A DNA stretch of 64,000 nucleotides from Hyphomicrobiales bacterium. GTDB taxonomy: Bacteria; Pseudomonadota; Alphaproteobacteria; Rhizobiales; Rhizobiaceae. Shown in pieces: positions 1 to 64,000 of this stretch. Numbering within the stretch: position 1 is the first letter of the stretch; the number at the start of each line of letters is the position of its first letter. Location: positions 124,001 to 188,000 of the forward strand of contig UCMT01000024.1 in NCBI GenBank assembly GCA_900473795.1. Reading direction: 5' to 3'. A program made the translations under genes and the position numbers. The notes beneath the pieces were generated by a model, which saw nothing but the letters and a program-made list of their open reading frames with translations, ran no database searches and had not been told where the DNA came from.

Positions 1-2
1 CC

Positions 3-2423
3 CGCGTTGAGGGCGGAGAAAGCATGCTGCTGATCGCGCCGACCGGAGCCGGCAAGACGCTCGCGGGTTTTCTCCCTTCGCTGGTATCGTTGACGGAACG
101 CGGGAAAATCCCACCGGGCTCGGCCTTCACCGGCATCCACACGCTCTACATTTCGCCCTTGAAGGCGCTCGCCGTCGATATCGAGCGCAATCTGATGAAA
201 CCGGTCGGCGAGATGGGCCTGCCGGTGCACATCGAAAACCGCACCGGCGACACGCCCGCCGCCAAGCGCCAGCGCCAGAAGCTCAGCCCGCCCGATATTC
301 TCCTGACGACGCCGGAGCAGGTGGCGCTGCTTCTCGCCAATGGCGAGGCCGAGCGCTTCTTCAAGGACCTGAAATATGTGGTGCTCGACGAGCTGCATTC
401 GCTCGTCACCTCCAAGCGCGGACACCTCTTGTCGCTTGGCCTTGCGCGCCTCAGAAAGCTGGCGCCCGGCCTGCAGGCGATCGGCCTGTCGGCCACTGTC
501 GCAGACCCGATGGACCTGCAGCGCTGGCTTAGCCCCCAGAGAGCCGGCGAAAACAATCACGCCGGGCTGATCACGGTGACGGGCGGCGCGCGGCCGCAGA
601 TTTCGATCCTGCGTACCGAGGAGCATGTTCCCTGGGCCGGCCATTCCGCAGCCTATGCCATCGGCGACATCTACCGGGCGATCGGCGAACAGAACACCAC
701 GCTGCTCTTCGTCAACACCCGCAGCCAGGCGGAGCGGGTGTTCCAGGAACTCTGGACGATCAACGACGACAATCTGCCGATCGCCCTTCATCACGGTTCG
801 CTCGACGTTGCCCAGCGGCGCAAGGTCGAGGCGGCGATGTCGGAAAACAAGTTGCGTGCCGTCGTCGCCACCTCGACGCTCGATCTCGGCATCGACTGGG
901 GTGATGTCGACATGGTCATCCATGTCGGCGCGCCGAAGGGCGCCTCGCGCCTTGCCCAGCGCATCGGCCGCGCCAACCACCGCATGGACGAGCCGAGCCG
1001 CGCCATCCTGGTGCCGGCCAACCGCTTCGAGGTGATGGAGTGCCAGGCCGCGCTCGACGCCAATTATATCGGCGCGCAGGACACCCCACCGGTCGGCAAG
1101 GGGGCGCTCGACGTGCTCGCCCAGCATGTGCTCGGCATGGCCTGCGCCGCCCCGTTCGATCCGCTCGCGCTCTATACGGAAATCACCAGCGCCTCGCCCT
1201 ATGCCGATCTCACCTGGGAAACCTTCGAGCGCATCGTCGATTTCGTCGCCACCGGCGGCTATGCGCTCCGGAGCTACGAACGATACGCCAAGATCCGCAA
1301 AACCAAGGAAGGGCTTTGGCGCGTTTCCAACCCGCTGATTGCCCAGCAATATCGTCTCAACGTCGGCACCATCGTCGAATCGCCGATGTTGAATGTCCGC
1401 ATGGTCAAGCGCAACGCCCGCGGCTCGCTTGGGCGCGGCGGCATGCCGCTCGGCAAGGTGGAGGAATATTTTCTCGAAATGCTTTCGCCCGGCGACACCT
1501 TCCTGTTTTCCGGCAAGGTGCTGCGCTTCGAAGGCATCCGTGAAAACGAATGTCTGGTGTCTCAGGGCTATACGCTCGACCCCAAGGTGCCTTCCTATGC
1601 CGGCGGCAAGTTTCCGCTCTCCACCTACCTCGCCCAGCAGGTCCGCAAGATGCTGGCCGACCCGGCCCGCCATGCGAGCCTGCCGGACCAGGTGCGCGAC
1701 TGGCTGTCGCTGCAGAAGGATCTCTCGATGCTGCCGAAGGAGGACGAGCTGCTGATCGAGACCTTCCCGCGCGGCAGCCGCCATTACATGGTGATCTACG
1801 CCTTCGAGGGGCGGCTTGCGCATCAGACGCTCGGCATGCTTTTGACGCGGCGGCTCGACCGGGCCGGGCTGAAGCCGCTCGGCTTCGTCGCCACCGACTA
1901 TTCGCTGGCTGTCTGGGGGTTGGAAGACCTCGGTGCGGCCTTCCGGAGCAAGCGTCCGTCGCTTGCGCACCTGTTCGACGAGGACATGCTCGGCGACGAC
2001 CTGGAGGCATGGCTCAATGAAAGCTTCCTCCTGAAGCGCACCTTCCGCAACTGCGCGGTCATCGCCGGCCTGATCGATCAGCGCCATCCGGGCAAGGAAA
2101 AGAGCGGCCGGCAGGTGACGGTGTCGGCCGACCTCATTTACGACGTTTTGCGCAGCCACGAGCCGGACCACATCCTGCTCGAAGCCACCCGCAACGACGC
2201 CTCGACCGGGCTTTTGGAAATCGAGCGGCTTGGCGATATGCTGTCGCGAATCAAGGGCCACATCACCCATCGCCCGCTGACGCAGATTTCGCCGCTGGCC
2301 GTGCCGGTCATGCTCGAAATCGGCAAGGAGGCGGTCGGTGGTGACGCGCAGGATTTCCTGCTTGCCGAAGCCGCCGACGAACTGTTTGGCGAGGTGGTGG
2401 CGACAGTGCCGCGCGTCAGTTGA
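3..2423 (+). CDS. Lhr-type ligase-associated DEXH-box helicase (5' end outside window)
   Basis: A superfamily 2 DNA helicase of the Lhr-like group found in the ligase-associated DNA repair cassette of many proteobacteria. The reading frame is open to the first base, so the N-terminus lies outside the window; the Met at 24 is internal, because the Q-motif region expected before Walker A is missing. Counting from that Met: Walker A APTGAGKT at 5-12, DELH box at 122-125, SAT motif III at 156-158, then a second RecA fold with a STLDLGIDWG segment and the arginine-finger motif QRIGRANHR. The remaining C-terminal half is the Lhr-specific winged-helix and DUF4942-like region. It ends 58 bp before the PdeM-like gene on the same strand, the usual order in this cassette, so co-transcription is likely. 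The ATP-dependent ligase and exonuclease partners would lie to the left. Confidence 0.93.
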   Translation, partial: RVEGGESMLLIAPTGAGKTLAGFLPSLVSLTERGKIPPGSAFTGIHTLYISPLKALAVDIERNLMKPVGEMGLPVHIENRTGDTPAAKRQRQKLSPPDILLTTPEQVALLLANGEAERFFKDLKYVVLDELHSLVTSKRGHLLSLGLARLRKLAPGLQAIGLSATVADPMDLQRWLSPQRAGENNHAGLITVTGGARPQISILRTEEHVPWAGHSAAYAIGDIYRAIGEQNTTLLFVNTRSQAERVFQELWTINDDNLPIALHHGSLDVAQRRKVEAAMSENKLRAVVATSTLDLGIDWGDVDMVIHVGAPKGASRLAQRIGRANHRMDEPSRAILVPANRFEVMECQAALDANYIGAQDTPPVGKGALDVLAQHVLGMACAAPFDPLALYTEITSASPYADLTWETFERIVDFVATGGYALRSYERYAKIRKTKEGLWRVSNPLIAQQYRLNVGTIVESPMLNVRMVKRNARGSLGRGGMPLGKVEEYFLEMLSPGDTFLFSGKVLRFEGIRENECLVSQGYTLDPKVPSYAGGKFPLSTYLAQQVRKMLADPARHASLPDQVRDWLSLQKDLSMLPKEDELLIETFPRGSRHYMVIYAFEGRLAHQTLGMLLTRRLDRAGLKPLGFVATDYSLAVWGLEDLGAAFRSKRPSLAHLFDEDMLGDDLEAWLNESFLLKRTFRNCAVIAGLIDQRHPGKEKSGRQVTVSADLIYDVLRSHEPDHILLEATRNDASTGLLEIERLGDMLSRIKGHITHRPLTQISPLAVPVMLEIGKEAVGGDAQDFLLAEAADELFGEVVATVPRVS

Positions 2424-2481
2424 CGCGCAAAGGTCACTGCAGACCCTGGAAAGGCATTGAGATCAACTGTAAGCCGGAACC

Positions 2482-3207
2482 ATGCATCGCATAGCCCACG
2501 CCCTCGCCGCCCTGCCGGACAATCCGGCGCTTTCCGCCCGCACCGCCATCAACGGCGTGGCAGCAATCTGCGACCCGCTCGGCGGCCTCTACCTGCCCGA
2601 CCTCGACATTCTCGTCGTTTCCGACCTGCATCTGGAAAAAGGCTCGGCCTTTGCCCGGCGCGGCATGCTTTTGCCACCCTATGACACGCTGGCGACGCTG
2701 CGCATCCTTGACGCCGTCATCTGCCGCCACCATCCGAAGATGGTGATCAGCCTCGGCGATAATTTCCACGACCGCGTCGGCTCGGCCCTTATGCCGGAGC
2801 TTTTCCGCCAGATGATCGAGACGATGGCGCGCGGCCGCGAATGGATATGGATCAACGGCAACCACGATCCGGATGGCACCGTCAGCCTGCCCGGCTCGTC
2901 CGCCGACGAACTCCATTACGCCGGCCTCGTCTTCCGCCACGAACCGGCAAAGGATGCTCCGGCCGGCGAGATTGCCGGCCATCTCCATCCGGCTGCGACC
3001 GTCACGCGTCGGGAAAAGCGGGTTCGCCGCGCCTGTTTCGCCACCGATGGCAGACGCCTGATCATGCCGGCCTTCGGCGTCACCACCGGCGGTCTCGACC
3101 TGCGCCACAAGGCCATGCACGGCCTCTTCGACCGTCAGAGCCTCGTCGCCCATATGCTCGGGCGGGACCGGATCTATTCGGTGAAGTTTGCAAATTTGCT
3201 GGGATAA
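2482..3207 (+). CDS. pdeM: Ligase-associated DNA damage response phosphoesterase PdeM
   Basis: A 241-residue calcineurin-like metallophosphoesterase. The metal-binding blocks are all visible: SDLHLEKG (47-54), GDNFHD (92-97), NGNHD (125-129) and GHLHP (166-170). Size and motif order match the PdeM family, which travels with Lhr-type helicase, LigD/LigB-type ligase and an MBL-fold exonuclease in a putative DNA end-processing system. The gene follows the helicase by 58 bp on the same strand. The ATG at 2482 has only a weak purine stretch (GGAACC) before it, so translation may lean on the upstream gene. Exact substrate is not known; endonuclease activity is a family-level assignment. Confidence 0.9.
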   Translation: MHRIAHALAALPDNPALSARTAINGVAAICDPLGGLYLPDLDILVVSDLHLEKGSAFARRGMLLPPYDTLATLRILDAVICRHHPKMVISLGDNFHDRVGSALMPELFRQMIETMARGREWIWINGNHDPDGTVSLPGSSADELHYAGLVFRHEPAKDAPAGEIAGHLHPAATVTRREKRVRRACFATDGRRLIMPAFGVTTGGLDLRHKAMHGLFDRQSLVAHMLGRDRIYSVKFANLLG

Positions 3208-3218
3208 CGTCTGTCGTT

Positions 3219-3656
3219 TCAAGATCCAACGGGACGTTCGGCCGCCCCGGCAAGCGGCTCGAAATACCGTGTGTTCTCAGTGACCACCGTCAGGCCGCGC
3301 GATTTGGCTGTCGCTGCAATAATGACCTCGCCCAATCCGGGATGACGACCCTGGGCCGCTGCCTCGTCCTCGATGCCGCCCGCGGCAAGAGCGACGGCGA
3401 CATCCATCGGCAGGATGCGATCATCAAAGGATGCAATGATCCCCTCGAGCCATTGCCGAAGGCGGCTGGCTTTTTCGGTGGAGCCGCGCCGCTGAAGGCT
3501 CCGGATTCCCTTTTCGATTTCGGCAGTCATCGCGGACAGATACAGCAGGTCCGCCGCACCCTGCTCGCGCATCCATGCCTTCAACTCTTCTGCCGAGGCG
3601 GGCCTATCCGGAGCAAATTTGGAAATGACGTTGGTATCGAGAAGATAGCCGCTCAT
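3219..3656 (-). CDS. VapC-like PIN-domain toxin
   Basis: A 145-residue PIN-domain protein, most likely the ribonuclease toxin of a type II toxin-antitoxin pair. The N-terminal acidic residue sits in LLDTNVIS (Asp7), a second acid in TAEIEKG (Glu46), and the C-terminal block reads GLGEVIIAATAKSRGL followed by TENTRYF. Most VapC proteins have Asp where this one has Glu110 (consensus D-hydrophobic-IAATA); Glu can substitute, so activity is not excluded. The start overlaps the antitoxin stop by four bases (ATGA, 3653-3656), the typical translational coupling of these pairs. It is convergent with pdeM, with only about 11 bp between stops. Confidence 0.9.
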   Translation of the reverse strand: MSGYLLDTNVISKFAPDRPASAEELKAWMREQGAADLLYLSAMTAEIEKGIRSLQRRGSTEKASRLRQWLEGIIASFDDRILPMDVAVALAAGGIEDEAAAQGRHPGLGEVIIAATAKSRGLTVVTENTRYFEPLAGAAERPVGS

Positions 3657-3904
3657 ACGTCCGCTTCCCGCATTCCCGACGCATTCCGCTCGAGTTCGAC
3701 ATCACCCGGGAAGGTCATGAGATATTCGCCGAAATTCGGGCGTCCTTTTTTCATCGCCCGTTTCGCGGCCTCCGCAGCCTCTATGCTGACCAGGGCCGCC
3801 ACGGGCTTTCCATGTCTGGTGATCGTAACGAATTCACCCTTGATCGCCTCATCCACCAGGTTCGAAAATCCGGCTTTCGCATCTCTCAGACTGACTGTCG
3901 ACAT
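3653..3904 (-). CDS. Phd/YefM-family antitoxin
   Basis: An 83-residue antitoxin. The N-terminal half (VSLRDAKAGFSNLVDEA..., then TITRHGKPVAALVS) is the classic Phd/YefM fold that binds DNA as a dimer; the C-terminal part, predicted to wrap the toxin, is variable. A strong AAGGAGG lies five bases before the ATG. It precedes the PIN toxin with a 4-base overlap, and a dyad just upstream (3917-3933) is a plausible autoregulatory site. Confidence 0.9.
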   Translation of the reverse strand: MSTVSLRDAKAGFSNLVDEAIKGEFVTITRHGKPVAALVSIEAAEAAKRAMKKGRPNFGEYLMTFPGDVELERNASGMREADV

Positions 3905-3916
3905 CCATGCCTCCTT

Positions 3917-3933
3917 GTAGTCATAATGACCAC
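3917..3933. promoter_or_regulatory. Candidate autoregulatory operator of the toxin-antitoxin pair
   Basis: GTAGTCATAATGACCAC is a dyad: GTCAT and ATGAC mirror around a single A, and the two outermost bases on each side also pair. It lies directly before the antitoxin ribosome-binding site. Phd/VapB-type antitoxins usually repress through such short palindromes, so this is inferred to be the operator. Confidence 0.55.
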
Positions 3934-3970
3934 TTTAAACATTGAGACGATCAAGAGAACGCCTTCCCTT

Positions 3971-4534
3971 TCACGCCGCAGATTTCTCCGTCTCATACCG
4001 CAGAATAACGCCACCGGACTGCAGCGGCCGCGATTCAAGCAGCTTGAGCGACGTGCGCTCGTCGGCAGGCTTGAAGAGCGGCGTTCCCTGCCCAAGCAGA
4101 ACCGGCACGACGCAGACCATGATCTCGTCGATCACGTCATCCGGCAAAAGCGAGGCGACCAGTTCGGCACTGCCGAAAATGTAGATGTTCTTGTTCGAAG
4201 CCTGTTTCAGCCGCTTGAGTTCGGCGGCGACGTCGGTGACGACGCGGCTGTTGTTCCAGTCCGCCGTTTCGAGGGTGCGCGACCCAACGATCTTCGGCAG
4301 CGCGTTCATGAAGGTCTTGATTTCGGTCTCATCCTCCGTGGTCGTCCAATAGGCCTTCATGCCCTCATAGGTCACGCGGCCGAAAACCAGCACCTCGGCT
4401 TTGCTGCCGAGCTCCTTGCTCAGCGCTTCCAGCTCCGGCCCCCAGACAAGCAGGTGGAAATCCAGGTCCCACTTCCTTGCGCCTTCGAAATAGCCGTCGA
4501 GCGACATCAGATTCCAGACGACAACCTTGCCCAT
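3971..4534 (-). CDS. Dihydrofolate reductase-family (RibD C-terminal domain-like) protein
   Basis: About 187 residues from the chosen start. The N-terminus MGKVVVWNLMSLDGYFEG is the standard beginning of the YwjB/YyaP type of RibD_C proteins; GRVTYEGM, IYIFGSAELV and PVLLGQGTPLF are the family's other landmarks. These proteins have the DHFR/riboflavin-reductase fold and bind NADPH, but the substrate is usually unknown. I chose the ATG at 4534, not the one eight codons upstream, because it matches the family start and has a GGAGGAAG run just before it. It stands alone, transcribed leftward. Confidence 0.82.
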   Translation of the reverse strand: MGKVVVWNLMSLDGYFEGARKWDLDFHLLVWGPELEALSKELGSKAEVLVFGRVTYEGMKAYWTTTEDETEIKTFMNALPKIVGSRTLETADWNNSRVVTDVAAELKRLKQASNKNIYIFGSAELVASLLPDDVIDEIMVCVVPVLLGQGTPLFKPADERTSLKLLESRPLQSGGVILRYETEKSAA

Positions 4535-4794
4535 CTCACTTCCTCCTCCGATAACCAATTTCGTTTTGCAACTGGTTTCAGATTAAGAAGTCCGATTGTG
4601 AAATGCAAGCAGTTTTTCCCGCAGCAAATCGCGCGACCGCACGCCGTTTCGAGCGCTTCAAAGCGGGTGCCATAACGTTTGGAAATGCGGAAATTGCGTG
4701 CATGTCGAGCGCGCGCTGGCGCTGCATGCAACGGTGCAGATCACTCCGAAGAGGACCTCCCGGGAAACATCGGGCGCGGCCGGACCGCGGCCCG

Positions 4795-5031
4795 CTAGAA
4801 CGCGTTGAACGTCAGCGTCGTCAGCGACCGGTTGATGCCGGGGACGGTGGCGATGTTATCGTTGATGAACTTGCCGATGTCCTCGCCTTCCTCGACATAG
4901 ACCTTGATCAGCAGGTCGTAATCGCCGCTGGTCGAATACATCTCCGAAACGATCTCTTTCTTGTAGATCACGTCGGCGACCTCGTAGGTCTTGCCGGGCG
5001 CGCACTGCAGCTGGACGAAAATCGGCTTCAT
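4795..5031 (-). CDS. Stand-alone Lrp/AsnC ligand-binding (RAM) domain protein
   Basis: A 78-residue protein that is only the C-terminal effector-binding domain of Lrp/AsnC regulators. It starts MKPIFVQLQCAPGKTYEVAD and carries the SGDYDLLIKVYV segment and a GINRSLTTLTF tail typical of the RAM fold. There is no helix-turn-helix and no room for one in frame. Such stand-alone domains form amino-acid-binding oligomers and may modify full-length Lrp-type regulators; that role is inferred. GGAGTG lies just before the ATG. Confidence 0.85.
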   Translation of the reverse strand: MKPIFVQLQCAPGKTYEVADVIYKKEIVSEMYSTSGDYDLLIKVYVEEGEDIGKFINDNIATVPGINRSLTTLTFNAF

Positions 5032-5116
5032 CGGACACTCCTTTCATCGGCCAGCTGGTGGCCTTTCGATGCTTCTCGACCGCAATAGCCTGTTTTTCCG
5101 CTGCGGCAAACCCGTG

Positions 5117-5905
5117 TCAATCGCGGCGGAAGACGATGCTTGCCAGCCAGCCGGTGACGACGGCGAGAAGCACGGCGGTAATGCCGTAGAAAAGCGGCGA
5201 TTCATGCGCGGCGCGGGTAATCGCCTGCTCGAGGCCCGTCTTGACGACGCGCAACGGCAAGGCCTTGGCGGCAACGAAAACGCCGTCGCGGAAGAGATAG
5301 GCGCGCACGATGTGAACGCCGTTCGGCACGTCGGCCGGCAGCCGCACCGAGGCCTTGAACAGACTGGAGCTGATGAACTGCACGCCGCCCGGATCGCGCT
5401 GGTAGACACCCGTCGTTTCCCTCAGGCGCCGGAAGGCGTCGCGGAACTCGGTGAGATTGCTGCCGTCGCCGATATAGCCGATCGGCGTCAGCGGCATGTG
5501 ATTGACGCCGATACCCATGTTGTTCATGCCGCCGGGTGGTGCGATCGTGTCAATGTCGCGCGTGCTCGACAGCGAATAGGATTCCGGTACCAGTTCGAAG
5601 GTCATCGAATTGGTGTTGATCCAGATGCCGAAGACGCGCTGCTTCTTGCGCACCGTGGTGTTTTCCTTCGGTCCCTCGAGGGCCACGACGATATTGTATT
5701 TTCCCTGTGCCAGAAGGTTGGCATTGAAGCCGTCGATGGCGCCGAAAATCGTCAGATCCGCGCCACGAAAATCCGAGGTGATCGAAATCTCGTCGGTCGA
5801 GATGCCGATGTCGAGCTTCTCGGTGAAATCCATCGGCTCGGCGCGCGCCGCGACCGGCGCGGCAAAAAACAGACCCAACAGGAAAATTCGCGCGAGGATC
5901 CGCAT
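5117..5905 (-). CDS. TIGR02186-type membrane-anchored periplasmic protein
   Basis: A 262-residue protein with an N-terminal signal sequence (MRILARIFLLGLFFAAPVAA, then RAEP) and a C-terminal membrane anchor (FYGITAVLLAVVTGWLASIVF) ending FRRD. The body is a predicted beta-rich extracytoplasmic domain. It matches the alphaproteobacterial family always found after a TauE/SafE permease. The ATG at 5905 overlaps the permease stop by one base (TGATG), so the two are translated as a pair. It is inferred to assist or gate the exporter; no enzymatic motif is visible. Confidence 0.88.
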   Translation of the reverse strand: MRILARIFLLGLFFAAPVAARAEPMDFTEKLDIGISTDEISITSDFRGADLTIFGAIDGFNANLLAQGKYNIVVALEGPKENTTVRKKQRVFGIWINTNSMTFELVPESYSLSSTRDIDTIAPPGGMNNMGIGVNHMPLTPIGYIGDGSNLTEFRDAFRRLRETTGVYQRDPGGVQFISSSLFKASVRLPADVPNGVHIVRAYLFRDGVFVAAKALPLRVVKTGLEQAITRAAHESPLFYGITAVLLAVVTGWLASIVFRRD

Positions 5906-6831
5906 CAGAAGCCGCGCCCCGCTGAAACGATCGAATAGATTTCCTTCGGCGGGATGACGAGTTCGATGGCAAGGCGAATGCCGACGGCCAGAACCAGGAG
6001 CGCGAGCAGCGCCCGCAACTGCTCGCCGCGCAGCTTCTGGCCGACGCGCACGCCATATTGCGCACCGATCACGCCGGCGATCATCAGCACGAAGGCGAGC
6101 ACGATATCGACCGTGTAGTTGGCGGTTGCCTGGACGATTACTGTATAGGCGGAAACGAAGATGATCTGGAACAGCGAGGTGCCGACGACGACATTGGTCG
6201 GGATGCGCAGGAGATAGATCATCGCCGGCACCATGATGAACCCGCCGCCGACCCCCATCACCGAGGTCAGGATGCCGATGCAGAAGCCGAGCGTGGCGAC
6301 CGGGATGACGCTGAGATAGATCTTGGATTTCTTGAACCGCATCTTCAGCGGCAGTCCGTGGATCCAGTTGTGCTGCCCCGGCTTGCGCAGCGTCACCGTC
6401 TCGTTTTTGGAAGCACGGCGCAGGGCGATGATGCTTTCCCACAGCATCAGGGTGCCGACGGTGCCCAGCAAGATCACATAGGCGAGCGAAATGACCAGAT
6501 CGAGTTGGCCGATGCGCCTCAGAAGCGCGAAAAGCCAGACGCCGAGGGTGGCGCCGGCCAGACCGCCGCAGAGCAGCACCGTCCCGAGCTTGATGTCGAT
6601 GGTGCCGCGCCGAAAATGGGTGATGGCGCCGGAAATCGAGGAGGCGACGACCTGGTTTGCACCGGTGGCGACCGCGACGACGGGCGGGATATTGTAGAAG
6701 ATCAAGAGCGGCGTGATCAGGAAGCCGCCGCCGACGCCGAACATGCCGGACAGGAAGCCGACGGCCGCGCCCATGCCGAGGATGATCAGAATGTTCACCG
6801 ACAACTCTGCGATGGGCAGATACACCGTCAC
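5905..6831 (-). CDS. TauE/SafE-family sulfite/organosulfonate exporter
   Basis: About 308 residues, multi-pass membrane protein. Two diagnostic glycine-rich repeats are present: GMFGVGGGFLITPLL near the N-terminus and TSVMGVGGGFIMVPAM in the second half, the inverted-repeat signature of the TauE/SafE family. Permease of C2 sulfonates, sulfite or similar anions by family; substrate here is not known. I prefer the GTG at 6831 (GAGG eight bases upstream) over the TTG at 6855, because homologues start near TVYLPIAELSVN. One-base overlap with the downstream TIGR02186-type gene makes a two-gene operon. Confidence 0.88.
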   Translation of the reverse strand: MTVYLPIAELSVNILIILGMGAAVGFLSGMFGVGGGFLITPLLIFYNIPPVVAVATGANQVVASSISGAITHFRRGTIDIKLGTVLLCGGLAGATLGVWLFALLRRIGQLDLVISLAYVILLGTVGTLMLWESIIALRRASKNETVTLRKPGQHNWIHGLPLKMRFKKSKIYLSVIPVATLGFCIGILTSVMGVGGGFIMVPAMIYLLRIPTNVVVGTSLFQIIFVSAYTVIVQATANYTVDIVLAFVLMIAGVIGAQYGVRVGQKLRGEQLRALLALLVLAVGIRLAIELVIPPKEIYSIVSAGRGF

Positions 6832-7135
6832 GGCCAGGACCTCTAAATATGCCAATAGCCCGCATGGCGGGCGAAAACGTCAGAGTGGCAAGTGATTCAC
6901 CACGGGAGATTTGGAATGGAACAGGCCTGAAAACCAATTCGAAATTGCGAATTCAACGTCGTTCCGTCATGCGCCCCGGGGCTGGACCTGTCAACCTTTT
7001 GCAAGGTCTTAAGACCTAACCCGTTGCAGGCCTCCTTGTCCGGTTGGTCTGCGGCATTATTGCGGCCGCAGACGCCGTTTTGGAAACTCTGCCGGTCAAA
7101 GCGGTGCCCCTGCGTCCGGATGGACAGGCAACGCT
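6832..7135. other. Intergenic region between podJ-like gene and exporter operon
   Basis: About 300 bp without a supported gene. It contains a GCCCGC/GCGGGC hairpin near 6857-6871 and a perfect 14-bp palindrome, AGGTCTTAAGACCT, at 7004-7017. It should hold the exporter promoter and the end of the podJ transcript; no convincing T-tailed terminator is visible. Confidence 0.5.
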
Positions 7136-10100
7136 TCAGCCGTTTCGCTTCAGCAGTTCCTTGACCAGCGCATCGGTGATCTCGCCGGTCGGTTCCTGGC
7201 CGAGTGATTTCTGGAAGGCCTTGATGGCGGCGATGGTCTTCTTGCCCATCTCGCCGTCCGGCTTGCCGGCATCGAACCCATTGTTGTTGAGGATGGCCTG
7301 GATGTTGCGCAGCGCCTTCTTCATGTCGATCGAGGCAGTCTTCACGCCCTTGCCGACCCAGGCATCGGGCACATCGACCGAGTTGGCCTCGGCGTCGAGC
7401 GGCGTCTGCTTCCAGGCCTCGAATTTCGCCTTGGCGCTCTTCAACTGGTCCGCGCTCAGGGCCTTGGCCACCTCGTCACGCTTTTGGCCGGCATCGCTGT
7501 CGCCGTCACGGGCAGCGATGGCGAACCACTTGTAGGACTCTTCCAGATCCTGCTTCACGCCGTTGCCGCGCGCATAGAGGATGGCCAGGTTGAACTGGCT
7601 GTCGCGGATGCCCCGATCGGCCGCCATGGCGAACCATTTTCCGGCGCCGGCAAAGTCCGGAGCTGCATCGCCGCTGCTCGCCAGCATGACCGCCAGATTG
7701 TGCATGGCGCTGGCATTGCCTTTTTCGGCGGCCTGCTGGTAGAGCGTGCGTGCCTTGGTCAGGTCGCGGGCAACGCCGGTGCCCTTTTCATAGAGGCTTG
7801 CCAGCCGGTATTCGGCCGGAACGACACCAGCGTCGGCGGCGCGCTGGTACCACTTCGCCGCCTCGGCCAGGTCGATCTTGACGCCGCGCCCCTCGGTATA
7901 GACAGCTCCGACCTCGAAGAGCGCCAGCGGATCGCCCTTGCTGGCGGCTTCGGAGAGCGCCTCCGGCTTCACCTCGGCGGCAACGACGATCGCCGTGCCT
8001 GCTGGGGGCGTCACGGTTTCAGCCTGAGAAGCCTCGACCTTTGCGGTGGCCGTCGCCGCGGACGTCGCCGTATCTGCCGAAGCAGCAGGCATCTGCGAAG
8101 CCGCGGCAGCCGTCTCAGGCTTTGCCTGCATGGCGTCCGGCAGCTTCGTCTCGGGCCCGGTGGTCTGCGGGGTTGCGGTATCCGGCTCCGCCATCTGCGG
8201 CTCGGCTTCCGCCGGTTGTCCGGCCGTAGTGTTGTCGGTCTGTGGCTGCAGCGTGTCCAGCGGTACGGCATCGGGTTCGGCGCTGTCCGTACCGGCTTCG
8301 CTCACCTGCGGTGCCGTCGCGAGATTGGCGGTGTCTGCCTGCTCGCTCGCTGCCGGCTGCTCGATGGCCGCAACCGGCGCCTCGATCGGTGCCCGGTCGC
8401 CGCCGATCAGCGTGTTGACCAGCGGATAGGACATGATCGCCAGGAGCACAGCGCCGACCGCCATCAAGATGGGGCGGCGATGACGGGAAAGGGTGCCGCC
8501 GATTGGCGAGGCAGCGGCACCGCTCTTGCCGCGGTTCAGCGTCTCGGCCTCTTCGGCGGCGAGTTGGGCCGCGCGCCGCGCGGCGGCGATGAAATCCGAC
8601 TTGTCCGCTTCGCCCGGCTGCTCATTGCGACCGGCCTGGCCGGCCCGCACGCGCTCCAGGATCTTCTTGACGTCCGGCACGCCGGAGCCGGGCTCCAGCA
8701 ATTGATTGGCCACGTCCGGCTCGATCACCTCCGCGGCGTCGATCGACGGCGTCGGGTCGACCACCTGGCGTTCCGCTGCGCGCGCCGGTTCGCTGCGCTT
8801 GCCGGAGAACCGCTTGGTCAGGCCGGCGAGAAGGCCGGTCTTTACCACCGGCGCTGCCGCCGCCTTCACGTCGTCCTGATGCACGCTGGCCTGTTCCGCA
8901 ACGACCTGAACAGCCTCCGCGACCTCTTCACGCGACAAGGTCGCCGGCTCGGCTTCCGCGGCGAGCCCGTGCATGTCGCGCTTCAGTTCCTCGTACCGGT
9001 GGCCAAAGTCAGCCTCGGTGAAGGGCTCGTCCTCCATCGCGAAAACCGGTTGCGCCGCCTTCGGCATTTGCGGCTGGCTGTCCTGCCCGCGTGTCCCGAA
9101 GGCGCGAGGGGGCTCTTGATGTTCAAACCCGCGTTCTTCCAGCCGTTCCAGCTTCTCGGCGATATGGACAAGCGTCTCGTGCAGCGCGTCGAAGGTGCGT
9201 GCCGTGCGCTCCTCGCTCGAACGGCTCATGTCTTCGAGAACCTTGAGATCGTCGGCGAGCGCCGAGATTGCCGCCATGTCCATTCCGCCCGACGCCGTGT
9301 GTGCGGCGCCATTCTTGGCGTAGGCCTCCATCACGGCCTCGGCCGCCTGGCGGGCGGCCTCGATGATGTATTCGTCGCTGGTCGCCAGATAGTCCTCGAG
9401 CGCGCTCATCCGGCCTTCGAATTCGGCAGGGACGGTCCCCGAGGCCATGTCTCGCGGCTGGCTGACGAGGCTCGACAGATTGGCGATCTGGTCCTGCAGG
9501 CTACGCAGGATCTCGCTGTCGTCGTAAGGAGCCGCATGGGTTTCCTCGAGGCGGATGGCGATATCCGAAAGCTGGCCTTCAAGCCGGGCGAAACGGTCCT
9601 CGCCGCCATAGCCGGCGGAGGACGTGTCCAACTGGTCGATGCGGCGGGCGAGATCGTCGAGACGCTCTGCGAGCGCTTCGTTGACGGTACCCTGGTCGAG
9701 CGCGTCGATCTTGCGGGAAATATCGGCGAGATAGCCCGTCAGATCCGGCTGGTCCGAAACCTTCTGCGAGCGCTCCAGCATCAGCGACAACTGGTCGAGC
9801 CGTTCTTCGAGGCGCACTGCGGCTTCCTCGTTCGCCAGTTCCTCGACGCGCGCGGCCAGCGCCTCGATGCGGATCCCGACGCCGTTGTCGGATGGGCGCT
9901 GCAGGCTGTCGATCTGTCGCGAAAGGTCGGCAAGACGACCTTCGACGCGGTTGACGCCGGCACTGTCTGGGGCGACGGTGCGGCCACTTGCAACGATGGC
10001 ACGGCTGATTTCATCGAGACGCGCATCGAGATCGGCAAATTGCGAGGCGAGGCGACGGTCGTCCGGCTGCATATGACGGCCGATCAACTCGATGGCCTGG

Positions 10101-11062
10101 GCAACGGAAACCAGCTTGTCCTCCAGCGCATGCAGCGCCGGACTGCTGTTCATCGCGCCGATCTGCGACTTGATTTCGTCGAGCCGGTAGGCGAGCGCCA
10201 CAAGTTCGTCGTCGCGGTTCGAATCGAAGACATTCATCCGGTCTTCGACGCCGGTCCAGCGGTTTTCCATGCGGCGCATGCTGTCTTCGCGGGCAAGGCC
10301 GTCGATCATGGCGCGCAGTTCGTCGAACTCGACCTTGAGGGCGTCGGCCTGCGAGGGCGACGCCTGCCGGCCGAGCTGGTTGATGCTGTCGGAAAGCTTC
10401 TGCAGGTCGCCGCGGATATCCCCCGCCATCGACTGGTCCTGCGCCACATCGGTGGCGATGCCGCGGATTTCGGCGCGCAGCGCACTCATTTCGCGGGAAA
10501 GCCCGTCGGCGATATCCTTCTTCAATTCCTGGCGCAGGCCGACCAGCGCCTGCGCAATCTCCGCCGTGGCCGGATCCGGGCGCTGCGGCTCGCTGCGCGT
10601 CGGCTCCCGGCGCGGGAATTCCTGGCGCGGCGTATCCTGGCGCTGCGATTCCGAACGCCTGGGTTCCGGCCGCAACGGCTCGCGGCGAAACTGCTCGCCG
10701 CGCAGTCCTTCGCTGAATTGCGGCGAAACCGGCACGTCGCGTCCCGACGAGATCTGTGATTGTGCTTCACGGCGTTCGTCATGACCACTCGTTTGCGGTC
10801 CGCGCTGCTGGGGGCGGTCGCGAAGAATGTCGCGCTCGCGGGTTGCCGTCAGCGTGCGCTGGCGCTGCATGATCTCCGCGATCGGGTCGTGACGGGCCGG
10901 CGGAGTATCAGCACGGCTGCGCGGATCACGCGCGGCGGTTCCCATCAAACCTTCGATCCGCGCTTCCAGTCCTTCGATCGTGCGGTTCAGCGCGTCAAGG
11001 GACGACCTGTCGCCATAGGTCTGGGCGCCAGGGCGTGGGGAATTTGATCGCGATCCGTTCAT
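7136..11062 (-). CDS. podJ: PodJ-like polar localisation protein (coiled coil, TM, Sel1 repeats, peptidoglycan-binding domain)
   Basis: A 1308-residue scaffold. Residues 1 to about 640 are cytoplasmic and coiled-coil rich, with a Pro/Arg/Gln-rich segment near 100-165 and repeated LADLSRQIDSL-like heptads. A single membrane span (RRPILMAVGAVLLAIMSYPL) lies near 865-885. The periplasmic part begins with an acidic Ala/Pro/Thr/Glu-rich linker, then Sel1-type repeats from about 1035 to 1220 (FEVGAVYTEGRGVKIDLAEA and similar), and ends with a PG_binding_1 domain near 1240-1308. This order matches PodJ of Caulobacter and its rhizobial homologues, which organise the new or old pole, polarity factors and division. 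ATG at 11062 follows GAGGCGAAG. CtrA-like half-sites lie upstream. It is transcribed away from the beta-oxidation block. Confidence 0.87.
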   Translation of the reverse strand: MNGSRSNSPRPGAQTYGDRSSLDALNRTIEGLEARIEGLMGTAARDPRSRADTPPARHDPIAEIMQRQRTLTATRERDILRDRPQQRGPQTSGHDERREAQSQISSGRDVPVSPQFSEGLRGEQFRREPLRPEPRRSESQRQDTPRQEFPRREPTRSEPQRPDPATAEIAQALVGLRQELKKDIADGLSREMSALRAEIRGIATDVAQDQSMAGDIRGDLQKLSDSINQLGRQASPSQADALKVEFDELRAMIDGLAREDSMRRMENRWTGVEDRMNVFDSNRDDELVALAYRLDEIKSQIGAMNSSPALHALEDKLVSVAQAIELIGRHMQPDDRRLASQFADLDARLDEISRAIVASGRTVAPDSAGVNRVEGRLADLSRQIDSLQRPSDNGVGIRIEALAARVEELANEEAAVRLEERLDQLSLMLERSQKVSDQPDLTGYLADISRKIDALDQGTVNEALAERLDDLARRIDQLDTSSAGYGGEDRFARLEGQLSDIAIRLEETHAAPYDDSEILRSLQDQIANLSSLVSQPRDMASGTVPAEFEGRMSALEDYLATSDEYIIEAARQAAEAVMEAYAKNGAAHTASGGMDMAAISALADDLKVLEDMSRSSEERTARTFDALHETLVHIAEKLERLEERGFEHQEPPRAFGTRGQDSQPQMPKAAQPVFAMEDEPFTEADFGHRYEELKRDMHGLAAEAEPATLSREEVAEAVQVVAEQASVHQDDVKAAAAPVVKTGLLAGLTKRFSGKRSEPARAAERQVVDPTPSIDAAEVIEPDVANQLLEPGSGVPDVKKILERVRAGQAGRNEQPGEADKSDFIAAARRAAQLAAEEAETLNRGKSGAAASPIGGTLSRHRRPILMAVGAVLLAIMSYPLVNTLIGGDRAPIEAPVAAIEQPAASEQADTANLATAPQVSEAGTDSAEPDAVPLDTLQPQTDNTTAGQPAEAEPQMAEPDTATPQTTGPETKLPDAMQAKPETAAAASQMPAASADTATSAATATAKVEASQAETVTPPAGTAIVVAAEVKPEALSEAASKGDPLALFEVGAVYTEGRGVKIDLAEAAKWYQRAADAGVVPAEYRLASLYEKGTGVARDLTKARTLYQQAAEKGNASAMHNLAVMLASSGDAAPDFAGAGKWFAMAADRGIRDSQFNLAILYARGNGVKQDLEESYKWFAIAARDGDSDAGQKRDEVAKALSADQLKSAKAKFEAWKQTPLDAEANSVDVPDAWVGKGVKTASIDMKKALRNIQAILNNNGFDAGKPDGEMGKKTIAAIKAFQKSLGQEPTGEITDALVKELLKRNG

Positions 11063-11367
11063 CGTTCTTCGCCTCTTTCATCGGCCTTGATCGGAATCCC
11101 GGCTTCAGGAGGGCATGTCCCCGCCTTCGGATACTCCGGCACCGAACTCGGACAAGGCTGCAACGACGCGAAGACAGGACTGTTGCAGCTTTGACCATCT
11201 CAGCACGTACTTTCGGCAAACGTAGTAAATAAGCCGTTAACCAGGCTGAAAATTTTTTAACGATTTCGGCGCATGCTGACCCCGGGAGGCTTCCGCACGG
11301 GCGATTTCACACATGCCGATTCCGGCCATCGCCAGGTTCGATTGGCAAAGTTGTCGCCTCCATCAAT
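11063..11367. promoter_or_regulatory. podJ upstream region with CtrA-like half-sites
   Basis: Divergent intergenic region between podJ and the acyl-CoA dehydrogenase. Two TTAAC half-sites, TTAACCAGG at 11237-11245 and TTAACGATT at 11257-11265, resemble the CtrA recognition half-site (TTAACCAT). A GANTC site (GAATC, 11094-11098) is nearer the podJ start. CtrA and GcrA control podJ in Caulobacter and in Sinorhizobium, so cell-cycle control here is a reasonable inference. No gene is evident in the stretch. Confidence 0.45.
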
Positions 11368-11391
11368 TTTGACGTTTACGCAAACGTCAAA
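11368..11391. promoter_or_regulatory. Perfect 24-bp dyad operator before acyl-CoA dehydrogenase gene
   Basis: TTTGACGTTT and AAACGTCAAA mirror perfectly around the four bases ACGC. The dyad is 87 bp before the start codon. Near-identical sites occur at 48658-48681 and 55136-55159, also before lipid-related genes. The core resembles the MerR-family LiuR-type motif described for acyl-CoA and branched-chain amino-acid catabolic genes in proteobacteria; that assignment is from memory of the motif, not from a search. Confidence 0.65.
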
Positions 11392-11477
11392 GTTTTGTAG
11401 CATGCTGAAAATGACATGGTGCGCGCGCCCAGGAGAGGCTTGCCCCGCGACACGGTTACAGGTGAGGAACACGAGAC

Positions 11478-13274
11478 ATGCCCAGCTATAAGGCCCCGGT
11501 AGAAGACACGCTTTTCATTCTCAACGACGTCCTCGGCATCGAGCGCTACAACAACCTGCCCGGCTTTGCCGATGCGACGCCGGACATGATCGAGGCGATT
11601 GTCGGCGAAGCCGCAAAACTCGCCGAGCAAGTGCTGTTTCCCGTCAACCTCTCCGGCGACCAGGAAGGCTGCACGCGCAACGATGATGCGACAGTGACGA
11701 CGCCCAAGGGCTTCAAGCAGGCTTTCGACCTCTACCGCGAGGGCGGCTGGCTTGGCCTTGCCGTACCGGAGGAATTCGGCGGCCAGGGCCTTCCCTACAC
11801 GCTGCACACCGCTGTGGGCGAATATATGTCCTCGGCCAACATGGCGCTGACCATGTATCCAGGCCTGACGCAGGGCGCGATCGCTGCGATCCTCGTTCAC
11901 GGCTCCGACGCGCAGAAGGAGACCTATCTGCCGAAGATGGTGACGGGCGAGTGGACCGGCACGATGAACCTCACCGAACCCCATTGCGGCACCGACCTCG
12001 GCCTGCTGCGCACCAAGGCCGTGCCTCAGGGCGACGGTTCCTACAAGATTTCCGGCCAGAAGATCTTCATCTCCGCCGGCGAACACGACATGGCGGACAA
12101 CATCATCCACCTGGTGCTCGCCCGCATCGAAGGCGCACCGGAAGGCGTGAAGGGCATTTCGCTGTTCATCGTGCCGAAGTTCCACGTCGAGGCTGACGGT
12201 TCCGTCGGCGGCCGCAACACGGTCTCCTGCGGTGCGATCGAGCACAAGATGGGCATTCACGGCAATTCGACCTGCGTCATGAACTATGACGAGGCGACGG
12301 GCTATCTCATCGGCGCGGAGAACAAGGGCCTGAACGCCATGTTCGTGATGATGAACGAGGCCCGCCTCGGTGTCGGCATGCAGGGCCTGTCGATCGCCGA
12401 AGTCGCCTACCAGAATGCCGCCGACTATGCCCGCGACCGCATCCAGGGCCGCGCGCTGTCCGGTGCCAAGGCTCCGGACAAGAAGGCCGATCCGATCATC
12501 GTCCATCCCGACATCCGCCGCGTCCTGATGACCATCAAGGCCTTCAACGAGGCTGGCCGTGCCTTCACGCTCTGGACGGCGCTGAAATCCGACATCGCCC
12601 ATCGCGGCGACAATGAAAAGGATCGCCAGACCGCCGACGACATCCTCGGCCTGATGACGCCGATCCTCAAGGGCGTCTTGACCGACAAGGGCTTCGACCA
12701 TGCCGTCATGGCCCAGCAGGTCTTCGGCGGCCATGGCTATATCGAAGAACACGGCATGAGCCAGTATGTCCGTGATGCCCGCATCGCCATGATCTACGAA
12801 GGCGCCAACGGCATCCAGGCGCTCGATCTCGTCGGCCGCAAGCTGGCGCTGAACGGCGGCCGGGCGATCACCGCACTGTTCAAGGAAATCGGCGACTTCT
12901 GCGAGGAAAACCGTTCCGACGAGAAGCTCGTTACCTACACCAAGGGCCTGAAGAAGGGCTTGAACGACCTGCAGGCGGCGACCATGTGGTTCATGGGCAA
13001 TGCCATGGCCAAGCCCGACAATGCCGGCGCCGGCTCGACCGACTACATGCACCTCTTCGGCCTCGTCGTTCTCGGCTACATGTGGGCGAAGATCGCCAAG
13101 ACCGTCGAGGAGAAACTCGCCGCCGGCGACACGGCCCGCGAAACCTACCTGAAGAACAAGCTCGTCACGGCCAAGTTCTTCATGGAGCGCATCATGCCGG
13201 AAACCGCCCTGCGCAAGGCCCGCATCGAAGCCGGCGCCGATACGGTGATGGCGCTGGATGCAGCGGCGTTCTGA
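11478..13274 (+). CDS. Acyl-CoA dehydrogenase with C-terminal extension (FadE-type)
   Basis: A 598-residue flavoenzyme for the first step of fatty-acid beta-oxidation (acyl-CoA to trans-2-enoyl-CoA). The N-terminal DUF3834-like start [19 protein letters not shown] and the long C-terminal domain mark it as the ~600-residue ACAD subfamily. The ACAD core is clear: [58 protein letters not shown] and the catalytic-glutamate segment [18 protein letters not shown] near residue 440. GTGAGGAAC precedes the ATG. The thiolase and FadJ-type genes follow on the same strand after the toxin-antitoxin insert. The palindrome at 11368-11391 is its likely operator. Confidence 0.93.
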
Positions 13275-13357
13275 AGCTTGCCGACGCCCCCTTGCGGGGA
13301 AGGCTAGGGAGGAGCATGCCCGGTCGCGAGTTTTGCTCGTTTCGTTGGACAAACCCG

Positions 13358-13387
13358 GAGAAAGTTATACATTGATATAACTTTCTC
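13358..13387. promoter_or_regulatory. Perfect inverted repeat over the mazE-like promoter
   Basis: GAGAAAGTTATA (13358-13369) and TATAACTTTCTC (13376-13387) are exact reverse complements around CATTGA. The AT-rich arms include a possible -10 (TATACA, with TTGGAC upstream as -35). The right arm ends 12 bases before the likely antitoxin start at 13400. AbrB-fold antitoxins repress through such dyads, so autoregulation is inferred. Confidence 0.75.
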
Positions 13388-13399
13388 ATGGAGACGAAA

Positions 13400-13657
13400 A
13401 TGGCGGTATCGACATTACGCAACGTCGGCGGCTCGGTGATGATGGCCATCCCGAAACCGTTGCTCGAAACGCTCGGCCTTTCAGCAAACGCCAAGCTCGA
13501 TGTGACCGTCGAGGACGGCAAGCTGGTGGCCGTGCCGAAGGCCCGTCCAAAGTACACGCTGGAAGAATTGCTCGCTCAATGCGATCCGGATGCACCGTTG
13601 ACGCCTGAAGACCGCGAGTGGATGGATACCCCGCCGGTCGGCCGGGAAATCATCTGA
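13400..13657 (+). CDS. MazE/ChpS-type AbrB-fold antitoxin
   Basis: An 85-residue antitoxin. The N-terminus MAVSTLRNVGGSVMMAIPKP is the swapped-hairpin AbrB DNA-binding fold; the middle LDVTVEDGKLVAVPKARPKY and acidic tail LLAQCDPDAPLTPEDREWM follow the MazE/ChpS plan. I chose the ATG at 13400 because GGAG lies six bases before it; an ATG four codons upstream (13388) abuts the operator and has no ribosome-binding site. The stop overlaps the toxin start by one base (TGATG). Confidence 0.9.
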   Translation: MAVSTLRNVGGSVMMAIPKPLLETLGLSANAKLDVTVEDGKLVAVPKARPKYTLEELLAQCDPDAPLTPEDREWMDTPPVGREII

Positions 13658-13986
13658 TGGAGCGTGGCGAGATCTGGCATGTCGATCTGGAGCCAACGAA
13701 GGGACGTGAGCAAGCCAAGGCACGCTATGTGCTCGTGCTGACGCCGCGGGCCTTCAACCAGCTTGGCACGCCGGTCGTTGCGCCAATCACCAGCGGTAGC
13801 GAATTCGTGCGGATGCAGGGGTTTGCGGTGTCGCTGTCGGGCGCCGGCACCCAGGCCAACGGCGTCGTTCTTTGCAATCAGGTTCGCGCCATCGACCTGA
13901 AGGCGCGAAATGCGAAATTTTCGGAAACCGTGCCCGATTTCATCACGGATGAGGTTCTGGCCCGGGTTTCGGCATTGTTCGAATAG
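13657..13986 (+). CDS. MazF/ChpB/PemK-type endoribonuclease toxin
   Basis: A 109-residue toxin predicted to cut mRNA. It begins MERGEIWHVDLEPTKGREQ, the standard PemK/MazF opening with the RG...W and P..G..Q positions; RYVLVLTPRAFN, PVVAPITSG and VVLCNQVRAIDLKAR complete the fold. Length and order match ChpB/PemK. It is coupled to the antitoxin through TGATG. The pair sits between two beta-oxidation genes, 51 bp before the thiolase start, so read-through between modules is possible. Confidence 0.92.
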   Translation: MERGEIWHVDLEPTKGREQAKARYVLVLTPRAFNQLGTPVVAPITSGSEFVRMQGFAVSLSGAGTQANGVVLCNQVRAIDLKARNAKFSETVPDFITDEVLARVSALFE

Positions 13987-14037
13987 ATTCATGAATGGAG
14001 GGGCGCTCGCGAGCGCGTCCTATAGGGAGATGAAATC

Positions 14038-15246
14038 ATGACCGAAGTCTTCGTTTACGACCACGTGCGCACGCCGCGCGGACGGGGCAAGAAGGATGGG
14101 GCACTGCACGAGGTGCCGACGCCTCGGCTGGCGGCCAAGGTGCTGCAGGCGATCCGCGATCGCAACGGGCTCGACACCTCCACCGTCGACGACATCATCA
14201 TGGGCTGCGTCGATCCGGTGTTCGAAGCCGGCGCCGTGATCCCCAAGGCTGCCGCCTTCGAGGCCGGCTATTCCAACAAGGCCCCCGGCATGCAGATCTC
14301 GCGCTTCTGTGCCTCGGGGCTCGACGCCATCAATTTCGCGGCCGGCAAGATCGCTCAAGGGGCCGACGACATCGTCATTGCCGGTGGCGTGGAAAGCATG
14401 TCGCGCGTCGGCATGGGCATGTCCGGCGGTGCCTGGTACATGGACCCCTCCGTCAACTTCCCCGGGCATTTCATCCCGCAGGGCGTCTCGGCCGACCTGA
14501 TCGCCACCAAATACGGCTTCTCCCGCGATGACGTCGACGCCTATGCCGTCGAGAGCCAGAAGCGTGCCGGCCATTCCTGGGACAACGGCTATTTCGACAA
14601 GTCGGTCATCCCGGTGAAGGACCAGAACGGCATCACCATCCTCGCCAGGGACGAGCACATGCGTCCGACGACGACGATGCAGAACCTCGCGAGCCTCAAC
14701 CCGTCCTTCCAGATGCCCGCCGAGATGGGCGGCTTCGAGGCCGTCGCCATCCAGGCGCATCCGGAAATCGAGAAGATCACTTACGTCCACCACGCCGGCA
14801 ATTCGTCCGGCATCGTCGACGGCTCGGCGGCTGTCCTCATCGGCTCCAAGGCCGGCGGCGAATCCATGGGTCTCAAACCGCGTGCCCGCATCAAGGCCTT
14901 TGCCAATATCGGCTCCGATCCGGCGCTGATGCTGACCGGCCCGGTCGACGTCACCGAAAAGCTGTTGAAGCGCTCCGGCATGTCGCTGTCCGACATCGAC
15001 CTGTTCGAGCTCAACGAGGCCTTCGCCGCCGTCGTCTTGCGCTACATGCAGGCCTTCGACATTCCGCATGACAAGATCAACGTCAATGGCGGCGCCATCG
15101 CGCTCGGCCATCCGCTCGGCGCCACCGGCGCGATGATCTTCGGCACCGTGCTCGACGAACTGGAGCGCCGCGGTCTGCAGACTGCGCTCGTCACGCTCTG
15201 CATCGGCGCCGGCATGGGCACCGCGACGATCATCGAACGGGTCTAG
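14038..15246 (+). CDS. Acetyl-CoA C-acyltransferase (thiolase, FadA-type)
   Basis: A 402-residue thiolase for the last step of beta-oxidation. The acylated cysteine is in [18 protein letters not shown] (Cys near 91); the active-site histidine is in [14 protein letters not shown] (near 358) and the second cysteine in [13 protein letters not shown] (near 388). The start [20 protein letters not shown] is typical of the FadA-like group paired with FadJ-type enzymes. GGGAGATGAAATC precedes the ATG. A small membrane-protein gene and the FadJ-type gene follow within about 260 bp. Confidence 0.93.
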
Positions 15247-15257
15247 GAACAAAAGAC

Positions 15258-15473
15258 ATGCCGAGGCGCGAGGTCTACGAGGAGCTGAACCACGAAATCG
15301 AGGAGGAGTTCGCCCATCATAACCTGGAGAGGGACATGAAGGCGGACTACGAGGCTTCCACCCGGATCGGGACGGACGAACATGTCCGCCGTTTGCGCGC
15401 GCAAAACCGCGTTCTGTTGGTGGTCCTCATTCTCGTTGTCGGCGGGTTTTGCTTGGCGCTTGGCATCTTTTGA
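15258..15473 (+). CDS. Small single-span membrane protein in beta-oxidation operon
   Basis: A 71-residue protein of unknown function. The first two thirds are very charged ([17 protein letters not shown]...), then RRLRAQNR leads into a hydrophobic span, [20 protein letters not shown], that runs to the C-terminus: a tail-anchored plan with a cytoplasmic N-terminus. AGGAAC lies eight bases upstream. It starts 11 bp after the thiolase stop and ends 34 bp before the FadJ-type start, so it is in the operon. I do not recognise a family. Confidence 0.7.
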
Positions 15474-15507
15474 CTATGAACGAATTTCAGGGAAGAGGAA
15501 TCCCATC

Positions 15508-17724
15508 ATGAGCAGCTACACCAATTTCACCATCGAGACCGACGCCGACGGCATTGCGCTGGTCACCTGGAACATGCCCGACAAGTCGATGAACGTGTTC
15601 ACGGCCGAGGTCATGAAGGAGCTCGACGCCATCGTCGATCAGACCGTTGCCGACGAAGCCGTCAAGGGCGTCGTCTTCACCTCCGGCAAGTCCACCTTCT
15701 CCGGCGGTGCCGACCTGTCGATGATCAAGGGCATGTTCACCTTCCAGCAGGAACAGAAGAAACTCGATCCGGACAACGCAGCGCAAAAACTGTTCGACCT
15801 GACCGGCCAGATGACCGGCCTGTTCCGCAAGCTGGAAACGTCAGGCAAGCCCTGGGTCTCGGCCATCAACGGCACCTGCATGGGCGGCGCCTTTGAGCTG
15901 TCGCTCGCCTGCCACGGCCGCGTCGCCGCCAATTCGAAATCGGTCAAGATCGCCCTGCCCGAGGTCAAGGTCGGCATCTTCCCCGGCGCCGGCGGCACGC
16001 AGCGCGTTCCGCGCCTCACCAACGCGCAGGACGCGTTGCAGATGATGACCACCGGCTCCTCGCTCACGCCGCAGCGCGCCAAGGCCATGGGCCTGATCCA
16101 CGAGATCGCCGAGCCGGCCGGACTGATCAACGCGGCGAAGGCGATGATCAAGAACGGCCTGAAGCCCGTCCAGCCCTGGGACGAGAAGGGCTACAAGGTT
16201 CCCGGCGGCGGCATCTGGACGCCGGCCGCAGCCCAGCTCTGGCCGGCCGCCTCGGCGATCCTGCGCCGCGAAACCGCCGGCAACTATCCGGGCGGCCTTG
16301 CGATCCTCAAATGCGTCTATGAGGGCCTGCAGGTTCCCTTCGATACCGGCCTGAAGATCGAGCAGCGCTATTTCACCGAGATCCTGCAGACCACCGAAGC
16401 CTTCTCGATGATCCGCTCGCTGTTCATCTCGATGCAGGAGCTCGGCAAGGGCGCCCGCCGCCCGGCCGGCATTGCGAAATCCGAGCTGAAGCAGATCGGC
16501 GTCGTCGGCGCCGGCTTCATGGGCGCCTCGATCGCCTATGTCGCCGCCGCCGCCGGCATCGAGGTCACCCTGATCGACCGCGACATGGAAGCGGCAACTA
16601 AGGGCAAGGCCCATTCGGAAGGCCTGGTCAAGGATTCCATCGGTAAGGGACGACTGACGCAGGACGAGGCAACCGCGCTTCTCGCCCGCATCACCCCGTC
16701 GGCCGACTACAACGACCTGAAGGACGTCAAGCTCGTCGTCGAGGCGGTGTTCGAGGATCGCCAGGTGAAGAAGGACGTGATCGAGAAGGTCGAGGCAGTG
16801 CTTGCCGAAGATGCCATCTTCGCTTCCAACACCTCCACCCTGCCGATCACCGGCCTGGCCAGGAACTCGAAGCGCCCGGCCCAGTTCATCGGCATCCACT
16901 TCTTCTCGCCGGTCGAGAAGATGATGCTGACGGAAGTGATCCTCGGCAAGGAAACCGGCGACAAGGCGCTGGCCACAGCACTCGATTTCGTCGCCGCGAT
17001 CAAGAAGACGCCGATCGTCGTCAACGACACGCGCGGCTTCTATGTCAACCGCTGCGTCTTCCGCTATATCCACGAAGCCTATGACATGCTGATCGAAGGC
17101 GTGCCGGCGGCGATGATCGAGAACGTCGCCAAGATGGCCGGCATGCCGGTCGGCCCGCTGTCGCTCAACGACGAGGTGGCGATCGACCTTTCCCAGAAGA
17201 TCCTCAAGGCCACCGTCGCCGACCTCGGCGAAAAAGCCGTCGATCCGCAGCACATGACGCTGATCAACAAGCTGGTCGACGACCTCGACCGCCGCGGCCG
17301 CAAGAACGGCAAAGGCTTCTACGACTATCCGCCGAAACCCGCCAAGAAGTCGCTCTGGCCTGGCCTCAAGGACCTCTACCCGCAGAAGCCGGCCGACAGC
17401 TTCGACGTCGAGACGATCAAGCAGCGCTTCCTCGTCACCATCGCCCTCGAAGCCGCCCGCACCATGGAAGAGGGCATCGTCACCGACCCGCGCGAAGCCG
17501 ACGTCGGCTCCATCTTAGGCTTCGGCTTCGCCCCCTACACCGGCGGCACGCTGAGCTACATCGACGGCATGGGCGTCAAGGCCTTCGTGGCTTTGTGCGA
17601 GAAGCTGGCGGCGTCTTATGGGGAGCATTTCCAGCCGACGCCGCTGCTCAAGGACATGGCGGCCAAGGGCGAGACCTTTTACGGGCGGTTTGATCCGTAT
17701 GGAGCGGCGGCCAAGGCTGCGTGA
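15508..17724 (+). CDS. Multifunctional enoyl-CoA hydratase/3-hydroxyacyl-CoA dehydrogenase (FadJ-type)
   Basis: A 738-residue fusion catalysing the two middle steps of beta-oxidation. Residues 1 to about 190 are a crotonase domain (oxyanion-hole segments SGGADLSMIKGM and NGTCMGGAFELSLACHGR). The NAD-binding Rossmann motif GVVGAGFMGASIAY starts near 331, followed by two 3HCDH C-terminal domains (IGIHFFSPVEKMMLTEVI, NGKGFYDYP). The true start is the ATG at 15508 with GAGGAATCCC upstream; the frame is open further 5' into the preceding small gene but that part is not conserved. A strong terminator follows. Confidence 0.95.
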   Translation: MSSYTNFTIETDADGIALVTWNMPDKSMNVFTAEVMKELDAIVDQTVADEAVKGVVFTSGKSTFSGGADLSMIKGMFTFQQEQKKLDPDNAAQKLFDLTGQMTGLFRKLETSGKPWVSAINGTCMGGAFELSLACHGRVAANSKSVKIALPEVKVGIFPGAGGTQRVPRLTNAQDALQMMTTGSSLTPQRAKAMGLIHEIAEPAGLINAAKAMIKNGLKPVQPWDEKGYKVPGGGIWTPAAAQLWPAASAILRRETAGNYPGGLAILKCVYEGLQVPFDTGLKIEQRYFTEILQTTEAFSMIRSLFISMQELGKGARRPAGIAKSELKQIGVVGAGFMGASIAYVAAAAGIEVTLIDRDMEAATKGKAHSEGLVKDSIGKGRLTQDEATALLARITPSADYNDLKDVKLVVEAVFEDRQVKKDVIEKVEAVLAEDAIFASNTSTLPITGLARNSKRPAQFIGIHFFSPVEKMMLTEVILGKETGDKALATALDFVAAIKKTPIVVNDTRGFYVNRCVFRYIHEAYDMLIEGVPAAMIENVAKMAGMPVGPLSLNDEVAIDLSQKILKATVADLGEKAVDPQHMTLINKLVDDLDRRGRKNGKGFYDYPPKPAKKSLWPGLKDLYPQKPADSFDVETIKQRFLVTIALEAARTMEEGIVTDPREADVGSILGFGFAPYTGGTLSYIDGMGVKAFVALCEKLAASYGEHFQPTPLLKDMAAKGETFYGRFDPYGAAAKAA

Positions 17725-17751
17725 CGAATTGCAAACGATATGAGCGATCAG

Positions 17752-17778
17752 ACAGGCCCTTCGGGGCCTGTTTTTTTG
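17752..17778 (+). terminator. Rho-independent terminator of the beta-oxidation operon
   Basis: CAGGCCC (17753-17759), loop TTCG, GGGCCTG (17764-17770), then an unbroken run of seven T. It lies 28 bp after the FadJ-type stop codon. Confidence 0.93.
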
Positions 17779-17910
17779 TGAGGTTCCGTTCGGCGGCCAA
17801 ATGCGGCCGTAGAACAAGGAATGAGAAGGCGACGCGTTATGACGCACGACAGCGGTTCCCCGCCCACGCCGCATACTCGGAACTTTCGGAACGCGGCACC
17901 CCCTCTCTCC

Positions 17911-18052
17911 TCCGTCATTCCTGTGCCTGTCACAGGAATCCAGCCACGCGATGTCCATCGCGTGGAAGACTCGCTTTGACTGGCGTGAGAAGTCCCCTCG
18001 CCGCGCAGACGCTCGGCGGCTGGATCCCTGTGACAAGCACAGGGATGACGGA
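17911..18052. repeat. Fold-back intergenic repeat with 35-bp arms
   Basis: The 35-bp arms at 17911-17945 and 18018-18052 are reverse complements with three mismatches. Each arm itself contains a smaller dyad (CCTGTG...CACAGG). The 72-bp centre is GC-rich. Short frames inside it give peptides such as RGWIPVTGTGMTE that are often mis-annotated as proteins in rhizobial genomes, which suggests a dispersed repeat family; copy number cannot be judged from one window. It occupies most of the 475 bp between the terminator and the YdeI-family gene, where no gene is supported. Confidence 0.8.
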
Positions 18053-18199
18053 ATGTGGGAGACAGCCTTCGCCAACCAATAGGCTCCGAGATACAGCTTC
18101 CCGTTCGGCGGCGTCGCGGAACCAGTTGCCAATCCTCTGGCAAGGCAATCGGTAAGATATACAATCAACACGACCGCCACGCCCCAACCTGGACCACCC

Positions 18200-18760
18200 A
18201 TGGACGCCCTCATCGATCCCCTCGCCTTCACCACCCCCGCCGAATGGGACTCCTGGCTCGCCGCCCACCACGCCCAGTCCTCCGGCATCTGGCTGCTGAT
18301 CGCCAAGAAGGGCTCGGTCAAGCCCCTGATCACCATCGGCGAAGCGCTCGATGTCGCGCTCTGCTACGGCTGGATCGACAGCCAGCGGAAGGGCCATGAC
18401 GCCCACTCCTACCTGCAGCGCTATTCGCCGCGGGGGCGCAAGAGCCCGTGGTCAAAGCTCAATGTCGAGCGGGTCGCAGCGCTCGCCGATGCCGGGCGGA
18501 TGCGGCCGGCCGGCTTGGCGGAGGTCGCTGCCGCAAAGGCCGACGGGCGCTGGGCGGTCGCCTATGCGCCGCAGCGCAAGGCCGGCCTGCCGGAGGATGT
18601 CGCGGCCGCCCTTGGAGAAAACGCGCGGGCGAAAGCTGCCTTCGAACGGCTCGACAAAAGCGGCCAATACACCCTCATCCTGCCGGTCCTGAAAGCCACC
18701 ACGCCGGAGATCCGGGTGGCTCGCCTGAAGAAGGCGATCGCCAAACTCGTGGACCAATAA
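18200..18760 (+). CDS. YdeI/OmpD-associated family protein
   Basis: A 186-residue cytoplasmic protein. The segments LAAHHAQSSGIWLLIAKKGS, GEALDVALCYGWIDSQRKGHD, LQRYSPRGRKSPWSKLNVE and the C-terminal AFERLDKSGQYTLILPVLKA are those of the YdeI family. Members are linked to antimicrobial-peptide or bacteriocin tolerance in some bacteria, but the biochemical role is not known. It appears monocistronic. The ribosome-binding site is weak (CTGGACCACCC before ATG). Confidence 0.88.
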   Translation: MDALIDPLAFTTPAEWDSWLAAHHAQSSGIWLLIAKKGSVKPLITIGEALDVALCYGWIDSQRKGHDAHSYLQRYSPRGRKSPWSKLNVERVAALADAGRMRPAGLAEVAAAKADGRWAVAYAPQRKAGLPEDVAAALGENARAKAAFERLDKSGQYTLILPVLKATTPEIRVARLKKAIAKLVDQ

Positions 18761-18870
18761 TCGCCATTGCCGCAGAACCGCGTCAATCATTCCAATGGCT
18801 TGCCCGGCAGGCCCGGGAAAATTCATCCCCGCTCATCCCCGCCCCGAAAACCTGCCCCATACTCACCCTT

Positions 18871-19250
18871 GCCTCCGTCGCCGGAGTGTTTCGCGAGACG
18901 GTCGCGGGCAGGCGGAGGCCGGCGCCCTGGTTTGACCCGTAACGTGCGGGAACGGCCAGGGAGGTGAAAGCCATGGTGGCCCTGTCCTTGGGGCAGCCGC
19001 CTATCAAGCCTCCCCCGGGCCGCCAGGTCCGGTTCGGTTGAGCCGTGCAAGTGGCCGGGCGTCCCGAAAGGATGTCGTGAAGAAAGCCACGCAGCGAGGC
19101 GAGGCGATCACCTGTAGGGGCCGGAAGCCCCGAATGAACGCCGAAGGCCACGCGAGTGCGGAGCCGCAGACTAAAACTCAAATGAGGTTCCGCACTCGTG
19201 TGGGCTCTCCACGGATGACAACACGGGCAGACCTGCTGCGTGACCGCAGG
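18871..19250 (+). ncRNA. Hairpin-dense unassigned region (candidate structured RNA or leader)
   Basis: This stretch has no convincing protein gene but many nested inverted repeats: GCCTCCG/CGGAGGC (18871-77, 18913-19), CCCTGG/CCAGGG (18925-30, 18956-61) enclosing CCCG/CGGG, GGGGC/GCCCC (19117-31), a 13-bp pair with one mismatch, CGAGTGCGGAGCC and GGTTCCGCACTCG (19153-65, 19186-98), and CTGCG/CGCAG (19234-47). The strand shown is that of the small gene after it. It contains a 22-codon ORF with a good ribosome-binding site. I could not match it to a named RNA class. GC-rich DNA forms hairpins by chance, so this is a candidate only. Confidence 0.35.
18973..19041 (+). CDS. Possible 22-residue leader peptide
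   Basis: ATG at 18973 preceded by AGGGAGGTGAAAGCC, one of the better ribosome-binding sites nearby. The peptide starts MVALSLGQPPIKPPPG and is rich in Pro (five in 22). It lies within the hairpin-dense region and about 230 bp before the next small gene. Proline runs slow ribosomes, so an attenuator role is conceivable; this is inference from position and composition. Confidence 0.25.
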   Translation: MVALSLGQPPIKPPPGRQVRFG

Positions 19251-19272
19251 GACGTGCGCGAAGGAAAGGTGA

Positions 19273-19659
19273 GATGAAGATCAGAAGCAAGAAGAACAAC
19301 AGCGCATCGAGGAGGAAGAGGACGCCGAGCTCTATCTGCCCGGCTTCACGTGGGGCGAATTCCGCCGGCTGCCGCAGCGCCAGCAGGAGCGGGAGCGGGA
19401 GCGGGAAAAGCAGAAGGTTTTCCAGGTGTTCACCAGTTCCCTTGGTTATTTCAAGACCTGCGATCTCGCGTCCTGCCGGCGTGCAAAGGCCTGCAAGGGC
19501 TTCCTCTCGGAGGAGCAATACAGATCGGGCCGCTACCATACGAGCTTTCTGCCCTGTATCGGCGAAGGTGGCCGCCTTCAAGGCAAGGTTCTAGCTCAGG
19601 CGTGGCGGCTGGCGGGCTACCCGGACGGGAGGGATCCGGGGCCGGAGGGGATGTCCTGA
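19273..19659 (+). CDS. Small Cys-containing protein, start unclear (possible frameshift)
   Basis: The frame after the stop at 19270-19272 reads like a real protein: an acidic/charged coil ([20 protein letters not shown]), a basic stretch ending [10 protein letters not shown], and [18 protein letters not shown] with three of its four cysteines. The first ATG/GTG/TTG in frame is a GTG at 19426, which would drop the conserved-looking first half. An ATG at 19274 with AAGGAAAGGTGAG upstream is in another frame, and the frame before it (from about 19215, MTTRADLLRD...) would join if one base, the T of ATGA, were skipped. So this is a frameshifted gene, an unusual start, or a sequencing error. Function unknown. 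Confidence 0.5.
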
Positions 19660-19756
19660 CAGGCGGCAGGCTTCGAAAGAGGCCATCACCAAAGTTGGCC
19701 GCCGTGTCAGACATGCCCCGCCGGGAAAGACCGCCGGGGCACGGATCGAGAGGCCC

Positions 19757-20761
19757 TCAGGCCGCCATGCCCTGGATGGCCGAAACCTGCCAGTCGCCAC
19801 CGCGCTTGCGCAGGAAGGTCCAGAGTTCGACGACTTCGGTCGGATGGTCCGGATCGCCCTCGACGACGCGGCCGGTGGCGCGGTCGCGCGTCACGTCGAT
19901 GCTCTCGTAGCGCATGGCAACCGTCGCATAATCGGCGTCGTCCTCACGCCAGGCTTCCGCCACGTCGCCCTGCACCAGCTGCACGTCGCTGACCTCGTTC
20001 TTCAGGCCCTTGGTGGCATTCTCGCTCAGCTCCTCGGCAAGCCAGGACATCGCCTCCGGCGTCGTCAGCTTGCGCAGCGCCGCATAATCCTCGGTGGCAT
20101 AAGCCGCCTGCACCTCTTTCAGCATCGTCTCGAACTGGTCGAGATCCTGCTGGCCGACGCCGATCTCGTCCGCCGGTTGGGACGCGGCCCGCGCCGGCTC
20201 CTGCCGGGCGCCGCCGCCGATCTGCGGGATCTTGAAGGAGCCGGCACCAAAGCCATTGCCCGACGGGCCGGAATACCCCGTAGCAGCATCACGCGGCGAA
20301 TAGCCGGCGGCGGCCGGTTCGTTGCGGCGGGCAAAGAAGCGCATCGCCAGCATGACGGCGCCGAAGATCAGGCCGACCTGCAGCAGCAGGCCGAGGAAAC
20401 CGGCAGCGCCGCCAAGTCCGTTGCCCATCAGCATGCCGATCAGGCCGCCGAGCGCCAGGCCACCGAGCAGCGAGCGGCCGAAGCCGCCAAACAGGCCGGG
20501 GCGCTGGGCAGCGGGGCGTGTCTGGCCCATGGTCTGCTGGCCGGCCGCCTGGCCGGGAGTCTGCTGCGGCGTCATCGTCCGGTTGATCGGCGCGGCGTCG
20601 CCGGGTGCCGTGCGGGTGATCGGCGGCGTCGAAAACGTCCGCGTGCCGCGGCTGCCGAAGCCGCCGCCGGCGCGGCGCGCCTCGGCGAGATCGACCGCGG
20701 TCAACATCACCATCGAAGCGACTGCGATTGTCGCGAGAACCCGTCCAACCTTGAACATCAT
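19757..20761 (-). CDS. Tim44-domain membrane-associated protein
   Basis: About 334 residues. An N-terminal signal-like helix ([22 protein letters not shown]) is followed by a Gly/Thr/Pro/Gln-rich linker, a glycine-rich membrane stretch ([43 protein letters not shown], positions about 125-168), and a C-terminal Tim44-like domain ([35 protein letters not shown]..., ending [11 protein letters not shown]). Bacterial members are membrane proteins of unclear role, distinct from the mitochondrial import factor. I use the ATG at 20761, with AGGA five bases upstream; an ATG two codons earlier is possible. A GC-rich hairpin (19715-19741) beyond its stop may end the transcript. Confidence 0.87.
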
Positions 20762-21022
20762 ACTCATCCTGTTGTCTCTTCCCCGCGCGCCGGGCGCGCT
20801 TGTGAAGGACATATGGGGACATCCCGCCCGGAATTGAAGTCTTTTGCCACCCGGTTCACGGTAAAGCGGCGGGGAAGACGCGTCCGAACTGCCGCTTTTT
20901 CGGCCTCTTGGCAAAAATCCCCGCCGCCGGTTTGCCTGCGACAATGGCCCCTTGCCGGGTGGCGAATCGGCGGCGAGAGCGGGTTGACCGCAACCCCGCC
21001 AATTCAAGGGGGCGAGATCATC

Positions 21023-22381
21023 TCAACCGACGACAGTGTCGAACAGCAGCTTGAGATTGAGCACGACGATGATCGAGGCGACGATCCAGGCGATGATGGC
21101 GACATATGCCGGAATGACGAAGGTGCCCATCTTCCTTTTATCCGAGACGAAGCGCACCAGCGGAATGACCGCGAAGGGCAACTGCATCGACAGGATCACC
21201 TGGCTGAACACCAGAAGTTCGGCAGTGCCCTTCTCGCCGTAGATCCAGGTGACGATAACGACCGGGATGATGGCGATACCGCGGGTGATGAGGCGGCGCG
21301 CCCAGTTCGGCAGGCGCAGACGCAGGAACCCCTCCATGACGATCTGGCCGGCCAGCGTCGCGGTGACGGTGGAGTTGAGGCCGGACGCCAGCAGAGCCAC
21401 GGCAAACAGCGTCGAGGCGATGCCGAGGCCGAGCAGCGGCGACAGGAGTTCGTAGGCCTGGCCGATCTCGGCCACATCGGTGCGGCCGTTGGCGTGGAAG
21501 ACGGAGGCCGCGATGATGAGGATGGCGGCATTGATGAACAGTGCCAGCATCAGCGCGATGGTACTGTCGGTCGTCGCCCATCTGATCGCGTCGCGCTTGC
21601 CCTCGTCGGTGCGCTTGTAGTTGCGGGTCTGGACGATGGAGGAATGCAGGTAAAGATTATGCGGCATGACGGTCGCGCCGATGATGCCGATGGCGATGTA
21701 GAGCATGGCCGGATTGGTGACCACCTCGGCGGATGGCATGAAACCGTGGAGCACGGCTGCGACCGGCGGTGCCGCGGCGGCAATCTGGATGAGGAAGCAG
21801 GTGGCGATGACGATCAGAAGCGCGATGACGAAGGCTTCGAGGAAACGGAAGCCCTTGTTCATCAGGAGCAGCAGCAGGAAGGCATCGAGCGCCGTGATCA
21901 GCGCGCCGCCGATCAGCGGAATGCCGAAGAGAAGCTTCAGCGCGATCGCGGTGCCGATCACCTCGGCCAGGTCGCAGGCGATGATCGCCGCCTCGCACAC
22001 AAGCCAGAGCAGGAAATTGACGGGCTTCGAATAACTGTCGCGACAGGATTGGGCCAGATCGCGGCCGGTCGCGATGCCGAGCCGGGCGGCGAGCGCCTGC
22101 AAGAGGATGGCCATCAGGTTGGACAACAGGATGACCGTGAGAAGCGTGTAGCCGAATTGCGAGCCGCCGGCGATGTCGGTCGCCCAGTTGCCTGGGTCCA
22201 TGTAGCCGACCGAGACCATGTAGCCGGGCCCGATGAAGGCCAGGAAACGCCGGAACCAGGTGCCGCCGGAGGGCACTGCGATGGTCGAATTGACTTCCGG
22301 AAGGCTCGGCCGGGCGTCCTCCCTCGGGCTGGCAAACGTCCAGCTTTGTTGCGCAGGCAGCACGGCTTCGGAATTGGGCAT
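21023..22381 (-). CDS. mntH: Nramp-family manganese/divalent metal transporter MntH
   Basis: A 452-residue proton-coupled Mn(II) importer of the inner membrane. The metal-site motif of TM1 reads [15 protein letters not shown] (DPGN), and that of TM6 is [10 protein letters not shown], both intact. Eleven hydrophobic spans are visible. It is divergent from the MntR-like regulator gene with an AT-rich promoter region between them. Repression by manganese-loaded MntR is expected. Confidence 0.95.
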
Positions 22382-22439
22382 GCAGAATCTCCGGACGCGG
22401 ACGAGGCTCGAAACAACGCCAATCTATGCCAGGGCTCAA

Positions 22440-22466
22440 CATTATACAATAGGCTATATTATATTG
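22440..22466. promoter_or_regulatory. mntH/mntR divergent promoter and candidate MntR operator
   Basis: An AT-rich island in GC-rich DNA. CATTATACAATAG and CTATATTATATTG form an imperfect dyad (9 of 13 positions) around one G. The mntH -10 (TATAAT on the minus strand, 22441-22446) lies inside it, so a bound repressor would block mntH. Assignment to MntR rests on the gene context. Confidence 0.5.
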
Positions 22467-22591
22467 ATAAGGCTTCTCTTGCCGCATCGCCGGCGGTTGG
22501 CGGAATGTGGAGGACAGATAAAGACGTTATGAAAAATCGAAGCCCGTGCTATGAAACTTCAAAAAAGCATCGACAGAGAGGATCACGCCCT

Positions 22592-23041
22592 TTGCCACGC
22601 CGCCCCGTTCCCCGCAGGGATCCGCTGCCCGACGCGGACATCCATTCCGAGGGTTTCCGGCACACCCGCGAAGCGCGGCGCGGTGCGCTCGTTGAGGACT
22701 ATGTCGAGCTGATCGCCGATCTGATCGAAGACGGCAATGAGGCGCGCCAGGTCGATATCGCCGCGCGCCTCGGCGTCGCCCAGCCGACAGTCGCCAAGAT
22801 GCTGGCACGGCTGGCCGCGGAAGGCCTGGTTACGCGCAAACCCTATCGCGGCGTGTTCCTGACCGAGGCCGGCCAGAAGGTGGCCCTGGAAAGCCGTGCC
22901 CGACACCAGACCGTAGAAGCCTTTCTGTGTTGCCTCGGCGTCAGCCCGGAAACCGCCCGCATCGATGCCGAGGGCATCGAACACCACGTCAGCGGCGAAA
23001 CGCTCGAGGCCTTTCGCCGTTTCATCGCGCGCAAGAACTGA
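22592..23041 (+). CDS. mntR: MntR manganese-responsive DtxR-family regulator
   Basis: About 149 residues. The winged helix carries [31 protein letters not shown], close to Escherichia coli MntR, and the metal-binding dimer domain ends [20 protein letters not shown] with the conserved Glu-His-His. I prefer the TTG at 22592 (AGGA nine bases upstream), giving a length like E. coli MntR; an ATG 21 codons upstream has no suitably spaced site. It is expected to sense Mn(II) and repress mntH. It is convergent with the EamA gene, stops two bases apart. Confidence 0.9.
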
Positions 23042-23042
23042 T

Positions 23043-23921
23043 CTAGCCCACAGTCAGCCGCCGCCCGAAGCGTTCGCCCAAAATGATGATCATGCCGGCG
23101 GAGAAGATCAGCGCGGCGCCGATGAAAACCTGGAAGGCCGGTATGTCGCCCCAGATCAGGAAACCAAGCCCGAAAGCCCAGATCAGCGAGGAATATTCGA
23201 ATGGCGCCAGCACCGATACCGGCGCGCGGCGCATGCCTTCGAACAGCGCATATTGGGCGATACCGGCGATCAGCCCGGTGGCCACCATCAGCGCGACATC
23301 GGCAAGGCTCGGCGGCACCCAGGTGACGGTGACGGCAAAGCCGGTGAACAGGATGAAGAAGCCGCTGGAAATGGTCATCTGCACCAGCGTCACCTCCTCC
23401 AGCGCGGTCTTGCGCAGGAGCACCGTCGAAAAGGCCCAGAACACCGCCGCCTGCAGCGCCAGCCAGACCGGCAGCGAGAGTTTCAGGCCGGTGCCGAACG
23501 GGTCCGTGGCAACCAGCACGCCGATGAAACCGACGACGACGGCGATCCAGCGCAAGGGTGGCACGTCCTCCTTGAGGATCGGCACCGCCAGAATGGTGAT
23601 CAGGATCGGCGCGGCATAATAGAGCGTCGTCAGCTCCGCCAGCCCCAGATCACGCGCCGCCGTGTAGTAGGAAAGCCAGGCCGCCAGCAAAAGCAGATTG
23701 CGCAGGATCATGGGCTTGAGAACCGGCGAACGGAGAGAACGGCGCAGCAACGGACCACGCCCGACGGCCACGCAGAGCGCAAAAATCGTCACGCTGCGGA
23801 CGAAGAGAATCTGCCAGACGGGCAGCGCCACCACCAGCCATTTGACCGAGGCATCCTGCAGCGTGAACAGGAAATAGGAAAAGATCGTCAGCAGAATGCC
23901 GGAAAGGACGGAGGTGTTCAC
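23043..23921 (-). CDS. EamA-family (DMT superfamily) transporter
   Basis: About 292 residues with ten predicted spans and two EamA repeats (the second includes PVSVLAPFEYSSLIWAFGLGF and IFIGAALIFSAG-like sequence). The family exports small metabolites or amino acids; the substrate is not predictable. The GTG at 23921 has GGGAG six bases upstream; the ATG six codons earlier has its purine run too far away. Confidence 0.85.
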   Translation of the reverse strand: MNTSVLSGILLTIFSYFLFTLQDASVKWLVVALPVWQILFVRSVTIFALCVAVGRGPLLRRSLRSPVLKPMILRNLLLLAAWLSYYTAARDLGLAELTTLYYAAPILITILAVPILKEDVPPLRWIAVVVGFIGVLVATDPFGTGLKLSLPVWLALQAAVFWAFSTVLLRKTALEEVTLVQMTISSGFFILFTGFAVTVTWVPPSLADVALMVATGLIAGIAQYALFEGMRRAPVSVLAPFEYSSLIWAFGLGFLIWGDIPAFQVFIGAALIFSAGMIIILGERFGRRLTVG

Positions 23922-24540
23922 GGAGGGCTCCCGATGCACGGCGAAGCGCGCGCTCCTTCGTGATAGCGCGGCCCGATCCGGTAGGGAAGAGAAGCCTATG
24001 CTCCGATCTGTGGCGAAAAATGGGGGTCGCCGGGGTGGGGCCGCGTCCGCCCATGTGGTTGCTGGCGTTCATCGCGTTCGGCTCAGGGTGGTCATCAGGC
24101 GGGGAGAAGGGAATGAATATGGTGCCACCGGCCCGCTGACGAGGCTTTTAAATCATGCTCTGATTTGGTGGCTGATCCCCTGTCCGTACCCAATGTTCAG
24201 CTCGATACGTTTCAGGGCAGCTTCAAAATAACTTGCGCCGAACCAAAAGAAAAGGCTCCGACGCGCGCCCCGAAGCCTCTCACAATCATCTCGGGAGATC
24301 AGATGGTCGTGACGCCAGCCGTGCCTCAACCCACGCTTCGGACTTCATAAGGGGTTCCACGAAATCCAGGCGGCGATCCCGCGTTTCAATCAAGTGATTG
24401 TGCTGAAACAGCGTAGTTGCAGGATTATTTTCCTTGCATGCTTTACTAAAGGCCGCGGTTTCGCTAATGTTCCTGCCAGAAGGCAGGAAGCAAACAGCAG
24501 AGAAAGCGTCACGCTTCACCGCCCCGCAGGATGCGCAACG
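23922..24540. other. Long intergenic region before the S24 regulator gene
   Basis: About 620 bp without a supported protein gene; the short frames here lack ribosome-binding sites and family-like sequence. On the minus strand a hairpin AGGCTTCG/CGGAGCCT (24254-24279) is followed by TTTCTTTT, which looks like a terminator and could end a small leftward RNA starting upstream of about 24400. The right part holds the promoter of the regulator gene, with a GTTCCTGCCAGAAGGCAGGAAGC hairpin-like dyad (CCTGCC/GGCAGG) near 24471-24488. Confidence 0.35.
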
Positions 24541-25206
24541 ATGTTTTCACATGACCGGATCTGGGGCGCGATCGATGCGCTCGCCGAGCGTCACCAGCTA
24601 TCGCCTTCGGGTCTCGCCCGGCGGGCCGGCCTCGATCCGACGTCGTTCAACAAATCCAAGCGGCACTCTGCCGATGGGCGCGAACGCTGGCCTTCGACGG
24701 AATCGATTGCCAAGGTCCTCGATGCCACCGGCTCGACAATCACCCAGTTCATGGAATTCCTGCGCCCGGGACCAGCGTCCGGCTCGCTGCCTGAAGGCGC
24801 GTTTCCGCCGCAAACCGGCTCTATCCCGCTGCTCGGCTTCGCCCAGGCGGGTGCCGGCGGCTTTTTCGACGATGGCGGCTTTCCGGCCGGCCAGGGCTGG
24901 GACGTGGTCGAGTTTCCGGCCGCCCCCGGCGCCAGGGCCGGGGTCTATGCGTTGGAAATCCAGGGCGACAGCATGCTGCCGCTCTATCGCGACGGCGACG
25001 TGCTGATAGTCGAACCCGGCGCGCAGATCCGCCGCGGCGACCGCGTCGTGGTGAAAACGACCGAGGGCGAGGTCATGGCCAAGGTTCTGGTGCGCCAGAC
25101 CGCCCGCAGCATCGAGCTGCTTTCGCTCAACCCGGAGCATCCGAACCGCACATTCGAGCTCAGCGAGGTCGAATGGATAGCCCGGATCATCTGGGCCAGC
25201 CAATAG
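24541..25206 (+). CDS. S24 peptidase-family transcriptional regulator (LexA/CI-like)
   Basis: A 221-residue regulator. Residues about 1-70 are an HTH of the Cro/CI type (LAERHQLSPSGLARRAGLDPTSFNKSKR). The C-terminal S24 domain has the serine in GDSMLPLYRDGDVLIVEP and the lysine in GDRVVVKTTEGEVMAKVL, the catalytic dyad of LexA-like autoproteolysis, and an Ala-Gly in FAQAGAGGF could be the cleavage bond. So it may self-cleave under stress, although many HTH-S24 regulators in rhizobia do not. The frame is open upstream but the ATG at 24541 matches the domain start. The nuclease-fold gene follows 13 bp later. Confidence 0.88.
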   Translation: MFSHDRIWGAIDALAERHQLSPSGLARRAGLDPTSFNKSKRHSADGRERWPSTESIAKVLDATGSTITQFMEFLRPGPASGSLPEGAFPPQTGSIPLLGFAQAGAGGFFDDGGFPAGQGWDVVEFPAAPGARAGVYALEIQGDSMLPLYRDGDVLIVEPGAQIRRGDRVVVKTTEGEVMAKVLVRQTARSIELLSLNPEHPNRTFELSEVEWIARIIWASQ

Positions 25207-25219
25207 GACAGTTTTCCTG

Positions 25220-26056
25220 ATGAAGCGGCACCTCATCACCATTGCCGGCGGATTGCTTGGCATTTTTCTGACGGTCGTGCTTCTGGAAAGCGGCGCATCG
25301 GTCATTCAGGGACAGCAAAGCGCGGCCACGCCCGAATTCACGCTTGAAACACCGGAGCTCAGCGATGTGCCAGATCTGGGCGGCATCGAAACGGGTACAG
25401 CGGAAACGGACGACGGCGAAGCCGTGCCGATCGATCCGGCTGAAAGCAGCACGGTCGATCCCGAGAGCAAGCCCGTACGCGACATCGCCCCGGAGCAATT
25501 CGGCTTGCCTGAGGAGGTGACGGCAAAGCCGCTCGAGCGCATCGAGGCCCGCCAGTCCATGTCCGATCCCGTGGCAAAACCCGAACCCGTTCCGTCCGTC
25601 CTTCGCCATCCGGTCGCGCTCTCGGCGGGGCTTATCCAGTTCGATGGCGACCGCCTGCTGCAGCTTGACGGGCTCGTCTCGCAGACAGCCGGGCGTACCT
25701 GCGACGCCAACGGCAAGAGCTGGCCCTGCGGCCTCGTGGCGCGCACCGCATTCCGCAACTTCCTGCGGGCCCGCGCGCTTTTGTGCAACGTCCCGAAAAG
25801 CGGCTGGCAGGGCACACTGACCACCACCTGCACCGTCAACAGCACCGATCCCGCAGTCTGGCTCGCCGAAAACGGCTGGGCGGAGGCATCGGCGGGATCA
25901 CCGCTCGAGGCCAAGGTGGAAGCGGCAAGACAATCCCGTCTCGGCATTTTCGGCGACGATCCCCGCGCCGTCGGCGCAGCGCCAATCCCGCTTGATGAAG
26001 CGACGACGCCCGAGGAGCCACGAACCGAAACCGATATGCTCCAACCGGACTTGTAA
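25220..26056 (+). CDS. Thermonuclease-fold periplasmic or membrane-anchored protein, probably inactive
   Basis: A 278-residue protein. The N-terminus is a membrane anchor or signal (HLITIAGGLLGIFLTVVLLESGASV), followed by a long acidic Pro/Glu/Asp linker to about residue 125. The C-terminal part resembles staphylococcal-nuclease domains: CDANGKSWPCGLVARTAFRNFL, then WLAENGWAEAS and ARQSRLGIFGD. The usual catalytic segment with Arg-Val-x-Gly-Ile-Asp-Thr-Pro-Glu is absent; its place is taken by SAGLIQFDGDRLLQLDGLVS. It is therefore a fold relative without obvious nuclease residues. Four cysteines could form disulfides. Tandem with the S24 regulator gene. Confidence 0.75.
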   Translation: MKRHLITIAGGLLGIFLTVVLLESGASVIQGQQSAATPEFTLETPELSDVPDLGGIETGTAETDDGEAVPIDPAESSTVDPESKPVRDIAPEQFGLPEEVTAKPLERIEARQSMSDPVAKPEPVPSVLRHPVALSAGLIQFDGDRLLQLDGLVSQTAGRTCDANGKSWPCGLVARTAFRNFLRARALLCNVPKSGWQGTLTTTCTVNSTDPAVWLAENGWAEASAGSPLEAKVEAARQSRLGIFGDDPRAVGAAPIPLDEATTPEEPRTETDMLQPDL

Positions 26057-26108
26057 GACGCAGCGCCGGTCCATACCTCTTTGCCAGTCCCAGCAGCACG
26101 GATACGTC

Positions 26109-26519
26109 ATGCCCGAAAACCTCAGCCCTCAGGAAGCTCTCATCTATGTCATGGTGATGATGTCGGCGGTCGACAAGACCATGACCGATAACGAACTGGA
26201 AGGCATCGGCCGGCTGGCTCGCTTCCTGCCGGTCTTCGACGGCTTCGACCATGACCGGCTGGTGCATGTGGCGCGGGAATGCGGGGCTCTGCTCGACGGC
26301 CCGGAAGGACTGGACATCGCGCTTGAAGTCGTGCGCGAGGCGCTCCCGCCCCCCCTCTACGATACGGCTTATGCCGTCGCCGTGGAGCTTGCCGCCACCG
26401 ATCATTCCGTCCTGAACGAGGAAATCCGGCTGCTGCAGCTTCTTCGGGATCGACTGGGGCTCGACAAGCTCACCTGCGCCGCCATCGAGCGCAGCGCCAT
26501 TGCCCGCTTCCGCAAATAG
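26109..26519 (+). CDS. TerB-like (tellurite-resistance fold) protein
   Basis: A 136-residue all-alpha protein. SPQEALIYVMVMMSAVDKTMTDNELEGIGRL and the second half DTAYAVAVELAATDHSVLNEEIRLLQLLRDRLGLD have the paired acidic motifs (D...D.E, D..LN.EE) of the TerB/DjlA metal-binding family. Homologues are common, usually without proven tellurite function. It starts 52 bp after the nuclease-fold gene and is likely co-transcribed; no good ribosome-binding site is visible at the ATG. Confidence 0.85.
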   Translation: MPENLSPQEALIYVMVMMSAVDKTMTDNELEGIGRLARFLPVFDGFDHDRLVHVARECGALLDGPEGLDIALEVVREALPPPLYDTAYAVAVELAATDHSVLNEEIRLLQLLRDRLGLDKLTCAAIERSAIARFRK

Positions 26520-26576
26520 CCGGCAAGGATACCGGGTCGCTCTCCTGCCATTTCCAAAGGCGTAGAGAGAACACGA

Positions 26577-27455
26577 TCAATAAATGCCGGCGGGGAAATA
26601 CCGCAGATAGATTTCATTGAGACGGCCCTTGCGGGAAAGTTCGAGCAGGGCGTGATCGATTGCCTGCGTGAGGGCCGGGTCGCCCTTGCGGTTCATGATC
26701 GTCAGCCCCTCCCCCAGGAAACGCTGCGAGAAATAAGCGCCGTCCAGAAGCGTACAGCAATTGGCAGCGTCGTTGCCCGCCGTCCAGAAGGACAGTTGCA
26801 TGCCATCGGAGAAGGCCGCTGCAACGGCCCCACCCTTCAGCGCCGCGAGCATGGCGTCGCGGGTGGGAAATGACTTGACCTCGAACTTCGGAAAAAACGC
26901 CTTCAGCATCGCTTCGTGCGTCGTCCCGGATACCGCACCGACCGGCTTGCCGCCGAGCGCGCTCACGGCAAGATCGCCGCTCATGGCCTGCCGATTGGCC
27001 GCAAAACGGGCGGGCAGCTTCATGAAGGCGCGGGAAAAGGCGAAACGCTGGCGAAGCTCGGGACTGATGCCAATCCCCGCGATAATTGCCTCTCCCTGCC
27101 CGTCTTCGAGCGCGGGCTGCAGCTCCGCGAAAGTCACGGCCTGAATCTGACATTTGGCCTCGATCTCCAGTTCCCGGCAGATTTCCCGCACCAGATCGAC
27201 ATGGAAGCCTGAAAGCTTGCCCGACTGATCGATGAAATTGAACGGCGGAAAATCCACCGTCGTCAGAAAGCGCAGGCGCGCCAGGCCGCTCAGGTCCGGC
27301 TTCGCGATCCGCTCGCGCGCGTCAAACAACAAAGGCAGGTCGTGGACGCCGGCTGCCCGTGAAAGGCCCGAAAACGGTGCAATCAGCAGCGCACACAACG
27401 TGAAAATCCCATTGAATTTTAGAAGTGCACGGAACGCGCTTATCACTATGATCAT
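26577..27455 (-). CDS. Family 3 extracellular solute-binding protein (amino-acid type)
   Basis: About 292 residues. A signal peptide (FNGIFTLCALLIAPFSGLSRAAG) precedes a two-lobe periplasmic binding domain: LRFLTTVDFPPFNFIDQSGKLSGFHVDLVREI, AIIAGIGISPELRQRFAFSRAF, and the hinge GKPVGAVSGTTHEAML. This is the SBP_bac_3 family (polar amino acids or derivatives). No permease or ATPase is nearby, so it may be an orphan receptor or serve a system elsewhere. Start is uncertain: ATG 27455, GTG 27446 (GGGA nine bases upstream) and TTG 27488 are all in frame. Confidence 0.85.
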   Translation of the reverse strand: MIIVISAFRALLKFNGIFTLCALLIAPFSGLSRAAGVHDLPLLFDARERIAKPDLSGLARLRFLTTVDFPPFNFIDQSGKLSGFHVDLVREICRELEIEAKCQIQAVTFAELQPALEDGQGEAIIAGIGISPELRQRFAFSRAFMKLPARFAANRQAMSGDLAVSALGGKPVGAVSGTTHEAMLKAFFPKFEVKSFPTRDAMLAALKGGAVAAAFSDGMQLSFWTAGNDAANCCTLLDGAYFSQRFLGEGLTIMNRKGDPALTQAIDHALLELSRKGRLNEIYLRYFPAGIY

Positions 27456-27505
27456 TCCCGGGATCAGATAAAGGGATATTGCCGCCAAGCGGCAACGGGG
27501 ATTGC

Positions 27506-29432
27506 ATGCGTCTGGAAGATTATCCGGACAATTCCGGAATGGCTACCGCAAATGAAGCACCGGCCAGACGAACGGCGTCTGCCGCAACGGCGCAGCTGTT
27601 CTCGCTGGCCTTGAAACGGGAAGGCCGTCTGTTGCTGCAGATGGGCATCGGCAAGCCCTTGATCGCGCAGTCCATGCTGCTGGCCGAAGAGCACGGAACG
27701 ACCGTCGAGGAAGAACTTCTCGCCTCCGGTGAGATCAATGAGGCGATCTATTTCGAAGCGCTGGCCGAAAGGCTCGGGCTCGACTTCATGCCGGATATCG
27801 ACCCGAACCGGGTGCAGGATATTGCCGGGTTGGATACGCAGATCATCCGGCCGGAAATGCTGCGCGTTCATCACGCAAGCCGCCCGCCGATCACCGTGAT
27901 CGTTCCTTCGCTCTCCCGGCTGGACGAGATGGCGGCGCGTCTTGAACGAACGCCGCCGCTGCGCCAGTCGCTCGCCGTCTCGACCCCTTCCGCCGTGCGC
28001 AATGCGGCCTGGCAGGCCGGGCGCCTGCGCCGGGTAACGGCGACGACGCAGGCGCTTTTCGAAACGACCCCGCTTCACAGCGCCCGCATCACCTTCTGGG
28101 GAAAGCAGGGTTTCTATGCCGGCATCCTGCTCGGCGCCCTGGTCGCGGCCGCAATCACCCTGCCGATCATCAGCCTGCTGATGCTGCATATCGTGCTGAC
28201 GCTGTTCTACCTGGCCAATTTTCTCGTGCGGTTCTACGCGCTCGGCTGCGCCTTCCTGCAGCAGCGCTCCGGGCGAAGGACCCAGACGGAGGCCGTGCCG
28301 GCCGGGCCCCTGCCCGTCTATTCGGTCCTGTGCCCTCTACAAGGAAAAGAGCGTTGCCGCCCAGTTGATCGCGGCGCTGGACCGCCTCGACTGGCCGCGC
28401 TCGCGCCTCGATATCAAGCTGATCTGCGAGGAGGATGACACGGAGACGATCGCGGCGTTGCGGGCCCTGCCGCTCGCGCCCGAATATGAGATCGTGCTTG
28501 TGCCTGCGCAGCTGCCGCGCACCAAGCCGAAGGCCTTGAGCTATGCCCTGCCCGGCGTTCGCGGCACCTTCGTCACCGTCTATGACGCGGAAGACCGGCC
28601 GCATCCGGGCCAGTTGCGCGAGGCCCATGACGCGTTCATGGCGGCACCGGAGCGCGTGATCTGCCTGCAGGCGCCCTTGATCATCACCAATGCCCGGCAA
28701 TCCTGGCTGAGCGCGCTGTTTGCGGTGGAATATGCCGGGCTGTTTCGCGGGTTGTTGCCGATGCTGTCCCTGACCGGGCTGCCGCTGCCGCTTGGCGGGA
28801 CCTCCAACCATTTTCGAACGGCGGAACTGCGGCACATCGGCGGCTGGGATCCATACAACATGACCGAGGATGCGGACCTTGGCATGCGCCTGCATCGCCT
28901 GGGCTATCGCTCGCGTGTCATCTTCAAGCCCACCTTCGAGGAAGCGCCGGTGACGCTCCCCGTCTGGCTCGGCCAGCGGACGCGCTGGTTCAAGGGCTGG
29001 CTGCAGACCTGGCTGGTGCTGATGCGCAAACCTGCACAACTCGGCAGGCAAACGGGCTGGCCATCCTTTGTCGTCTTTCAGGTTCTTATCGCCGGCATGC
29101 TCCTATCCTCGCTCTGCCATCCCATCGTCATCGGATTTCTTGCCTATCTTGTGTGGCTGATGGTTCAGGAGAGCACGCATGTGGACAGCTGGCTCGCCTT
29201 CTGGCTGTTTGCCTGCGATATCATCAACATCTTCGGCAGCTATGCCGTCTTCATTGCGCTCGGGCGCAACCGCATGGGAGCGAAGGAAAGACGGGCAGTG
29301 GGCAGGCATTGGGTCTACGTGCCGTTCTACTGGCTGATCATGTCACTGGCCGCCTGGCGAGCTCTGCTGGAACTCAGGACCAATCCGTTCTCCTGGAACA
29401 AGACGCCGCATGTTCCCGTCGGCGAGGCGTAA
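27506..29432 (+). pseudogene. GT2 glycosyltransferase with MshEN-like N-terminus, frameshifted
   Basis: Two frames together encode one family 2 glycosyltransferase. The first (from ATG 27506) has a GspE/MshEN-like module (LLQMGIGKPLIAQSMLLAEEHG..., LGLDFMPDIDPNRVQDI), two or three membrane spans, and reaches PVYSVLCPL. The catalytic region continues in the next frame: YKEKSVAAQLIAALDRLDWP, then a DAEDRPHP (DxD-like) motif, TGLPLPLGGTSNHFRT, EDADLGMRLHRLGYRS and QRTRWFKGW, the QxxRW motif, followed by C-terminal spans. The break is at about 28334-28338, where CCCTCTACAAG needs two more bases to give Pro-Leu-Tyr-Lys; loss of one CT unit explains it. The architecture resembles XagB-type polysaccharide synthases. 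Unless it is an assembly error the enzyme is inactive. Confidence 0.85.
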
Positions 29433-29563
29433 GAAGAAAAGCGGGCGCAGACAGCGGGAATTGTACCCAAAGGTGGATGAATCAGCGCGCTCCGCATTGA
29501 CGGATCGCAGCACGAAGGAACAAATTAGCTCTTCCTTATGTTCTAGCGTAAAAGGAGGATACG

Positions 29564-29833
29564 ATGAAAATCGACCCCGACATCGCCATGGCGCACTATG
29601 CCTGGAAGATAAAAGCGAACGGCCGGCGGGCCATCCGAAGGGTCACCACGCTCCCGGAATTGCACGACACCCTGCAGACGCTGAATCTGCCGGGAATTGC
29701 CCCGCCGGAATGGGTCATCAAGGATGCGTGGCGCGATCAGCGTGGCGGCCACGGCCGCTATGTTCACAACGAAGGCGGAAGGGATGAATGGTCGCTCGTC
29801 TGGACGAAGGTCGACGACGGGCTGGTACTGTAA
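29564..29833 (+). CDS. Hypothetical protein, 89 residues
   Basis: No family recognised. It starts MKIDPDIAMAHYAWKIKANG behind a very strong AAAGGAGG five bases upstream. The sequence is basic and Trp-rich (four Trp) and soluble, with no signal or membrane span. It stands between the broken glycosyltransferase and tRNA-Gly. Confidence 0.65.
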   Translation: MKIDPDIAMAHYAWKIKANGRRAIRRVTTLPELHDTLQTLNLPGIAPPEWVIKDAWRDQRGGHGRYVHNEGGRDEWSLVWTKVDDGLVL

Positions 29834-29930
29834 CGCTGAACGTTTCGGATAACCTGTGGGCGTCAGCCGGGCGCCTGCAAAGCCGGCCCCTTCCCAAGGA
29901 GAAGACCCCGCAAAGCCTTGGGAAACAGGG

Positions 29931-30004
29931 TGGAGCGGGTAGCGGGAATCGAACCCGCACGATCAGCTTGGGAAGCTGACAAGCTACCACTACATCATAC
30001 CCGC
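29931..30004 (-). tRNA. tRNA-Gly(CCC)
   Basis: Read on the minus strand: acceptor GCGGGTA pairs with TACCCGC, discriminator T and encoded CCA; anticodon arm TCAGC-TTCCCAA-GCTGA gives anticodon CCC; T-arm GCGGG-TTCGATT-CCCGC. All stems are intact. Confidence 0.95.
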
Positions 30005-30071
30005 AACGGCTGCGAGGTTTTCACCAAGCACCGCCGACTGTCAAGGTGATATCCGATTTTACGGGCGCCTT

Positions 30072-31169
30072 TTATTCCGATCGGAAATGCTTGGAGAGCT
30101 TCAGGCCCTGCGCCTGGTAATTGGAGCCGAGGCCGAGCCCGTAGAGACCCTCCGGGCGCTCCATCATGTGCTCGTAGACCAGACGGCCGACGATCTGGCC
30201 GTGCTCAAGGATGAACGGGACCTCGTGGCTGCGGACCTCGAGCACGGCGCGGCTACCCGTGCCACCTGCGAAAGCATGACCGAAGCCGGGATCGAAGAAG
30301 CCGGCATAGTGGACGCGGAATTCGCCGACCAGCGGATCGAACGGCGTCATTTCCGCCGCATAGAGCGGCGGCACGTGCACCGCCTCACGCGAGACGAGAA
30401 TGTAGAACTCGTCGGGATCGAGGATCAGCTCGTCGCGGCCGCGGCTATAGAGCGGCTCCCAGAAATCGAAGATGCCATGTTCAGCCTTCTTGTCGACATC
30501 GACGACAGCGGTGTGGTGCTTGCCGCGATAGCCGATCAGGCCGTCAGCGCCTGTTCCCTTGAGGTCGATGGAAAGCGCGATGCCGCCGCCGGAGACGTTC
30601 GGCTTTTCGCTGGCAACCAGCACATCGCTTTCATGCAGCGCCAAAACCTCGGCTTCGCTGAGGAGCGCGTGACCGATGCGGAAACGGATCTGCGACAGGC
30701 GCGAGCCGCGCCGCACGATCACCGGGAAGGTGCGCGGGCTGATTTCGAGGTAGAGCGGGCCGGAATAGCCGGCGGGAATCTTGTCGAATTCCTGGGCGCG
30801 ATCGGTGATGACGCGGGTGAAGATATCCAGCCGGCCGGTCGAGCTCTTCGGATTGGCCGAGGCCGACATGTCGGCGGGCAGGTCGAGGCTTTCCATCAGC
30901 GGCACGATGTAGACGCAGCCGGTCTCGAGCACGGCCCCTTCGGAGAGATCGATGACATGCAGTTTCAGCCGGTCAAGCTTGTCGGCCACGAGATGGCTGG
31001 GGCCTGGCATGAAGCTGGCGCGCACGCGAAAGGCTTTCGAGCCCAGACGCAAATCGAGGCTTGCCGGCTGGATCTGGTCGATGTCCAGCGCACCCTCGCT
31101 TTTCAGACGCCCCGTCTCAAACAGCGCCGCTATGGCGCGATCGGCTAGAATGCCTGTTGCCCTCGTCAT
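30072..31169 (-). CDS. 2'-deoxycytidine 5'-triphosphate deaminase (alphaproteobacterial long form)
   Basis: A 365-residue enzyme making dUTP from dCTP for dTMP synthesis. It has two related trimeric dUTPase-like halves; the first includes QIQPASLDLRLGSKAFRV and SANPKSSTGRLDIFTRVITD, the catalytic region of Dcd enzymes, and the second VPPLYAAEMTPFDPLVGEFRVHYAGFFDPGFG. This double-length form is typical of rhizobia. The ATG at 31169 follows GGAAGACGGG; the open frame upstream is not conserved. Confidence 0.9.
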   Translation of the reverse strand: MTRATGILADRAIAALFETGRLKSEGALDIDQIQPASLDLRLGSKAFRVRASFMPGPSHLVADKLDRLKLHVIDLSEGAVLETGCVYIVPLMESLDLPADMSASANPKSSTGRLDIFTRVITDRAQEFDKIPAGYSGPLYLEISPRTFPVIVRRGSRLSQIRFRIGHALLSEAEVLALHESDVLVASEKPNVSGGGIALSIDLKGTGADGLIGYRGKHHTAVVDVDKKAEHGIFDFWEPLYSRGRDELILDPDEFYILVSREAVHVPPLYAAEMTPFDPLVGEFRVHYAGFFDPGFGHAFAGGTGSRAVLEVRSHEVPFILEHGQIVGRLVYEHMMERPEGLYGLGLGSNYQAQGLKLSKHFRSE

Positions 31170-31284
31170 CCCGTCTTCCTTTTTTGCCGCAAGCGGCACG
31201 TCATAAACCAAATTGTCCCTGTGACATATCTTCTTGTTCAAGGGAATTGACGCAAGCATGCTTGCGCAGTATTTGAAGAATTAT

Positions 31285-31345
31285 CCCGTGGTGATTTGGC
31301 CGGTCGGCTTGCAGCCACGTTAAACAAATAGCTAAAAAGGCCGGG
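31285..31345 (+). ncRNA. SAM-II riboswitch
   Basis: Matches the SAM-II consensus closely: P1 CGTGG (31287-31291) pairs with CCACG (31315-31319), the loop starts TGATTTGGCCGG, and the 3' part reads GTTAAACAAATAGCTAAA followed by a GGCC that can form the pseudoknot helix with the GGCC in the loop. SAM-II sites are common before metA/metZ-type genes in alphaproteobacteria. It sits about 57 bases before metZ, so S-adenosylmethionine is expected to lower expression. Confidence 0.93.
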
Positions 31346-31352
31346 TTCGAAA

Positions 31353-31380
31353 CCGGCTTGCTTTTGCGGCCGGTTTTTTT
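31353..31380 (+). terminator. Terminator in the metZ leader, overlapping a competing hairpin
   Basis: CCGGC (31353-31357) and GCCGG (31369-31373) form a stem followed by seven T. The same CCGGC can instead pair with GCCGG at 31340-31344, which borders the riboswitch pseudoknot. The two hairpins exclude each other, so ligand binding could decide between termination and read-through. Confidence 0.75.
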
Positions 31381-31401
31381 GTTTGTGAAAGCGACGATCC
31401 G

Positions 31402-32586
31402 ATGAGCAAAAACTGGCGCCCGGCAACACAGCTCGTTCATGGCGGCACGACCCGTTCGAACCACGGCGAAACCTCAGAAGCCATCTTCCTGACGCAGGGC
31501 TTCGTTTACGACAGCTCGGAAGCCGCCGAGGCGCGCTTCAAGGGCGAGACCGACGGCTTCATCTACGCCCGCTACGGCAGCCCGACCAACGACATGTTCG
31601 AGCAGCGCATGTGCATGCTGGAAGGCGCCGAGGATGCGCGCGCCACGGCATCCGGCATGGCGGCGGTTTCGGCCGCCATTCTCTGCCAGCTCAAGGCCGG
31701 CGACCATATCGTCGCGGCCCGCGCCCTGTTCGGTTCCTGCCGCTGGGTGGTGGAGACGCTGGCGCCGAAATACGGCATCGAATGCACGCTGATCGACGGG
31801 CGCTTCCTCGAAAACTGGGAGAAGGCGGTCAAGCCGAACACCAAGATGTTCTTCCTCGAAAGCCCGACCAATCCGACGCTGGAAGTGGTCGATATCGCTG
31901 GTGTTGCCAAGATCGCCAATGCGATCGGCGCCAAGGTGGTGGTCGACAACGTCTTTGCGACGCCACTCCTGCAGAAACCGCTGGAACTCGGCGCCCATAT
32001 CGTTGTCTATTCCGCCACCAAGCACATCGACGGCCAGGGCCGCTGCCTCGGCGGCGTGATCCTCTCCGACAAGGAATGGATCAACGAGCACCTGCACGAT
32101 TATTTCCGCCACACCGGCCCGGCGCTCTCGCCGTTCAATGCCTGGACGCTGCTGAAGGGCATCGAGACCCTGCCGCTGCGCGTGCGCCAGCAGAGCGAGA
32201 ATGCGTCGCGCGTCGCCGACTTCCTTGCCGAACAGCCGCAGGTCGCCCGCGTGATCTATCCGGGCCGCAAGGATCATCCGCAGGCCGATATCATTGCCCG
32301 GCAGATGAAGGGCGGCTCGACGCTGGTCTGCTTCGAACTGAAGGGCGGCAAGGAAGCCGCCTTCGCGCTGCAGAACGCGCTCGACGTCGTGCTGATCTCC
32401 AACAATCTCGGCGATTCCAAGAGCCTGATCACCCATCCGGCGACGACGACGCACAAGAACCTGTCGGAGGAAGCCCGCACCGAGCTCGGCATTTCGCCGG
32501 GCACCGTGCGCTTCTCCGCCGGTATCGAGGATAGCGCCGACCTGATCGAGGATTTTGCCCGGGCGCTGAAATCCATCAAGGCCTGA
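31402..32586 (+). CDS. metZ: O-succinylhomoserine sulfhydrylase
   Basis: A 394-residue PLP enzyme making homocysteine from O-succinylhomoserine and sulfide, in methionine synthesis. The lysine binding PLP is in YSATKHIDGQGRCLGG (near 210); other family blocks are YARYGSPTNDMFEQRM, ATASGMAAVSAAI and FFLESPTNPTLEVVDI. Length and motifs fit MetZ rather than cystathionine synthases. It is controlled by the SAM-II leader and ends before a terminator, so it is a single-gene unit. Confidence 0.94.
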   Translation: MSKNWRPATQLVHGGTTRSNHGETSEAIFLTQGFVYDSSEAAEARFKGETDGFIYARYGSPTNDMFEQRMCMLEGAEDARATASGMAAVSAAILCQLKAGDHIVAARALFGSCRWVVETLAPKYGIECTLIDGRFLENWEKAVKPNTKMFFLESPTNPTLEVVDIAGVAKIANAIGAKVVVDNVFATPLLQKPLELGAHIVVYSATKHIDGQGRCLGGVILSDKEWINEHLHDYFRHTGPALSPFNAWTLLKGIETLPLRVRQQSENASRVADFLAEQPQVARVIYPGRKDHPQADIIARQMKGGSTLVCFELKGGKEAAFALQNALDVVLISNNLGDSKSLITHPATTTHKNLSEEARTELGISPGTVRFSAGIEDSADLIEDFARALKSIKA

Positions 32587-32606
32587 TTTCCGGCTTTTGT
32601 TCGGAA

Positions 32607-32637
32607 CGCCCGTGTCCGGCCGGATGCGGGCGTTTTT
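32607..32637 (+). terminator. Rho-independent terminator after metZ
   Basis: CGCCCG (32607-32612) pairs with CGGGCG (32627-32632), then five T. A TCCGG/CCGGA inner pair extends the stem. The tail reaches the stop codon of the convergent gene. Confidence 0.85.
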
Positions 32638-33258
32638 CTATGCCTGCGTTTCGGCTTTGAAACTCGCCCGCGCCAAAATGACGCGCGACAGCGCCGAGCA
32701 GAAGCAAACGAGTGCGAAGCCGACGGCGATTTCCGAAAACCAGTGCGGCAACAGGCAGAAGGCGAGGAAGACTGCGGTCGTATCCGTTGCCTCGGCAAGA
32801 CCGGTAGTAAAACAGAGCGATTTCACGCGCCGCGCCTCCGTGGCGAGGCCACCCTTCCCGGCCATGACGGCAAAGGCGAGAAAGCTCGCGCCATTGATAT
32901 AAAGAGACAGAAGCAGCAATCCGCCCGCTGCGCCGTTTTCATAGGGATCAGCCAGGATGAAGGCGAAGGGGATGAGGCCGTAGAAGGCGAAATCGAGGAC
33001 GATATCGAGGAAGCCGCCGAAATCCGTGCTGTCAGTCGCACGTGCGACGGCGCCGTCCAGTCCATCGCAGATCCGGCTTGCGCCGATCAGAATAAAGCCC
33101 CAGGCGAAAGCGTCGAGAACGATGGCAAGGGCGGCGGCCGATCCGAGCAGGAAGCCCGTGACCGTCACCGTGTTCGCGCCGATGCCGCGGCGCGCCAACG
33201 CCTGGCCGGCGCGATTGAGCCGGGGACCAAGCCGCTTCCTGAAGTGACCGTCGAGCAT
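32638..33258 (-). CDS. CDP-alcohol phosphatidyltransferase family protein
   Basis: A 206-residue integral membrane enzyme. The signature D-G-x2-A-R-x8-G-x3-D-x3-D is present as CDGLDGAVARATDSTDFGGFLDIVLD (about residues 64-89, key residues D65, G66, A69, R71 and the later Asp pair). Six hydrophobic spans follow. The family transfers a phosphoalcohol from a CDP-alcohol; the exact lipid made (phosphatidylglycerophosphate, phosphatidylserine or other) cannot be read from the sequence. It is convergent with metZ. Confidence 0.9.
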   Translation of the reverse strand: MLDGHFRKRLGPRLNRAGQALARRGIGANTVTVTGFLLGSAAALAIVLDAFAWGFILIGASRICDGLDGAVARATDSTDFGGFLDIVLDFAFYGLIPFAFILADPYENGAAGGLLLLSLYINGASFLAFAVMAGKGGLATEARRVKSLCFTTGLAEATDTTAVFLAFCLLPHWFSEIAVGFALVCFCSALSRVILARASFKAETQA

Positions 33259-33353
33259 GCTGTGCCCTATCCTAACAGTTTACGCTGTCCATTATTCTTG
33301 ACGAAACCATCTTGCTGTAGAATATCGCCCATAGACTTGAAAAGGGTTTGCAT

Positions 33354-33746
33354 ATGTACCGCGCGCTAACTCGCGATATCGAGGTGACCGTAGAGCCTTA
33401 TTATCTGGAGGAGCAGTCCGATCCGGAGGACAGCCGTTATGTCTGGGGCTACCGGATCCTGATCTCCAACTTTTCCCGCAAGACCGTGCGGCTGATGACG
33501 CGCTACTGGCACATCACCGACGAAAACGGCCAGGTGGACGAAGTCAACGGGCCGGGCGTCATCGGCGAGCAGCCGGTGCTCAATCCCGGCGACACCTATG
33601 AATATTCGTCGGGCTGCCCGCTCGATACACCGTCGGGCGTGATGTTCGGCCATTATTCGATGGAAACACCGGAGGGCGACATCTTCACGGTCGACATCCC
33701 CGCCTTTTCGCTGGATTCACCCGGCCAGAGCCGGACGTTAAACTAG
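33354..33746 (+). CDS. apaG: ApaG
   Basis: A 130-residue protein with the fibronectin-like ApaG fold: [55 protein letters not shown] and [19 protein letters not shown]. ApaG is linked to cobalt/magnesium tolerance and is also a domain of some F-box proteins; its exact role is open. I use the ATG at 33354 rather than the TTG two codons earlier. A repeat begins at its stop codon. Confidence 0.93.
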
Positions 33747-33848
33747 AGCATTTCCATTTTTCCGCGAGCCACGGAAATGCTCTGTCTCCTTGGTTTGACA
33801 CAAATCCGGACGGAAAAACCGCTTCGCACTTTTCCTAAATTTGCTCCA
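33745..33848. repeat. Rhizobial intergenic palindromic repeat (RIME/ABC-mosaic-like)
   Basis: AGAGCATTTCC (33745-33755) and GGAAATGCTCT (33773-33783) are perfect inverted arms. They are followed by GGACGGAAAAACCGCTTCGC and ACTTTTCC, the order and wording of a repeat family found between genes in Rhizobium and relatives. The left arm overlaps the apaG stop codon. Family name is from memory; copies elsewhere cannot be checked here. Confidence 0.75.
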
Positions 33849-33859
33849 GCCGCAGCTTT

Positions 33860-34849
33860 TTACTGCGGCTTCACTTCCGTTGCCTCGAAACGATAGGTCG
33901 TCGAGCAGAACTCGCACGTGACCGATACCATTCCGTCCTCCGCCGCGTGATCAAGATCCTCCTGGCTGAGACTGGCCAGGACGTCGCGGAGTTTCTCGCG
34001 TGAACAGCTGCACCTGTCGTAAACCGCCTGGGGCGGATAGACCTTGACGCCGCGCTCGTGGAACAGCCGGTAGAGCAGACGTTCGGTGCCGACCGTCGGA
34101 TCTGTCAGTTCGTCGGCGTCGATGGTCTGGACCATGACGCTCGCTTCATCCCAGAGATCATCGACCTCGAACGCGTTCTCACCGTCATCACCGTCGCCAC
34201 CGTGCAGATCCGCCTGGCGCATGCGCTCAGGTGCCTCCGGCAGGAACTGCGCAACCATGCCGCCCGCCCGCCAGCGATGCCGCGGCTTGCCGTTCTCGTC
34301 GCGGTCGAGCAGCTCGGCGACGCCGAGGCGCACCTTCGTCGGGATTTGCTCCGACTGGCGGAAATAGACGCCGGCGATCTCCTCCAGCGAGGCGCCATCG
34401 AGCGGCACGATGCCCTGATACCGCTGCGTATGCGCACCCTGGTCGATGGTGAAGGCGAGAATGCCTTCCCCCAGCAGATGCTGCGGCTTGGTGAGGCCAT
34501 TCTCTTCGGCGAGCGACAGGGCTTCCTCATCGTACCGGGCATAGGCGCGCACGCGGTCCGGAGTCGAGAAATCGGCGACGACCAGATCGACCGGACCGTT
34601 GCTTTTCGTCTGGACGATCAGCTTGCCCTCGAATTTCAGCGAGGTGCCGAGCAGCACCGTCAGCACCACCGTTTCGGCAACGAGACGGGCGACCGGCAGC
34701 GGATAATTGTGACGTTCGAGAATGGCGTCGAGCATCGGGCCGAGCTGGACGGCACGGCCGCGCACGTCGAGGCCCTCCACCTGAAACGGCACGACATGAT
34801 CGTCGCCGGCGAAATCGAATTGGCCGAGGCCTGGTATGGCTTCCGTCAT
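33860..34849 (-). CDS. hslO: Hsp33 redox-regulated chaperone
   Basis: A 329-residue holdase activated by oxidation. The zinc-binding cysteines are present: CSC in YDRCSCSREKL (near 280) and CEFC near 311, in a Cys-x-Cys ... Cys-x2-Cys arrangement. The N-terminal domain shows GPMLDAILERHNYPLPVARLVAE. ATG at 34849 has AGGAG seven bases upstream, and an in-frame alternative 13 codons earlier has none. It is separated from argF by about 280 bp. Confidence 0.94.
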   Translation of the reverse strand: MTEAIPGLGQFDFAGDDHVVPFQVEGLDVRGRAVQLGPMLDAILERHNYPLPVARLVAETVVLTVLLGTSLKFEGKLIVQTKSNGPVDLVVADFSTPDRVRAYARYDEEALSLAEENGLTKPQHLLGEGILAFTIDQGAHTQRYQGIVPLDGASLEEIAGVYFRQSEQIPTKVRLGVAELLDRDENGKPRHRWRAGGMVAQFLPEAPERMRQADLHGGDGDDGENAFEVDDLWDEASVMVQTIDADELTDPTVGTERLLYRLFHERGVKVYPPQAVYDRCSCSREKLRDVLASLSQEDLDHAAEDGMVSVTCEFCSTTYRFEATEVKPQ

Positions 34850-35037
34850 CACTCTGCTCCTTAGCCCTCGGACATCGACCAGCCACAAAGGCCGGAGCCT
34901 ATGGCGACGCGATGTCCGATGCTCTTATTGATCCTGCGCAGGTCCGTTTTGTCCAGATCAGTGCTGAAAAAACGGCTGCTCGCTCTTCTCCGCGCCGCAG
35001 CGGATGGAAGAACGGAGGTTGGACTTTTTGAACGCGA

Positions 35038-35074
35038 ATGACCGGCACAGGAGGCTTAAACCCCCGCCGGTCAT
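35038..35074 (-). terminator. Hairpin downstream of argF
   Basis: ATGACCGGC (35038-35046) and GCCGGTCAT (35066-35074) are perfect arms about 60 bp beyond the argF stop. There is no T-run right after it on the minus strand, only AAAAAG-rich sequence some bases on, so termination may be incomplete or the hairpin may protect the 3' end. Confidence 0.45.
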
Positions 35075-35131
35075 CCAATTGCAGCTTAGATCGTGTGCCG
35101 TGGTCCGGTTTTCAATATGTGCGGCGCACGC

Positions 35132-36043
35132 TCAGAGCGCACCAAGGCACCAGGCCAGAACCGATTTTTGCGCATGCAGGCGGTTTTCCGCCTCGTCGAA
35201 GACGACCGACTGCTTGCCGTCGATCACGTCGTCCGTCACCTCCTCGCCGCGATGGGCGGGCAGGCAATGCATGAACAGCGCGTCCTTGTCGGCCTTCGCC
35301 ATCAGCGCTGCATTGACCTGGAACGGCTGGAACACATTGTGGCCGCGCGCCCGATGTTCCTGGTTCATCGACACCCAGGTGTCGGTGACGACGCAATGGG
35401 CGCCTGCGACCGCCTGATCGGCGTCGTGATAGAGCTTGATGTCGCCGCCATTGTTGCGGGCCCAGTTGAGGATCCTGTCGTCCGGCTCGGAACCAAGCGG
35501 CACGGCCATGTTCATCCGATAGCCGAACCGGGCGGACCCTTCGACGAAGGAATGCAACACGTTGTTGCCGTCTCCGGTCCAGGCAATGGTCTTGCCCTTC
35601 ACCGGACCTGCATGCTCCTCGAAGGTCATGATATCGGCCATGATCTGGCAGGGATGCGTCGTGTCCGTCAGGCCGTTGATCACCGGCACGGTCGCGTGCT
35701 CGGCAAGCTCCAGCAGGCGCCTGTGATCGGTCGTGCGGATCATGATGGCATCGACATAGCGCGACAGCACCTTGGCCGTGTCGCCGATGGTTTCGGCGCG
35801 GCCGAGCTGCATCTCGGTGCCGGAGAGGAACAAAGTCTCGCCGCCGAGCTGGCGCATGCCGACGTCGAAGGACACGCGCGTGCGGGTCGACGGTTTTTCG
35901 AAGATCATCGCCAGCATCTTGCCGGCAAGCGGCTTTTCCGCCGTGCCGGCCTTGGTGGCAGCCTTGCGGACGCGGGCATCGTCGATGATCGTCCGCAGGT
36001 CGCCTGTCGTCATGGCAGAGAGATCGAGAAAGTGTCTGGCCAT
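35132..36043 (-). CDS. argF: Ornithine carbamoyltransferase
   Basis: A 303-residue enzyme making citrulline from ornithine and carbamoyl phosphate in arginine synthesis. Carbamoyl-phosphate loop STRT at 52-55, HPCQ at 130-133, and the ornithine-site motif HCLPAHRG near 267 are all intact. It follows argD by 45 bp on the same strand; the pair is an argDF operon as in other rhizobia. Confidence 0.96.
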
Positions 36044-36088
36044 TCTATTTCAAAGTCCTGTGTTTTCAGCGTGGAAGGGGAACGTCGT

Positions 36089-37288
36089 TCAGGCCGAGGC
36101 CTTTCGTCGTTCCACCGTCAGCTGTTCGGCCGCGCGCTCGAGCCGCGCCAGGCCTTCGCAGGCTTCCTCGGCCGTCGTCACCAGTGGCGGCAGCAGGCGG
36201 ATGACGTTTTCACCCGCTGGCACGGCCAAGAGCCGCTCGGCCCGGATCGCCTTGAGCAGGTCCGCGGACGGTACCTTGGCCTTGATGCCGAGCATCAGGC
36301 CTTCGCCGCGGATTTCCTCAATGATATCAGGGAAACGGTCGGCAAGCGAGGCGAGCCCCTGTCGGAATACCAGCGCCACGTCGCGGACATGCTGGAGGAA
36401 GCCGTCGGCCAGCACGACGTCGAGGACGGCATTGCCGACGGCCATCGCCAGCGGATTGCCGCCATAGGTCGAGCCATGCGTACCAGTGACCATGCCGGAC
36501 GCGGCCTCCGCCGTTGCAAGGCAGGCGCCGAGCGGGAAACCGCCGCCGATGCCCTTGGCAACTGCCATGATATCCGGCGTGATGCCTGCCCATTCATATG
36601 CAAACAGCTTGCCGGTCCGGCCGATGCCGCACTGGACCTCGTCGAGGATCAGAAGCAGGCCGTATTCGTCGCAGAGGGAGCGCAGTTCCTGCAGGAACTC
36701 CTTGGAAACCGTGCGAATGCCGCCCTCGCCCTGGATCGGCTCAATCAGGATCGCCGCGGTTTCCTCCGTGATGGCCGCCTTCAGCGCCGGCATATCGTCG
36801 AAGGGAACCTGGTAGAAGCCCGGGGCCTTCGGGCCGAAGCCTTCGAGATACTTTGCCTGACCGCCGGCCGCGATGGTCGCCAGCGTCCGTCCATGGAAGG
36901 CGCCTTCGAAGGTAATGATGTGGAACTTTTCCGGGTGACCCTTGGAGAAGTGATAGCGCCGCGCCGTCTTGATGGCGCATTCCAGTGCTTCCGCACCCGA
37001 ATTGGTGAAGAACACCTTGTCGGCGAAGGTCGCCTCGGTCAGCCGGCGGCTGAGGCTTTCCTGTCCGGGAACCTCATAGAGATTGGAGAGATGCCAGACC
37101 TTGTCTGCCTGATCCTTCAGCGCCGAAACGAGGTGCGGATGGGCATGGCCGAGCGAATTGACCGCAACACCGGCGGCAAAATCGAGATAGCGCGTGCCAT
37201 CCTCCGCAACCAGCCAGACGCCTTCGCCGCGCTCGAACCGTAGGGGCGCGCGGGCATATGTGTCATAAAGCGGCGTGGCATCAGCCAT
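36089..37288 (-). CDS. argD: Acetylornithine aminotransferase
   Basis: A 399-residue class III PLP aminotransferase acting one step before the acetylornithine deacylation in arginine synthesis; often also uses succinyldiaminopimelate. [44 protein letters not shown] and the PLP-lysine segment [13 protein letters not shown] are all present. ATG at 37288 follows GGAG by nine bases. First gene of argDF, divergent from gcrA. Confidence 0.95.
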
Positions 37289-37717
37289 GGCGCATGTCTC
37301 CTCAATCATCAAGGTGATTGTTTCGGTTGGCTCAGCTCGGACTGTGGCCAGCCCTTAAAAAATCAAAATGCCGCCTCGCGGCGGCAAAATCACTATCTTC
37401 ATTTCGCACCGCAATGTCAACAAACGCCGGTAATTTGCGGCAATTCGCACCAACATCGCGACATCGATTTTTTGATCGGACACTCTTGCAAAAATGCCAC
37501 GCACACCAAGCAAGTTGGGGAAAACTCGAAAATCGATTCGCTCCGATTCCGGGGACTCTTGTCAGCGAGTCCCCCTACCTCTACCTTAACAAACAATTAC
37601 TAGAACGCATGCGGCGGACCTAGTCACCAAAAGAGTTATCGCGTTTCAACCTCGGCTCCTGTCCGGGGGTCGGTGGAGGATTCGACCATCACCAACGCTG
37701 TGAATGGAGAAAAGACC
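37289..37717. promoter_or_regulatory. argD-gcrA divergent region with GANTC cluster and CtrA-like site
   Basis: No gene in 429 bp. GANTC (CcrM methylation) sites at 37534-38, 37544-48, 37553-57, 37567-71 and 37679-83. The third and fourth lie in a perfect dyad, GGGGACTC (37550-57) and GAGTCCCC (37567-74). Downstream, TTAA-N7-TTAC (37586-37600) is one base from the CtrA consensus TTAA-N7-TTAA. This combination suggests cell-cycle control of gcrA by methylation state and CtrA, as known for Caulobacter; here it is inferred. Confidence 0.6.
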
Positions 37718-38242
37718 ATGAACTGGACTGACGAGCGGGTCGAGAAACTCAAGAAGTTGTGGTCAGAAGGATTGAGCGCGAGCCAGATCGCCGCGCAGCT
37801 CGGCGGCGTCAGCCGAAACGCAGTCATCGGCAAGGTCCACCGGCTTTGCCTGCCCGGCCGCGCCAAGGCTGGCGGAAGTACAACGACCGCCACCCGCACC
37901 AAGCGCCCGGCAACGTCTGCGCCGCGTGCGCCGAACTATGCCGCGCGCGTCGCCACCCGCACCGTGACGCGCACCACCGGCGCCACCGTCATGAAGGAAG
38001 AGATGGAAATCGACGCCATCGAGGATCAGGACGTCGCGCCGGTCCGCAACGTGGTCGTGCCGATGTCCCGCCGCCTCGCGCTCACACAGCTCACCGACCG
38101 CACCTGCAAATGGCCGATCGGCGATCCGATGAAGGAAGAGTTCCATTTCTGCGGCAATGACTCGCCCGACACGTCGCCCTATTGCACCTTCCACGCAAAG
38201 CTGGCCTACCAGCCGTCCGGCGAGCGCCGCCGGGCTCGCTGA
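37718..38242 (+). CDS. gcrA: GcrA cell-cycle regulator
   Basis: A 174-residue alphaproteobacterial regulator that acts with sigma-70 at promoters carrying methylated GANTC. The N-terminal DNA-binding region MNWTDERVEKLKKLWSEG, ASQIAAQLGGVSRNAVIGKVHRLCLPGR is textbook; the C-terminal RNA-polymerase-binding part contains CKWPIGDP and FCG...YCTFHAKLAY. A basic Thr/Ala/Arg linker connects them. ATG at 37718 follows GGAGAAAAGACC; the open frame upstream is not conserved. Confidence 0.95.
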   Translation: MNWTDERVEKLKKLWSEGLSASQIAAQLGGVSRNAVIGKVHRLCLPGRAKAGGSTTTATRTKRPATSAPRAPNYAARVATRTVTRTTGATVMKEEMEIDAIEDQDVAPVRNVVVPMSRRLALTQLTDRTCKWPIGDPMKEEFHFCGNDSPDTSPYCTFHAKLAYQPSGERRRAR

Positions 38243-38262
38243 GCCGCGGACCATTGAATATG

Positions 38263-38287
38263 AAAAAGGGGCCGTCGGCCCCTTTTT
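38263..38287. terminator. Bidirectional terminator between gcrA and phoB
   Basis: AAAAAGGGGCC and GGCCCCTTTTT are perfect 11-base arms around GTC. A-run on one side and T-run on the other make it work for both convergent genes. Confidence 0.93.
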
Positions 38288-38309
38288 CATGCGTCACCTC
38301 AAAATACGA

Positions 38310-38993
38310 TCAACTCTCCAGGGAATAGCCGGCGCCGCGCACGGTGCGGATCACGTCCTGCATGTTGGAGAAGTTGAGCGCCTTGCGCAGGCGGCCGACA
38401 TGCACGTCGACAGTGCGCTCATCGACATAGATGTCGTGGCCCCAGACGCCATCCAAGAGCTGCGAGCGCGAAAAGACGCGGCCGGGCGAGGCCATGAAGA
38501 ATTCCAGGAGCCGGAACTCGGTCGGCCCAAGGCGGACTTCACGGGTCTTGCGGTGAACGCGGTGGGTTTCGCGGTCGAGTTCGATATCGCCGCATTTCAG
38601 CAGCGTCGACAGCACCTCCGGCTTGGCGCGGCGCAGCATCGCCTTCACCCGGGCCATCAGCTCCGGCGTCGAGAACGGCTTGACCACATAATCGTCGGCA
38701 CCGGTGGCGAGACCGCGAACCCGCTCGCTCTCTTCGCCGCGCGCCGTCAGCATGATGATCGGCAGGCGCTCGGTTTCGGAACGCTGGCGAAGCCGGCGGC
38801 ACAGCTCGATGCCGGAAACGCCCGGCAGCATCCAGTCGAGGATCAGGAGGTCCGGCAGGCGCTCCTGCAGGCGGATTTCGGCTTCGTCGCCGCGGTTGAT
38901 CGTATCGACCTCAAACCCTTCGGCCTCGAGATTGTAACGCAGGAGAACGCTCAGCGCCTCCTCGTCTTCGACAACGGCAATTCTTGGCAGCAT
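38310..38993 (-). CDS. phoB: Phosphate regulon response regulator PhoB
   Basis: A 227-residue OmpR-family regulator. Receiver domain with acidic pocket D10-E12 and phosphoacceptor Asp53 (LILDWMLPG), then VVKPFSTPEL with Lys105; the winged-helix domain ends VDVHVGRLRKALN...IRTVRGAGYSLE. Phosphorylated by PhoR at low phosphate it activates PHO-box promoters. Last gene of the leftward Pho block, 119 bp after phoU. Confidence 0.96.
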   Translation of the reverse strand: MLPRIAVVEDEEALSVLLRYNLEAEGFEVDTINRGDEAEIRLQERLPDLLILDWMLPGVSGIELCRRLRQRSETERLPIIMLTARGEESERVRGLATGADDYVVKPFSTPELMARVKAMLRRAKPEVLSTLLKCGDIELDRETHRVHRKTREVRLGPTEFRLLEFFMASPGRVFSRSQLLDGVWGHDIYVDERTVDVHVGRLRKALNFSNMQDVIRTVRGAGYSLES

Positions 38994-39112
38994 GCGGTCT
39001 CAACTCCTTGACGCCTTGCCCTCAATGCAAGGGGCTCGCCCGGACGGCCCAAAGGCCGCTCGGGCAGTCAAATGTAAGTATTCACGTACTCAAGCTAATT
39101 CGGCGCGGCAGA

Positions 39113-39823
39113 TCAATTGCCGATCGCGCCGACGGTGTTGGCGGTATCGTCCTTCGGACGTTCGCCAACCGGCTGCGCGCCGGTGGCCATGTAGTAGATC
39201 GTCTCGGCGATGTTGGTGGCATGGTCGCCGATGCGCTCGATGTTCTTGGCGCAGAACAGGAGATGCGTGCACGGCGTGATGTTGCGCGGATCTTCCATCA
39301 TGTAGGTCAGGAGTTCGCGAAACAGCGACGTGTAGATCGCATCGATCTCGTTGTCCCGCTCGCGGATGCTGTTGGCCTTTTCCGGCGAACGCGACGCATA
39401 GACGTCCAGCACTTCCTTGAGCTGCATCAGCGCGAGTTCGGCCAGATGCTCGAGACCCCGGGCGAGCTGGCGCGGCAGGCTCGCGCTGGAAACTGCGATC
39501 ACCCGCTTTGCCGTATTCTTGCCGAGATCGCCGACGCGCTCGAGGTCCGCTGCGATGCGGATGGAACCCATGATCTCGCGCAGGTCGGCCGCCATCGGCT
39601 GGCGCTTGGCGATGGTGATGATCGCCTTTTCGCCGATCTGACGCTCGGCCTCGTCGAGGATGGTATCGTCGGAGATGACCTTCTGAGCAAGCGCAAGGTC
39701 GGCATTGACAAGCGCGCGCACGGATTCGGCGACCATCTGTTCGGCAAGGCCGCCCATCTCGGAAATGCGCCGTGTCAGGTATTTGAGATCTTCGTCGTAG
39801 ACGGAAACAATGTGCGTGGACAT
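39113..39823 (-). CDS. phoU: PhoU phosphate-signalling protein
   Basis: A 236-residue all-alpha protein with two PhoU repeats; metal-site motifs DLERVGDLGKN and AKNIERIGDHATNIAE are both present. It links the Pst transporter to PhoR and restrains the regulon at high phosphate. I chose MSTHIVSVYDEDL as the start; the eleven upstream codons are not conserved. It follows pstB by 74 bp. Confidence 0.95.
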   Translation of the reverse strand: MSTHIVSVYDEDLKYLTRRISEMGGLAEQMVAESVRALVNADLALAQKVISDDTILDEAERQIGEKAIITIAKRQPMAADLREIMGSIRIAADLERVGDLGKNTAKRVIAVSSASLPRQLARGLEHLAELALMQLKEVLDVYASRSPEKANSIRERDNEIDAIYTSLFRELLTYMMEDPRNITPCTHLLFCAKNIERIGDHATNIAETIYYMATGAQPVGERPKDDTANTVGAIGN

Positions 39824-39897
39824 GATTGTTTTTCCTTCGTCACAATCCGGTTTCAAGGGCGCTGCCGTCTCCCCATAAGAGACGGCGAGACATATCG

Positions 39898-40713
39898 TCA
39901 GCCGAAGCGGCCCATGATGTAGTCCTGGGTGCGCTGGTCATCCGGATTGGTGAACATCTTGTCGGTATCGTTCTCCTCGACGAGATTGCCGAGGTGGAAC
40001 ATGGCGGTGCGCTGTGAAACGCGTGCTGCCTGCTGCATCGAGTGGGTGACGATGACGATGGTGAAGTTGGCGCGCAGTTCGTGGATCAGTTCCTCGACCT
40101 TGGCAGTCGCAATCGGGTCCAGGGCCGAGCAGGGTTCGTCCATCAGGATGACTTCGGGGCTGACCGCAACCGCACGCGCGATGCACAGGCGCTGCTGCTG
40201 ACCACCGGAGAGACCCGTTCCCGGTTCATGCAGGCGATCCTTCACCTCGTTCCAGAGGCCTGCCTTCTGCAGGCTCTGTTCGACGATCTGGTCGAAATCG
40301 GCCTTGGAGCGTGCCAGGCCATGGATCCTCGGGCCGTAGGAGACATTCTCGTAGATCGACTTCGGGAACGGGTTCGGCTTCTGGAAGACCATGCCCACAC
40401 GGGCGCGCAGTTCAACGACGTCGATATTCGGATCGTAGATATCGTCCTCGTCGAGCGTGATCTTGCCGGTGACCCGGCAGTTGTCGATCGTATCGTTCAT
40501 GCGGTTCAGCGTGCGCAGGAAAGTCGACTTGCCGCAGCCGGACGGGCCGATCAGAGCCGTAACCGTGTTTTCCCGCACATTGAGGTTCACGTCGAAAAGA
40601 GCGCGCTTCTCGCCGTAATAGACCGAAACGTCCTTGCCGATCATCTTGAAGGGAACAGCGTTCATTTTCCGATCCAGCGCCTTTTCAACTGCTGCTTCTG
40701 ACATCATGTTCAT
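39898..40713 (-). CDS. pstB: Phosphate ABC transporter ATP-binding protein PstB
   Basis: A 271-residue ATPase. Walker [10 protein letters not shown], the signature [14 protein letters not shown], Walker [14 protein letters not shown] and the switch His in [14 protein letters not shown] are intact. It energises phosphate import with PstS, PstC and PstA. Thirteen bases separate it from pstA. Confidence 0.97.
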
Positions 40714-40725
40714 GTTCTTACCTCA

Positions 40726-42048
40726 CTACCAGCGACGCTCAAAGCGACGCCGCAACAGGATTGCGCCAAGGTTCATGACCACGAGGAAGATCAACAGGAT
40801 GATGATCGCGCCCGAGGTCCGTTCGACAAATGCACGTTCGGCTTCATTGGCCCACATGTAGATCTGCACGGGCAACGCGGTAGACGGCTCCATCGGCGAA
40901 CCGGGGAAATCGACAACGAAGGCCACCATGCCGATCAGGAGCAGCGGCGCCGTCTCGCCCAGCGCGTGCGCCAGACCGATGATCGTGCCGGTCAGCACGC
41001 CCGGCATGGCAAGCGGCAGCACGTGGTGGAAGATGGTCTGCATCTTCGAGGCGCCGAGACCAAGGGCCGCCGAGCGGATCGACGGGGGCACCGCCTTCAG
41101 CGCCGCGCGGGTGGCGATGATGATCGTCGGGAGGGTCATCAGCGTCAGCACCAGGCCACCGACGAGGGCCGCCGAGCGGGGCATGCCGGCGAAGTTGATG
41201 AAGATCGAGAGACCAAGCAGACCGTAGACGATCGACGGAACAGCAGCGAGATTGTTGATGTTGACCTCGATGAGGTCCGTCAGCCGGTTCTTCGGTGCGA
41301 ACTCTTCGAGGTAGATCGACGCGGCAACGCCGATCGGCAGCGCCAGGGCAAGCACGATCAGCATCATGTAGAGCGAGCCGAGGGCGGCCACACCGATGCC
41401 GGCCGCTTCCGGACGGCTGGAGGCGCCGAAGGTGAAGATGCCGGTGTTGAAGTCCTTCGTCAGGGCGCCGCTGTCGGTCAGCGTCTTCATCCAGCCGATC
41501 TGCTGGTCGTTGACCTTGCGCTTGGATTCCTCGACCTTGAGATCGATCTGGCCCTTGTTGGCGCTGTCGATATTGCCTTCCGCCAGGAGAGGAACGTTGA
41601 CGGTCGTGCCGATCACCGAGGGATTGGCGACGACGATGTCACGGAGCTGGGTACGGGCGCTTGCGGACACCATGTCCGTCGCCTTCTTGACGAGTGGACG
41701 GTTCTTCGGATCGATGCCGAGCGCTTTGACGAGGGCGTCGCGCACCAAGAGCGGATAGTTGGCCGTCATCAGCTTGGATGGGTTTGTTGCGCGCTCGTTC
41801 TTCGGATCGATGACCTTTTCGGCAAACTCGATCGGCAACGTGATCGTCGTCTGCTGAAAGGCCGTGTAGCCGTTCGAAAGGACCGTCCAGAGAAGGACGA
41901 ACAGGAAGAACAGGCCGGTCATGATCGCCGCCATGCCATAGGCACGGAAGCGGCGCTCGGCGGCGTACCGGCGCTTGATGCCGATATCGCGTCTGGCTGC
42001 GGCGGGGCGCACGAAGGCGGGGGACGAAGAGGAAACGATCTCGGTCAT
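40726..42048 (-). CDS. pstA: Phosphate ABC transporter permease PstA
   Basis: A 440-residue inner-membrane permease. The N-terminal part includes a long periplasmic insertion (DUF3333-like) typical of rhizobial PstA; the core has the EAA-loop region ALGLGASKMQTIFHHVLPLAMPGVLTGT. The start overlaps the pstC stop by four bases (ATGA), so the two permeases are coupled. Confidence 0.95.
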   Translation of the reverse strand: MTEIVSSSSPAFVRPAAARRDIGIKRRYAAERRFRAYGMAAIMTGLFFLFVLLWTVLSNGYTAFQQTTITLPIEFAEKVIDPKNERATNPSKLMTANYPLLVRDALVKALGIDPKNRPLVKKATDMVSASARTQLRDIVVANPSVIGTTVNVPLLAEGNIDSANKGQIDLKVEESKRKVNDQQIGWMKTLTDSGALTKDFNTGIFTFGASSRPEAAGIGVAALGSLYMMLIVLALALPIGVAASIYLEEFAPKNRLTDLIEVNINNLAAVPSIVYGLLGLSIFINFAGMPRSAALVGGLVLTLMTLPTIIIATRAALKAVPPSIRSAALGLGASKMQTIFHHVLPLAMPGVLTGTIIGLAHALGETAPLLLIGMVAFVVDFPGSPMEPSTALPVQIYMWANEAERAFVERTSGAIIILLIFLVVMNLGAILLRRRFERRW

Positions 42049-43535
42049 TCGTACTGTTCCCGATATTTGCGCACAATGTAGAGCGCATAGATGTTGAGGC
42101 AGAGCGTGATGCAGAACAGCGTGATCCCGAGCGCGAAAGCCACCAACGTCTGCGGCGAGTTGAACTCGAGGTCGCCGGTCAGCTGATTGACGATCTTGAC
42201 GGTCACCGTCGTCATCGCCTCGAAGGGGTTGAGCTGCATGCGCGCGGCAACACCGGCGGCCAGCACCACGATCATGGTTTCACCGACGGCACGCGATGCG
42301 GTGAGAAGCAGCGCGCCGACGATGCCGGGGAGTGCGGCCGGCAGAACGACCTTCTTGATCGTTTCCGACCGGGTCGCACCGAGCCCGAGCGAGCCGTCGC
42401 GCAGGGCACGCGGCACCTGGGTGATGATGTCGTCCGACAGCGAGGATACGAACGGGATCAACATGATGCCCATGACGATACCCGCCGTCAGAACGCTCTG
42501 AGCCTGAATGAAGGAGACGTAATTGCCCGTGATAAGACCATTCATCTGGGCGGAAATATCACGCAGAAACGGGCCGACCGTGACGAGGGCGAAGAAGCCG
42601 TAGACGATGGTCGGGATGCCGGCGAGGATTTCAAGCAGCGGCTTGGCGATCGAGCGGACGGCCGGCCGGGCATATTCGGACATGTAGATCGCCGCAAAGA
42701 GACCGATCGGCACGGCAAACAGCATGGCGACGAAAGCGATGTAGAGCGTGCCGGAAAGCAGCGGCAAGAGGCCGAACTGGCCCTGCGTCGCCTCGCTGCC
42801 GGCGGCGGCGAAACGCGGATCCCAGACCGTGCCGAAGAAGAAGCTGACCGGCGAAACCGAATTGAAGAAGCGGATCGCTTCCGACAGCATCGAGCCGACG
42901 ATGCCGATCGTCGTCAGGATGGCGATGGATGAGGCGAGCATCAGCGTCCAGAGCATGACGCGCTCGACCTGATTGCGGGCGCGGAAGGGCGCGGAGATGC
43001 CGCGCAGCGCGAAGACGGCACCGGCAACCGCAATCAGGAAAACTACGGCGGCCATGACGATGCGGCTGGTCGAGGTCATCGCATTGAAGTGGGTGGCGGC
43101 TTTGACCATGTAGGCCTCGCCGTCGCCGGCGAGCGGAACACCTTTTGCGGCCAGCGCGTCACGCAGATTGGCGGAGCCATTCTCGAGCGCGGCCAATTCC
43201 GCGTCATCCAGCAGCGTCAAACCGTTGGCAACGGACTTCACCTGGCCAAGCGCGAGCTCGGTGGTTGCCGCGCCCTGGCTGAGCACCGTTTCCGGCAGCG
43301 CGCCACGCACGCTGCTGTCGATATAGGCAGGGGCGGCAACAGCCCAGACGGCAAGAACGATCACCGCCGGGACGATCGTGCAGATCGCCGCATAGGTACC
43401 GTGATATCCGGGAAGGGAATGGAGAACCGAAAGCTTGCCATTCGAAGTCGCGAGAGCCCGGGAGCGTCCGGCGAGATAGGCCGCGAAGCCGATAATCAAA
43501 ATAAGCAAAAGTATGAGTGATGTGTTCATCGACAT
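42045..43535 (-). CDS. pstC: Phosphate ABC transporter permease PstC
   Basis: A 496-residue permease, longer than E. coli PstC because of an N-terminal extension and periplasmic insertion shared by rhizobial homologues. EAA-loop region SLGLGATRSETIKKVVLPAALPGIVGA is intact. GGGGGACATG marks the start. A strong hairpin separates it from pstS. Confidence 0.95.
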   Translation of the reverse strand: MSMNTSLILLLILIIGFAAYLAGRSRALATSNGKLSVLHSLPGYHGTYAAICTIVPAVIVLAVWAVAAPAYIDSSVRGALPETVLSQGAATTELALGQVKSVANGLTLLDDAELAALENGSANLRDALAAKGVPLAGDGEAYMVKAATHFNAMTSTSRIVMAAVVFLIAVAGAVFALRGISAPFRARNQVERVMLWTLMLASSIAILTTIGIVGSMLSEAIRFFNSVSPVSFFFGTVWDPRFAAAGSEATQGQFGLLPLLSGTLYIAFVAMLFAVPIGLFAAIYMSEYARPAVRSIAKPLLEILAGIPTIVYGFFALVTVGPFLRDISAQMNGLITGNYVSFIQAQSVLTAGIVMGIMLIPFVSSLSDDIITQVPRALRDGSLGLGATRSETIKKVVLPAALPGIVGALLLTASRAVGETMIVVLAAGVAARMQLNPFEAMTTVTVKIVNQLTGDLEFNSPQTLVAFALGITLFCITLCLNIYALYIVRKYREQYE

Positions 43536-43585
43536 GTCCCCCCGGTCTCCACTCGTGGAAAACCGGCAAATCCGAACTCGGGAGG

Positions 43586-43613
43586 TCCGGCACGGCAGGA
43601 CTGCCGTGCCGGA
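43586..43613. promoter_or_regulatory. Intercistronic hairpin between pstS and pstC
   Basis: TCCGGCACGGCAG and CTGCCGTGCCGGA are perfect 13-base arms around two bases. No T-run follows on the minus strand. Such elements after a periplasmic binding-protein gene often stop 3' decay or attenuate transcription, so that more PstS than permease is made. Confidence 0.75.
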
Positions 43614-43627
43614 TATTGCTCAGTTGA

Positions 43628-44662
43628 TTAGAGCATGTTGCCGGCGTCGAAAGCCTTGCGGCCTTCTTCGCGCTCAGCGTCGGGAGCCGAAACCAGGCCG
43701 TAGGCTGCGAGCGGGCTGTCCGGGCCGATCATCTGGTCGTCAAGGAAGAACTCGACATATTCCTTGAGGCCCGGGATCACGCCGAGATGTGCCTTCTTGA
43801 CGTAGAAGAACAGCGGGCGGGAAACCGGATATTCGCCGGAAGCGATGGTTTCGACCGACGGAACGATGCCGTTGACGGTGGCGACCTTCAGCTTATCAGC
43901 GTTGTTTTCGAAGAAGGCGAGGCCGAAGACGCCGATGCCGTTCTTGTTGGAAGCGATGCGGGCGAGCGTTTCGGTGTAGTCGCCGTCGATGTCGACAGCC
44001 AGGCCGTCCTTGCGGACTGCGACGCATGCCTTAGCAGCGGCCTTTTCATCGGCGATGAGACCCTTGATGACGTCCTTGGCGCCGGCTTCCTTGCAGCCTT
44101 CAGCGAGAATCTTCTCTTCGAAAACTTCACGGGTGCCGTGCTTTTCGCCCGGGATGTAGGCAGCGATTTCAACGTCCGGAAGGTCCTTGTTGACTTCCGA
44201 CCACTTCTTGTAGGGGTTGGCAACGAGCTTGCCGTCAACGACGATTTCAGCGGCCAGAGCGAGGTAGAGGTCCTTCGGGACCAGCTTCAGCTCGGCATTG
44301 CCTGCGTCGGTTGCGAAGACGATGCCGTCATAACCGATCTTGACTTCCTGGATCTCGGTGACGCCGGCTGCCTTGCAGGTCTCGAGTTCGCTGTCCTTGA
44401 TCTTGCGCGAAGCGTTGGCAATGTCGATCGTTTCCGGGCCCACGCCCTTGCAGAATTCCTTCAGGCCACCGCCGGTGCCGCCGGATTCAACGATCGGGGT
44501 CTTGAAGTCGGGGAAGGTTTCGCCAAAGGTTTCAGCGACGATCTTTGCATAAGGCAGCACGGTCGAGGAACCGGCAACCTGGATCTGGTCACGGGCAATC
44601 GCAACGCCTGCAAAAGCGGCGGATGCAACCAGGGCTGCAACAGTGAGTTTCAAGGCTTTCAT
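43628..44662 (-). CDS. pstS: Phosphate-binding protein PstS
   Basis: A 344-residue periplasmic receptor. Signal peptide MKALKLTVAALVASAAFAGVA; mature part begins near RDQIQVAGSSTVLPYAKIV, the phosphate-binding loop. ESGGTGGGLKEFC and GKHGTREVFEEKI-like segments complete the site. ATG at 44662 follows GGGAGAATTCTG; an upstream in-frame ATG is not supported. First gene of pstSCAB-phoU-phoB; PHO-box-like repeats lie upstream. Confidence 0.95.
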   Translation of the reverse strand: MKALKLTVAALVASAAFAGVAIARDQIQVAGSSTVLPYAKIVAETFGETFPDFKTPIVESGGTGGGLKEFCKGVGPETIDIANASRKIKDSELETCKAAGVTEIQEVKIGYDGIVFATDAGNAELKLVPKDLYLALAAEIVVDGKLVANPYKKWSEVNKDLPDVEIAAYIPGEKHGTREVFEEKILAEGCKEAGAKDVIKGLIADEKAAAKACVAVRKDGLAVDIDGDYTETLARIASNKNGIGVFGLAFFENNADKLKVATVNGIVPSVETIASGEYPVSRPLFFYVKKAHLGVIPGLKEYVEFFLDDQMIGPDSPLAAYGLVSAPDAEREEGRKAFDAGNML

Positions 44663-44767
44663 CAGAATTCTCCCAGAATGGGCTTGTGTGGGTGCGCTTT
44701 TCACCAGCGCTCGCTTTCGCCGTGTCGATCGGCCGCCCTAGTTAGCGCCCGATGGCCTCACCTTTTA

Positions 44768-44807
44768 TGTCAAATTCACAAAACATTTGTGACAGATTAA
44801 GTCACTG
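44768..44807 (-). promoter_or_regulatory. Candidate PHO box upstream of pstS
   Basis: On the minus strand there are four PhoB-like heptamers at roughly 11-base steps: CAGTGAC, CTGTCAC, TTGTGAA and TTGACAT, against the consensus CTGTCAT. The region is AT-rich and about 105-145 bp before the pstS start, where a PhoB-activated promoter is expected. Confidence 0.6.
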
Positions 44808-44856
44808 AATTACCTTCATTAAACGGATTCGTGACTTTTCCGGCGACCGGTTTGTG

Positions 44857-46116
44857 TCAAAACCTCACGGTAAACACAGTGCCCTTGCCGATTTCCGACT
44901 GGACGAGCAATCTGGCGCGGTGCCGGGTGAGGATGTGCTTGACGATGGCAAGTCCGAGCCCGGTGCCTTTTTTCGACCGGCTGGCTTCTACGTTAACCCG
45001 GTAGAATCGTTCGGTAATGCGCGGAACGTGCTCTGCCGGGATACCGGGGCCATGATCGCGGACGGACACTTCGGCCGGCGCGTCGCCGCCGCCGGAGAGG
45101 GTCACTTCGACCATTTTCCCCTCCTGGCCGTATTTGCAGGCATTTTCGATCAGGTTCTCGAACACTTCGGTCAGTTCGTCGCGATCACCCTGAACGACGA
45201 CCGGATCATCCGGCACGACCAGCGAAATCTCCACACCGACATCCTCTGCCAGCGGCGACAGCGCATCCCGCACATGACCGAGCAGCGGCGCGAGATCGAC
45301 CGCCTCGTCCGGCGCGATGTGGGATTTGAGTTCCAGCCGCGACAGCGAAAGCAGATCATCGACAAGACGGCTCATTCGCGTCGCCTGCTCGTGCATGATG
45401 CCGAGAAATTTCTCGTGCGCCTTGGGATCGTTGCGCGCCGGCCCCTGCAGCGTCTCGATGAAACCGCGCAGCGAGGCGAGTGGCGTTCTCAGTTCATGGC
45501 TTGCATTGGCGACGAAATCGGAGCGCATCCGGTCGATGCGGCGTGCCTGCGATATATCGCGATAGGAAAGAACATAAAGCCGCTCGTTCGGTGATCCGAT
45601 CTCGGCTGGCGCGACGCGCACGATATAGACCGATTCCGACGGGAACCGCTCGGAATGCTCGATCTGGTTTACCTTGCCGGTGGCGATCGTCTCCCGGACC
45701 ATGTCGAGGATGCCGGGCGAGCGAACCCGTGCCGAAAGATCAGTGTTGGCCGGGATCGTGCCGAAGGCCTTTTCGGCCGCATGGTTCTGCAGAACCACGG
45801 CTTCATCGGGCGCGACCACGAGGATCGGCGTGTCGAGCGCGTTGAAGGCGGCGGCAAGCAAGCCGAGATCGGTCTTCTCGTCCACGGCCTGGGCAACGGG
45901 AATGGCGGGCGGCGTGGTATCGGTCGAACGGCTGAAAAGCGCCGCCATCCAGACCAGCCAGAACAGCAGCACGGCGACCGTGTGAATGCCGGCCAATACG
46001 AGCGCCGCCGCGACGATGGCCGACAGGCCGATGATCCACTTCTCCGCGCGGGCCCTGTCCTTCAGGCGCTCCCAGACTGTGTTTGTGTCTTCCAAAATAC
46101 TCTCTCTTACCGGCAT
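44857..46116 (-). CDS. phoR: Phosphate regulon sensor histidine kinase PhoR
   Basis: A 419-residue membrane kinase. Two short spans near the N-terminus (IIGLSAIVAAALVLAGI and AVLLFWLVWMAALF), a PAS domain, then the H-box NASHELRTPLASLRGF with His near 207, N-box ENLIENACKYG, and G-boxes RDHGPGIPAEHVPRITERFY and KGTGLGLAIVKHIL. Partner of PhoB. The frame is open to 47028 but that part is antisense to ppk2 and unconserved, so I start at ATG 46116; a TTG eight codons later with AGAGAGAG upstream is an alternative. Confidence 0.93.
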   Translation of the reverse strand: MPVRESILEDTNTVWERLKDRARAEKWIIGLSAIVAAALVLAGIHTVAVLLFWLVWMAALFSRSTDTTPPAIPVAQAVDEKTDLGLLAAAFNALDTPILVVAPDEAVVLQNHAAEKAFGTIPANTDLSARVRSPGILDMVRETIATGKVNQIEHSERFPSESVYIVRVAPAEIGSPNERLYVLSYRDISQARRIDRMRSDFVANASHELRTPLASLRGFIETLQGPARNDPKAHEKFLGIMHEQATRMSRLVDDLLSLSRLELKSHIAPDEAVDLAPLLGHVRDALSPLAEDVGVEISLVVPDDPVVVQGDRDELTEVFENLIENACKYGQEGKMVEVTLSGGGDAPAEVSVRDHGPGIPAEHVPRITERFYRVNVEASRSKKGTGLGLAIVKHILTRHRARLLVQSEIGKGTVFTVRF

Positions 46117-46242
46117 GCAATCAGCCGGTGATATCGGAGGTTCATGACAATGATTTTCACGGCATGCTTGAATTCGCAATTCAATTGTGGCCTCCTCCCA
46201 TGAAATCGGCGGCCGGCCGAAAATGCAGCGGGGGAACCAATC

Positions 46243-47124
46243 GTGGCGGGAATCGAGAAAAATCAGCCGGTCAAACTCGTCGTCAACGGCAAAGAGCGGG
46301 TTTTCGACATCGACAACCCGGAGCTGCCGAATTGGATCGACAAGGAGGCGCTGGCCTCTGGCGGCTTTCCCTACGACAAGAAATTCGACGGCGACGACTA
46401 TGACGCCATGCTGGAGAAACTGCAGATCGAACTCGTCAAGGTTCAGTTCTGGCTGCAGGCGACGGGCAAGCGCGTGATGGCGATCTTCGAGGGCCGCGAT
46501 GCCGCCGGAAAAGGTGGCGCGATCTACGCGACGCGATCTTACATGAACCCTCGCTCCGCTCGCGTCGTCGCACTGACCAAGCCGACCGAGACGGAACGGG
46601 GGCAATGGTACTATCAGCGCTACATCACGCATTTTCCAACCGGCGGCGAATTCGTCATGTTCGACCGCTCCTGGTACAACCGGGGCGGCGTCGAGCCGGT
46701 CATGGGCTTCTGCACGCCCGAGCAGAACAAGCGGTTTCTCAAACAAACGCCGCGGTTCGAGAGGCTTATCACCGGCGACGGCATTCACTTCTTCAAATTC
46801 TGGCTGGATATCGGCCGCGAGATGCAGCTGAAGCGGTTCCACGACCGGCGGCACGATCCGCTGAAGGTGTGGAAGCTCTCGCCGATGGATATCGCCGCGC
46901 TGACGAAATGGGACCTCTACACCGAAGCGCGCGACCAGATGCTTACGGAAACCCATAGCGAACATGCGCCCTGGACGATCGTCCACGCCAACGACAAGCG
47001 CCGCGCCCGCCTCGACATCATCCGTCACATGCTGAAGACGCTCGACTATGACGGCAAGGACGAGGACGCGATCGGCGAGATCGACGGCAAGATTCTCGGT
47101 TCTGGACCGGGTTTCGTGAAGTAG
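46243..47124 (+). CDS. ppk2: Class I polyphosphate kinase 2
   Basis: A 293-residue PPK2 that transfers phosphate between polyphosphate and nucleotides. Walker [10 protein letters not shown], lid region [28 protein letters not shown] and Walker [14 protein letters not shown] are intact, as in class I enzymes. GTG start behind GGGGGAAC. It is divergent from phoR with 126 bp between starts; a half PHO-box (TTGTCAT on the minus strand, about 46143-46149) is present but weak. Confidence 0.94.
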
Positions 47125-47156
47125 CGTTTCGCCGCTTCTTCACCCGGCCACGGCGA

Positions 47157-48311
47157 TCATTGCCCGGGAAGGATGCGAACGGCGAACAGGTCGAGGCTGT
47201 TGCCGGTACCCGCCAGGTCGCTGTTGATCAGCATATGCCCGGGAGCGCTCGGCGCCAGGCTGCGGTCGAACGTCACCTTGAACAGCATGTCGCTCGTTTC
47301 CTCGTTCACCGTGAAGCGGTGACGGCCGCAGTCGCCCAGCGAGGCGAAGTCGCATTCGACGGAAAACTGCGTCTGCTTGCCCGCATCGGCTCGAACGCTG
47401 AGCGCCACGGTCGACGTCTTGCCGGAAATCTGCCCGAGCACCGAGGCCGGGATTTCGATCAGGACATTTCCGTCAGCCTCGGCCGTTGCGGAGGTGATGC
47501 GCAGGCGCTGACCGCTCTCGTCGCTGACAGCGTCGGCCGAAGCCCGGCTGCCAGTCGTGACCTTGCCTGCGTCGGCGGGCTTGAACACCTCGACCCAGTC
47601 GCCGGAGAAACCCGACTGGGCTCCAAGCGTCCTCAGCCCCTCGCCGCCATCGAAATCCTCGGACTGTACCGTCGAGGGCGGATTGGCGACGCTGGTATCG
47701 CGCTCGGCCGCCGATTTCAGAAGGCCGCTGGTTTGCACCCACCAGGCCGCCGTCCCGATCGCGGCAACGAGGGTCGCCACAACCATGACGAAGGACAGGA
47801 AGCTGCCGCGCTTGCGCCGGCGGGGCTTGGGCAATTCGACGGTTGCCTTGGCCTTTTTGTCACGCTTGCCGGCGACCGGTTCGACGGAGGCTGCTGCCTC
47901 CTGCGCGCGGCTCACCTCGCGGCGATCGGGACGCACGCCGGCAAGCCCGCCATCAACAACGGGGGAGCTAGCGGTTTCGCCCGCGGCCCGTTCCGGCGGC
48001 ATGTGATTTCCGTCGTCGAGCGCCGCTGACGGAGCCCGGTCATCATCATCATGACGACCGGCATCCAGACGAACCGCTGGCGCCACGGACGCAGCCTTCA
48101 GCGCCGCACGTTCCTCCACTTCGATGGCATGGATGATCGCTTCAAGGCGGTGCCGCTGCTGCGCAATCACGTTCTGATCATGCACGTCCTGCTTTCTGAG
48201 GCCGGCCTCGAGCGCGTTTCGCGCCGACTGATAGATGCGCGCGCGCGTTTCGGAATTCGCCCGGTCGGAGCGCTCCAGCGCATGTCTGATGGCAGTTTCC
48301 AGTCCGCTCAC
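47157..48311 (-). CDS. Single-span membrane protein of unknown function, rhizobial type
   Basis: A 384-residue protein. The N-terminal 70 residues form a helical coil (LETAIRHALERSDRANSETRARIYQSARNALEA...), followed by a charged disordered linker, a basic patch (KPRRRKRGS), one membrane span (FLSFVMVVATLVAAIGTAAWWV) near residue 180, and a periplasmic beta-rich domain to the end with two cysteines (VECDFASLGDCGRH). I recognise the architecture in rhizobia but no assigned function. GTG start with AAGGA six bases upstream. Convergent with ppk2. Confidence 0.8.
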   Translation of the reverse strand: MSGLETAIRHALERSDRANSETRARIYQSARNALEAGLRKQDVHDQNVIAQQRHRLEAIIHAIEVEERAALKAASVAPAVRLDAGRHDDDDRAPSAALDDGNHMPPERAAGETASSPVVDGGLAGVRPDRREVSRAQEAAASVEPVAGKRDKKAKATVELPKPRRRKRGSFLSFVMVVATLVAAIGTAAWWVQTSGLLKSAAERDTSVANPPSTVQSEDFDGGEGLRTLGAQSGFSGDWVEVFKPADAGKVTTGSRASADAVSDESGQRLRITSATAEADGNVLIEIPASVLGQISGKTSTVALSVRADAGKQTQFSVECDFASLGDCGRHRFTVNEETSDMLFKVTFDRSLAPSAPGHMLINSDLAGTGNSLDLFAVRILPGQ

Positions 48312-48657
48312 TATCCGTCCTTCTTGATGCAGACGACCGGCATCGGGCCACCCTGCAGAGCATGCCGCCTGGAGCCGAAGCTCTCGAGCCGGCAGGCATG
48401 CCGATCAACATTGTCCCGAAAGCATTGCGGTGCGGCACGCTTTCGCTCCACGAGCATCCGCCGACGCTGTGGTTCCTCGAAAACCAGCCGCGCTTTTGGA
48501 TGTGTTAACAATTGGGTAACGGTTGACGTCGCGATCTGCAAGCCTCGCACGTCAAAACGGACGGCCGGCGCCGGGGAAAACCCGGAGGATTTTGCCCGGC
48601 TTGCCGGATCGGGATCGCTCAAGCACCCTTTGCAAAATCCATCCGCGCTGATAAAGT
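48312..48657. other. Intergenic region between the membrane protein and nitronate monooxygenase genes
   Basis: About 350 bp. A minus-strand open frame (48311-48622, 103 codons) ends with a TAG overlapping the GTG of the next gene, but its sequence has no family-like features and I do not call it. GTTAACAATTGGGTAACGG near 48505-48523 is a loose TTAAC-type dyad, possibly a promoter element for the leftward gene. Confidence 0.4.
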
Positions 48658-48681
48658 TCTTACGTTTACGAAAACGTCAAA
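48658..48681. promoter_or_regulatory. Second copy of the ACGTTTACG dyad operator
   Basis: The right arm AAACGTCAAA is identical to that at 11382-11391; the left arm TCTTACGTTT differs at two of ten places; the centre is ACGA. It ends 24 bases before the TTG start of the nitronate monooxygenase-like gene, so a bound protein would overlap the promoter or initiation region. Confidence 0.6.
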
Positions 48682-48705
48682 AAACTGAACCCCGGGAGCG
48701 AACTC

Positions 48706-49665
48706 TTGTCATTGCCAGCCCTTCTCAACGGCACCACGCGGCTGCCCGTCGTCGCAGCGCCCCTGTTCATCATCTCGCATCCAGCCCTGACGATCGCCCA
48801 GTGCAAGGCGGGCGTCGTCGGCTCGTTTCCCGCGCTGAACGCCCGGCCGGAAGCGCAGCTGGATGAATGGCTGGCCGAGATCACGGAAGAACTTGCGGCG
48901 CACAACGCCCGCAATCCGGGCAGGCCGGCCGCCCCCTTCGCCGTCAACCAGATCGTCCACAAGTCCAACAAACGGCTCGAGCATGACCTGATGCTGTGCG
49001 TCAAATACAAGGTCCCGATCGTCATTTCCTCGCTCGGCGCGGTGCCGGAAGTGAATGCGGCAATCCATTCCCATGGCGGCATCGTGCTGCATGATGTGAT
49101 CAACAATCGCCACGCCAATTCCGCCATCCGCAAGGGCGCTGACGGCCTGATCGCGGTCGCCGCCGGCGCCGGCGGCCATGCCGGAACGCTCTCGCCCTTC
49201 GCCCTCGTCCAGGAAATCCGCACCTGGTTCGACGGGCCGCTTCTGCTCTCGGGCGCCATTTCCACCGGCGGTGCCGTGCTTGCCGCACAGGCGATGGGCG
49301 CCGACATGGCCTATGTCGGCTCGGCGTTCATCGCCACCACGGAGGCGCGCGCCAGCGACGCCTACAAGCAGATGATCGTCGACAGCAGCGCCAATGACAT
49401 CGTCTATTCCAACTTTTTCACCGGCATTCACGGCAACTACCTGAAAGCCTCGATCGTCGCGGCCGGCATGGATCCAGAGCAACTGCCGCAGGCCGATCCG
49501 TCGAAGATGGATTTCGAAACCGCCACAACCGGCGCCAAGGCCTGGAAGGATATCTGGGGCTGCGGCCAGGGCATCGGCGCCGTCACGGAGATCGGACCGG
49601 TTTCCGCCTTGGTCGATCGCCTTGCCCGCGAATATGACGAAGCGCGCCAGAGACTGGCGCTATAA
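48706..49665 (+). CDS. Nitronate monooxygenase/2-nitropropane dioxygenase-family flavoprotein
   Basis: A 319-residue FMN TIM-barrel protein. PVVAAPLFIISHPALTIAQCKAGVVGSFP, KGADGLIAVAAGAGGHAGTLSPFAL, LLLSGAISTGGAVLAAQAMGADMAYVGSAFIATTEA are the family blocks; the GAGGHAG motif carries the catalytic-type histidine of class I enzymes. Members oxidise nitronates, and some sit with fatty-acid catabolism genes where the substrate is not clear. TTG start with GGGAG nine bases upstream. The operator upstream links it to the acyl-CoA dehydrogenase and fadD. Confidence 0.88.
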   Translation: MSLPALLNGTTRLPVVAAPLFIISHPALTIAQCKAGVVGSFPALNARPEAQLDEWLAEITEELAAHNARNPGRPAAPFAVNQIVHKSNKRLEHDLMLCVKYKVPIVISSLGAVPEVNAAIHSHGGIVLHDVINNRHANSAIRKGADGLIAVAAGAGGHAGTLSPFALVQEIRTWFDGPLLLSGAISTGGAVLAAQAMGADMAYVGSAFIATTEARASDAYKQMIVDSSANDIVYSNFFTGIHGNYLKASIVAAGMDPEQLPQADPSKMDFETATTGAKAWKDIWGCGQGIGAVTEIGPVSALVDRLAREYDEARQRLAL

Positions 49666-49788
49666 GACAGCACTTTTCCTTCGTCCCGAGTTTTTTCCGG
49701 TTCTGCAAACTGATGGCTTGAAATCCCATCGGTTTGCAGGTATCAGCCCCCTTACACATCGCTCCGCTGCATCGCGGAACGTTTGCGG

Positions 49789-49864
49789 GCCGCTTTAGCT
49801 CAGGTGGTAGAGCACATCATTCGTAATGATGGGGTCGCAGGTTCGAGTCCTGCAAGCGGCACCA
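49789..49864 (+). tRNA. tRNA-Thr(CGT)
   Basis: Acceptor GCCGCTT pairs with AAGCGGC, then A and encoded CCA. D-arm AGCTCAGGTGGTAGAGC, anticodon arm ATCAT-with loop TTCGTAA-TGAT giving CGT, T-arm GCAGG-TTCGAGT-CCTGC. All stems pair. Confidence 0.95.
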
Positions 49865-49953
49865 GTTTTCCATGCGGAAAGCCTTATTTCTCAACAATTG
49901 CTAGGCAGAAGCCACACCTGCTATTTCAGCCGCACTTGGCTGCCGCGTCCAGA

Positions 49954-50487
49954 CTAGCCGGCGGTGACCTCGTCCTTGTGGGCGGCGAAGGCTGCCAAAA
50001 CTTCATCCTTCTCGGCTTGCGGGACCTTGAAGAAGTCCAGGGACCGCGCAAGCTCCGCCGCAACCTCGTCGAATTCTTCGCCGGAAATCCGGAGGTCCCG
50101 GTGGGCCTCCTCAAGCCCGAGCGGTGTCGCACCAGGCTTGGTGGCCGTGAACTTGAAGGGCCCGCCCGAAACGTCGCAGACCCACAGTGTCCGCATGAAC
50201 TTCAGGCCAGGCAACCTTCCCAGGTTCTTGGTGTGCCATTCCCGCAACTGCGGGTTCTTGGACTCCTGGCCGACGATGGGGTTCTTCACAACGGCGTCGC
50301 TGAAGTGATCCACCACCGCCGCGATGGCGAAGACGCCGCCCAGCCGCTCGTACAGACTTTTTTCAGGCATGGTTTGGTTGGCTTGCACGTTAACCGTCCC
50401 CGCCAAAACAGCCACTGAGGCGGCGGTCAGCGTCAGCCCTGCGACCACGCTTCGCCTTGTGATAGAAGTCGAGACAGCCTGTGTCAT
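49954..50487 (-). CDS. Exported group 1 truncated haemoglobin
   Basis: About 177 residues. The N-terminus SITRRSVVAGLTLTAASVAVLAG has a twin-arginine pair before a hydrophobic core and an Ala-rich end, so it looks like a Tat (or Sec) signal. The rest is a truncated-globin fold: SLYERLGGVFAIAAVVDHFSDAVVKNP, QLREWHTKNLGRLPGLKFMRTLWVCDVSGGP, with the proximal-His region around EEAHRDLRISGEEFDEVAAEL. ATG at 50487 with AAGGAGG five bases upstream; a GTG two codons earlier is less good. Oxygen, nitric oxide or peroxide chemistry is possible; an exported truncated globin is uncommon. Confidence 0.85.
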   Translation of the reverse strand: MTQAVSTSITRRSVVAGLTLTAASVAVLAGTVNVQANQTMPEKSLYERLGGVFAIAAVVDHFSDAVVKNPIVGQESKNPQLREWHTKNLGRLPGLKFMRTLWVCDVSGGPFKFTATKPGATPLGLEEAHRDLRISGEEFDEVAAELARSLDFFKVPQAEKDEVLAAFAAHKDEVTAG

Positions 50488-50558
50488 GGTCACCTCCTTG
50501 GTTCAGTCCACGGCTTAGTCTTAAGCTCAGGCCGGGTTATAGCGCTTCTAAATATAAG

Positions 50559-50573
50559 TATCTAATTTAGATA
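50559..50573. promoter_or_regulatory. AT-rich palindrome upstream of the haemoglobin gene
   Basis: TATCTAA and TTAGATA mirror exactly around one T, within a strongly AT-rich patch (50547-50584) in GC-rich surroundings. It is about 70 bp before the globin start and looks like a repressor operator; ArsR-type regulators use similar AT-rich dyads, but the factor is not identified. Confidence 0.55.
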
Positions 50574-50764
50574 TACATTATAGCATGACAGGTGCTTGGT
50601 GATCGAGATCGATCTTCGGCATCGCCGCGTTCCCAATGCATCGAACTCGGGGCAAATCATCCTTTCACATCAGATGCAAAACCGGCTGTTCAAGCCCGGC
50701 GCAAGCGACGCGCCGTACCTTGTCTTCTTAACCGGCATGAAGCCGGTCAACGAAGGACAATGAC

Positions 50765-50926
50765 ATGTCGAACACGATCGAACACGCGCCCCTCCCGCAA
50801 GACGCAGCCATCGCCCTGTTCCTGCAGGAAGACAATGCCGACAGGCTGACCGACATCCTTGTCGATGCGCTCGACGAAGCCTTCAGAATTCTGAAAGAAG
50901 AACTGGTTTCCCGGCCGCTGAACTGA
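50765..50926 (+). CDS. Small protein of 53 residues
   Basis: ATG at 50765 with GAAGGA seven bases upstream and clear third-position GC bias. The peptide begins MSNTIEHAPLPQDAAIALFL and is acidic and helical with two short Leu/Asp-rich turns (RLTDILVDALDEAFRILKEEL), which suggests an amphipathic helix protein. No family recognised. An ACCGGC/GCCGGT hairpin (50732-50748) precedes it. Confidence 0.55.
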   Translation: MSNTIEHAPLPQDAAIALFLQEDNADRLTDILVDALDEAFRILKEELVSRPLN

Positions 50927-51128
50927 CCTGCCGGAATATCCCACCGGCGGTATGACGAACCTCCGACGCAAGGATGCCATATCTACCCCGTATGACTCTC
51001 TCCCGTCATGCGGAGCCTCTACGCTAGATTCACTCGGGAAAACATGGTTAATTTTTTAACTATTTTCCGGTTAGCAGCGTAGGACGTCAGCGGATCGGCC
51101 GTTGATTCGAAAACCGGGAGGACCACAG

Positions 51129-51317
51129 ATGATCTTCAATCTGCTCAAGCCCAAGTGCGACGATACCGCCGATACCGGTACCTATGCCGACGGCGCTTTC
51201 GAGCTGCCGATCATCGAGATCAAGTCCGCTCCGCGCCGTGTTCGCGGCCACGTCGCGCATCAGCGGGACTATGGCAGCGACCGTGCCATCTCGCCGATCC
51301 CCGCCGGACTTGCCTGA
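51129..51317 (+). CDS. Small protein of 62 residues
   Basis: ATG at 51129 behind GGGAGGACCACAG, a strong ribosome-binding site. MIFNLLKPKCDDTADTG is followed by a basic middle (SAPRRVRGHVAHQRDYG). No membrane span or signal. Upstream lies a TTAATTTTTTAA palindrome (51048-51059) in an AT-rich promoter. Function unknown; convergent with the ureidoglycine gene. Confidence 0.55.
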   Translation: MIFNLLKPKCDDTADTGTYADGAFELPIIEIKSAPRRVRGHVAHQRDYGSDRAISPIPAGLA

Positions 51318-51360
51318 GGCACTCCGGCAGGGAGCACTGCGATATCAGCGGCCTCATTCT

Positions 51361-52188
51361 TCAGGCGCGCGGCTTCAGCTTCATGTGACGATTGACGTCC
51401 TTGTAGAGCAGGTAGCGGAACTTGCCCGGTCCGCCCGCGTAGCAGGCCTGCGGGCAGAAGGCGCGCAGCCACATATAGTCGCCCGCCTCGACCTCCACCC
51501 AATCCTGATTGAGCCGGTAGACCGCCTTGCCTTCCAGGACGTAGAGGCCATGCTCCATGACATGGGTTTCGGCGAACGGGATGACTGCGCCCGGCTCGAA
51601 GGTGACGATCGTCACATGCATGTCATGGCGCAGATCGGCAGGATCGACGAAGCGCGTCGTCGCCCATTTTCCCTCCGTCCCCGGCATCGGGGCCGGCGTG
51701 ATATCGGCTTCGTTGAGGAAAAGCGCGGGCGGCACGTCGAGACCGTCGACGGCCTCATAGATCTTGCGTATCCAGTGGAACCGCACCGGCTTGTCGCTGG
51801 CGTTGCGCACGGACCATGCGCTGGCCGGCGGAATGAAAGCGTAACCGCCGGGTGACATCTGATGCGCCTTGCCGTCCAGCGTGACGGTCAATTCACCCTC
51901 GACGATGAACAGAACGCCCTCGGCATCCGCATCCGGCTCCGGCCGGTCGCTGCCGCCGCCCGGCGCCACTTCCATGATGTACTGCGAGAACGTCTCGGCG
52001 AAACCGGACAACGGCCGCGACAGGACCCACAGGCGCGTGCCCTCCCAGAACGGCAGAAAGCTGGTGACGATATCCATCATCACGCCCTTGGGAATGATGG
52101 CATAAGCCTCGGTGAAGACGGCGCGATCGGTAAGCAGTTGCGTTTGCGCCGGAGCGCCGCCCGTAGGGGCGTAGTAAGTGCGGTTCAT
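51361..52188 (-). CDS. allE: (S)-ureidoglycine aminohydrolase
   Basis: A 275-residue bicupin releasing ammonia from ureidoglycine in allantoin degradation. SRPLSGFAETFSQYIMEVAPGGGSDRPEPD, EGVLFIVEGELTVTLDG, and in the second cupin FEPGAVIPFAETHVMEHGLYVLEGKAVYRLN with the metal-binding histidines and glutamate. ATG at 52188 starts MNRTYYAPTGGAP as in the family. No other purine-catabolism gene is in the window. Confidence 0.9.
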   Translation of the reverse strand: MNRTYYAPTGGAPAQTQLLTDRAVFTEAYAIIPKGVMMDIVTSFLPFWEGTRLWVLSRPLSGFAETFSQYIMEVAPGGGSDRPEPDADAEGVLFIVEGELTVTLDGKAHQMSPGGYAFIPPASAWSVRNASDKPVRFHWIRKIYEAVDGLDVPPALFLNEADITPAPMPGTEGKWATTRFVDPADLRHDMHVTIVTFEPGAVIPFAETHVMEHGLYVLEGKAVYRLNQDWVEVEAGDYMWLRAFCPQACYAGGPGKFRYLLYKDVNRHMKLKPRA

Positions 52189-52387
52189 CGGATTTCCTGA
52201 ACTCTCGAATGGATCGGCCTTGACGGGCGCAAGTGGCCGCAAGGCGCACGCAATCATTAGCGCAACGGCACGCCGAGATCACGCGGCAATTCCCCCTTCT
52301 GTCCGGATTCAGTTTCGTCAAAAGGAAGGAAATCGTCACCCGCCTGACGCGTGTCCGCTATGCGAGCGGGCGCAGCGTGGACCGCGC

Positions 52388-53542
52388 CTATTTGATGATC
52401 GCGCTCGGCGGTGGCGGCTGGTCTGTCACTTCCCGCAACCATTCCCGCCAGATCGCCACCAAGAGCGCCATCAGCACCGGTCCGACGAACAGCCCGAGGA
52501 AACCCATGGTCTTGACGCCGCCGACGAGGCCGAAGAAGGTGGGCAGGAAGGGAAGGCTGATCGGGCCGCCGACCAGCCTGGGGCGCAAGGTCTTGTCGAC
52601 GATGAACAGTTCGATCGTACCCCAGGCAAACAGGGCGACGGCAGCAAATGGCGATCCGCTTGCGAAGAGATAGACCGACACCAGAGTGAAACAGAGCGGC
52701 GCCCCGCCCGGGATCAGGGCCATGATACCGGTGATGATGCCGAGCGTCACCGGAGACGGAACGCCCGCCATCCAATAGGCGACGCCGAGCACGATGCCTT
52801 CGCCGATGGCGATCACGCCCATGCCGGTAACGGTCGAACTGATGGTCAGCGGCACGATGCGCGAGACGCGCTCCCAGCGCATCGGCAGGATGCGTTCGCC
52901 GAGACGATCGAGCTGGACAACGAGTTTCTCGCCGTCGCGATAAACGAAAAACAGGGTGATCAGCATGAAAAGCAGCGTCAGCAACGACTGGAAGGCGGAC
53001 GCGCCGACGACGAGCACGCCGCGGTAGATACTGCCGATATTGGAGCCGCTGACGAGCTGAACCAACTCTCCGACGGCGCCGGGATGGCCGACATATTTCG
53101 CCCATTGCGTTCCAAGCCAGACGCCGAGCCCGGGGATCTGCGTCAGCCACACCGGCACAGGAGCGCCAAATTTATTGGTGGCGATGGTCCAGGCCACCCA
53201 GTCGCGGACTTCATCGACGGCGTAGATCGCCGCCAGCGATATCGGTGCGACGATGAAGGAGATCACGGCAATGATCGCAATGGTGGCTCCAAGCGTCCGG
53301 TTGCCGCCAATCGCCACAAGCAGGCGGCGATAGATCGGCCAGGAGGCAAAGCCGATGACCAGCGCTGCCAGCACCGGCACCAGAAAGCCGTGGAAGAAAT
53401 AGACGCCTGCGAGGAGGATAAAGACAAGCAGCCAGCGTGCGGCCGAAATCGGCCCGACAAGCGCCGAGCGTTCATAGGCCGGACGGCCGAAAAGACGCGG
53501 CTCCGACGGAAGCTCGCCCCGGTCACGATTGGTCAGTTGCAA
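52388..53542 (-). CDS. AI-2E (PerM/TqsA)-family transporter
   Basis: About 384 residues, eight spans in the usual two-block pattern with a hydrophilic middle. The C-terminal motif GIMALIPGGAPLCFTLVSVYLFASG, and TLRPRLVGGPISLPFLPTFFGLVGGVKTMGFLGLFVGPVLMALL, are diagnostic. Family members include AI-2 exporters and sodium/proton exchangers; substrate unknown. The TTG at 53542 has GGAGGA seven bases upstream; the GTG five codons earlier lacks a site. Confidence 0.85.
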   Translation of the reverse strand: MQLTNRDRGELPSEPRLFGRPAYERSALVGPISAARWLLVFILLAGVYFFHGFLVPVLAALVIGFASWPIYRRLLVAIGGNRTLGATIAIIAVISFIVAPISLAAIYAVDEVRDWVAWTIATNKFGAPVPVWLTQIPGLGVWLGTQWAKYVGHPGAVGELVQLVSGSNIGSIYRGVLVVGASAFQSLLTLLFMLITLFFVYRDGEKLVVQLDRLGERILPMRWERVSRIVPLTISSTVTGMGVIAIGEGIVLGVAYWMAGVPSPVTLGIITGIMALIPGGAPLCFTLVSVYLFASGSPFAAVALFAWGTIELFIVDKTLRPRLVGGPISLPFLPTFFGLVGGVKTMGFLGLFVGPVLMALLVAIWREWLREVTDQPPPPSAIIK

Positions 53543-53558
53543 AAAGCATTCCTCCACA

Positions 53559-53574
53559 TGTCATCAAGATGACA
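53559..53574. promoter_or_regulatory. Palindrome upstream of the AI-2E transporter gene
   Basis: TGTCATC and GATGACA mirror exactly around AA, 17 bp before the TTG start, so it may act on the mRNA leader or as an operator. It also resembles a PHO-box heptamer pair in inverted order, which does not fit the direct-repeat PHO box. Confidence 0.4.
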
Positions 53575-53733
53575 GCAAAACTCACGGCTTGCCACATGTT
53601 TCCGATTGTGGCGGCAAACCCGGAAACGTGCGGCATAGGTAAGTATGACCGCAGGGTCAACACAAGCGGATGACAATCGAATTTCGGTGGAGAAGAAGCA
53701 TGAGGAGAAATGCTTCGGGCCCGAAGCGTTTCG

Positions 53734-54945
53734 CTACCGCAGCGCAACCCTTGCCGATGTCGAGCGGTCGAGGAAAACCGACGACAGGAAGATGCCGATG
53801 CCGGCAACCGACATCATGGCGCCGACGAGGCCGGTCGAGGTCCAGCCATAACCCGCCGCGATCGACAGGCCGCCGAGCCAGGCGCCAAGCGCATTGGCAA
53901 GATTGAAGGCCGAGTGGCTGAGGGCCGCGGCCAGCGTCTGAGCCTCACCCGCGACATCCATCAGTCGCGTCTGGATGCCGGGCACGACGGCGAAACCGCC
54001 GCCGATCAACAGCACGTTGATGACGGCCATCCAGGGCGTCGTCATCGTGAAGTAGAACAGCACGTAGGCGACGAGGTTGAAGACGAGCGCGATGCCGATG
54101 GCGGGCAACAGCGACCAGTCGGCAAGCCGGGAACCGACGATATTGCCGAGAATCATGCCGGCGCCGAAGACCGAGAGCATGATCGGGACACTGCCGAGCG
54201 AGAGGCCGGCGACGTCCGTCAGCGCCGGCGTGATGTAGCTGAAAACCGCGAACATGCCGCCGCAGCCGATAGCGCAGATGCCGAGCGTCAGCCAGACCTG
54301 GGTCTTGCCGAGCGCACCAAGCTCCTTCAGCGGCGTCGCCGCCGGATTGGCGCGGTCCTTCGGCACGTGGAACCAGGTCAGCACGACGGTCAGTACGCTG
54401 ATGGCGCCGACGATGGCGAAGGCGGCGCGCCAGCCGAGCGCCTGGCCGAACCAGGCGGCAAGCGGCGTTCCGACAAGCGTGGCGACAGTCAGCCCCATCA
54501 TGACGCGCCCGATGGCGCGGGCTCGCTGATGTGGCGCCGCCATGCCGGCGGCAACCAGAGCCGCGACGCCGAAATAGGCGCCGTGCGGCAAGCCGGCGAG
54601 GAAGCGGGCCGCCATGAGCAGGCCGAAGCTGCCGGCGGCGGCGCTGGCAAGGTTGCCGAGTGCAAACAGGCTCATCAAGGCGATGAGGACATTGTGCCGG
54701 GAAAACCGGGCAGCCAGGACGGCGATCAGCGGCGCGCCGACGACGACGCCGATCGCATAGGCGCTGATCACGTGTCCCGCGTAGGGAACGGAAACGGAGA
54801 GATCGTCTGCGACCTGCGGCAGAAGACCCATGATGGCAAATTCGCCGGTGCCGATACCGAAGCCGCCGACTGCCAGCGCAAGTTCCGCGCTGGAAACACC
54901 GCCCCAACGGGCTGCTGGAATGGAAGAGAGAGCGTCATCTGACAT
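53734..54945 (-). CDS. Major facilitator superfamily transporter (sugar efflux/drug type)
   Basis: A 403-residue permease with twelve spans. LAVGGFGIGTGEFAIMGLLPQVADDLSVSVPYAG and SRHNVLIALMSLFALGNL are typical of the AraJ/YdhP-like DHA1 group. ATG at 54945 starts MSDDALSSIPAARWGGVS; the long open frame upstream is not conserved. Substrate not predictable; homologues export arabinose or drugs. Confidence 0.87.
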   Translation of the reverse strand: MSDDALSSIPAARWGGVSSAELALAVGGFGIGTGEFAIMGLLPQVADDLSVSVPYAGHVISAYAIGVVVGAPLIAVLAARFSRHNVLIALMSLFALGNLASAAAGSFGLLMAARFLAGLPHGAYFGVAALVAAGMAAPHQRARAIGRVMMGLTVATLVGTPLAAWFGQALGWRAAFAIVGAISVLTVVLTWFHVPKDRANPAATPLKELGALGKTQVWLTLGICAIGCGGMFAVFSYITPALTDVAGLSLGSVPIMLSVFGAGMILGNIVGSRLADWSLLPAIGIALVFNLVAYVLFYFTMTTPWMAVINVLLIGGGFAVVPGIQTRLMDVAGEAQTLAAALSHSAFNLANALGAWLGGLSIAAGYGWTSTGLVGAMMSVAGIGIFLSSVFLDRSTSARVALR

Positions 54946-55135
54946 GGAACGGCCTGTCCGGCGCCAAACGGCGCCAAAGGATTTGGTTCTCGAAATGGAA
55001 AGCCCAGGGGCGAACTTGGGAGGAAAGCCTTGACTTATTGCAACGCAATATACCTTTTCGCACCTGCTCGCAAAACATTGCTGCAAGGCACATGCCGCGA
55101 AATCTGGCCATGCGTCGCCAAACATCCGGCGAGAT
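54946..55135. other. Left part of the MFS-fadD divergent intergenic region
   Basis: No gene. It should hold the MFS promoter on the minus strand; GCAACGCAATATACC (about 55036-55053) is a small AT-richer patch. Nothing else stands out before the operator at 55136. Confidence 0.4.
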
Positions 55136-55163
55136 ATTGACGTTTACGTTAAGGTTATATAAT
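55136..55163 (+). promoter_or_regulatory. fadD promoter with third copy of the ACGTTTACG operator
   Basis: TTGACG (55137-55142) and TATAAT (55158-55163), 15 bases apart, form a recognisable sigma-70 promoter about 185 bp before fadD. The operator's left arm ATTGACGTTT covers the -35; the right arm TAAGGTTATA matches only 6 of 10 places of the perfect site, and reaches into the -10. So binding would compete with RNA polymerase. Confidence 0.6.
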
Positions 55164-55348
55164 CCGGAATGTACTTGATGAGGCGAAACAAAAGCTTCAT
55201 CCTCATCAACGTGGGCGATCTGGAGGGATCGTTCGCTCCTGCACAACGGAAGCCGAAGACATTTTCGGACGGGGTTGTGCACGGAACAATGAGAGACGGC
55301 TTGCGGCCGTCTTGCAGCGCGGCGGCAGTTGCATCAGGGAGAGAGACC

Positions 55349-57049
55349 ATGCCGGACACATTGATTCAGACGCCCGGACCCCAGGCCGCCAAGCCCTGGC
55401 TGCAATCCTATCCGCCGGGCATGCCCGCGGAAATCTCGCCGTCGCCCTACAACTCCATCGGCGAGCTCTTTGCGGAAGCCTGCGTGACATACGCCACGCG
55501 CCCTGCCTTCACCTGCATGGGCAAGACGCTGACCTTCGCCGAACTCGACGCCGAGAGCAAAAAGATCGGCGCCTGGCTGCAATCGACCGGCCTTGCCAAG
55601 GGCGACCGCGTTGCCGTGATGATGCCGAACATCCTGCAGAATCCGGTGATCGTCTACGGCATCCTGCGCGCAGGCTTTGCCGTCGTGAACGTCAATCCGC
55701 TCTATACGCCGCGCGAACTCGAGCATCAGTTGAAGGATGCCGGCGCCAAGGCGATCTTCGTGCTGGAAAACTTCGCCCATACCGTCGAGCAGGTGGCGGC
55801 GCGCACCGACCTCAAGCACATGGTCGTCGCGACCATGGGCGACCTTCTGGGTCTCAAGGGCCTGATCGTCAACATCGTCGTGCGCAAGGTCAAGAAGCTG
55901 GTACCCGCCTGGTCGCTGCCCGGCCACCTGTCCTTCAAGGCGGTTTTGGCAAAGGGAAACAGTGCGCCCCTGAACAAGCTCGACGTGAAACCGGGCGATG
56001 TCGCCTTCCTGCAATATACCGGCGGCACCACCGGCGTCTCCAAGGGCGCGACGCTCACCCATGCCAATCTTCTTGCGAACATGGCCCAGATGGGCCTGTG
56101 GCTCGAGACCGCCTTCCTGAACAAGAAGCGGCCGGATCACCTGGTGTTCCTCTGCGCCCTGCCGCTCTACCATATCTTTGCGCTCACCGTGAATTCACTG
56201 ATGGGCCTGAAGACGGGCGGGCAGAATATCCTCATCCCCAATCCGCGCGACATCCCGGCCTTCGTCAAGGAGCTGGCGAAGTACAAGGTCAACATCTTCC
56301 CGGGCCTGAATACGCTGTTCAACGCACTGATGAACAATTCCGAATTCCAGAAGCTCGACTTTTCCGATCTGGCGCTGACCTTCGGCGGCGGCATGGCGGT
56401 GCAGCGACCGGTTGCCGAACGCTGGGAAACGATGACGGGATGCCCGATCAAGGAAGGCTACGGCCTTTCGGAGACATCGCCCGTCGCGACGGCCAACCGG
56501 CTGGACGCAGCCGAGTTCACCGGCACGATCGGCCTTCCCCTGCCCTCGACGGAGGTTGAAATCCGCGACGAGGATGGCAACACGCTGGCGCTCGGCGATA
56601 TCGGCGAAATCTGCATCCGCGGCCCGCAGGTCATGGCCGGCTACTGGCAGCGGCCGGACGAAACCGCCAAGGCAATCTCGCCCGACGGCTTCTTCCGCAC
56701 CGGCGATATCGGCTTCATGAACGCGCAAGGCCTGGTCAAGATCGTCGACCGCAAGAAGGACATGATCCTCGTCTCCGGCTTCAACGTCTTCCCCAACGAG
56801 ATCGAGGAAGTGGCGATGACCCTTGCCGGCATTCTCGAATGCGCCGCCATCGGTGTGCCCGATCAACATTCCGGCGAGGCGGTGAAGCTGTTCGTCGTCA
56901 AGAAGGACCAAAATCTCACCGAGGCGGACGTCAAGGCCCATTGCTCGGCCAACCTCACCAACTACAAGCGGCCGAAATTCGTCGAGTTCCGCACCGAACT
57001 GCCGAAGTCGAATGTCGGCAAGATCCTGCGCAAGGATTTGCGCGGCTAG
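55349..57049 (+). CDS. fadD: Long-chain fatty acid-CoA ligase
   Basis: A 566-residue AMP-binding enzyme activating fatty acids to acyl-CoA. The ATP/AMP signature is YTGGTTGVSKGATLTH, the acyl-binding loop KEGYGLSETSP, and the C-terminal hinge FFRTGDIGFMNAQGLVKIVDRKKDMI with the late lysine in LPKSNVGKILRKDLR. ATG at 55349 with GGGAGAG upstream; the open frame to 55169 is the leader. It begins after an operator shared with the beta-oxidation acyl-CoA dehydrogenase. Confidence 0.95.
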   Translation: MPDTLIQTPGPQAAKPWLQSYPPGMPAEISPSPYNSIGELFAEACVTYATRPAFTCMGKTLTFAELDAESKKIGAWLQSTGLAKGDRVAVMMPNILQNPVIVYGILRAGFAVVNVNPLYTPRELEHQLKDAGAKAIFVLENFAHTVEQVAARTDLKHMVVATMGDLLGLKGLIVNIVVRKVKKLVPAWSLPGHLSFKAVLAKGNSAPLNKLDVKPGDVAFLQYTGGTTGVSKGATLTHANLLANMAQMGLWLETAFLNKKRPDHLVFLCALPLYHIFALTVNSLMGLKTGGQNILIPNPRDIPAFVKELAKYKVNIFPGLNTLFNALMNNSEFQKLDFSDLALTFGGGMAVQRPVAERWETMTGCPIKEGYGLSETSPVATANRLDAAEFTGTIGLPLPSTEVEIRDEDGNTLALGDIGEICIRGPQVMAGYWQRPDETAKAISPDGFFRTGDIGFMNAQGLVKIVDRKKDMILVSGFNVFPNEIEEVAMTLAGILECAAIGVPDQHSGEAVKLFVVKKDQNLTEADVKAHCSANLTNYKRPKFVEFRTELPKSNVGKILRKDLRG

Positions 57050-57069
57050 ACTGGATTTAAATCCATTTA

Positions 57070-57087
57070 AAAAGCGCGGGCTTTTTT
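57070..57087 (+). terminator. Terminator after fadD
   Basis: AAAAGC (57070-57075), loop GCGG, GCTTTT (57080-57085), then further T. Short stem but good T-run. A perfect 14-base palindrome, TGGATTTAAATCCA, lies just before it at 57052-57065. Confidence 0.6.
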
Positions 57088-57172
57088 GCCGTTTGCGACG
57101 GGACAGGCTTGATTTGCGGTGGCCAAAGCGACTAGCTATCGCGACCCATCCGCGACGCAAGGAGCCCTCGCC

Positions 57173-58813
57173 ATGAACGCGCCCGCCACCACCGCGCTTG
57201 TCAGCCAGCTGAAATCCACCGTCACCGACACCAAGGCAACCGATATCCGGGCGGCTTTCGCCAGCGATCCCACGCGCTTCTCAAAATACCGCGTCACCCT
57301 CGACGACATGCTGTTCGACTATTCGAAATGCGCCGTCAACGACAGGGTGCTGGACGGCCTGGAAGCACTCGCAAAAGCTGCGAAGGTCGCGGAAAAGCGC
57401 GATGCGATGTTTGCCGGTGAAACGATCAACATCACCGAAGGCCGCGCCGTCCTGCACACGGCGCTGCGCAACAGATCCAACACGCCGGTCATCGTCGATG
57501 GCCGCGACGTGATGCCGGATGTCAACGCCGTGCTCGATGCCATGGGCGCCTTTTCCGACGGTATCCGCTCGGGCGTGCTGAAGGGTGCTACGGGCAAGAA
57601 GATCACCGACGTCGTCAATATCGGCATCGGCGGCTCCGACCTCGGGCCGGTGATGGCGACGCTGGCCCTGGCGCCCGACCATGACGGCCCGCGGCTGCAT
57701 TTCGTCTCCAATGTCGACGGCGCCCATATCGCCGATATGCTGAAGCTGCTTGATGCCGAGACCTCGCTGTTCATCGTCGCCTCCAAGACCTTCACCACCA
57801 TCGAAACGATGACCAATGCGGCGACGGCCCGCGCCTTCATCGCCGAAAAGCTCGGCGAGAAGGCGGTCGGCAAGCATTTCTGCGCCGTCTCCACCGCCCT
57901 CGACAAGGTCGCCGCTTTCGGCATCGACAGCGACCGGATCTTCGGCTTCTGGGACTGGGTCGGCGGCCGCTATTCGGTCTGGTCGGCGATCGGCCTGCCG
58001 CTGATGATCGCGATCGGCAAGGAGAATTTTGGCGAATTCCTCGCCGGTGCCCACGCGATAGACAACCATTTCCGCACGGCGCCCCTGCGCGAAAACATCC
58101 CGATGCTGCTCGGCCTTCTCGGCTTCTACCATCGCAATGTGCTCGGCTATCCGACCCGCGCCATCCTGCCCTACGACCAGCGCCTGTCGCGCTTCCCGGC
58201 CTATCTGCAGCAGCTCGACATGGAATCGAACGGCAAGGGCGTGACGCTCGAGGGAACGCCGGTCGACGGCAATTCCGGCCCGGTCGTCTGGGGCGAGCCC
58301 GGCACCAACGGCCAGCACGCCTTCTACCAGCTGATCCACCAGGGGACGAGCGTCATCCCGGCGGAATTCATGATTGCCGCGAACGGGCACGAACCGCACC
58401 TGCGCCACCAGCACCAGCTGCTGATCGCCAACTGCCTGGCGCAGTCGGAAGCACTGATGAAGGGCCGGACCCTCGAGGAAGCCAAGGCACAGATGGCGGC
58501 CAAGGGGCAGGATGCCGCCTTCATCGAGCGCATTGCCCCGCACCGCGTCTTCACCGGCAACCGCCCGTCACTGACCTTCGTCTACGACCAGATGACCCCT
58601 TTCACCTTCGGCCGCCTGATCGCGATCTACGAACACCGCGTCTTCGTCGAGGGTGCCCTGTTCAACATCAACTCCTTCGACCAGTGGGGCGTCGAGCTCG
58701 GCAAGGAACTGGCGACGGGGCTTTTGCCGGTGGTCGAGGGCAAGGAGAGCGCCGAGGGGCACGACTCGTCGACGGCTGGTCTGGTTGCCGCGTTGCTGAA
58801 AGCTCGGAAATAG
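57173..58813 (+). CDS. pgi: Glucose-6-phosphate isomerase
   Basis: A 546-residue glycolysis/gluconeogenesis enzyme. [101 protein letters not shown] and the C-terminal [13 protein letters not shown] contain the catalytic Glu and His and the phosphate site. ATG at 57173 has AAGGAG eight bases upstream. Confidence 0.96.
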
Positions 58814-58842
58814 CCTTCGGTATGGCCTCAACAGACATCGAT

Positions 58843-58877
58843 GAATACAGGCTGAATACCCAATTCAGCCTGTATTC
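58843..58877. terminator. Perfect 15-bp-arm inverted repeat after pgi
   Basis: GAATACAGGCTGAAT and ATTCAGCCTGTATTC mirror around ACCCA, 30 bp after the pgi stop. A T-run is lacking, so it is either a weak or Rho-assisted terminator or another element. Confidence 0.5.
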
Positions 58878-58955
58878 GGACACAATGCGATATCCCTGAA
58901 ACTGCGTCCTCAAGCCGGAGAGATCTCCGGTGACGCAAGGGTTCGGGGCATCGGC

Positions 58956-59198
58956 GTGGAACACTATTTCTTCGATCTGCACTTCGGCGATGAACAGGTC
59001 GTCGATGAGGACGGCGTCGATCATTTCGACGTGGGATCAGCCGTGTATTACGGACAAAGGATCGCCGACAAGATCGGCCGCGATGCCGATTACAGGTCGC
59101 TGAAGGTGCATGTGCGCGCTCCCGACGGCTGCATCCTGGCGATCGTTGCCGCTTCTGCCGGCCGCGGTTACGAACAAGTGGCGCTGATCGGCCGTTGA
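58956..59198 (+). CDS. DUF6894-like small protein
   Basis: 80 residues from a GTG. HYFFDLHFGDEQVVDEDGVDHFDVGSA matches the rhizobial small-protein family starting with xYFFDxxxG and an acidic DxxGxxF segment. The function of the family is unknown. It could also start elsewhere; no strong ribosome-binding site is visible (GGCATCGGC). Confidence 0.7.
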   Translation: MEHYFFDLHFGDEQVVDEDGVDHFDVGSAVYYGQRIADKIGRDADYRSLKVHVRAPDGCILAIVAASAGRGYEQVALIGR

Positions 59199-59250
59199 CG
59201 GATCAAGCGAACCGAACTCGCAGCAGCACGTTCACGCGTCCCAAGGCACG

Positions 59251-60138
59251 TCATGCGCGAAACAGGTTTTCGCCCATGAACTTGACGAACACCTGTATTT
59301 TCGGCGCCATATGCCGGCTGGATGGCCATAGAATGCGAAACTCGCCAACGTCCTCTATATGATCGGCCAGAACCGGGACGAGCCTTCCCTCGGCGATCTG
59401 CCTGCGGATCGTGAACAGCGGCAGACAGGCAAGGCCAAGCCCCTGCTCGGCCATGCTGACCAGCGGCTCGAGCGTGCTCGCCATTGACGACACAGACAGT
59501 TCCAACCTTTCTTCATTCGGCTCGTGCTTCAGGGGCCACAGCTCAAGCTTCCCGGATGATGGGTACTTGTGGTGGAGACAGATATGGGTCGACAGGTCCT
59601 GTGGTTTCTGCGGAATTCCGAAGCGCGCGAAGTATTCCGAGGATCCGACGATGCGATGGGAAAACCTCCCCAAGGTCCGGGTCATCAGGCGGCTGTCGCT
59701 GGGTTCCCCCGTTCGCACCACGGCGTCAAAACCCTCTTCGATCACGTCGACCAGGCGATCCGTGAAATCAAGGTCGATGGAGACGTCCGGGAACGCGTGC
59801 ATGAACTTCGTGATTGCCGGCATGAACAGCATTCCCGCGAGCGGCAGACTGACACGGAGGCGGCCGCGCGGCGCAGCAAGAGCTTGCGACAATTCCTGCT
59901 CGGCCGCTTCTAGCTCGGAAAAAATCCGGCGGCAGCGGTCGAGGAACATGGTTCCTTCCGCGGTAATCGCGATGCTGCGCGTACTGCGGTGAAACAGGCG
60001 GACGCCAAGCCTCTTCTCCAGGCGCGCCATTGCCTTGCCGACAGCGGACGAGGAGATGCCGAGCGCCTCGCCCGCCCTGGTAAAACTGCGCGTTTCCGCC
60101 GCAACCATGAACACATTCAAGGCACCGAGGTTATCCAA
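59251..60138 (-). CDS. LysR-family transcriptional regulator
   Basis: About 295 residues. HTH in the first 60 (FMVAAETRSFTRAGEALGISSSAVGKAMARLEKRLGVRLFHRSTRSIAIT), then a periplasmic-binding-like effector domain. The TTG at 60138 has GGAG seven bases upstream and starts at LDNLGAL; the frame is open to 60204. Divergent from the ABM-domain gene, its likely target; LysR proteins usually control the divergent neighbour. Confidence 0.9.
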   Translation of the reverse strand: MDNLGALNVFMVAAETRSFTRAGEALGISSSAVGKAMARLEKRLGVRLFHRSTRSIAITAEGTMFLDRCRRIFSELEAAEQELSQALAAPRGRLRVSLPLAGMLFMPAITKFMHAFPDVSIDLDFTDRLVDVIEEGFDAVVRTGEPSDSRLMTRTLGRFSHRIVGSSEYFARFGIPQKPQDLSTHICLHHKYPSSGKLELWPLKHEPNEERLELSVSSMASTLEPLVSMAEQGLGLACLPLFTIRRQIAEGRLVPVLADHIEDVGEFRILWPSSRHMAPKIQVFVKFMGENLFRA

Positions 60139-60265
60139 GCGAAAGCTCCATTGCGGACATTTTTGTCCGTTATCAACGGAGTGATAGCCCGTTTTTTCGA
60201 CCATTGCGACGATCTAGTTTTCGTCTCGGCGGTATTTTCCGCCTGATCTTTTTACTGGAGACAAC

Positions 60266-60619
60266 GTGATTTTTCCCCACAAGGCCGAGTTTCAACTCGC
60301 TCCCCAACCGACCGTTTTCGTCGTCAACGTCATCCATGCCCATCCCGGCAAACAGGAAGAGGCATTTCAGATCATTCAGGATGTCGTGCATTATGTTGCC
60401 GAACGCAAAGCAGGCTTTCTCTGGAGCAACCTGTCAAAAAGCACGGACGGAAAAACCGTCGTGAACATCGAGGCAATTCAAAGTGCCGACGATGTCGACG
60501 AATTCTTCTCGGATCCGGTTTTCGCCGAAAAATTCAAATCTCTGAATGCCGTGTCGAAAAGCGAGTTTCATGTCTACCGGGTGGGAGAGCTCGTGCTTCC
60601 TGCCTTGGGCGCGGCTTAG
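60266..60619 (+). CDS. Antibiotic biosynthesis monooxygenase (ABM)-domain protein
   Basis: A 117-residue ferredoxin-like dimer fold. VFVVNVIHAHPGKQEEAFQIIQDVVHYVAERKAGFLWSNLSKS is the ABM start. It may oxidise a quinone-like or polyketide-like compound, or act as a heme/stress protein; not resolvable. GTG start with GGAG seven bases upstream. Probably regulated by the divergent LysR gene. Confidence 0.82.
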   Translation: MIFPHKAEFQLAPQPTVFVVNVIHAHPGKQEEAFQIIQDVVHYVAERKAGFLWSNLSKSTDGKTVVNIEAIQSADDVDEFFSDPVFAEKFKSLNAVSKSEFHVYRVGELVLPALGAA

Positions 60620-60817
60620 GCTTGTATTGGCCCGGGCGCGGCCGGCCGCGCCCGGATGATCCGGTGGCAGTTCTGCGCAGGCGCCTCCATGCGACGGCGG
60701 CCAATCATCTGCTTGTCATCGAATCATGATCAAAGAACCCTGATGGCAGCCGCCAGACGAATAGACCGTCAGCCAGTGCTCCGCCACATGTCGCGGAGCC
60801 GCGTCCAGGGGCGCAGC

Positions 60818-61864
60818 ATGGAAAAGACCGTTCTTGTTGTTACCGATGCCTGGCATCCGCAGGTCAACGGTGTTGTCCGCACCCTCGATGAACTTGCCCG
60901 ATCGGTGCAGGAACAGGGGATCACCATCGATTTCCTGACACCGGAGCGGTTTGCCACCTTTCCGCTGCCTTTCTATTCCGATATCCGGCTGGCACTTCCG
61001 ACCCGGCGGCAGGTAGCGAAAGAGATCGATGCCCTGGCGCCGGACTATATCCATATCGCTACGGAAGGACCGCTCGGCCTCGTCGCGCGCGGCATCTGTC
61101 TGCGCAGGGGGCTGCCGTTCACAACGAGCTACCACACACGCTTTCCCGAGTTCGTCAGCGCGCGATTGCCCATTCCGGAAGACTGGAGCTACTGGTGGCT
61201 GCGCCAGTTCCACAATTCCGGTAACGGCATGATGGTCGCTACCGCGTCGCTCGGTACGGAGATGGCTGCGCGCGGCTTTCACAACATCAAGCGGTGGACG
61301 CGTGGCATCGACACGGTGCTTTTCGATCCGGCGCGCCGCCAGAACCTGCCCTTCCCCCGCCCGATCTTCCTGAACGTCGGACGGGTGGCTGTGGAAAAGA
61401 ACCTTCCGGCCTTCCTCGACCTCGACCTGCCCGGCAGCAAGGTGGTCGTCGGCGACGGACCGGATCTCGCCCTACTGCGGCAGAAATATCCGCACGTGCA
61501 TTTCCTGGGGCGGCGCATGGGAACGGAGCTTGCGACGATCTACGCATCGGCGGACGTCTTCGTCTTCCCGAGCCGGGTCGATACCTTCGGCAACGTCATT
61601 CTGGAGGCGCTGGCGAGCGGTTGTCCCGTTGCCGCGTTTCCGGTCACCGCACCGAGCGACATACTGGCAGACGGCGGCGGCGTTCTGTCCAGCGATCTGC
61701 GGCAAGCAGCCCTTGCTGCGCTCGTCTTGTCGCGGGAAGACGCCCGGCAAAAGGCGCTGACATTCAGCTGGAGCGAATGCGCGCGGCAGTTTCTCTCGAA
61801 CCTTGCGGGCGTACCCCGCAGTGCCTTTGCCGGCCGCGGCCGGCGGTTGCGATCAGTATCCTAG
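60818..61864 (+). CDS. GT4-type glycosyltransferase
   Basis: About 348 residues. VLVVTDAWHPQVNGVVRTLDELAR opens the GT-B fold; IATEGPLGLVARGICLRRGLPFTTSYHTRFPEF and RVAVEKNLPAFLDLDLPGSKVVVGDGPDLALLRQKYPHVHFLG follow; the E-x7-E motif lies in DTFGNVILEALASG. The family includes sugar-nucleotide-dependent glycolipid synthases (sulfoquinovosyl- and mannosyl-type), substrate not known. ATG at 60818 follows AGGGG; in-frame ATGs upstream at 60788 and 60656 are less likely. Confidence 0.87.
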   Translation: MEKTVLVVTDAWHPQVNGVVRTLDELARSVQEQGITIDFLTPERFATFPLPFYSDIRLALPTRRQVAKEIDALAPDYIHIATEGPLGLVARGICLRRGLPFTTSYHTRFPEFVSARLPIPEDWSYWWLRQFHNSGNGMMVATASLGTEMAARGFHNIKRWTRGIDTVLFDPARRQNLPFPRPIFLNVGRVAVEKNLPAFLDLDLPGSKVVVGDGPDLALLRQKYPHVHFLGRRMGTELATIYASADVFVFPSRVDTFGNVILEALASGCPVAAFPVTAPSDILADGGGVLSSDLRQAALAALVLSREDARQKALTFSWSECARQFLSNLAGVPRSAFAGRGRRLRSVS

Positions 61865-61986
61865 GTCTGCCGGTATCGTTGGTTTCTTGCACTGCAGCCC
61901 GCCGCTGTGCCGCCACTCGGCGCGCCGTCGCGTTATCACAACCGATAGCCAGCAAGCGCTCTTTCACCCCCTCAAGGGGCGGTAAA

Positions 61987-62913
61987 TTAGAGGCCGATCT
62001 CGTAGCTCCAGGGCGGATTTGCACCGGCGCGCGACACGGTGACGGCGGCGGCCTTGGCACCCAAGGCCAGCGCATCGCGCACGGCGCTTTCGCTCAAGCT
62101 TGCAACCTGTGGCTTGGTCAGGAGATTGTTCATCTTCAGCGAGGCGAGAATGCCGGCGTCGAACGTGTCGCCGGCGCCGACCGTATCGACGACGGTGACT
62201 TTTTCACCCGGCACCGAAACCTTGCCGCGCGCCGTATAGCCGTCGGCGCCGTCAGCGCCCTTGGTGATGACGATGAGCTTCGGGCCGCGCTGCAGCCATT
62301 TGCCGACCAGTTCCTCATGCGTGCCCTCCTCGCCGAACCAGTCGAGATCCTCGTCGGAGAACTTGACGATGTCGGACATGGCCGCCATGCGCAACATGCG
62401 GGCCTTGTGGGCTTCGGCATCCTTGATGAAGCCGGGGCGGATGTTGGGATCGAAGGAAATCACCCGCTTCTCGTGCTCGCGGGCCATCAGCGCTTCGTAA
62501 GTCGAGCCACACGGTTCGGGGATCAGGCTGATCGCGCCGAAATGCAGCGCCTCGCAGAAATCGCCGAGTGCCGGCAGGTGGTCCTTGGTGATCATCCGGC
62601 CCGCGGTGTTTTCATCGAAGAAGGCGTAGGTCGCGGAGCCGTTGACCAGTTTCACGAAGGCGACCGTGGTGTGCAAGGGCAGCGTCGCGCAGGGGCCGAA
62701 ATCGACGTTGCTGGATGTCAGCGTCTCGCGCAGCATATCGCCGAACATGTCGTCGGAGAGGCCCGTGAAGAAGCCGGTCTGGATGCCGAGGCGACCGAGC
62801 GCGACCGCCGTGTTGAAGATCGCACCGCCGGAATAGGGCGCAAAAGCCACCTCGCCTGCCGTCGTTTGACGCGGCAGCATGTCGATCAGGGCTTCTCCAC
62901 AGCAAACGATCAT
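61987..62913 (-). CDS. PfkB-family carbohydrate kinase (fructokinase-like)
   Basis: A 308-residue kinase. MIVCCGEALIDMLP, PYSGGAIFNTAVALGRLG, and the anion-hole/catalytic motif VDTVGAGDTFDAGIL with the catalytic Asp are intact. Best fit is fructokinase of rhizobia; other ketohexo- or ribokinase-like roles are possible. ATG at 62913 follows GGAGGGAG. Upstream of pyrE-independent genes; 73 bp separate it from pyrE, which lies to its right on the same strand. Confidence 0.88.
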   Translation of the reverse strand: MIVCCGEALIDMLPRQTTAGEVAFAPYSGGAIFNTAVALGRLGIQTGFFTGLSDDMFGDMLRETLTSSNVDFGPCATLPLHTTVAFVKLVNGSATYAFFDENTAGRMITKDHLPALGDFCEALHFGAISLIPEPCGSTYEALMAREHEKRVISFDPNIRPGFIKDAEAHKARMLRMAAMSDIVKFSDEDLDWFGEEGTHEELVGKWLQRGPKLIVITKGADGADGYTARGKVSVPGEKVTVVDTVGAGDTFDAGILASLKMNNLLTKPQVASLSESAVRDALALGAKAAAVTVSRAGANPPWSYEIGL

Positions 62914-62985
62914 GGCGATCTCCCTCCTTCGGAAATTGAATTTCAATCGATTAAACCAAGACGGTCGAAAAGGCCAGTCCCGTTT

Positions 62986-63684
62986 TCAGGCGGTCTTGAG
63001 CGCGCTGACACCGCCATTGCGACCCGACCATTCGAGCGGCCCATTGAGAAAGGATTCGACCTCCGACAGGGTCTTTTCGTCGAACAGTTTCTGCGCCTTG
63101 GCGACGGCAAGAACGTCACGCCAGGTGGCGATGTTGTGCAGTGTCACGCCCTTTTCCTGCATCTCGGCGCGGGCCTTGGGGAAGATATCGTAATAGAACA
63201 GCGCGATGCCGTGATCGACGACGCCGCCGGCGGCGCGGACGGCGTCGATGAACGTGAACATCGAACCGCCGGCCGTGGTCAGGTCCTCGATGACGAGCAC
63301 GCGCGCGCCGTCGGGCATATGCCCTTCGATCTGGGCGTTGCGGCCATGCCCCTTCGGCGCCTTGCGCACATAGATCATCGGCAGGGCGAGGCGCTCGGCC
63401 AGCATCGCTGCAAAGGGGATGCCCGCCGTCTCGCCGCCGGCAATGACGTCGAACTGCTCGAAGCCGGCCTCGCGCAGCACGGTCGCGGCGGCGAAATCCA
63501 TCACAGTCGAGCGGATGCGCGGATAGGAGATCAGCTTGCGGCAATCGATATAGACCGGGCTCGCCATGCCCGAGGCAAGCTTATAGGGCTCGTCGGCGCG
63601 GAAATGCACCGCCTTGATTTCCCAGAGCATCTTTGCGACCAGCTCGGCCATGACGGCCTTGTCGGGAAAGGATGTCTGGATCAT
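62986..63684 (-). CDS. pyrE: Orotate phosphoribosyltransferase
   Basis: A 232-residue enzyme making OMP from orotate and PRPP. The PRPP loop [15 protein letters not shown] and the lysine-rich flexible loop [17 protein letters not shown] are intact. ATG at 63684 follows AAGGAG by seven to eight bases; the frame is open further upstream into the broken VOC gene but that part is not PyrE. Confidence 0.95.
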
Positions 63685-63794
63685 CGGCGGTCTCCTTAGC
63701 CATTGGATTTTGTTACCCGCGCATAGCAGTTCGGGCCCCCGAAAGCCAGAGCTTGAAGGTGCTGAGGTGCTGGACTTTGCCGCCGCACACCGCC

Positions 63795-64000
63795 TTATTG
63801 CCGCTGGCAGAAGGCGATGCGGTTGCTGAAGGGATCGATGACGGTAACCTCCAGCCCCCAGGGCGCCTCCTCGAGGCCCGGCTTCATGTAGCCCGTAGTC
63901 CTTGGCCGCCAGTTCAGCCTGAAGGGCAGCCGCATTGTCCACCCAGACGAAGGCTTTGGCACCGGGGCTTGCATCGCCTGCATGCTCGCTCAGGTGCAGC
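63795..64000 (-). pseudogene. VOC-family (glyoxalase/bleomycin-resistance) protein, frameshifted and 5'-truncated by window edge
   Basis: Minus strand: the frame from the window edge encodes [20 protein letters not shown] and [14 protein letters not shown], then at the GGG of TACGGGCTACATG (about 63889-63892) the sequence continues in another frame as [20 protein letters not shown], ending FCQRQ and a TAA at 63795. A single extra G restores one VOC domain, so the gene carries a one-base insertion or the base is a sequencing error. The N-terminal half is outside the window. Confidence 0.75.

Follow-up and report, generated by a model that had tools for sequence, protein, structure and literature searches.

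LiuR orthologues reportedly control fatty-acid degradation in alphaproteobacteria, according to an account attributed to Kazakov et al. 2009. The regulon described here resembles that one in the regulator class, the pathway and the bacterial class, with sites located before β-oxidation genes. It is of a largely known type and, therefore, the sites themselves are not novel. LiuR is described as a MerR-family repressor (PMC3223726) and, for 103 genomes from 15 groups, is assigned to branched-chain amino acid utilisation (PMC5343134). In the alphaproteobacterium Rhodospirillum rubrum, an ILV box is reported before the liuR and ivd genes (PMC7238569), so LiuR appears to keep its amino-acid role in this species.

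The window analysed here, a stretch of 64,000 nucleotides from a member of the Rhizobiaceae, contains a 24-bp dyad at three places, before genes for an acyl-CoA dehydrogenase (ACDH1), a nitronate monooxygenase-like (NMO-like) enzyme and the long-chain acyl-CoA synthetase FadD (Table 1). A sequence-only reading had given the letters of the three dyads, their common core ACGTTTACG and the rightward orientation of the three genes, all of which proved correct. The likeliest start of fadD (an ATG at 55349; start not fixed) places dyad 3 about 190 bp upstream. The evidence presented below makes it highly probable that these dyads are the operators of one fatty-acid-oxidation regulon, most likely repressed by a 128-aa LiuR-like MerR protein.

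Table 1. Predicted operators and associated genes in the window (positions counted from its first letter).
Feature	Position	Strand	Description
Dyad 1	11368-11391	.	TTTGACGTTT-ACGC-AAACGTCAAA, perfect 10/10; predicted operator of the acyl-CoA dehydrogenase gene
Dyad 2	48658-48681	.	TCTTACGTTT-ACGA-AAACGTCAAA, arms 8/10 and 10/10; predicted operator directly before the NMO-like gene
Dyad 3	55136-55159	.	ATTGACGTTT-ACGT-TAAGGTTATA, arms 9/10 and 6/10, right arm degenerate; predicted fadD operator
Acyl-CoA dehydrogenase 1 (ACDH1)	11478..13274	+	598 aa; Acyl-CoA_dh_N/M/1 and Acyl-CoA_dh_C
Thiolase	14038..15246	+	Same order in congener G046
FadB/FadJ-type enoyl-CoA hydratase / 3-hydroxyacyl-CoA dehydrogenase	15508..17724	+	Frame scanned as 15382-17724
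NMO-like / FabK-like FMN enzyme	48706..49665	+	TTG start and SD GGGAG (48694-48698), both by eye
fadD, long-chain acyl-CoA synthetase	55349..57049	+	Start picked by eye

The thiolase probably belongs to the same β-oxidation cluster and putative operon as ACDH1, and the FadB/FadJ-type gene is a further presumed member of this operon. Between ACDH1 and the thiolase gene, at 13388-13986, lie a MazE/PemI-like frame (recognized by eye) and a gene of the PemK/MazF toxin family (PF02452). In the congener G046, only about 200 bp separate ACDH1 from the thiolase gene, which suggests that the pair is an insertion in the fatty-acid operon.

The three dyads stand out clearly from the rest of the window. 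Allowing up to three mismatches, the 22-base pattern TTGACGTTTACGNNAACGTCAA was found five times (both strands counted), always at the three dyads, and in none of 100 dinucleotide shuffles of the window. A matrix built from 63 sites before orthologues of other genera (30 ACDH1, 13 fadD and 20 NMO; none from the window) scored dyads 1, 2 and 3 at 43.3, 36.7 and 31.3 bits, and no other place in the window exceeded 6.9 bits. The best matrix scores in 20 Markov-1 windows, one strand each, ranged from -4.8 to 9.6.

The 6.39-Mb genome was scanned with the pattern TGACGTTTACGNNAACGTCA, using the reversed pattern as a control. With two mismatches or fewer, seven places were detected and none with the control. 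Three of them are the window sites before ACDH1, the NMO-like gene and fadD. The site at C43:231661 is located 80 bp before the ATG of a second acyl-CoA dehydrogenase (ACDH2), followed by an enoyl-CoA-hydratase-like stretch. The site at C53:188 precedes the gene encoding ETF-ubiquinone oxidoreductase (ETF-QO), cut by the contig end and recognized by eye with the help of its N-terminus and of the congeneric genomes, with a DnaK-like gene on the opposite side. The site at C83:7332 precedes a MerR-family regulator gene. Finally, the site at C43:98695 lies before a DUF2780 gene (Pfam match just below the cut-off), with a HerA-like gene about 250 bp (249-263) away on the other side; this gap was assigned to the DUF2780 gene, on the other strand, from this genome only. 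The palindrome right before the DUF2780 gene, TTGACGTTGACGTCAACGTAAA (L030:8696-8715, G000:C43:98695), has a centre different from that of the main dyad and is perhaps the site of another factor or that of a further regulon member.

When three mismatches were allowed, 15 places were detected (22 strand matches). The reversed control gave 7 strand matches, which makes chance the probable origin of most 3-mismatch places. One of these eight, on contig C11, is located 145 bp before etfB. Another lies about 35 bp before a gene for a FAD_binding_2 dehydrogenase (L034:7557-7576, G000:C57:76556), a spacing that resembles that of the NMO-like gene. The other six are taken as mostly chance. At the stricter limit, the matches of the whole genome stand before the seven genes named above and not at random places, and no similar density of random or intragenic matches was observed.

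In 13 congeneric genomes, counting the window's own, the pattern with two mismatches or fewer gave 133 strand matches at 88 places, compared with 8 strand matches for the reversed control, and 86 of these places lie at the same genes. A site precedes ACDH1, NMO, fadD, MerR and ACDH2 in all 13 genomes each, ETF-QO in 11, and etfB in five (one of them, L336, read by eye at a contig end); the DUF2780/HerA-like gap carries it in five. At least five sites are kept in every genome.

A wider sample comprised 40 genomes, each from another genus of the family. ACDH1 was matched in 30 of them, and in all 30 the dyad is present with two mismatches or fewer. Allowing three mismatches, the dyad precedes fadD in 13 of the 30 loci fetched (37 genomes matched) and NMO in 20 of the 30 loci fetched (of 34 matches). 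Four of the ten NMO loci lacking it are paralogous copies, leaving 20 of 26 orthologues with the dyad. Loss of the dyad in relatives that keep the genes had been named as evidence against a common regulator; it is absent for ACDH1 (0/30) and seldom seen for NMO (6 of 80 named loci, 6 of 26 orthologues), but for fadD it is frequent (17/30), and there the expected retention did not hold.

For the NMO-like gene, eighty named orthologous loci from Rhizobium, Sinorhizobium/Ensifer, Agrobacterium, Phyllobacterium, Brucella/Ochrobactrum, Aureimonas and others were analysed, and 74 are preceded by the dyad (three mismatches or fewer), which begins 32-64 bases upstream of the match. In control stretches taken from within the NMO gene the count was 0/80, with 5 mismatches at best. 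Remnants can be recognized in four of the six dyad-less loci (L120 and L136, with 5 mismatches each; L073 and L079, with a short TTACGTAAAGGTAA). No dyad was found at the NMO paralogues (three that are 52-54% identical and a second copy in G018, 71%), where the best places have 7-8 mismatches, nor at any of 29 NMO loci fetched from outside the family, with up to 5 mismatches allowed (47 other genomes matched, one of the same order). Synteny was considered as the cause of the NMO link and rejected: within 4 kb on each side of the 80 named loci, FadD is near only 7, and the other target proteins gave no match at 1e-20. The proposal of a single regulon for fatty-acid activation, fatty-acid oxidation and the NMO-like gene is thus supported by the additional β-oxidation and ETF sites, by the 13 congeners and by 74 of the 80 named NMO orthologues.

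Two readings would deprive the dyads of any operator function. The chance recurrence of an AT-rich palindrome could account for the two congeneric places without a target gene and for the strand matches of the reversed controls (8 in the 13 genomes, 7 in the window's own genome at the looser limit), but for the three window sites it is refuted by the shuffles, the gap in matrix scores (31 against 7 bits) and the conservation in congeners, family and named NMO loci, which leaves it a negligible probability. The dyads could also act as RNA hairpins, either terminators or leader structures, and dyad 1 does fold at -12.6 kcal/mol (z -3.42). However, shuffled sequences fold as well as dyads 2 and 3 do (z 0.10 and 0.63), no terminator was found in the region of dyad 1 that was scanned (11200-11500), and the letters are conserved beyond mere pairing. 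On the folding scores of dyads 2 and 3 and the terminator scan this reading was rejected as extremely improbable.

The core of the dyad had been compared with the LiuR (MerR-family) motif, with the remark that no such regulator gene lies in the window. Both points agree with the genome: its 12 MerR_1 matches are all on other contigs, and the dyad occurs in the promoter of a LiuR-like MerR gene located elsewhere in the genome, whose homologues in the phylum lie behind a related box. The protein (128 aa, G000:C83:7482-7868) starts about 130 bp after the dyad and contains a MerR-type DNA-binding domain (PF13411, 58.9 bits versus a cut-off of 21.6; G000:C83:7494-7691). None of the NCBIfam equivalogs for metal- or redox-sensing proteins was above its cut-off. 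The upstream neighbour of the gene is mgtE, which is not a target gene; no branched-chain (liu/ivd) gene was found among its identified neighbours, and the five fatty-acid proteins of the window plus ACDH2 gave no match in the 17-kb stretch at C83.

Homologues of this MerR protein were matched in 39 genomes of the phylum outside the family, and 22 loci were fetched. Fourteen are near a frame for a small acyl-CoA dehydrogenase (24-28% identical to ACDH1; length 387-389 aa in eight frames), four near an ACDH1 orthologue (58-68%) and one near genes for an acyl-CoA dehydrogenase and a FadD-like protein; one more is beside HMG-CoA lyase, and two are near none of these. Upstream of the MerR gene, 19 of the 22 loci carry a TTTACGTNNACGTAAA-like box (two mismatches or fewer, no control), a type of box which we take to be the LiuR/ILV box. 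The small acyl-CoA dehydrogenase is presumably isovaleryl-CoA dehydrogenase, an assignment made partly from the composition of liu operons; NCBIfam equivalogs gave no name to the four that were scanned. One of these enzymes is 74% identical to a protein of the window's genome that precedes a carboxyltransferase gene. This isovaleryl-CoA-dehydrogenase-like and carboxyltransferase (ivd-mcc) locus (C46:73051, L377, 4146 bases) has no box, its best match being intragenic with 5 mismatches.

The system shares with the LiuR regulon a MerR-type protein, 40-46% identical to the homologues beside small acyl-CoA dehydrogenases in other classes, together with a related box (core ACGTTTACG/ACGTAAACGT, variant arms) and an autoregulatory site. 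Unlike the LiuR branched-chain regulon, the sites here precede fatty-acid and ETF genes and the genome's own ivd-mcc locus lacks one; the arms are TTGACGTTT here and TTTACGTTA in the LiuR type. In a tree that did not include the second paralogue described below, the MerR proteins of the family form one starred clade, and the tree does not settle its position among the LiuR-like rows. Because the LiuR neighbourhood and the leucine targets were not found and the tree does not settle orthology, the name LiuR-like is used only as a label for a protein that looks related to LiuR and would work like it. The case offers an example of regulator rewiring, in which a LiuR-like factor has fatty-acid and electron-transfer genes under its predicted box and a leucine-type locus without a site.

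Within the family, the MerR protein was matched in 38 of the 40 other genomes at E<=0.001 (including a 42%-identical best match in G025); the two genomes without a match, G004 and G005, have 1.1 and 2.0 Mb. A TTGACTTTTACGTAAA-type element precedes the MerR gene in 29 of 30 family genomes under a lax limit of 6 mismatches, and the main pattern with three mismatches or fewer does so in 12 of 30, counts that, like the 30 of 30 for ACDH1, have no control. Seven family genomes harbour the MerR gene and lack ACDH1, six of them also lacking NMO at the thresholds used. With two mismatches or fewer, five of the seven have 0 sites and the others 3 and 1. The corresponding numbers are 0 in G004, 0 in G005 and 1 in G025; 0, 0, 0, 0 and 1 place in five genomes from other families of the order; and 5, 7, 3 and 3 in four genomes with ACDH1. 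The reversed control gave 2 strand matches in all over these 19 genomes. Since five of the seven genomes have no site, the MerR gene alone is no predictor of the exact dyad, and these mixed counts indicate that the dyad follows the set of targets more closely than it follows the MerR gene.

These counts bear on the identity of the binding protein. A different regulator, of the TetR family and similar to PsrA or FadP, could bind the dyad, the MerR gene being merely another target. In other proteobacteria, fatty-acid degradation is under the control of TetR-type regulators (PMC5343134), the MerR gene is tied to the sites by co-occurrence only, and the five site-less genomes mentioned above speak for this reading as well. 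This is nevertheless decidedly unlikely, as the site class is found before the MerR gene itself in all 13 congeners and 18 of 30 family genomes have a LiuR-like MerR gene close to ACDH1. Moreover, in four other alphaproteobacteria a MerR gene near an ACDH1 orthologue (58-68%) has the short box before it (two mismatches or fewer).

The MerR genes near ACDH1 in these 18 family genomes encode a second protein, paralogue B, 39-49% identical to the first (paralogue A) over the aligned part. They lie no more than 1.5 kb upstream of ACDH1, with gaps of 121-1129 bp and the dyad inside the gap; the window's genome has no B at this position. Paralogue B could therefore be the true family-wide regulator, and in the window's genome paralogue A would have taken over the sites or these would be relics. 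The position of B near ACDH1 speaks for this, as do the other MerR matches of the window's genome, which are 23-28% identical to A among the matches shown, none of them in the window. Against it, the dyad is still present before ACDH1 in the 12 genomes that have no B within 1.5 kb of this gene (a B gene may lie elsewhere in them), and the retention of at least five sites in each of 13 congeners makes the sites look in use. The takeover or relic scenario is rather unlikely, and paralogue A is retained as the candidate regulator of the window's genome. In several genomes with MerR-B, the box before the first MerR gene lacks the right arm (TTGACTTTTACGTAAATGCCG), and genomes without B near ACDH1 tend to have the full dyad, a split that is not clean.

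The mode of action can be approached from the promoters, which were aligned on the dyad (69 non-redundant of the 74 NMO promoters and 30 for ACDH1). In NMO promoters, two weakly conserved elements precede the dyad, a TT-rich -35-like one at a distance of about 30 bp and a TGCTAT-like -10 that immediately adjoins the dyad; a weakly conserved -10-like element is likewise found just upstream of dyad 2. The position of this element suggests that the dyad covers the NMO transcription start. In ACDH1 promoters, a conserved TTTGnTA follows the dyad within 3 bp, its TA being 17 bp from the TTTACG of the core, a spacing that would place the dyad over the -35; dyad 1 covers the putative -35 box. A simple sigma-70 consensus scan of 11200-11500 found no promoter. 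Classic MerR activators have their operator inside a 19-20-bp spacer. The ACDH1 and NMO arrangements do not have that geometry, and both layouts favour repression.

In the proposed mechanism, a dimer of the MerR protein would bind to TTGACGTTTACGNNAACGTCAA-like sites and cover the -35 box of the acyl-CoA dehydrogenase promoter, or the region just after the -10 of the NMO-like gene, causing repression. Acyl-CoA derived from incoming fatty acid would release the repressor; a long-chain acyl-CoA is our guess for the inducer. The regulator would probably repress its own gene as well. The regulon would comprise fadD for activation, the two acyl-CoA dehydrogenases (the second followed by enoyl-CoA hydratase), thiolase and FadJ downstream of the first dehydrogenase, and, for electron transfer, etfB and ETF-ubiquinone oxidoreductase. 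The NMO/FabK-like flavoenzyme and the regulator would complete it. A sequence curiosity is in this way developed into a defined regulon of one bacterial family, its operators listed and a candidate regulator named.

The presence of a nitronate monooxygenase-like enzyme in a fatty-acid regulon had been singled out as unusual. Its membership is supported by the sites; its oddness is reduced, since FabK is nearest by sequence, and FabK and nitronate monooxygenases appear together by fold. The protein belongs to Pfam PF03060 (nitronate monooxygenase), and its best PDB sequence matches, both from Thermotoga maritima, are 5gvj, named FabK (1.6e-21), and 3bo9, a putative nitroalkane dioxygenase (3.5e-21), followed by further FabK proteins, with the tested nitronate monooxygenases weaker. 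The fold search placed FabK first; nitroalkane oxidases, nitronate monooxygenases and other FabK proteins followed, interleaved at similar TM-scores, and then PfaD and FabX. The structure model (mean pLDDT 73.9, below 50 for residues 153-161 around the GGH histidine) predicts a PF03060 fold with the conserved GGH histidine, and the GGH motif aligns to that of FabK and is invariant in 30 aligned proteins. The protein differs from FabK in its low identity to the top fold matches (about 22%) and does not reach the cut-off of the FabK NCBIfam equivalog (71 versus 453.1 bits).

FabK is an FMN-dependent enoyl-ACP reductase II, an enoyl-thioester reductase of the PF03060 superfamily that also includes nitronate monooxygenases, and the Pfam name therefore makes the NMO-like enzyme look more out of place in a fatty-acid regulon than it is. 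The flavoenzyme probably belongs to the fatty-acid-oxidation job, and a role acting on enoyl-thioesters would fit the regulon. A tentative proposal, which we consider possible rather than probable, is that it represents a new FMN-dependent auxiliary β-oxidation enzyme in Rhizobiales, and that a LiuR-like repressor recruited it after its control had shifted from leucine to fatty acids. Its reaction might be, for example, that of a FabK/FabX-fold enoyl-CoA (or dienoyl-CoA) reductase or isomerase on unsaturated or modified acyl-CoA esters. A replacement of FadH by the NMO-like enzyme was also considered: none of five Oxidored_FMN frames of 680-770 aa has a site with up to 4 mismatches in its own locus, and none of the four scanned was above an NCBIfam cut-off.

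The conserved inclusion of a FabK/NMO-fold flavoenzyme may be new: in the titles, abstract beginnings and some passages covered by a literature search, no link of nitronate monooxygenase to LiuR or to a fatty-acid regulon was found. It offers fatty-acid oxidation as the physiological context for a widespread 'nitronate monooxygenase' flavoenzyme, whose function becomes directly testable.

Outside the family, a few NMO loci have an enoyl-CoA hydratase (L271, L272) or a gene of the TetR family (L272) in the vicinity, from five neighbour frames scanned at three loci, and these neighbours hint faintly at an acyl-CoA link of the enzyme. A different, GGACATATGTCC-like palindrome lies about 100 bp before the NMO-like gene in L266 and L270 (G085, G193). 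L272 and L274 have a TGGTAACA..TGTTTCCA-like palindrome, flanked on its other side by a TetR-like gene (Pfam match for L272 only). Outside the family, the enzyme may have come under different regulators. On the contig of L292 (G101:C22:20816-23627), three NMO/FabK-like paralogues are arranged in tandem.
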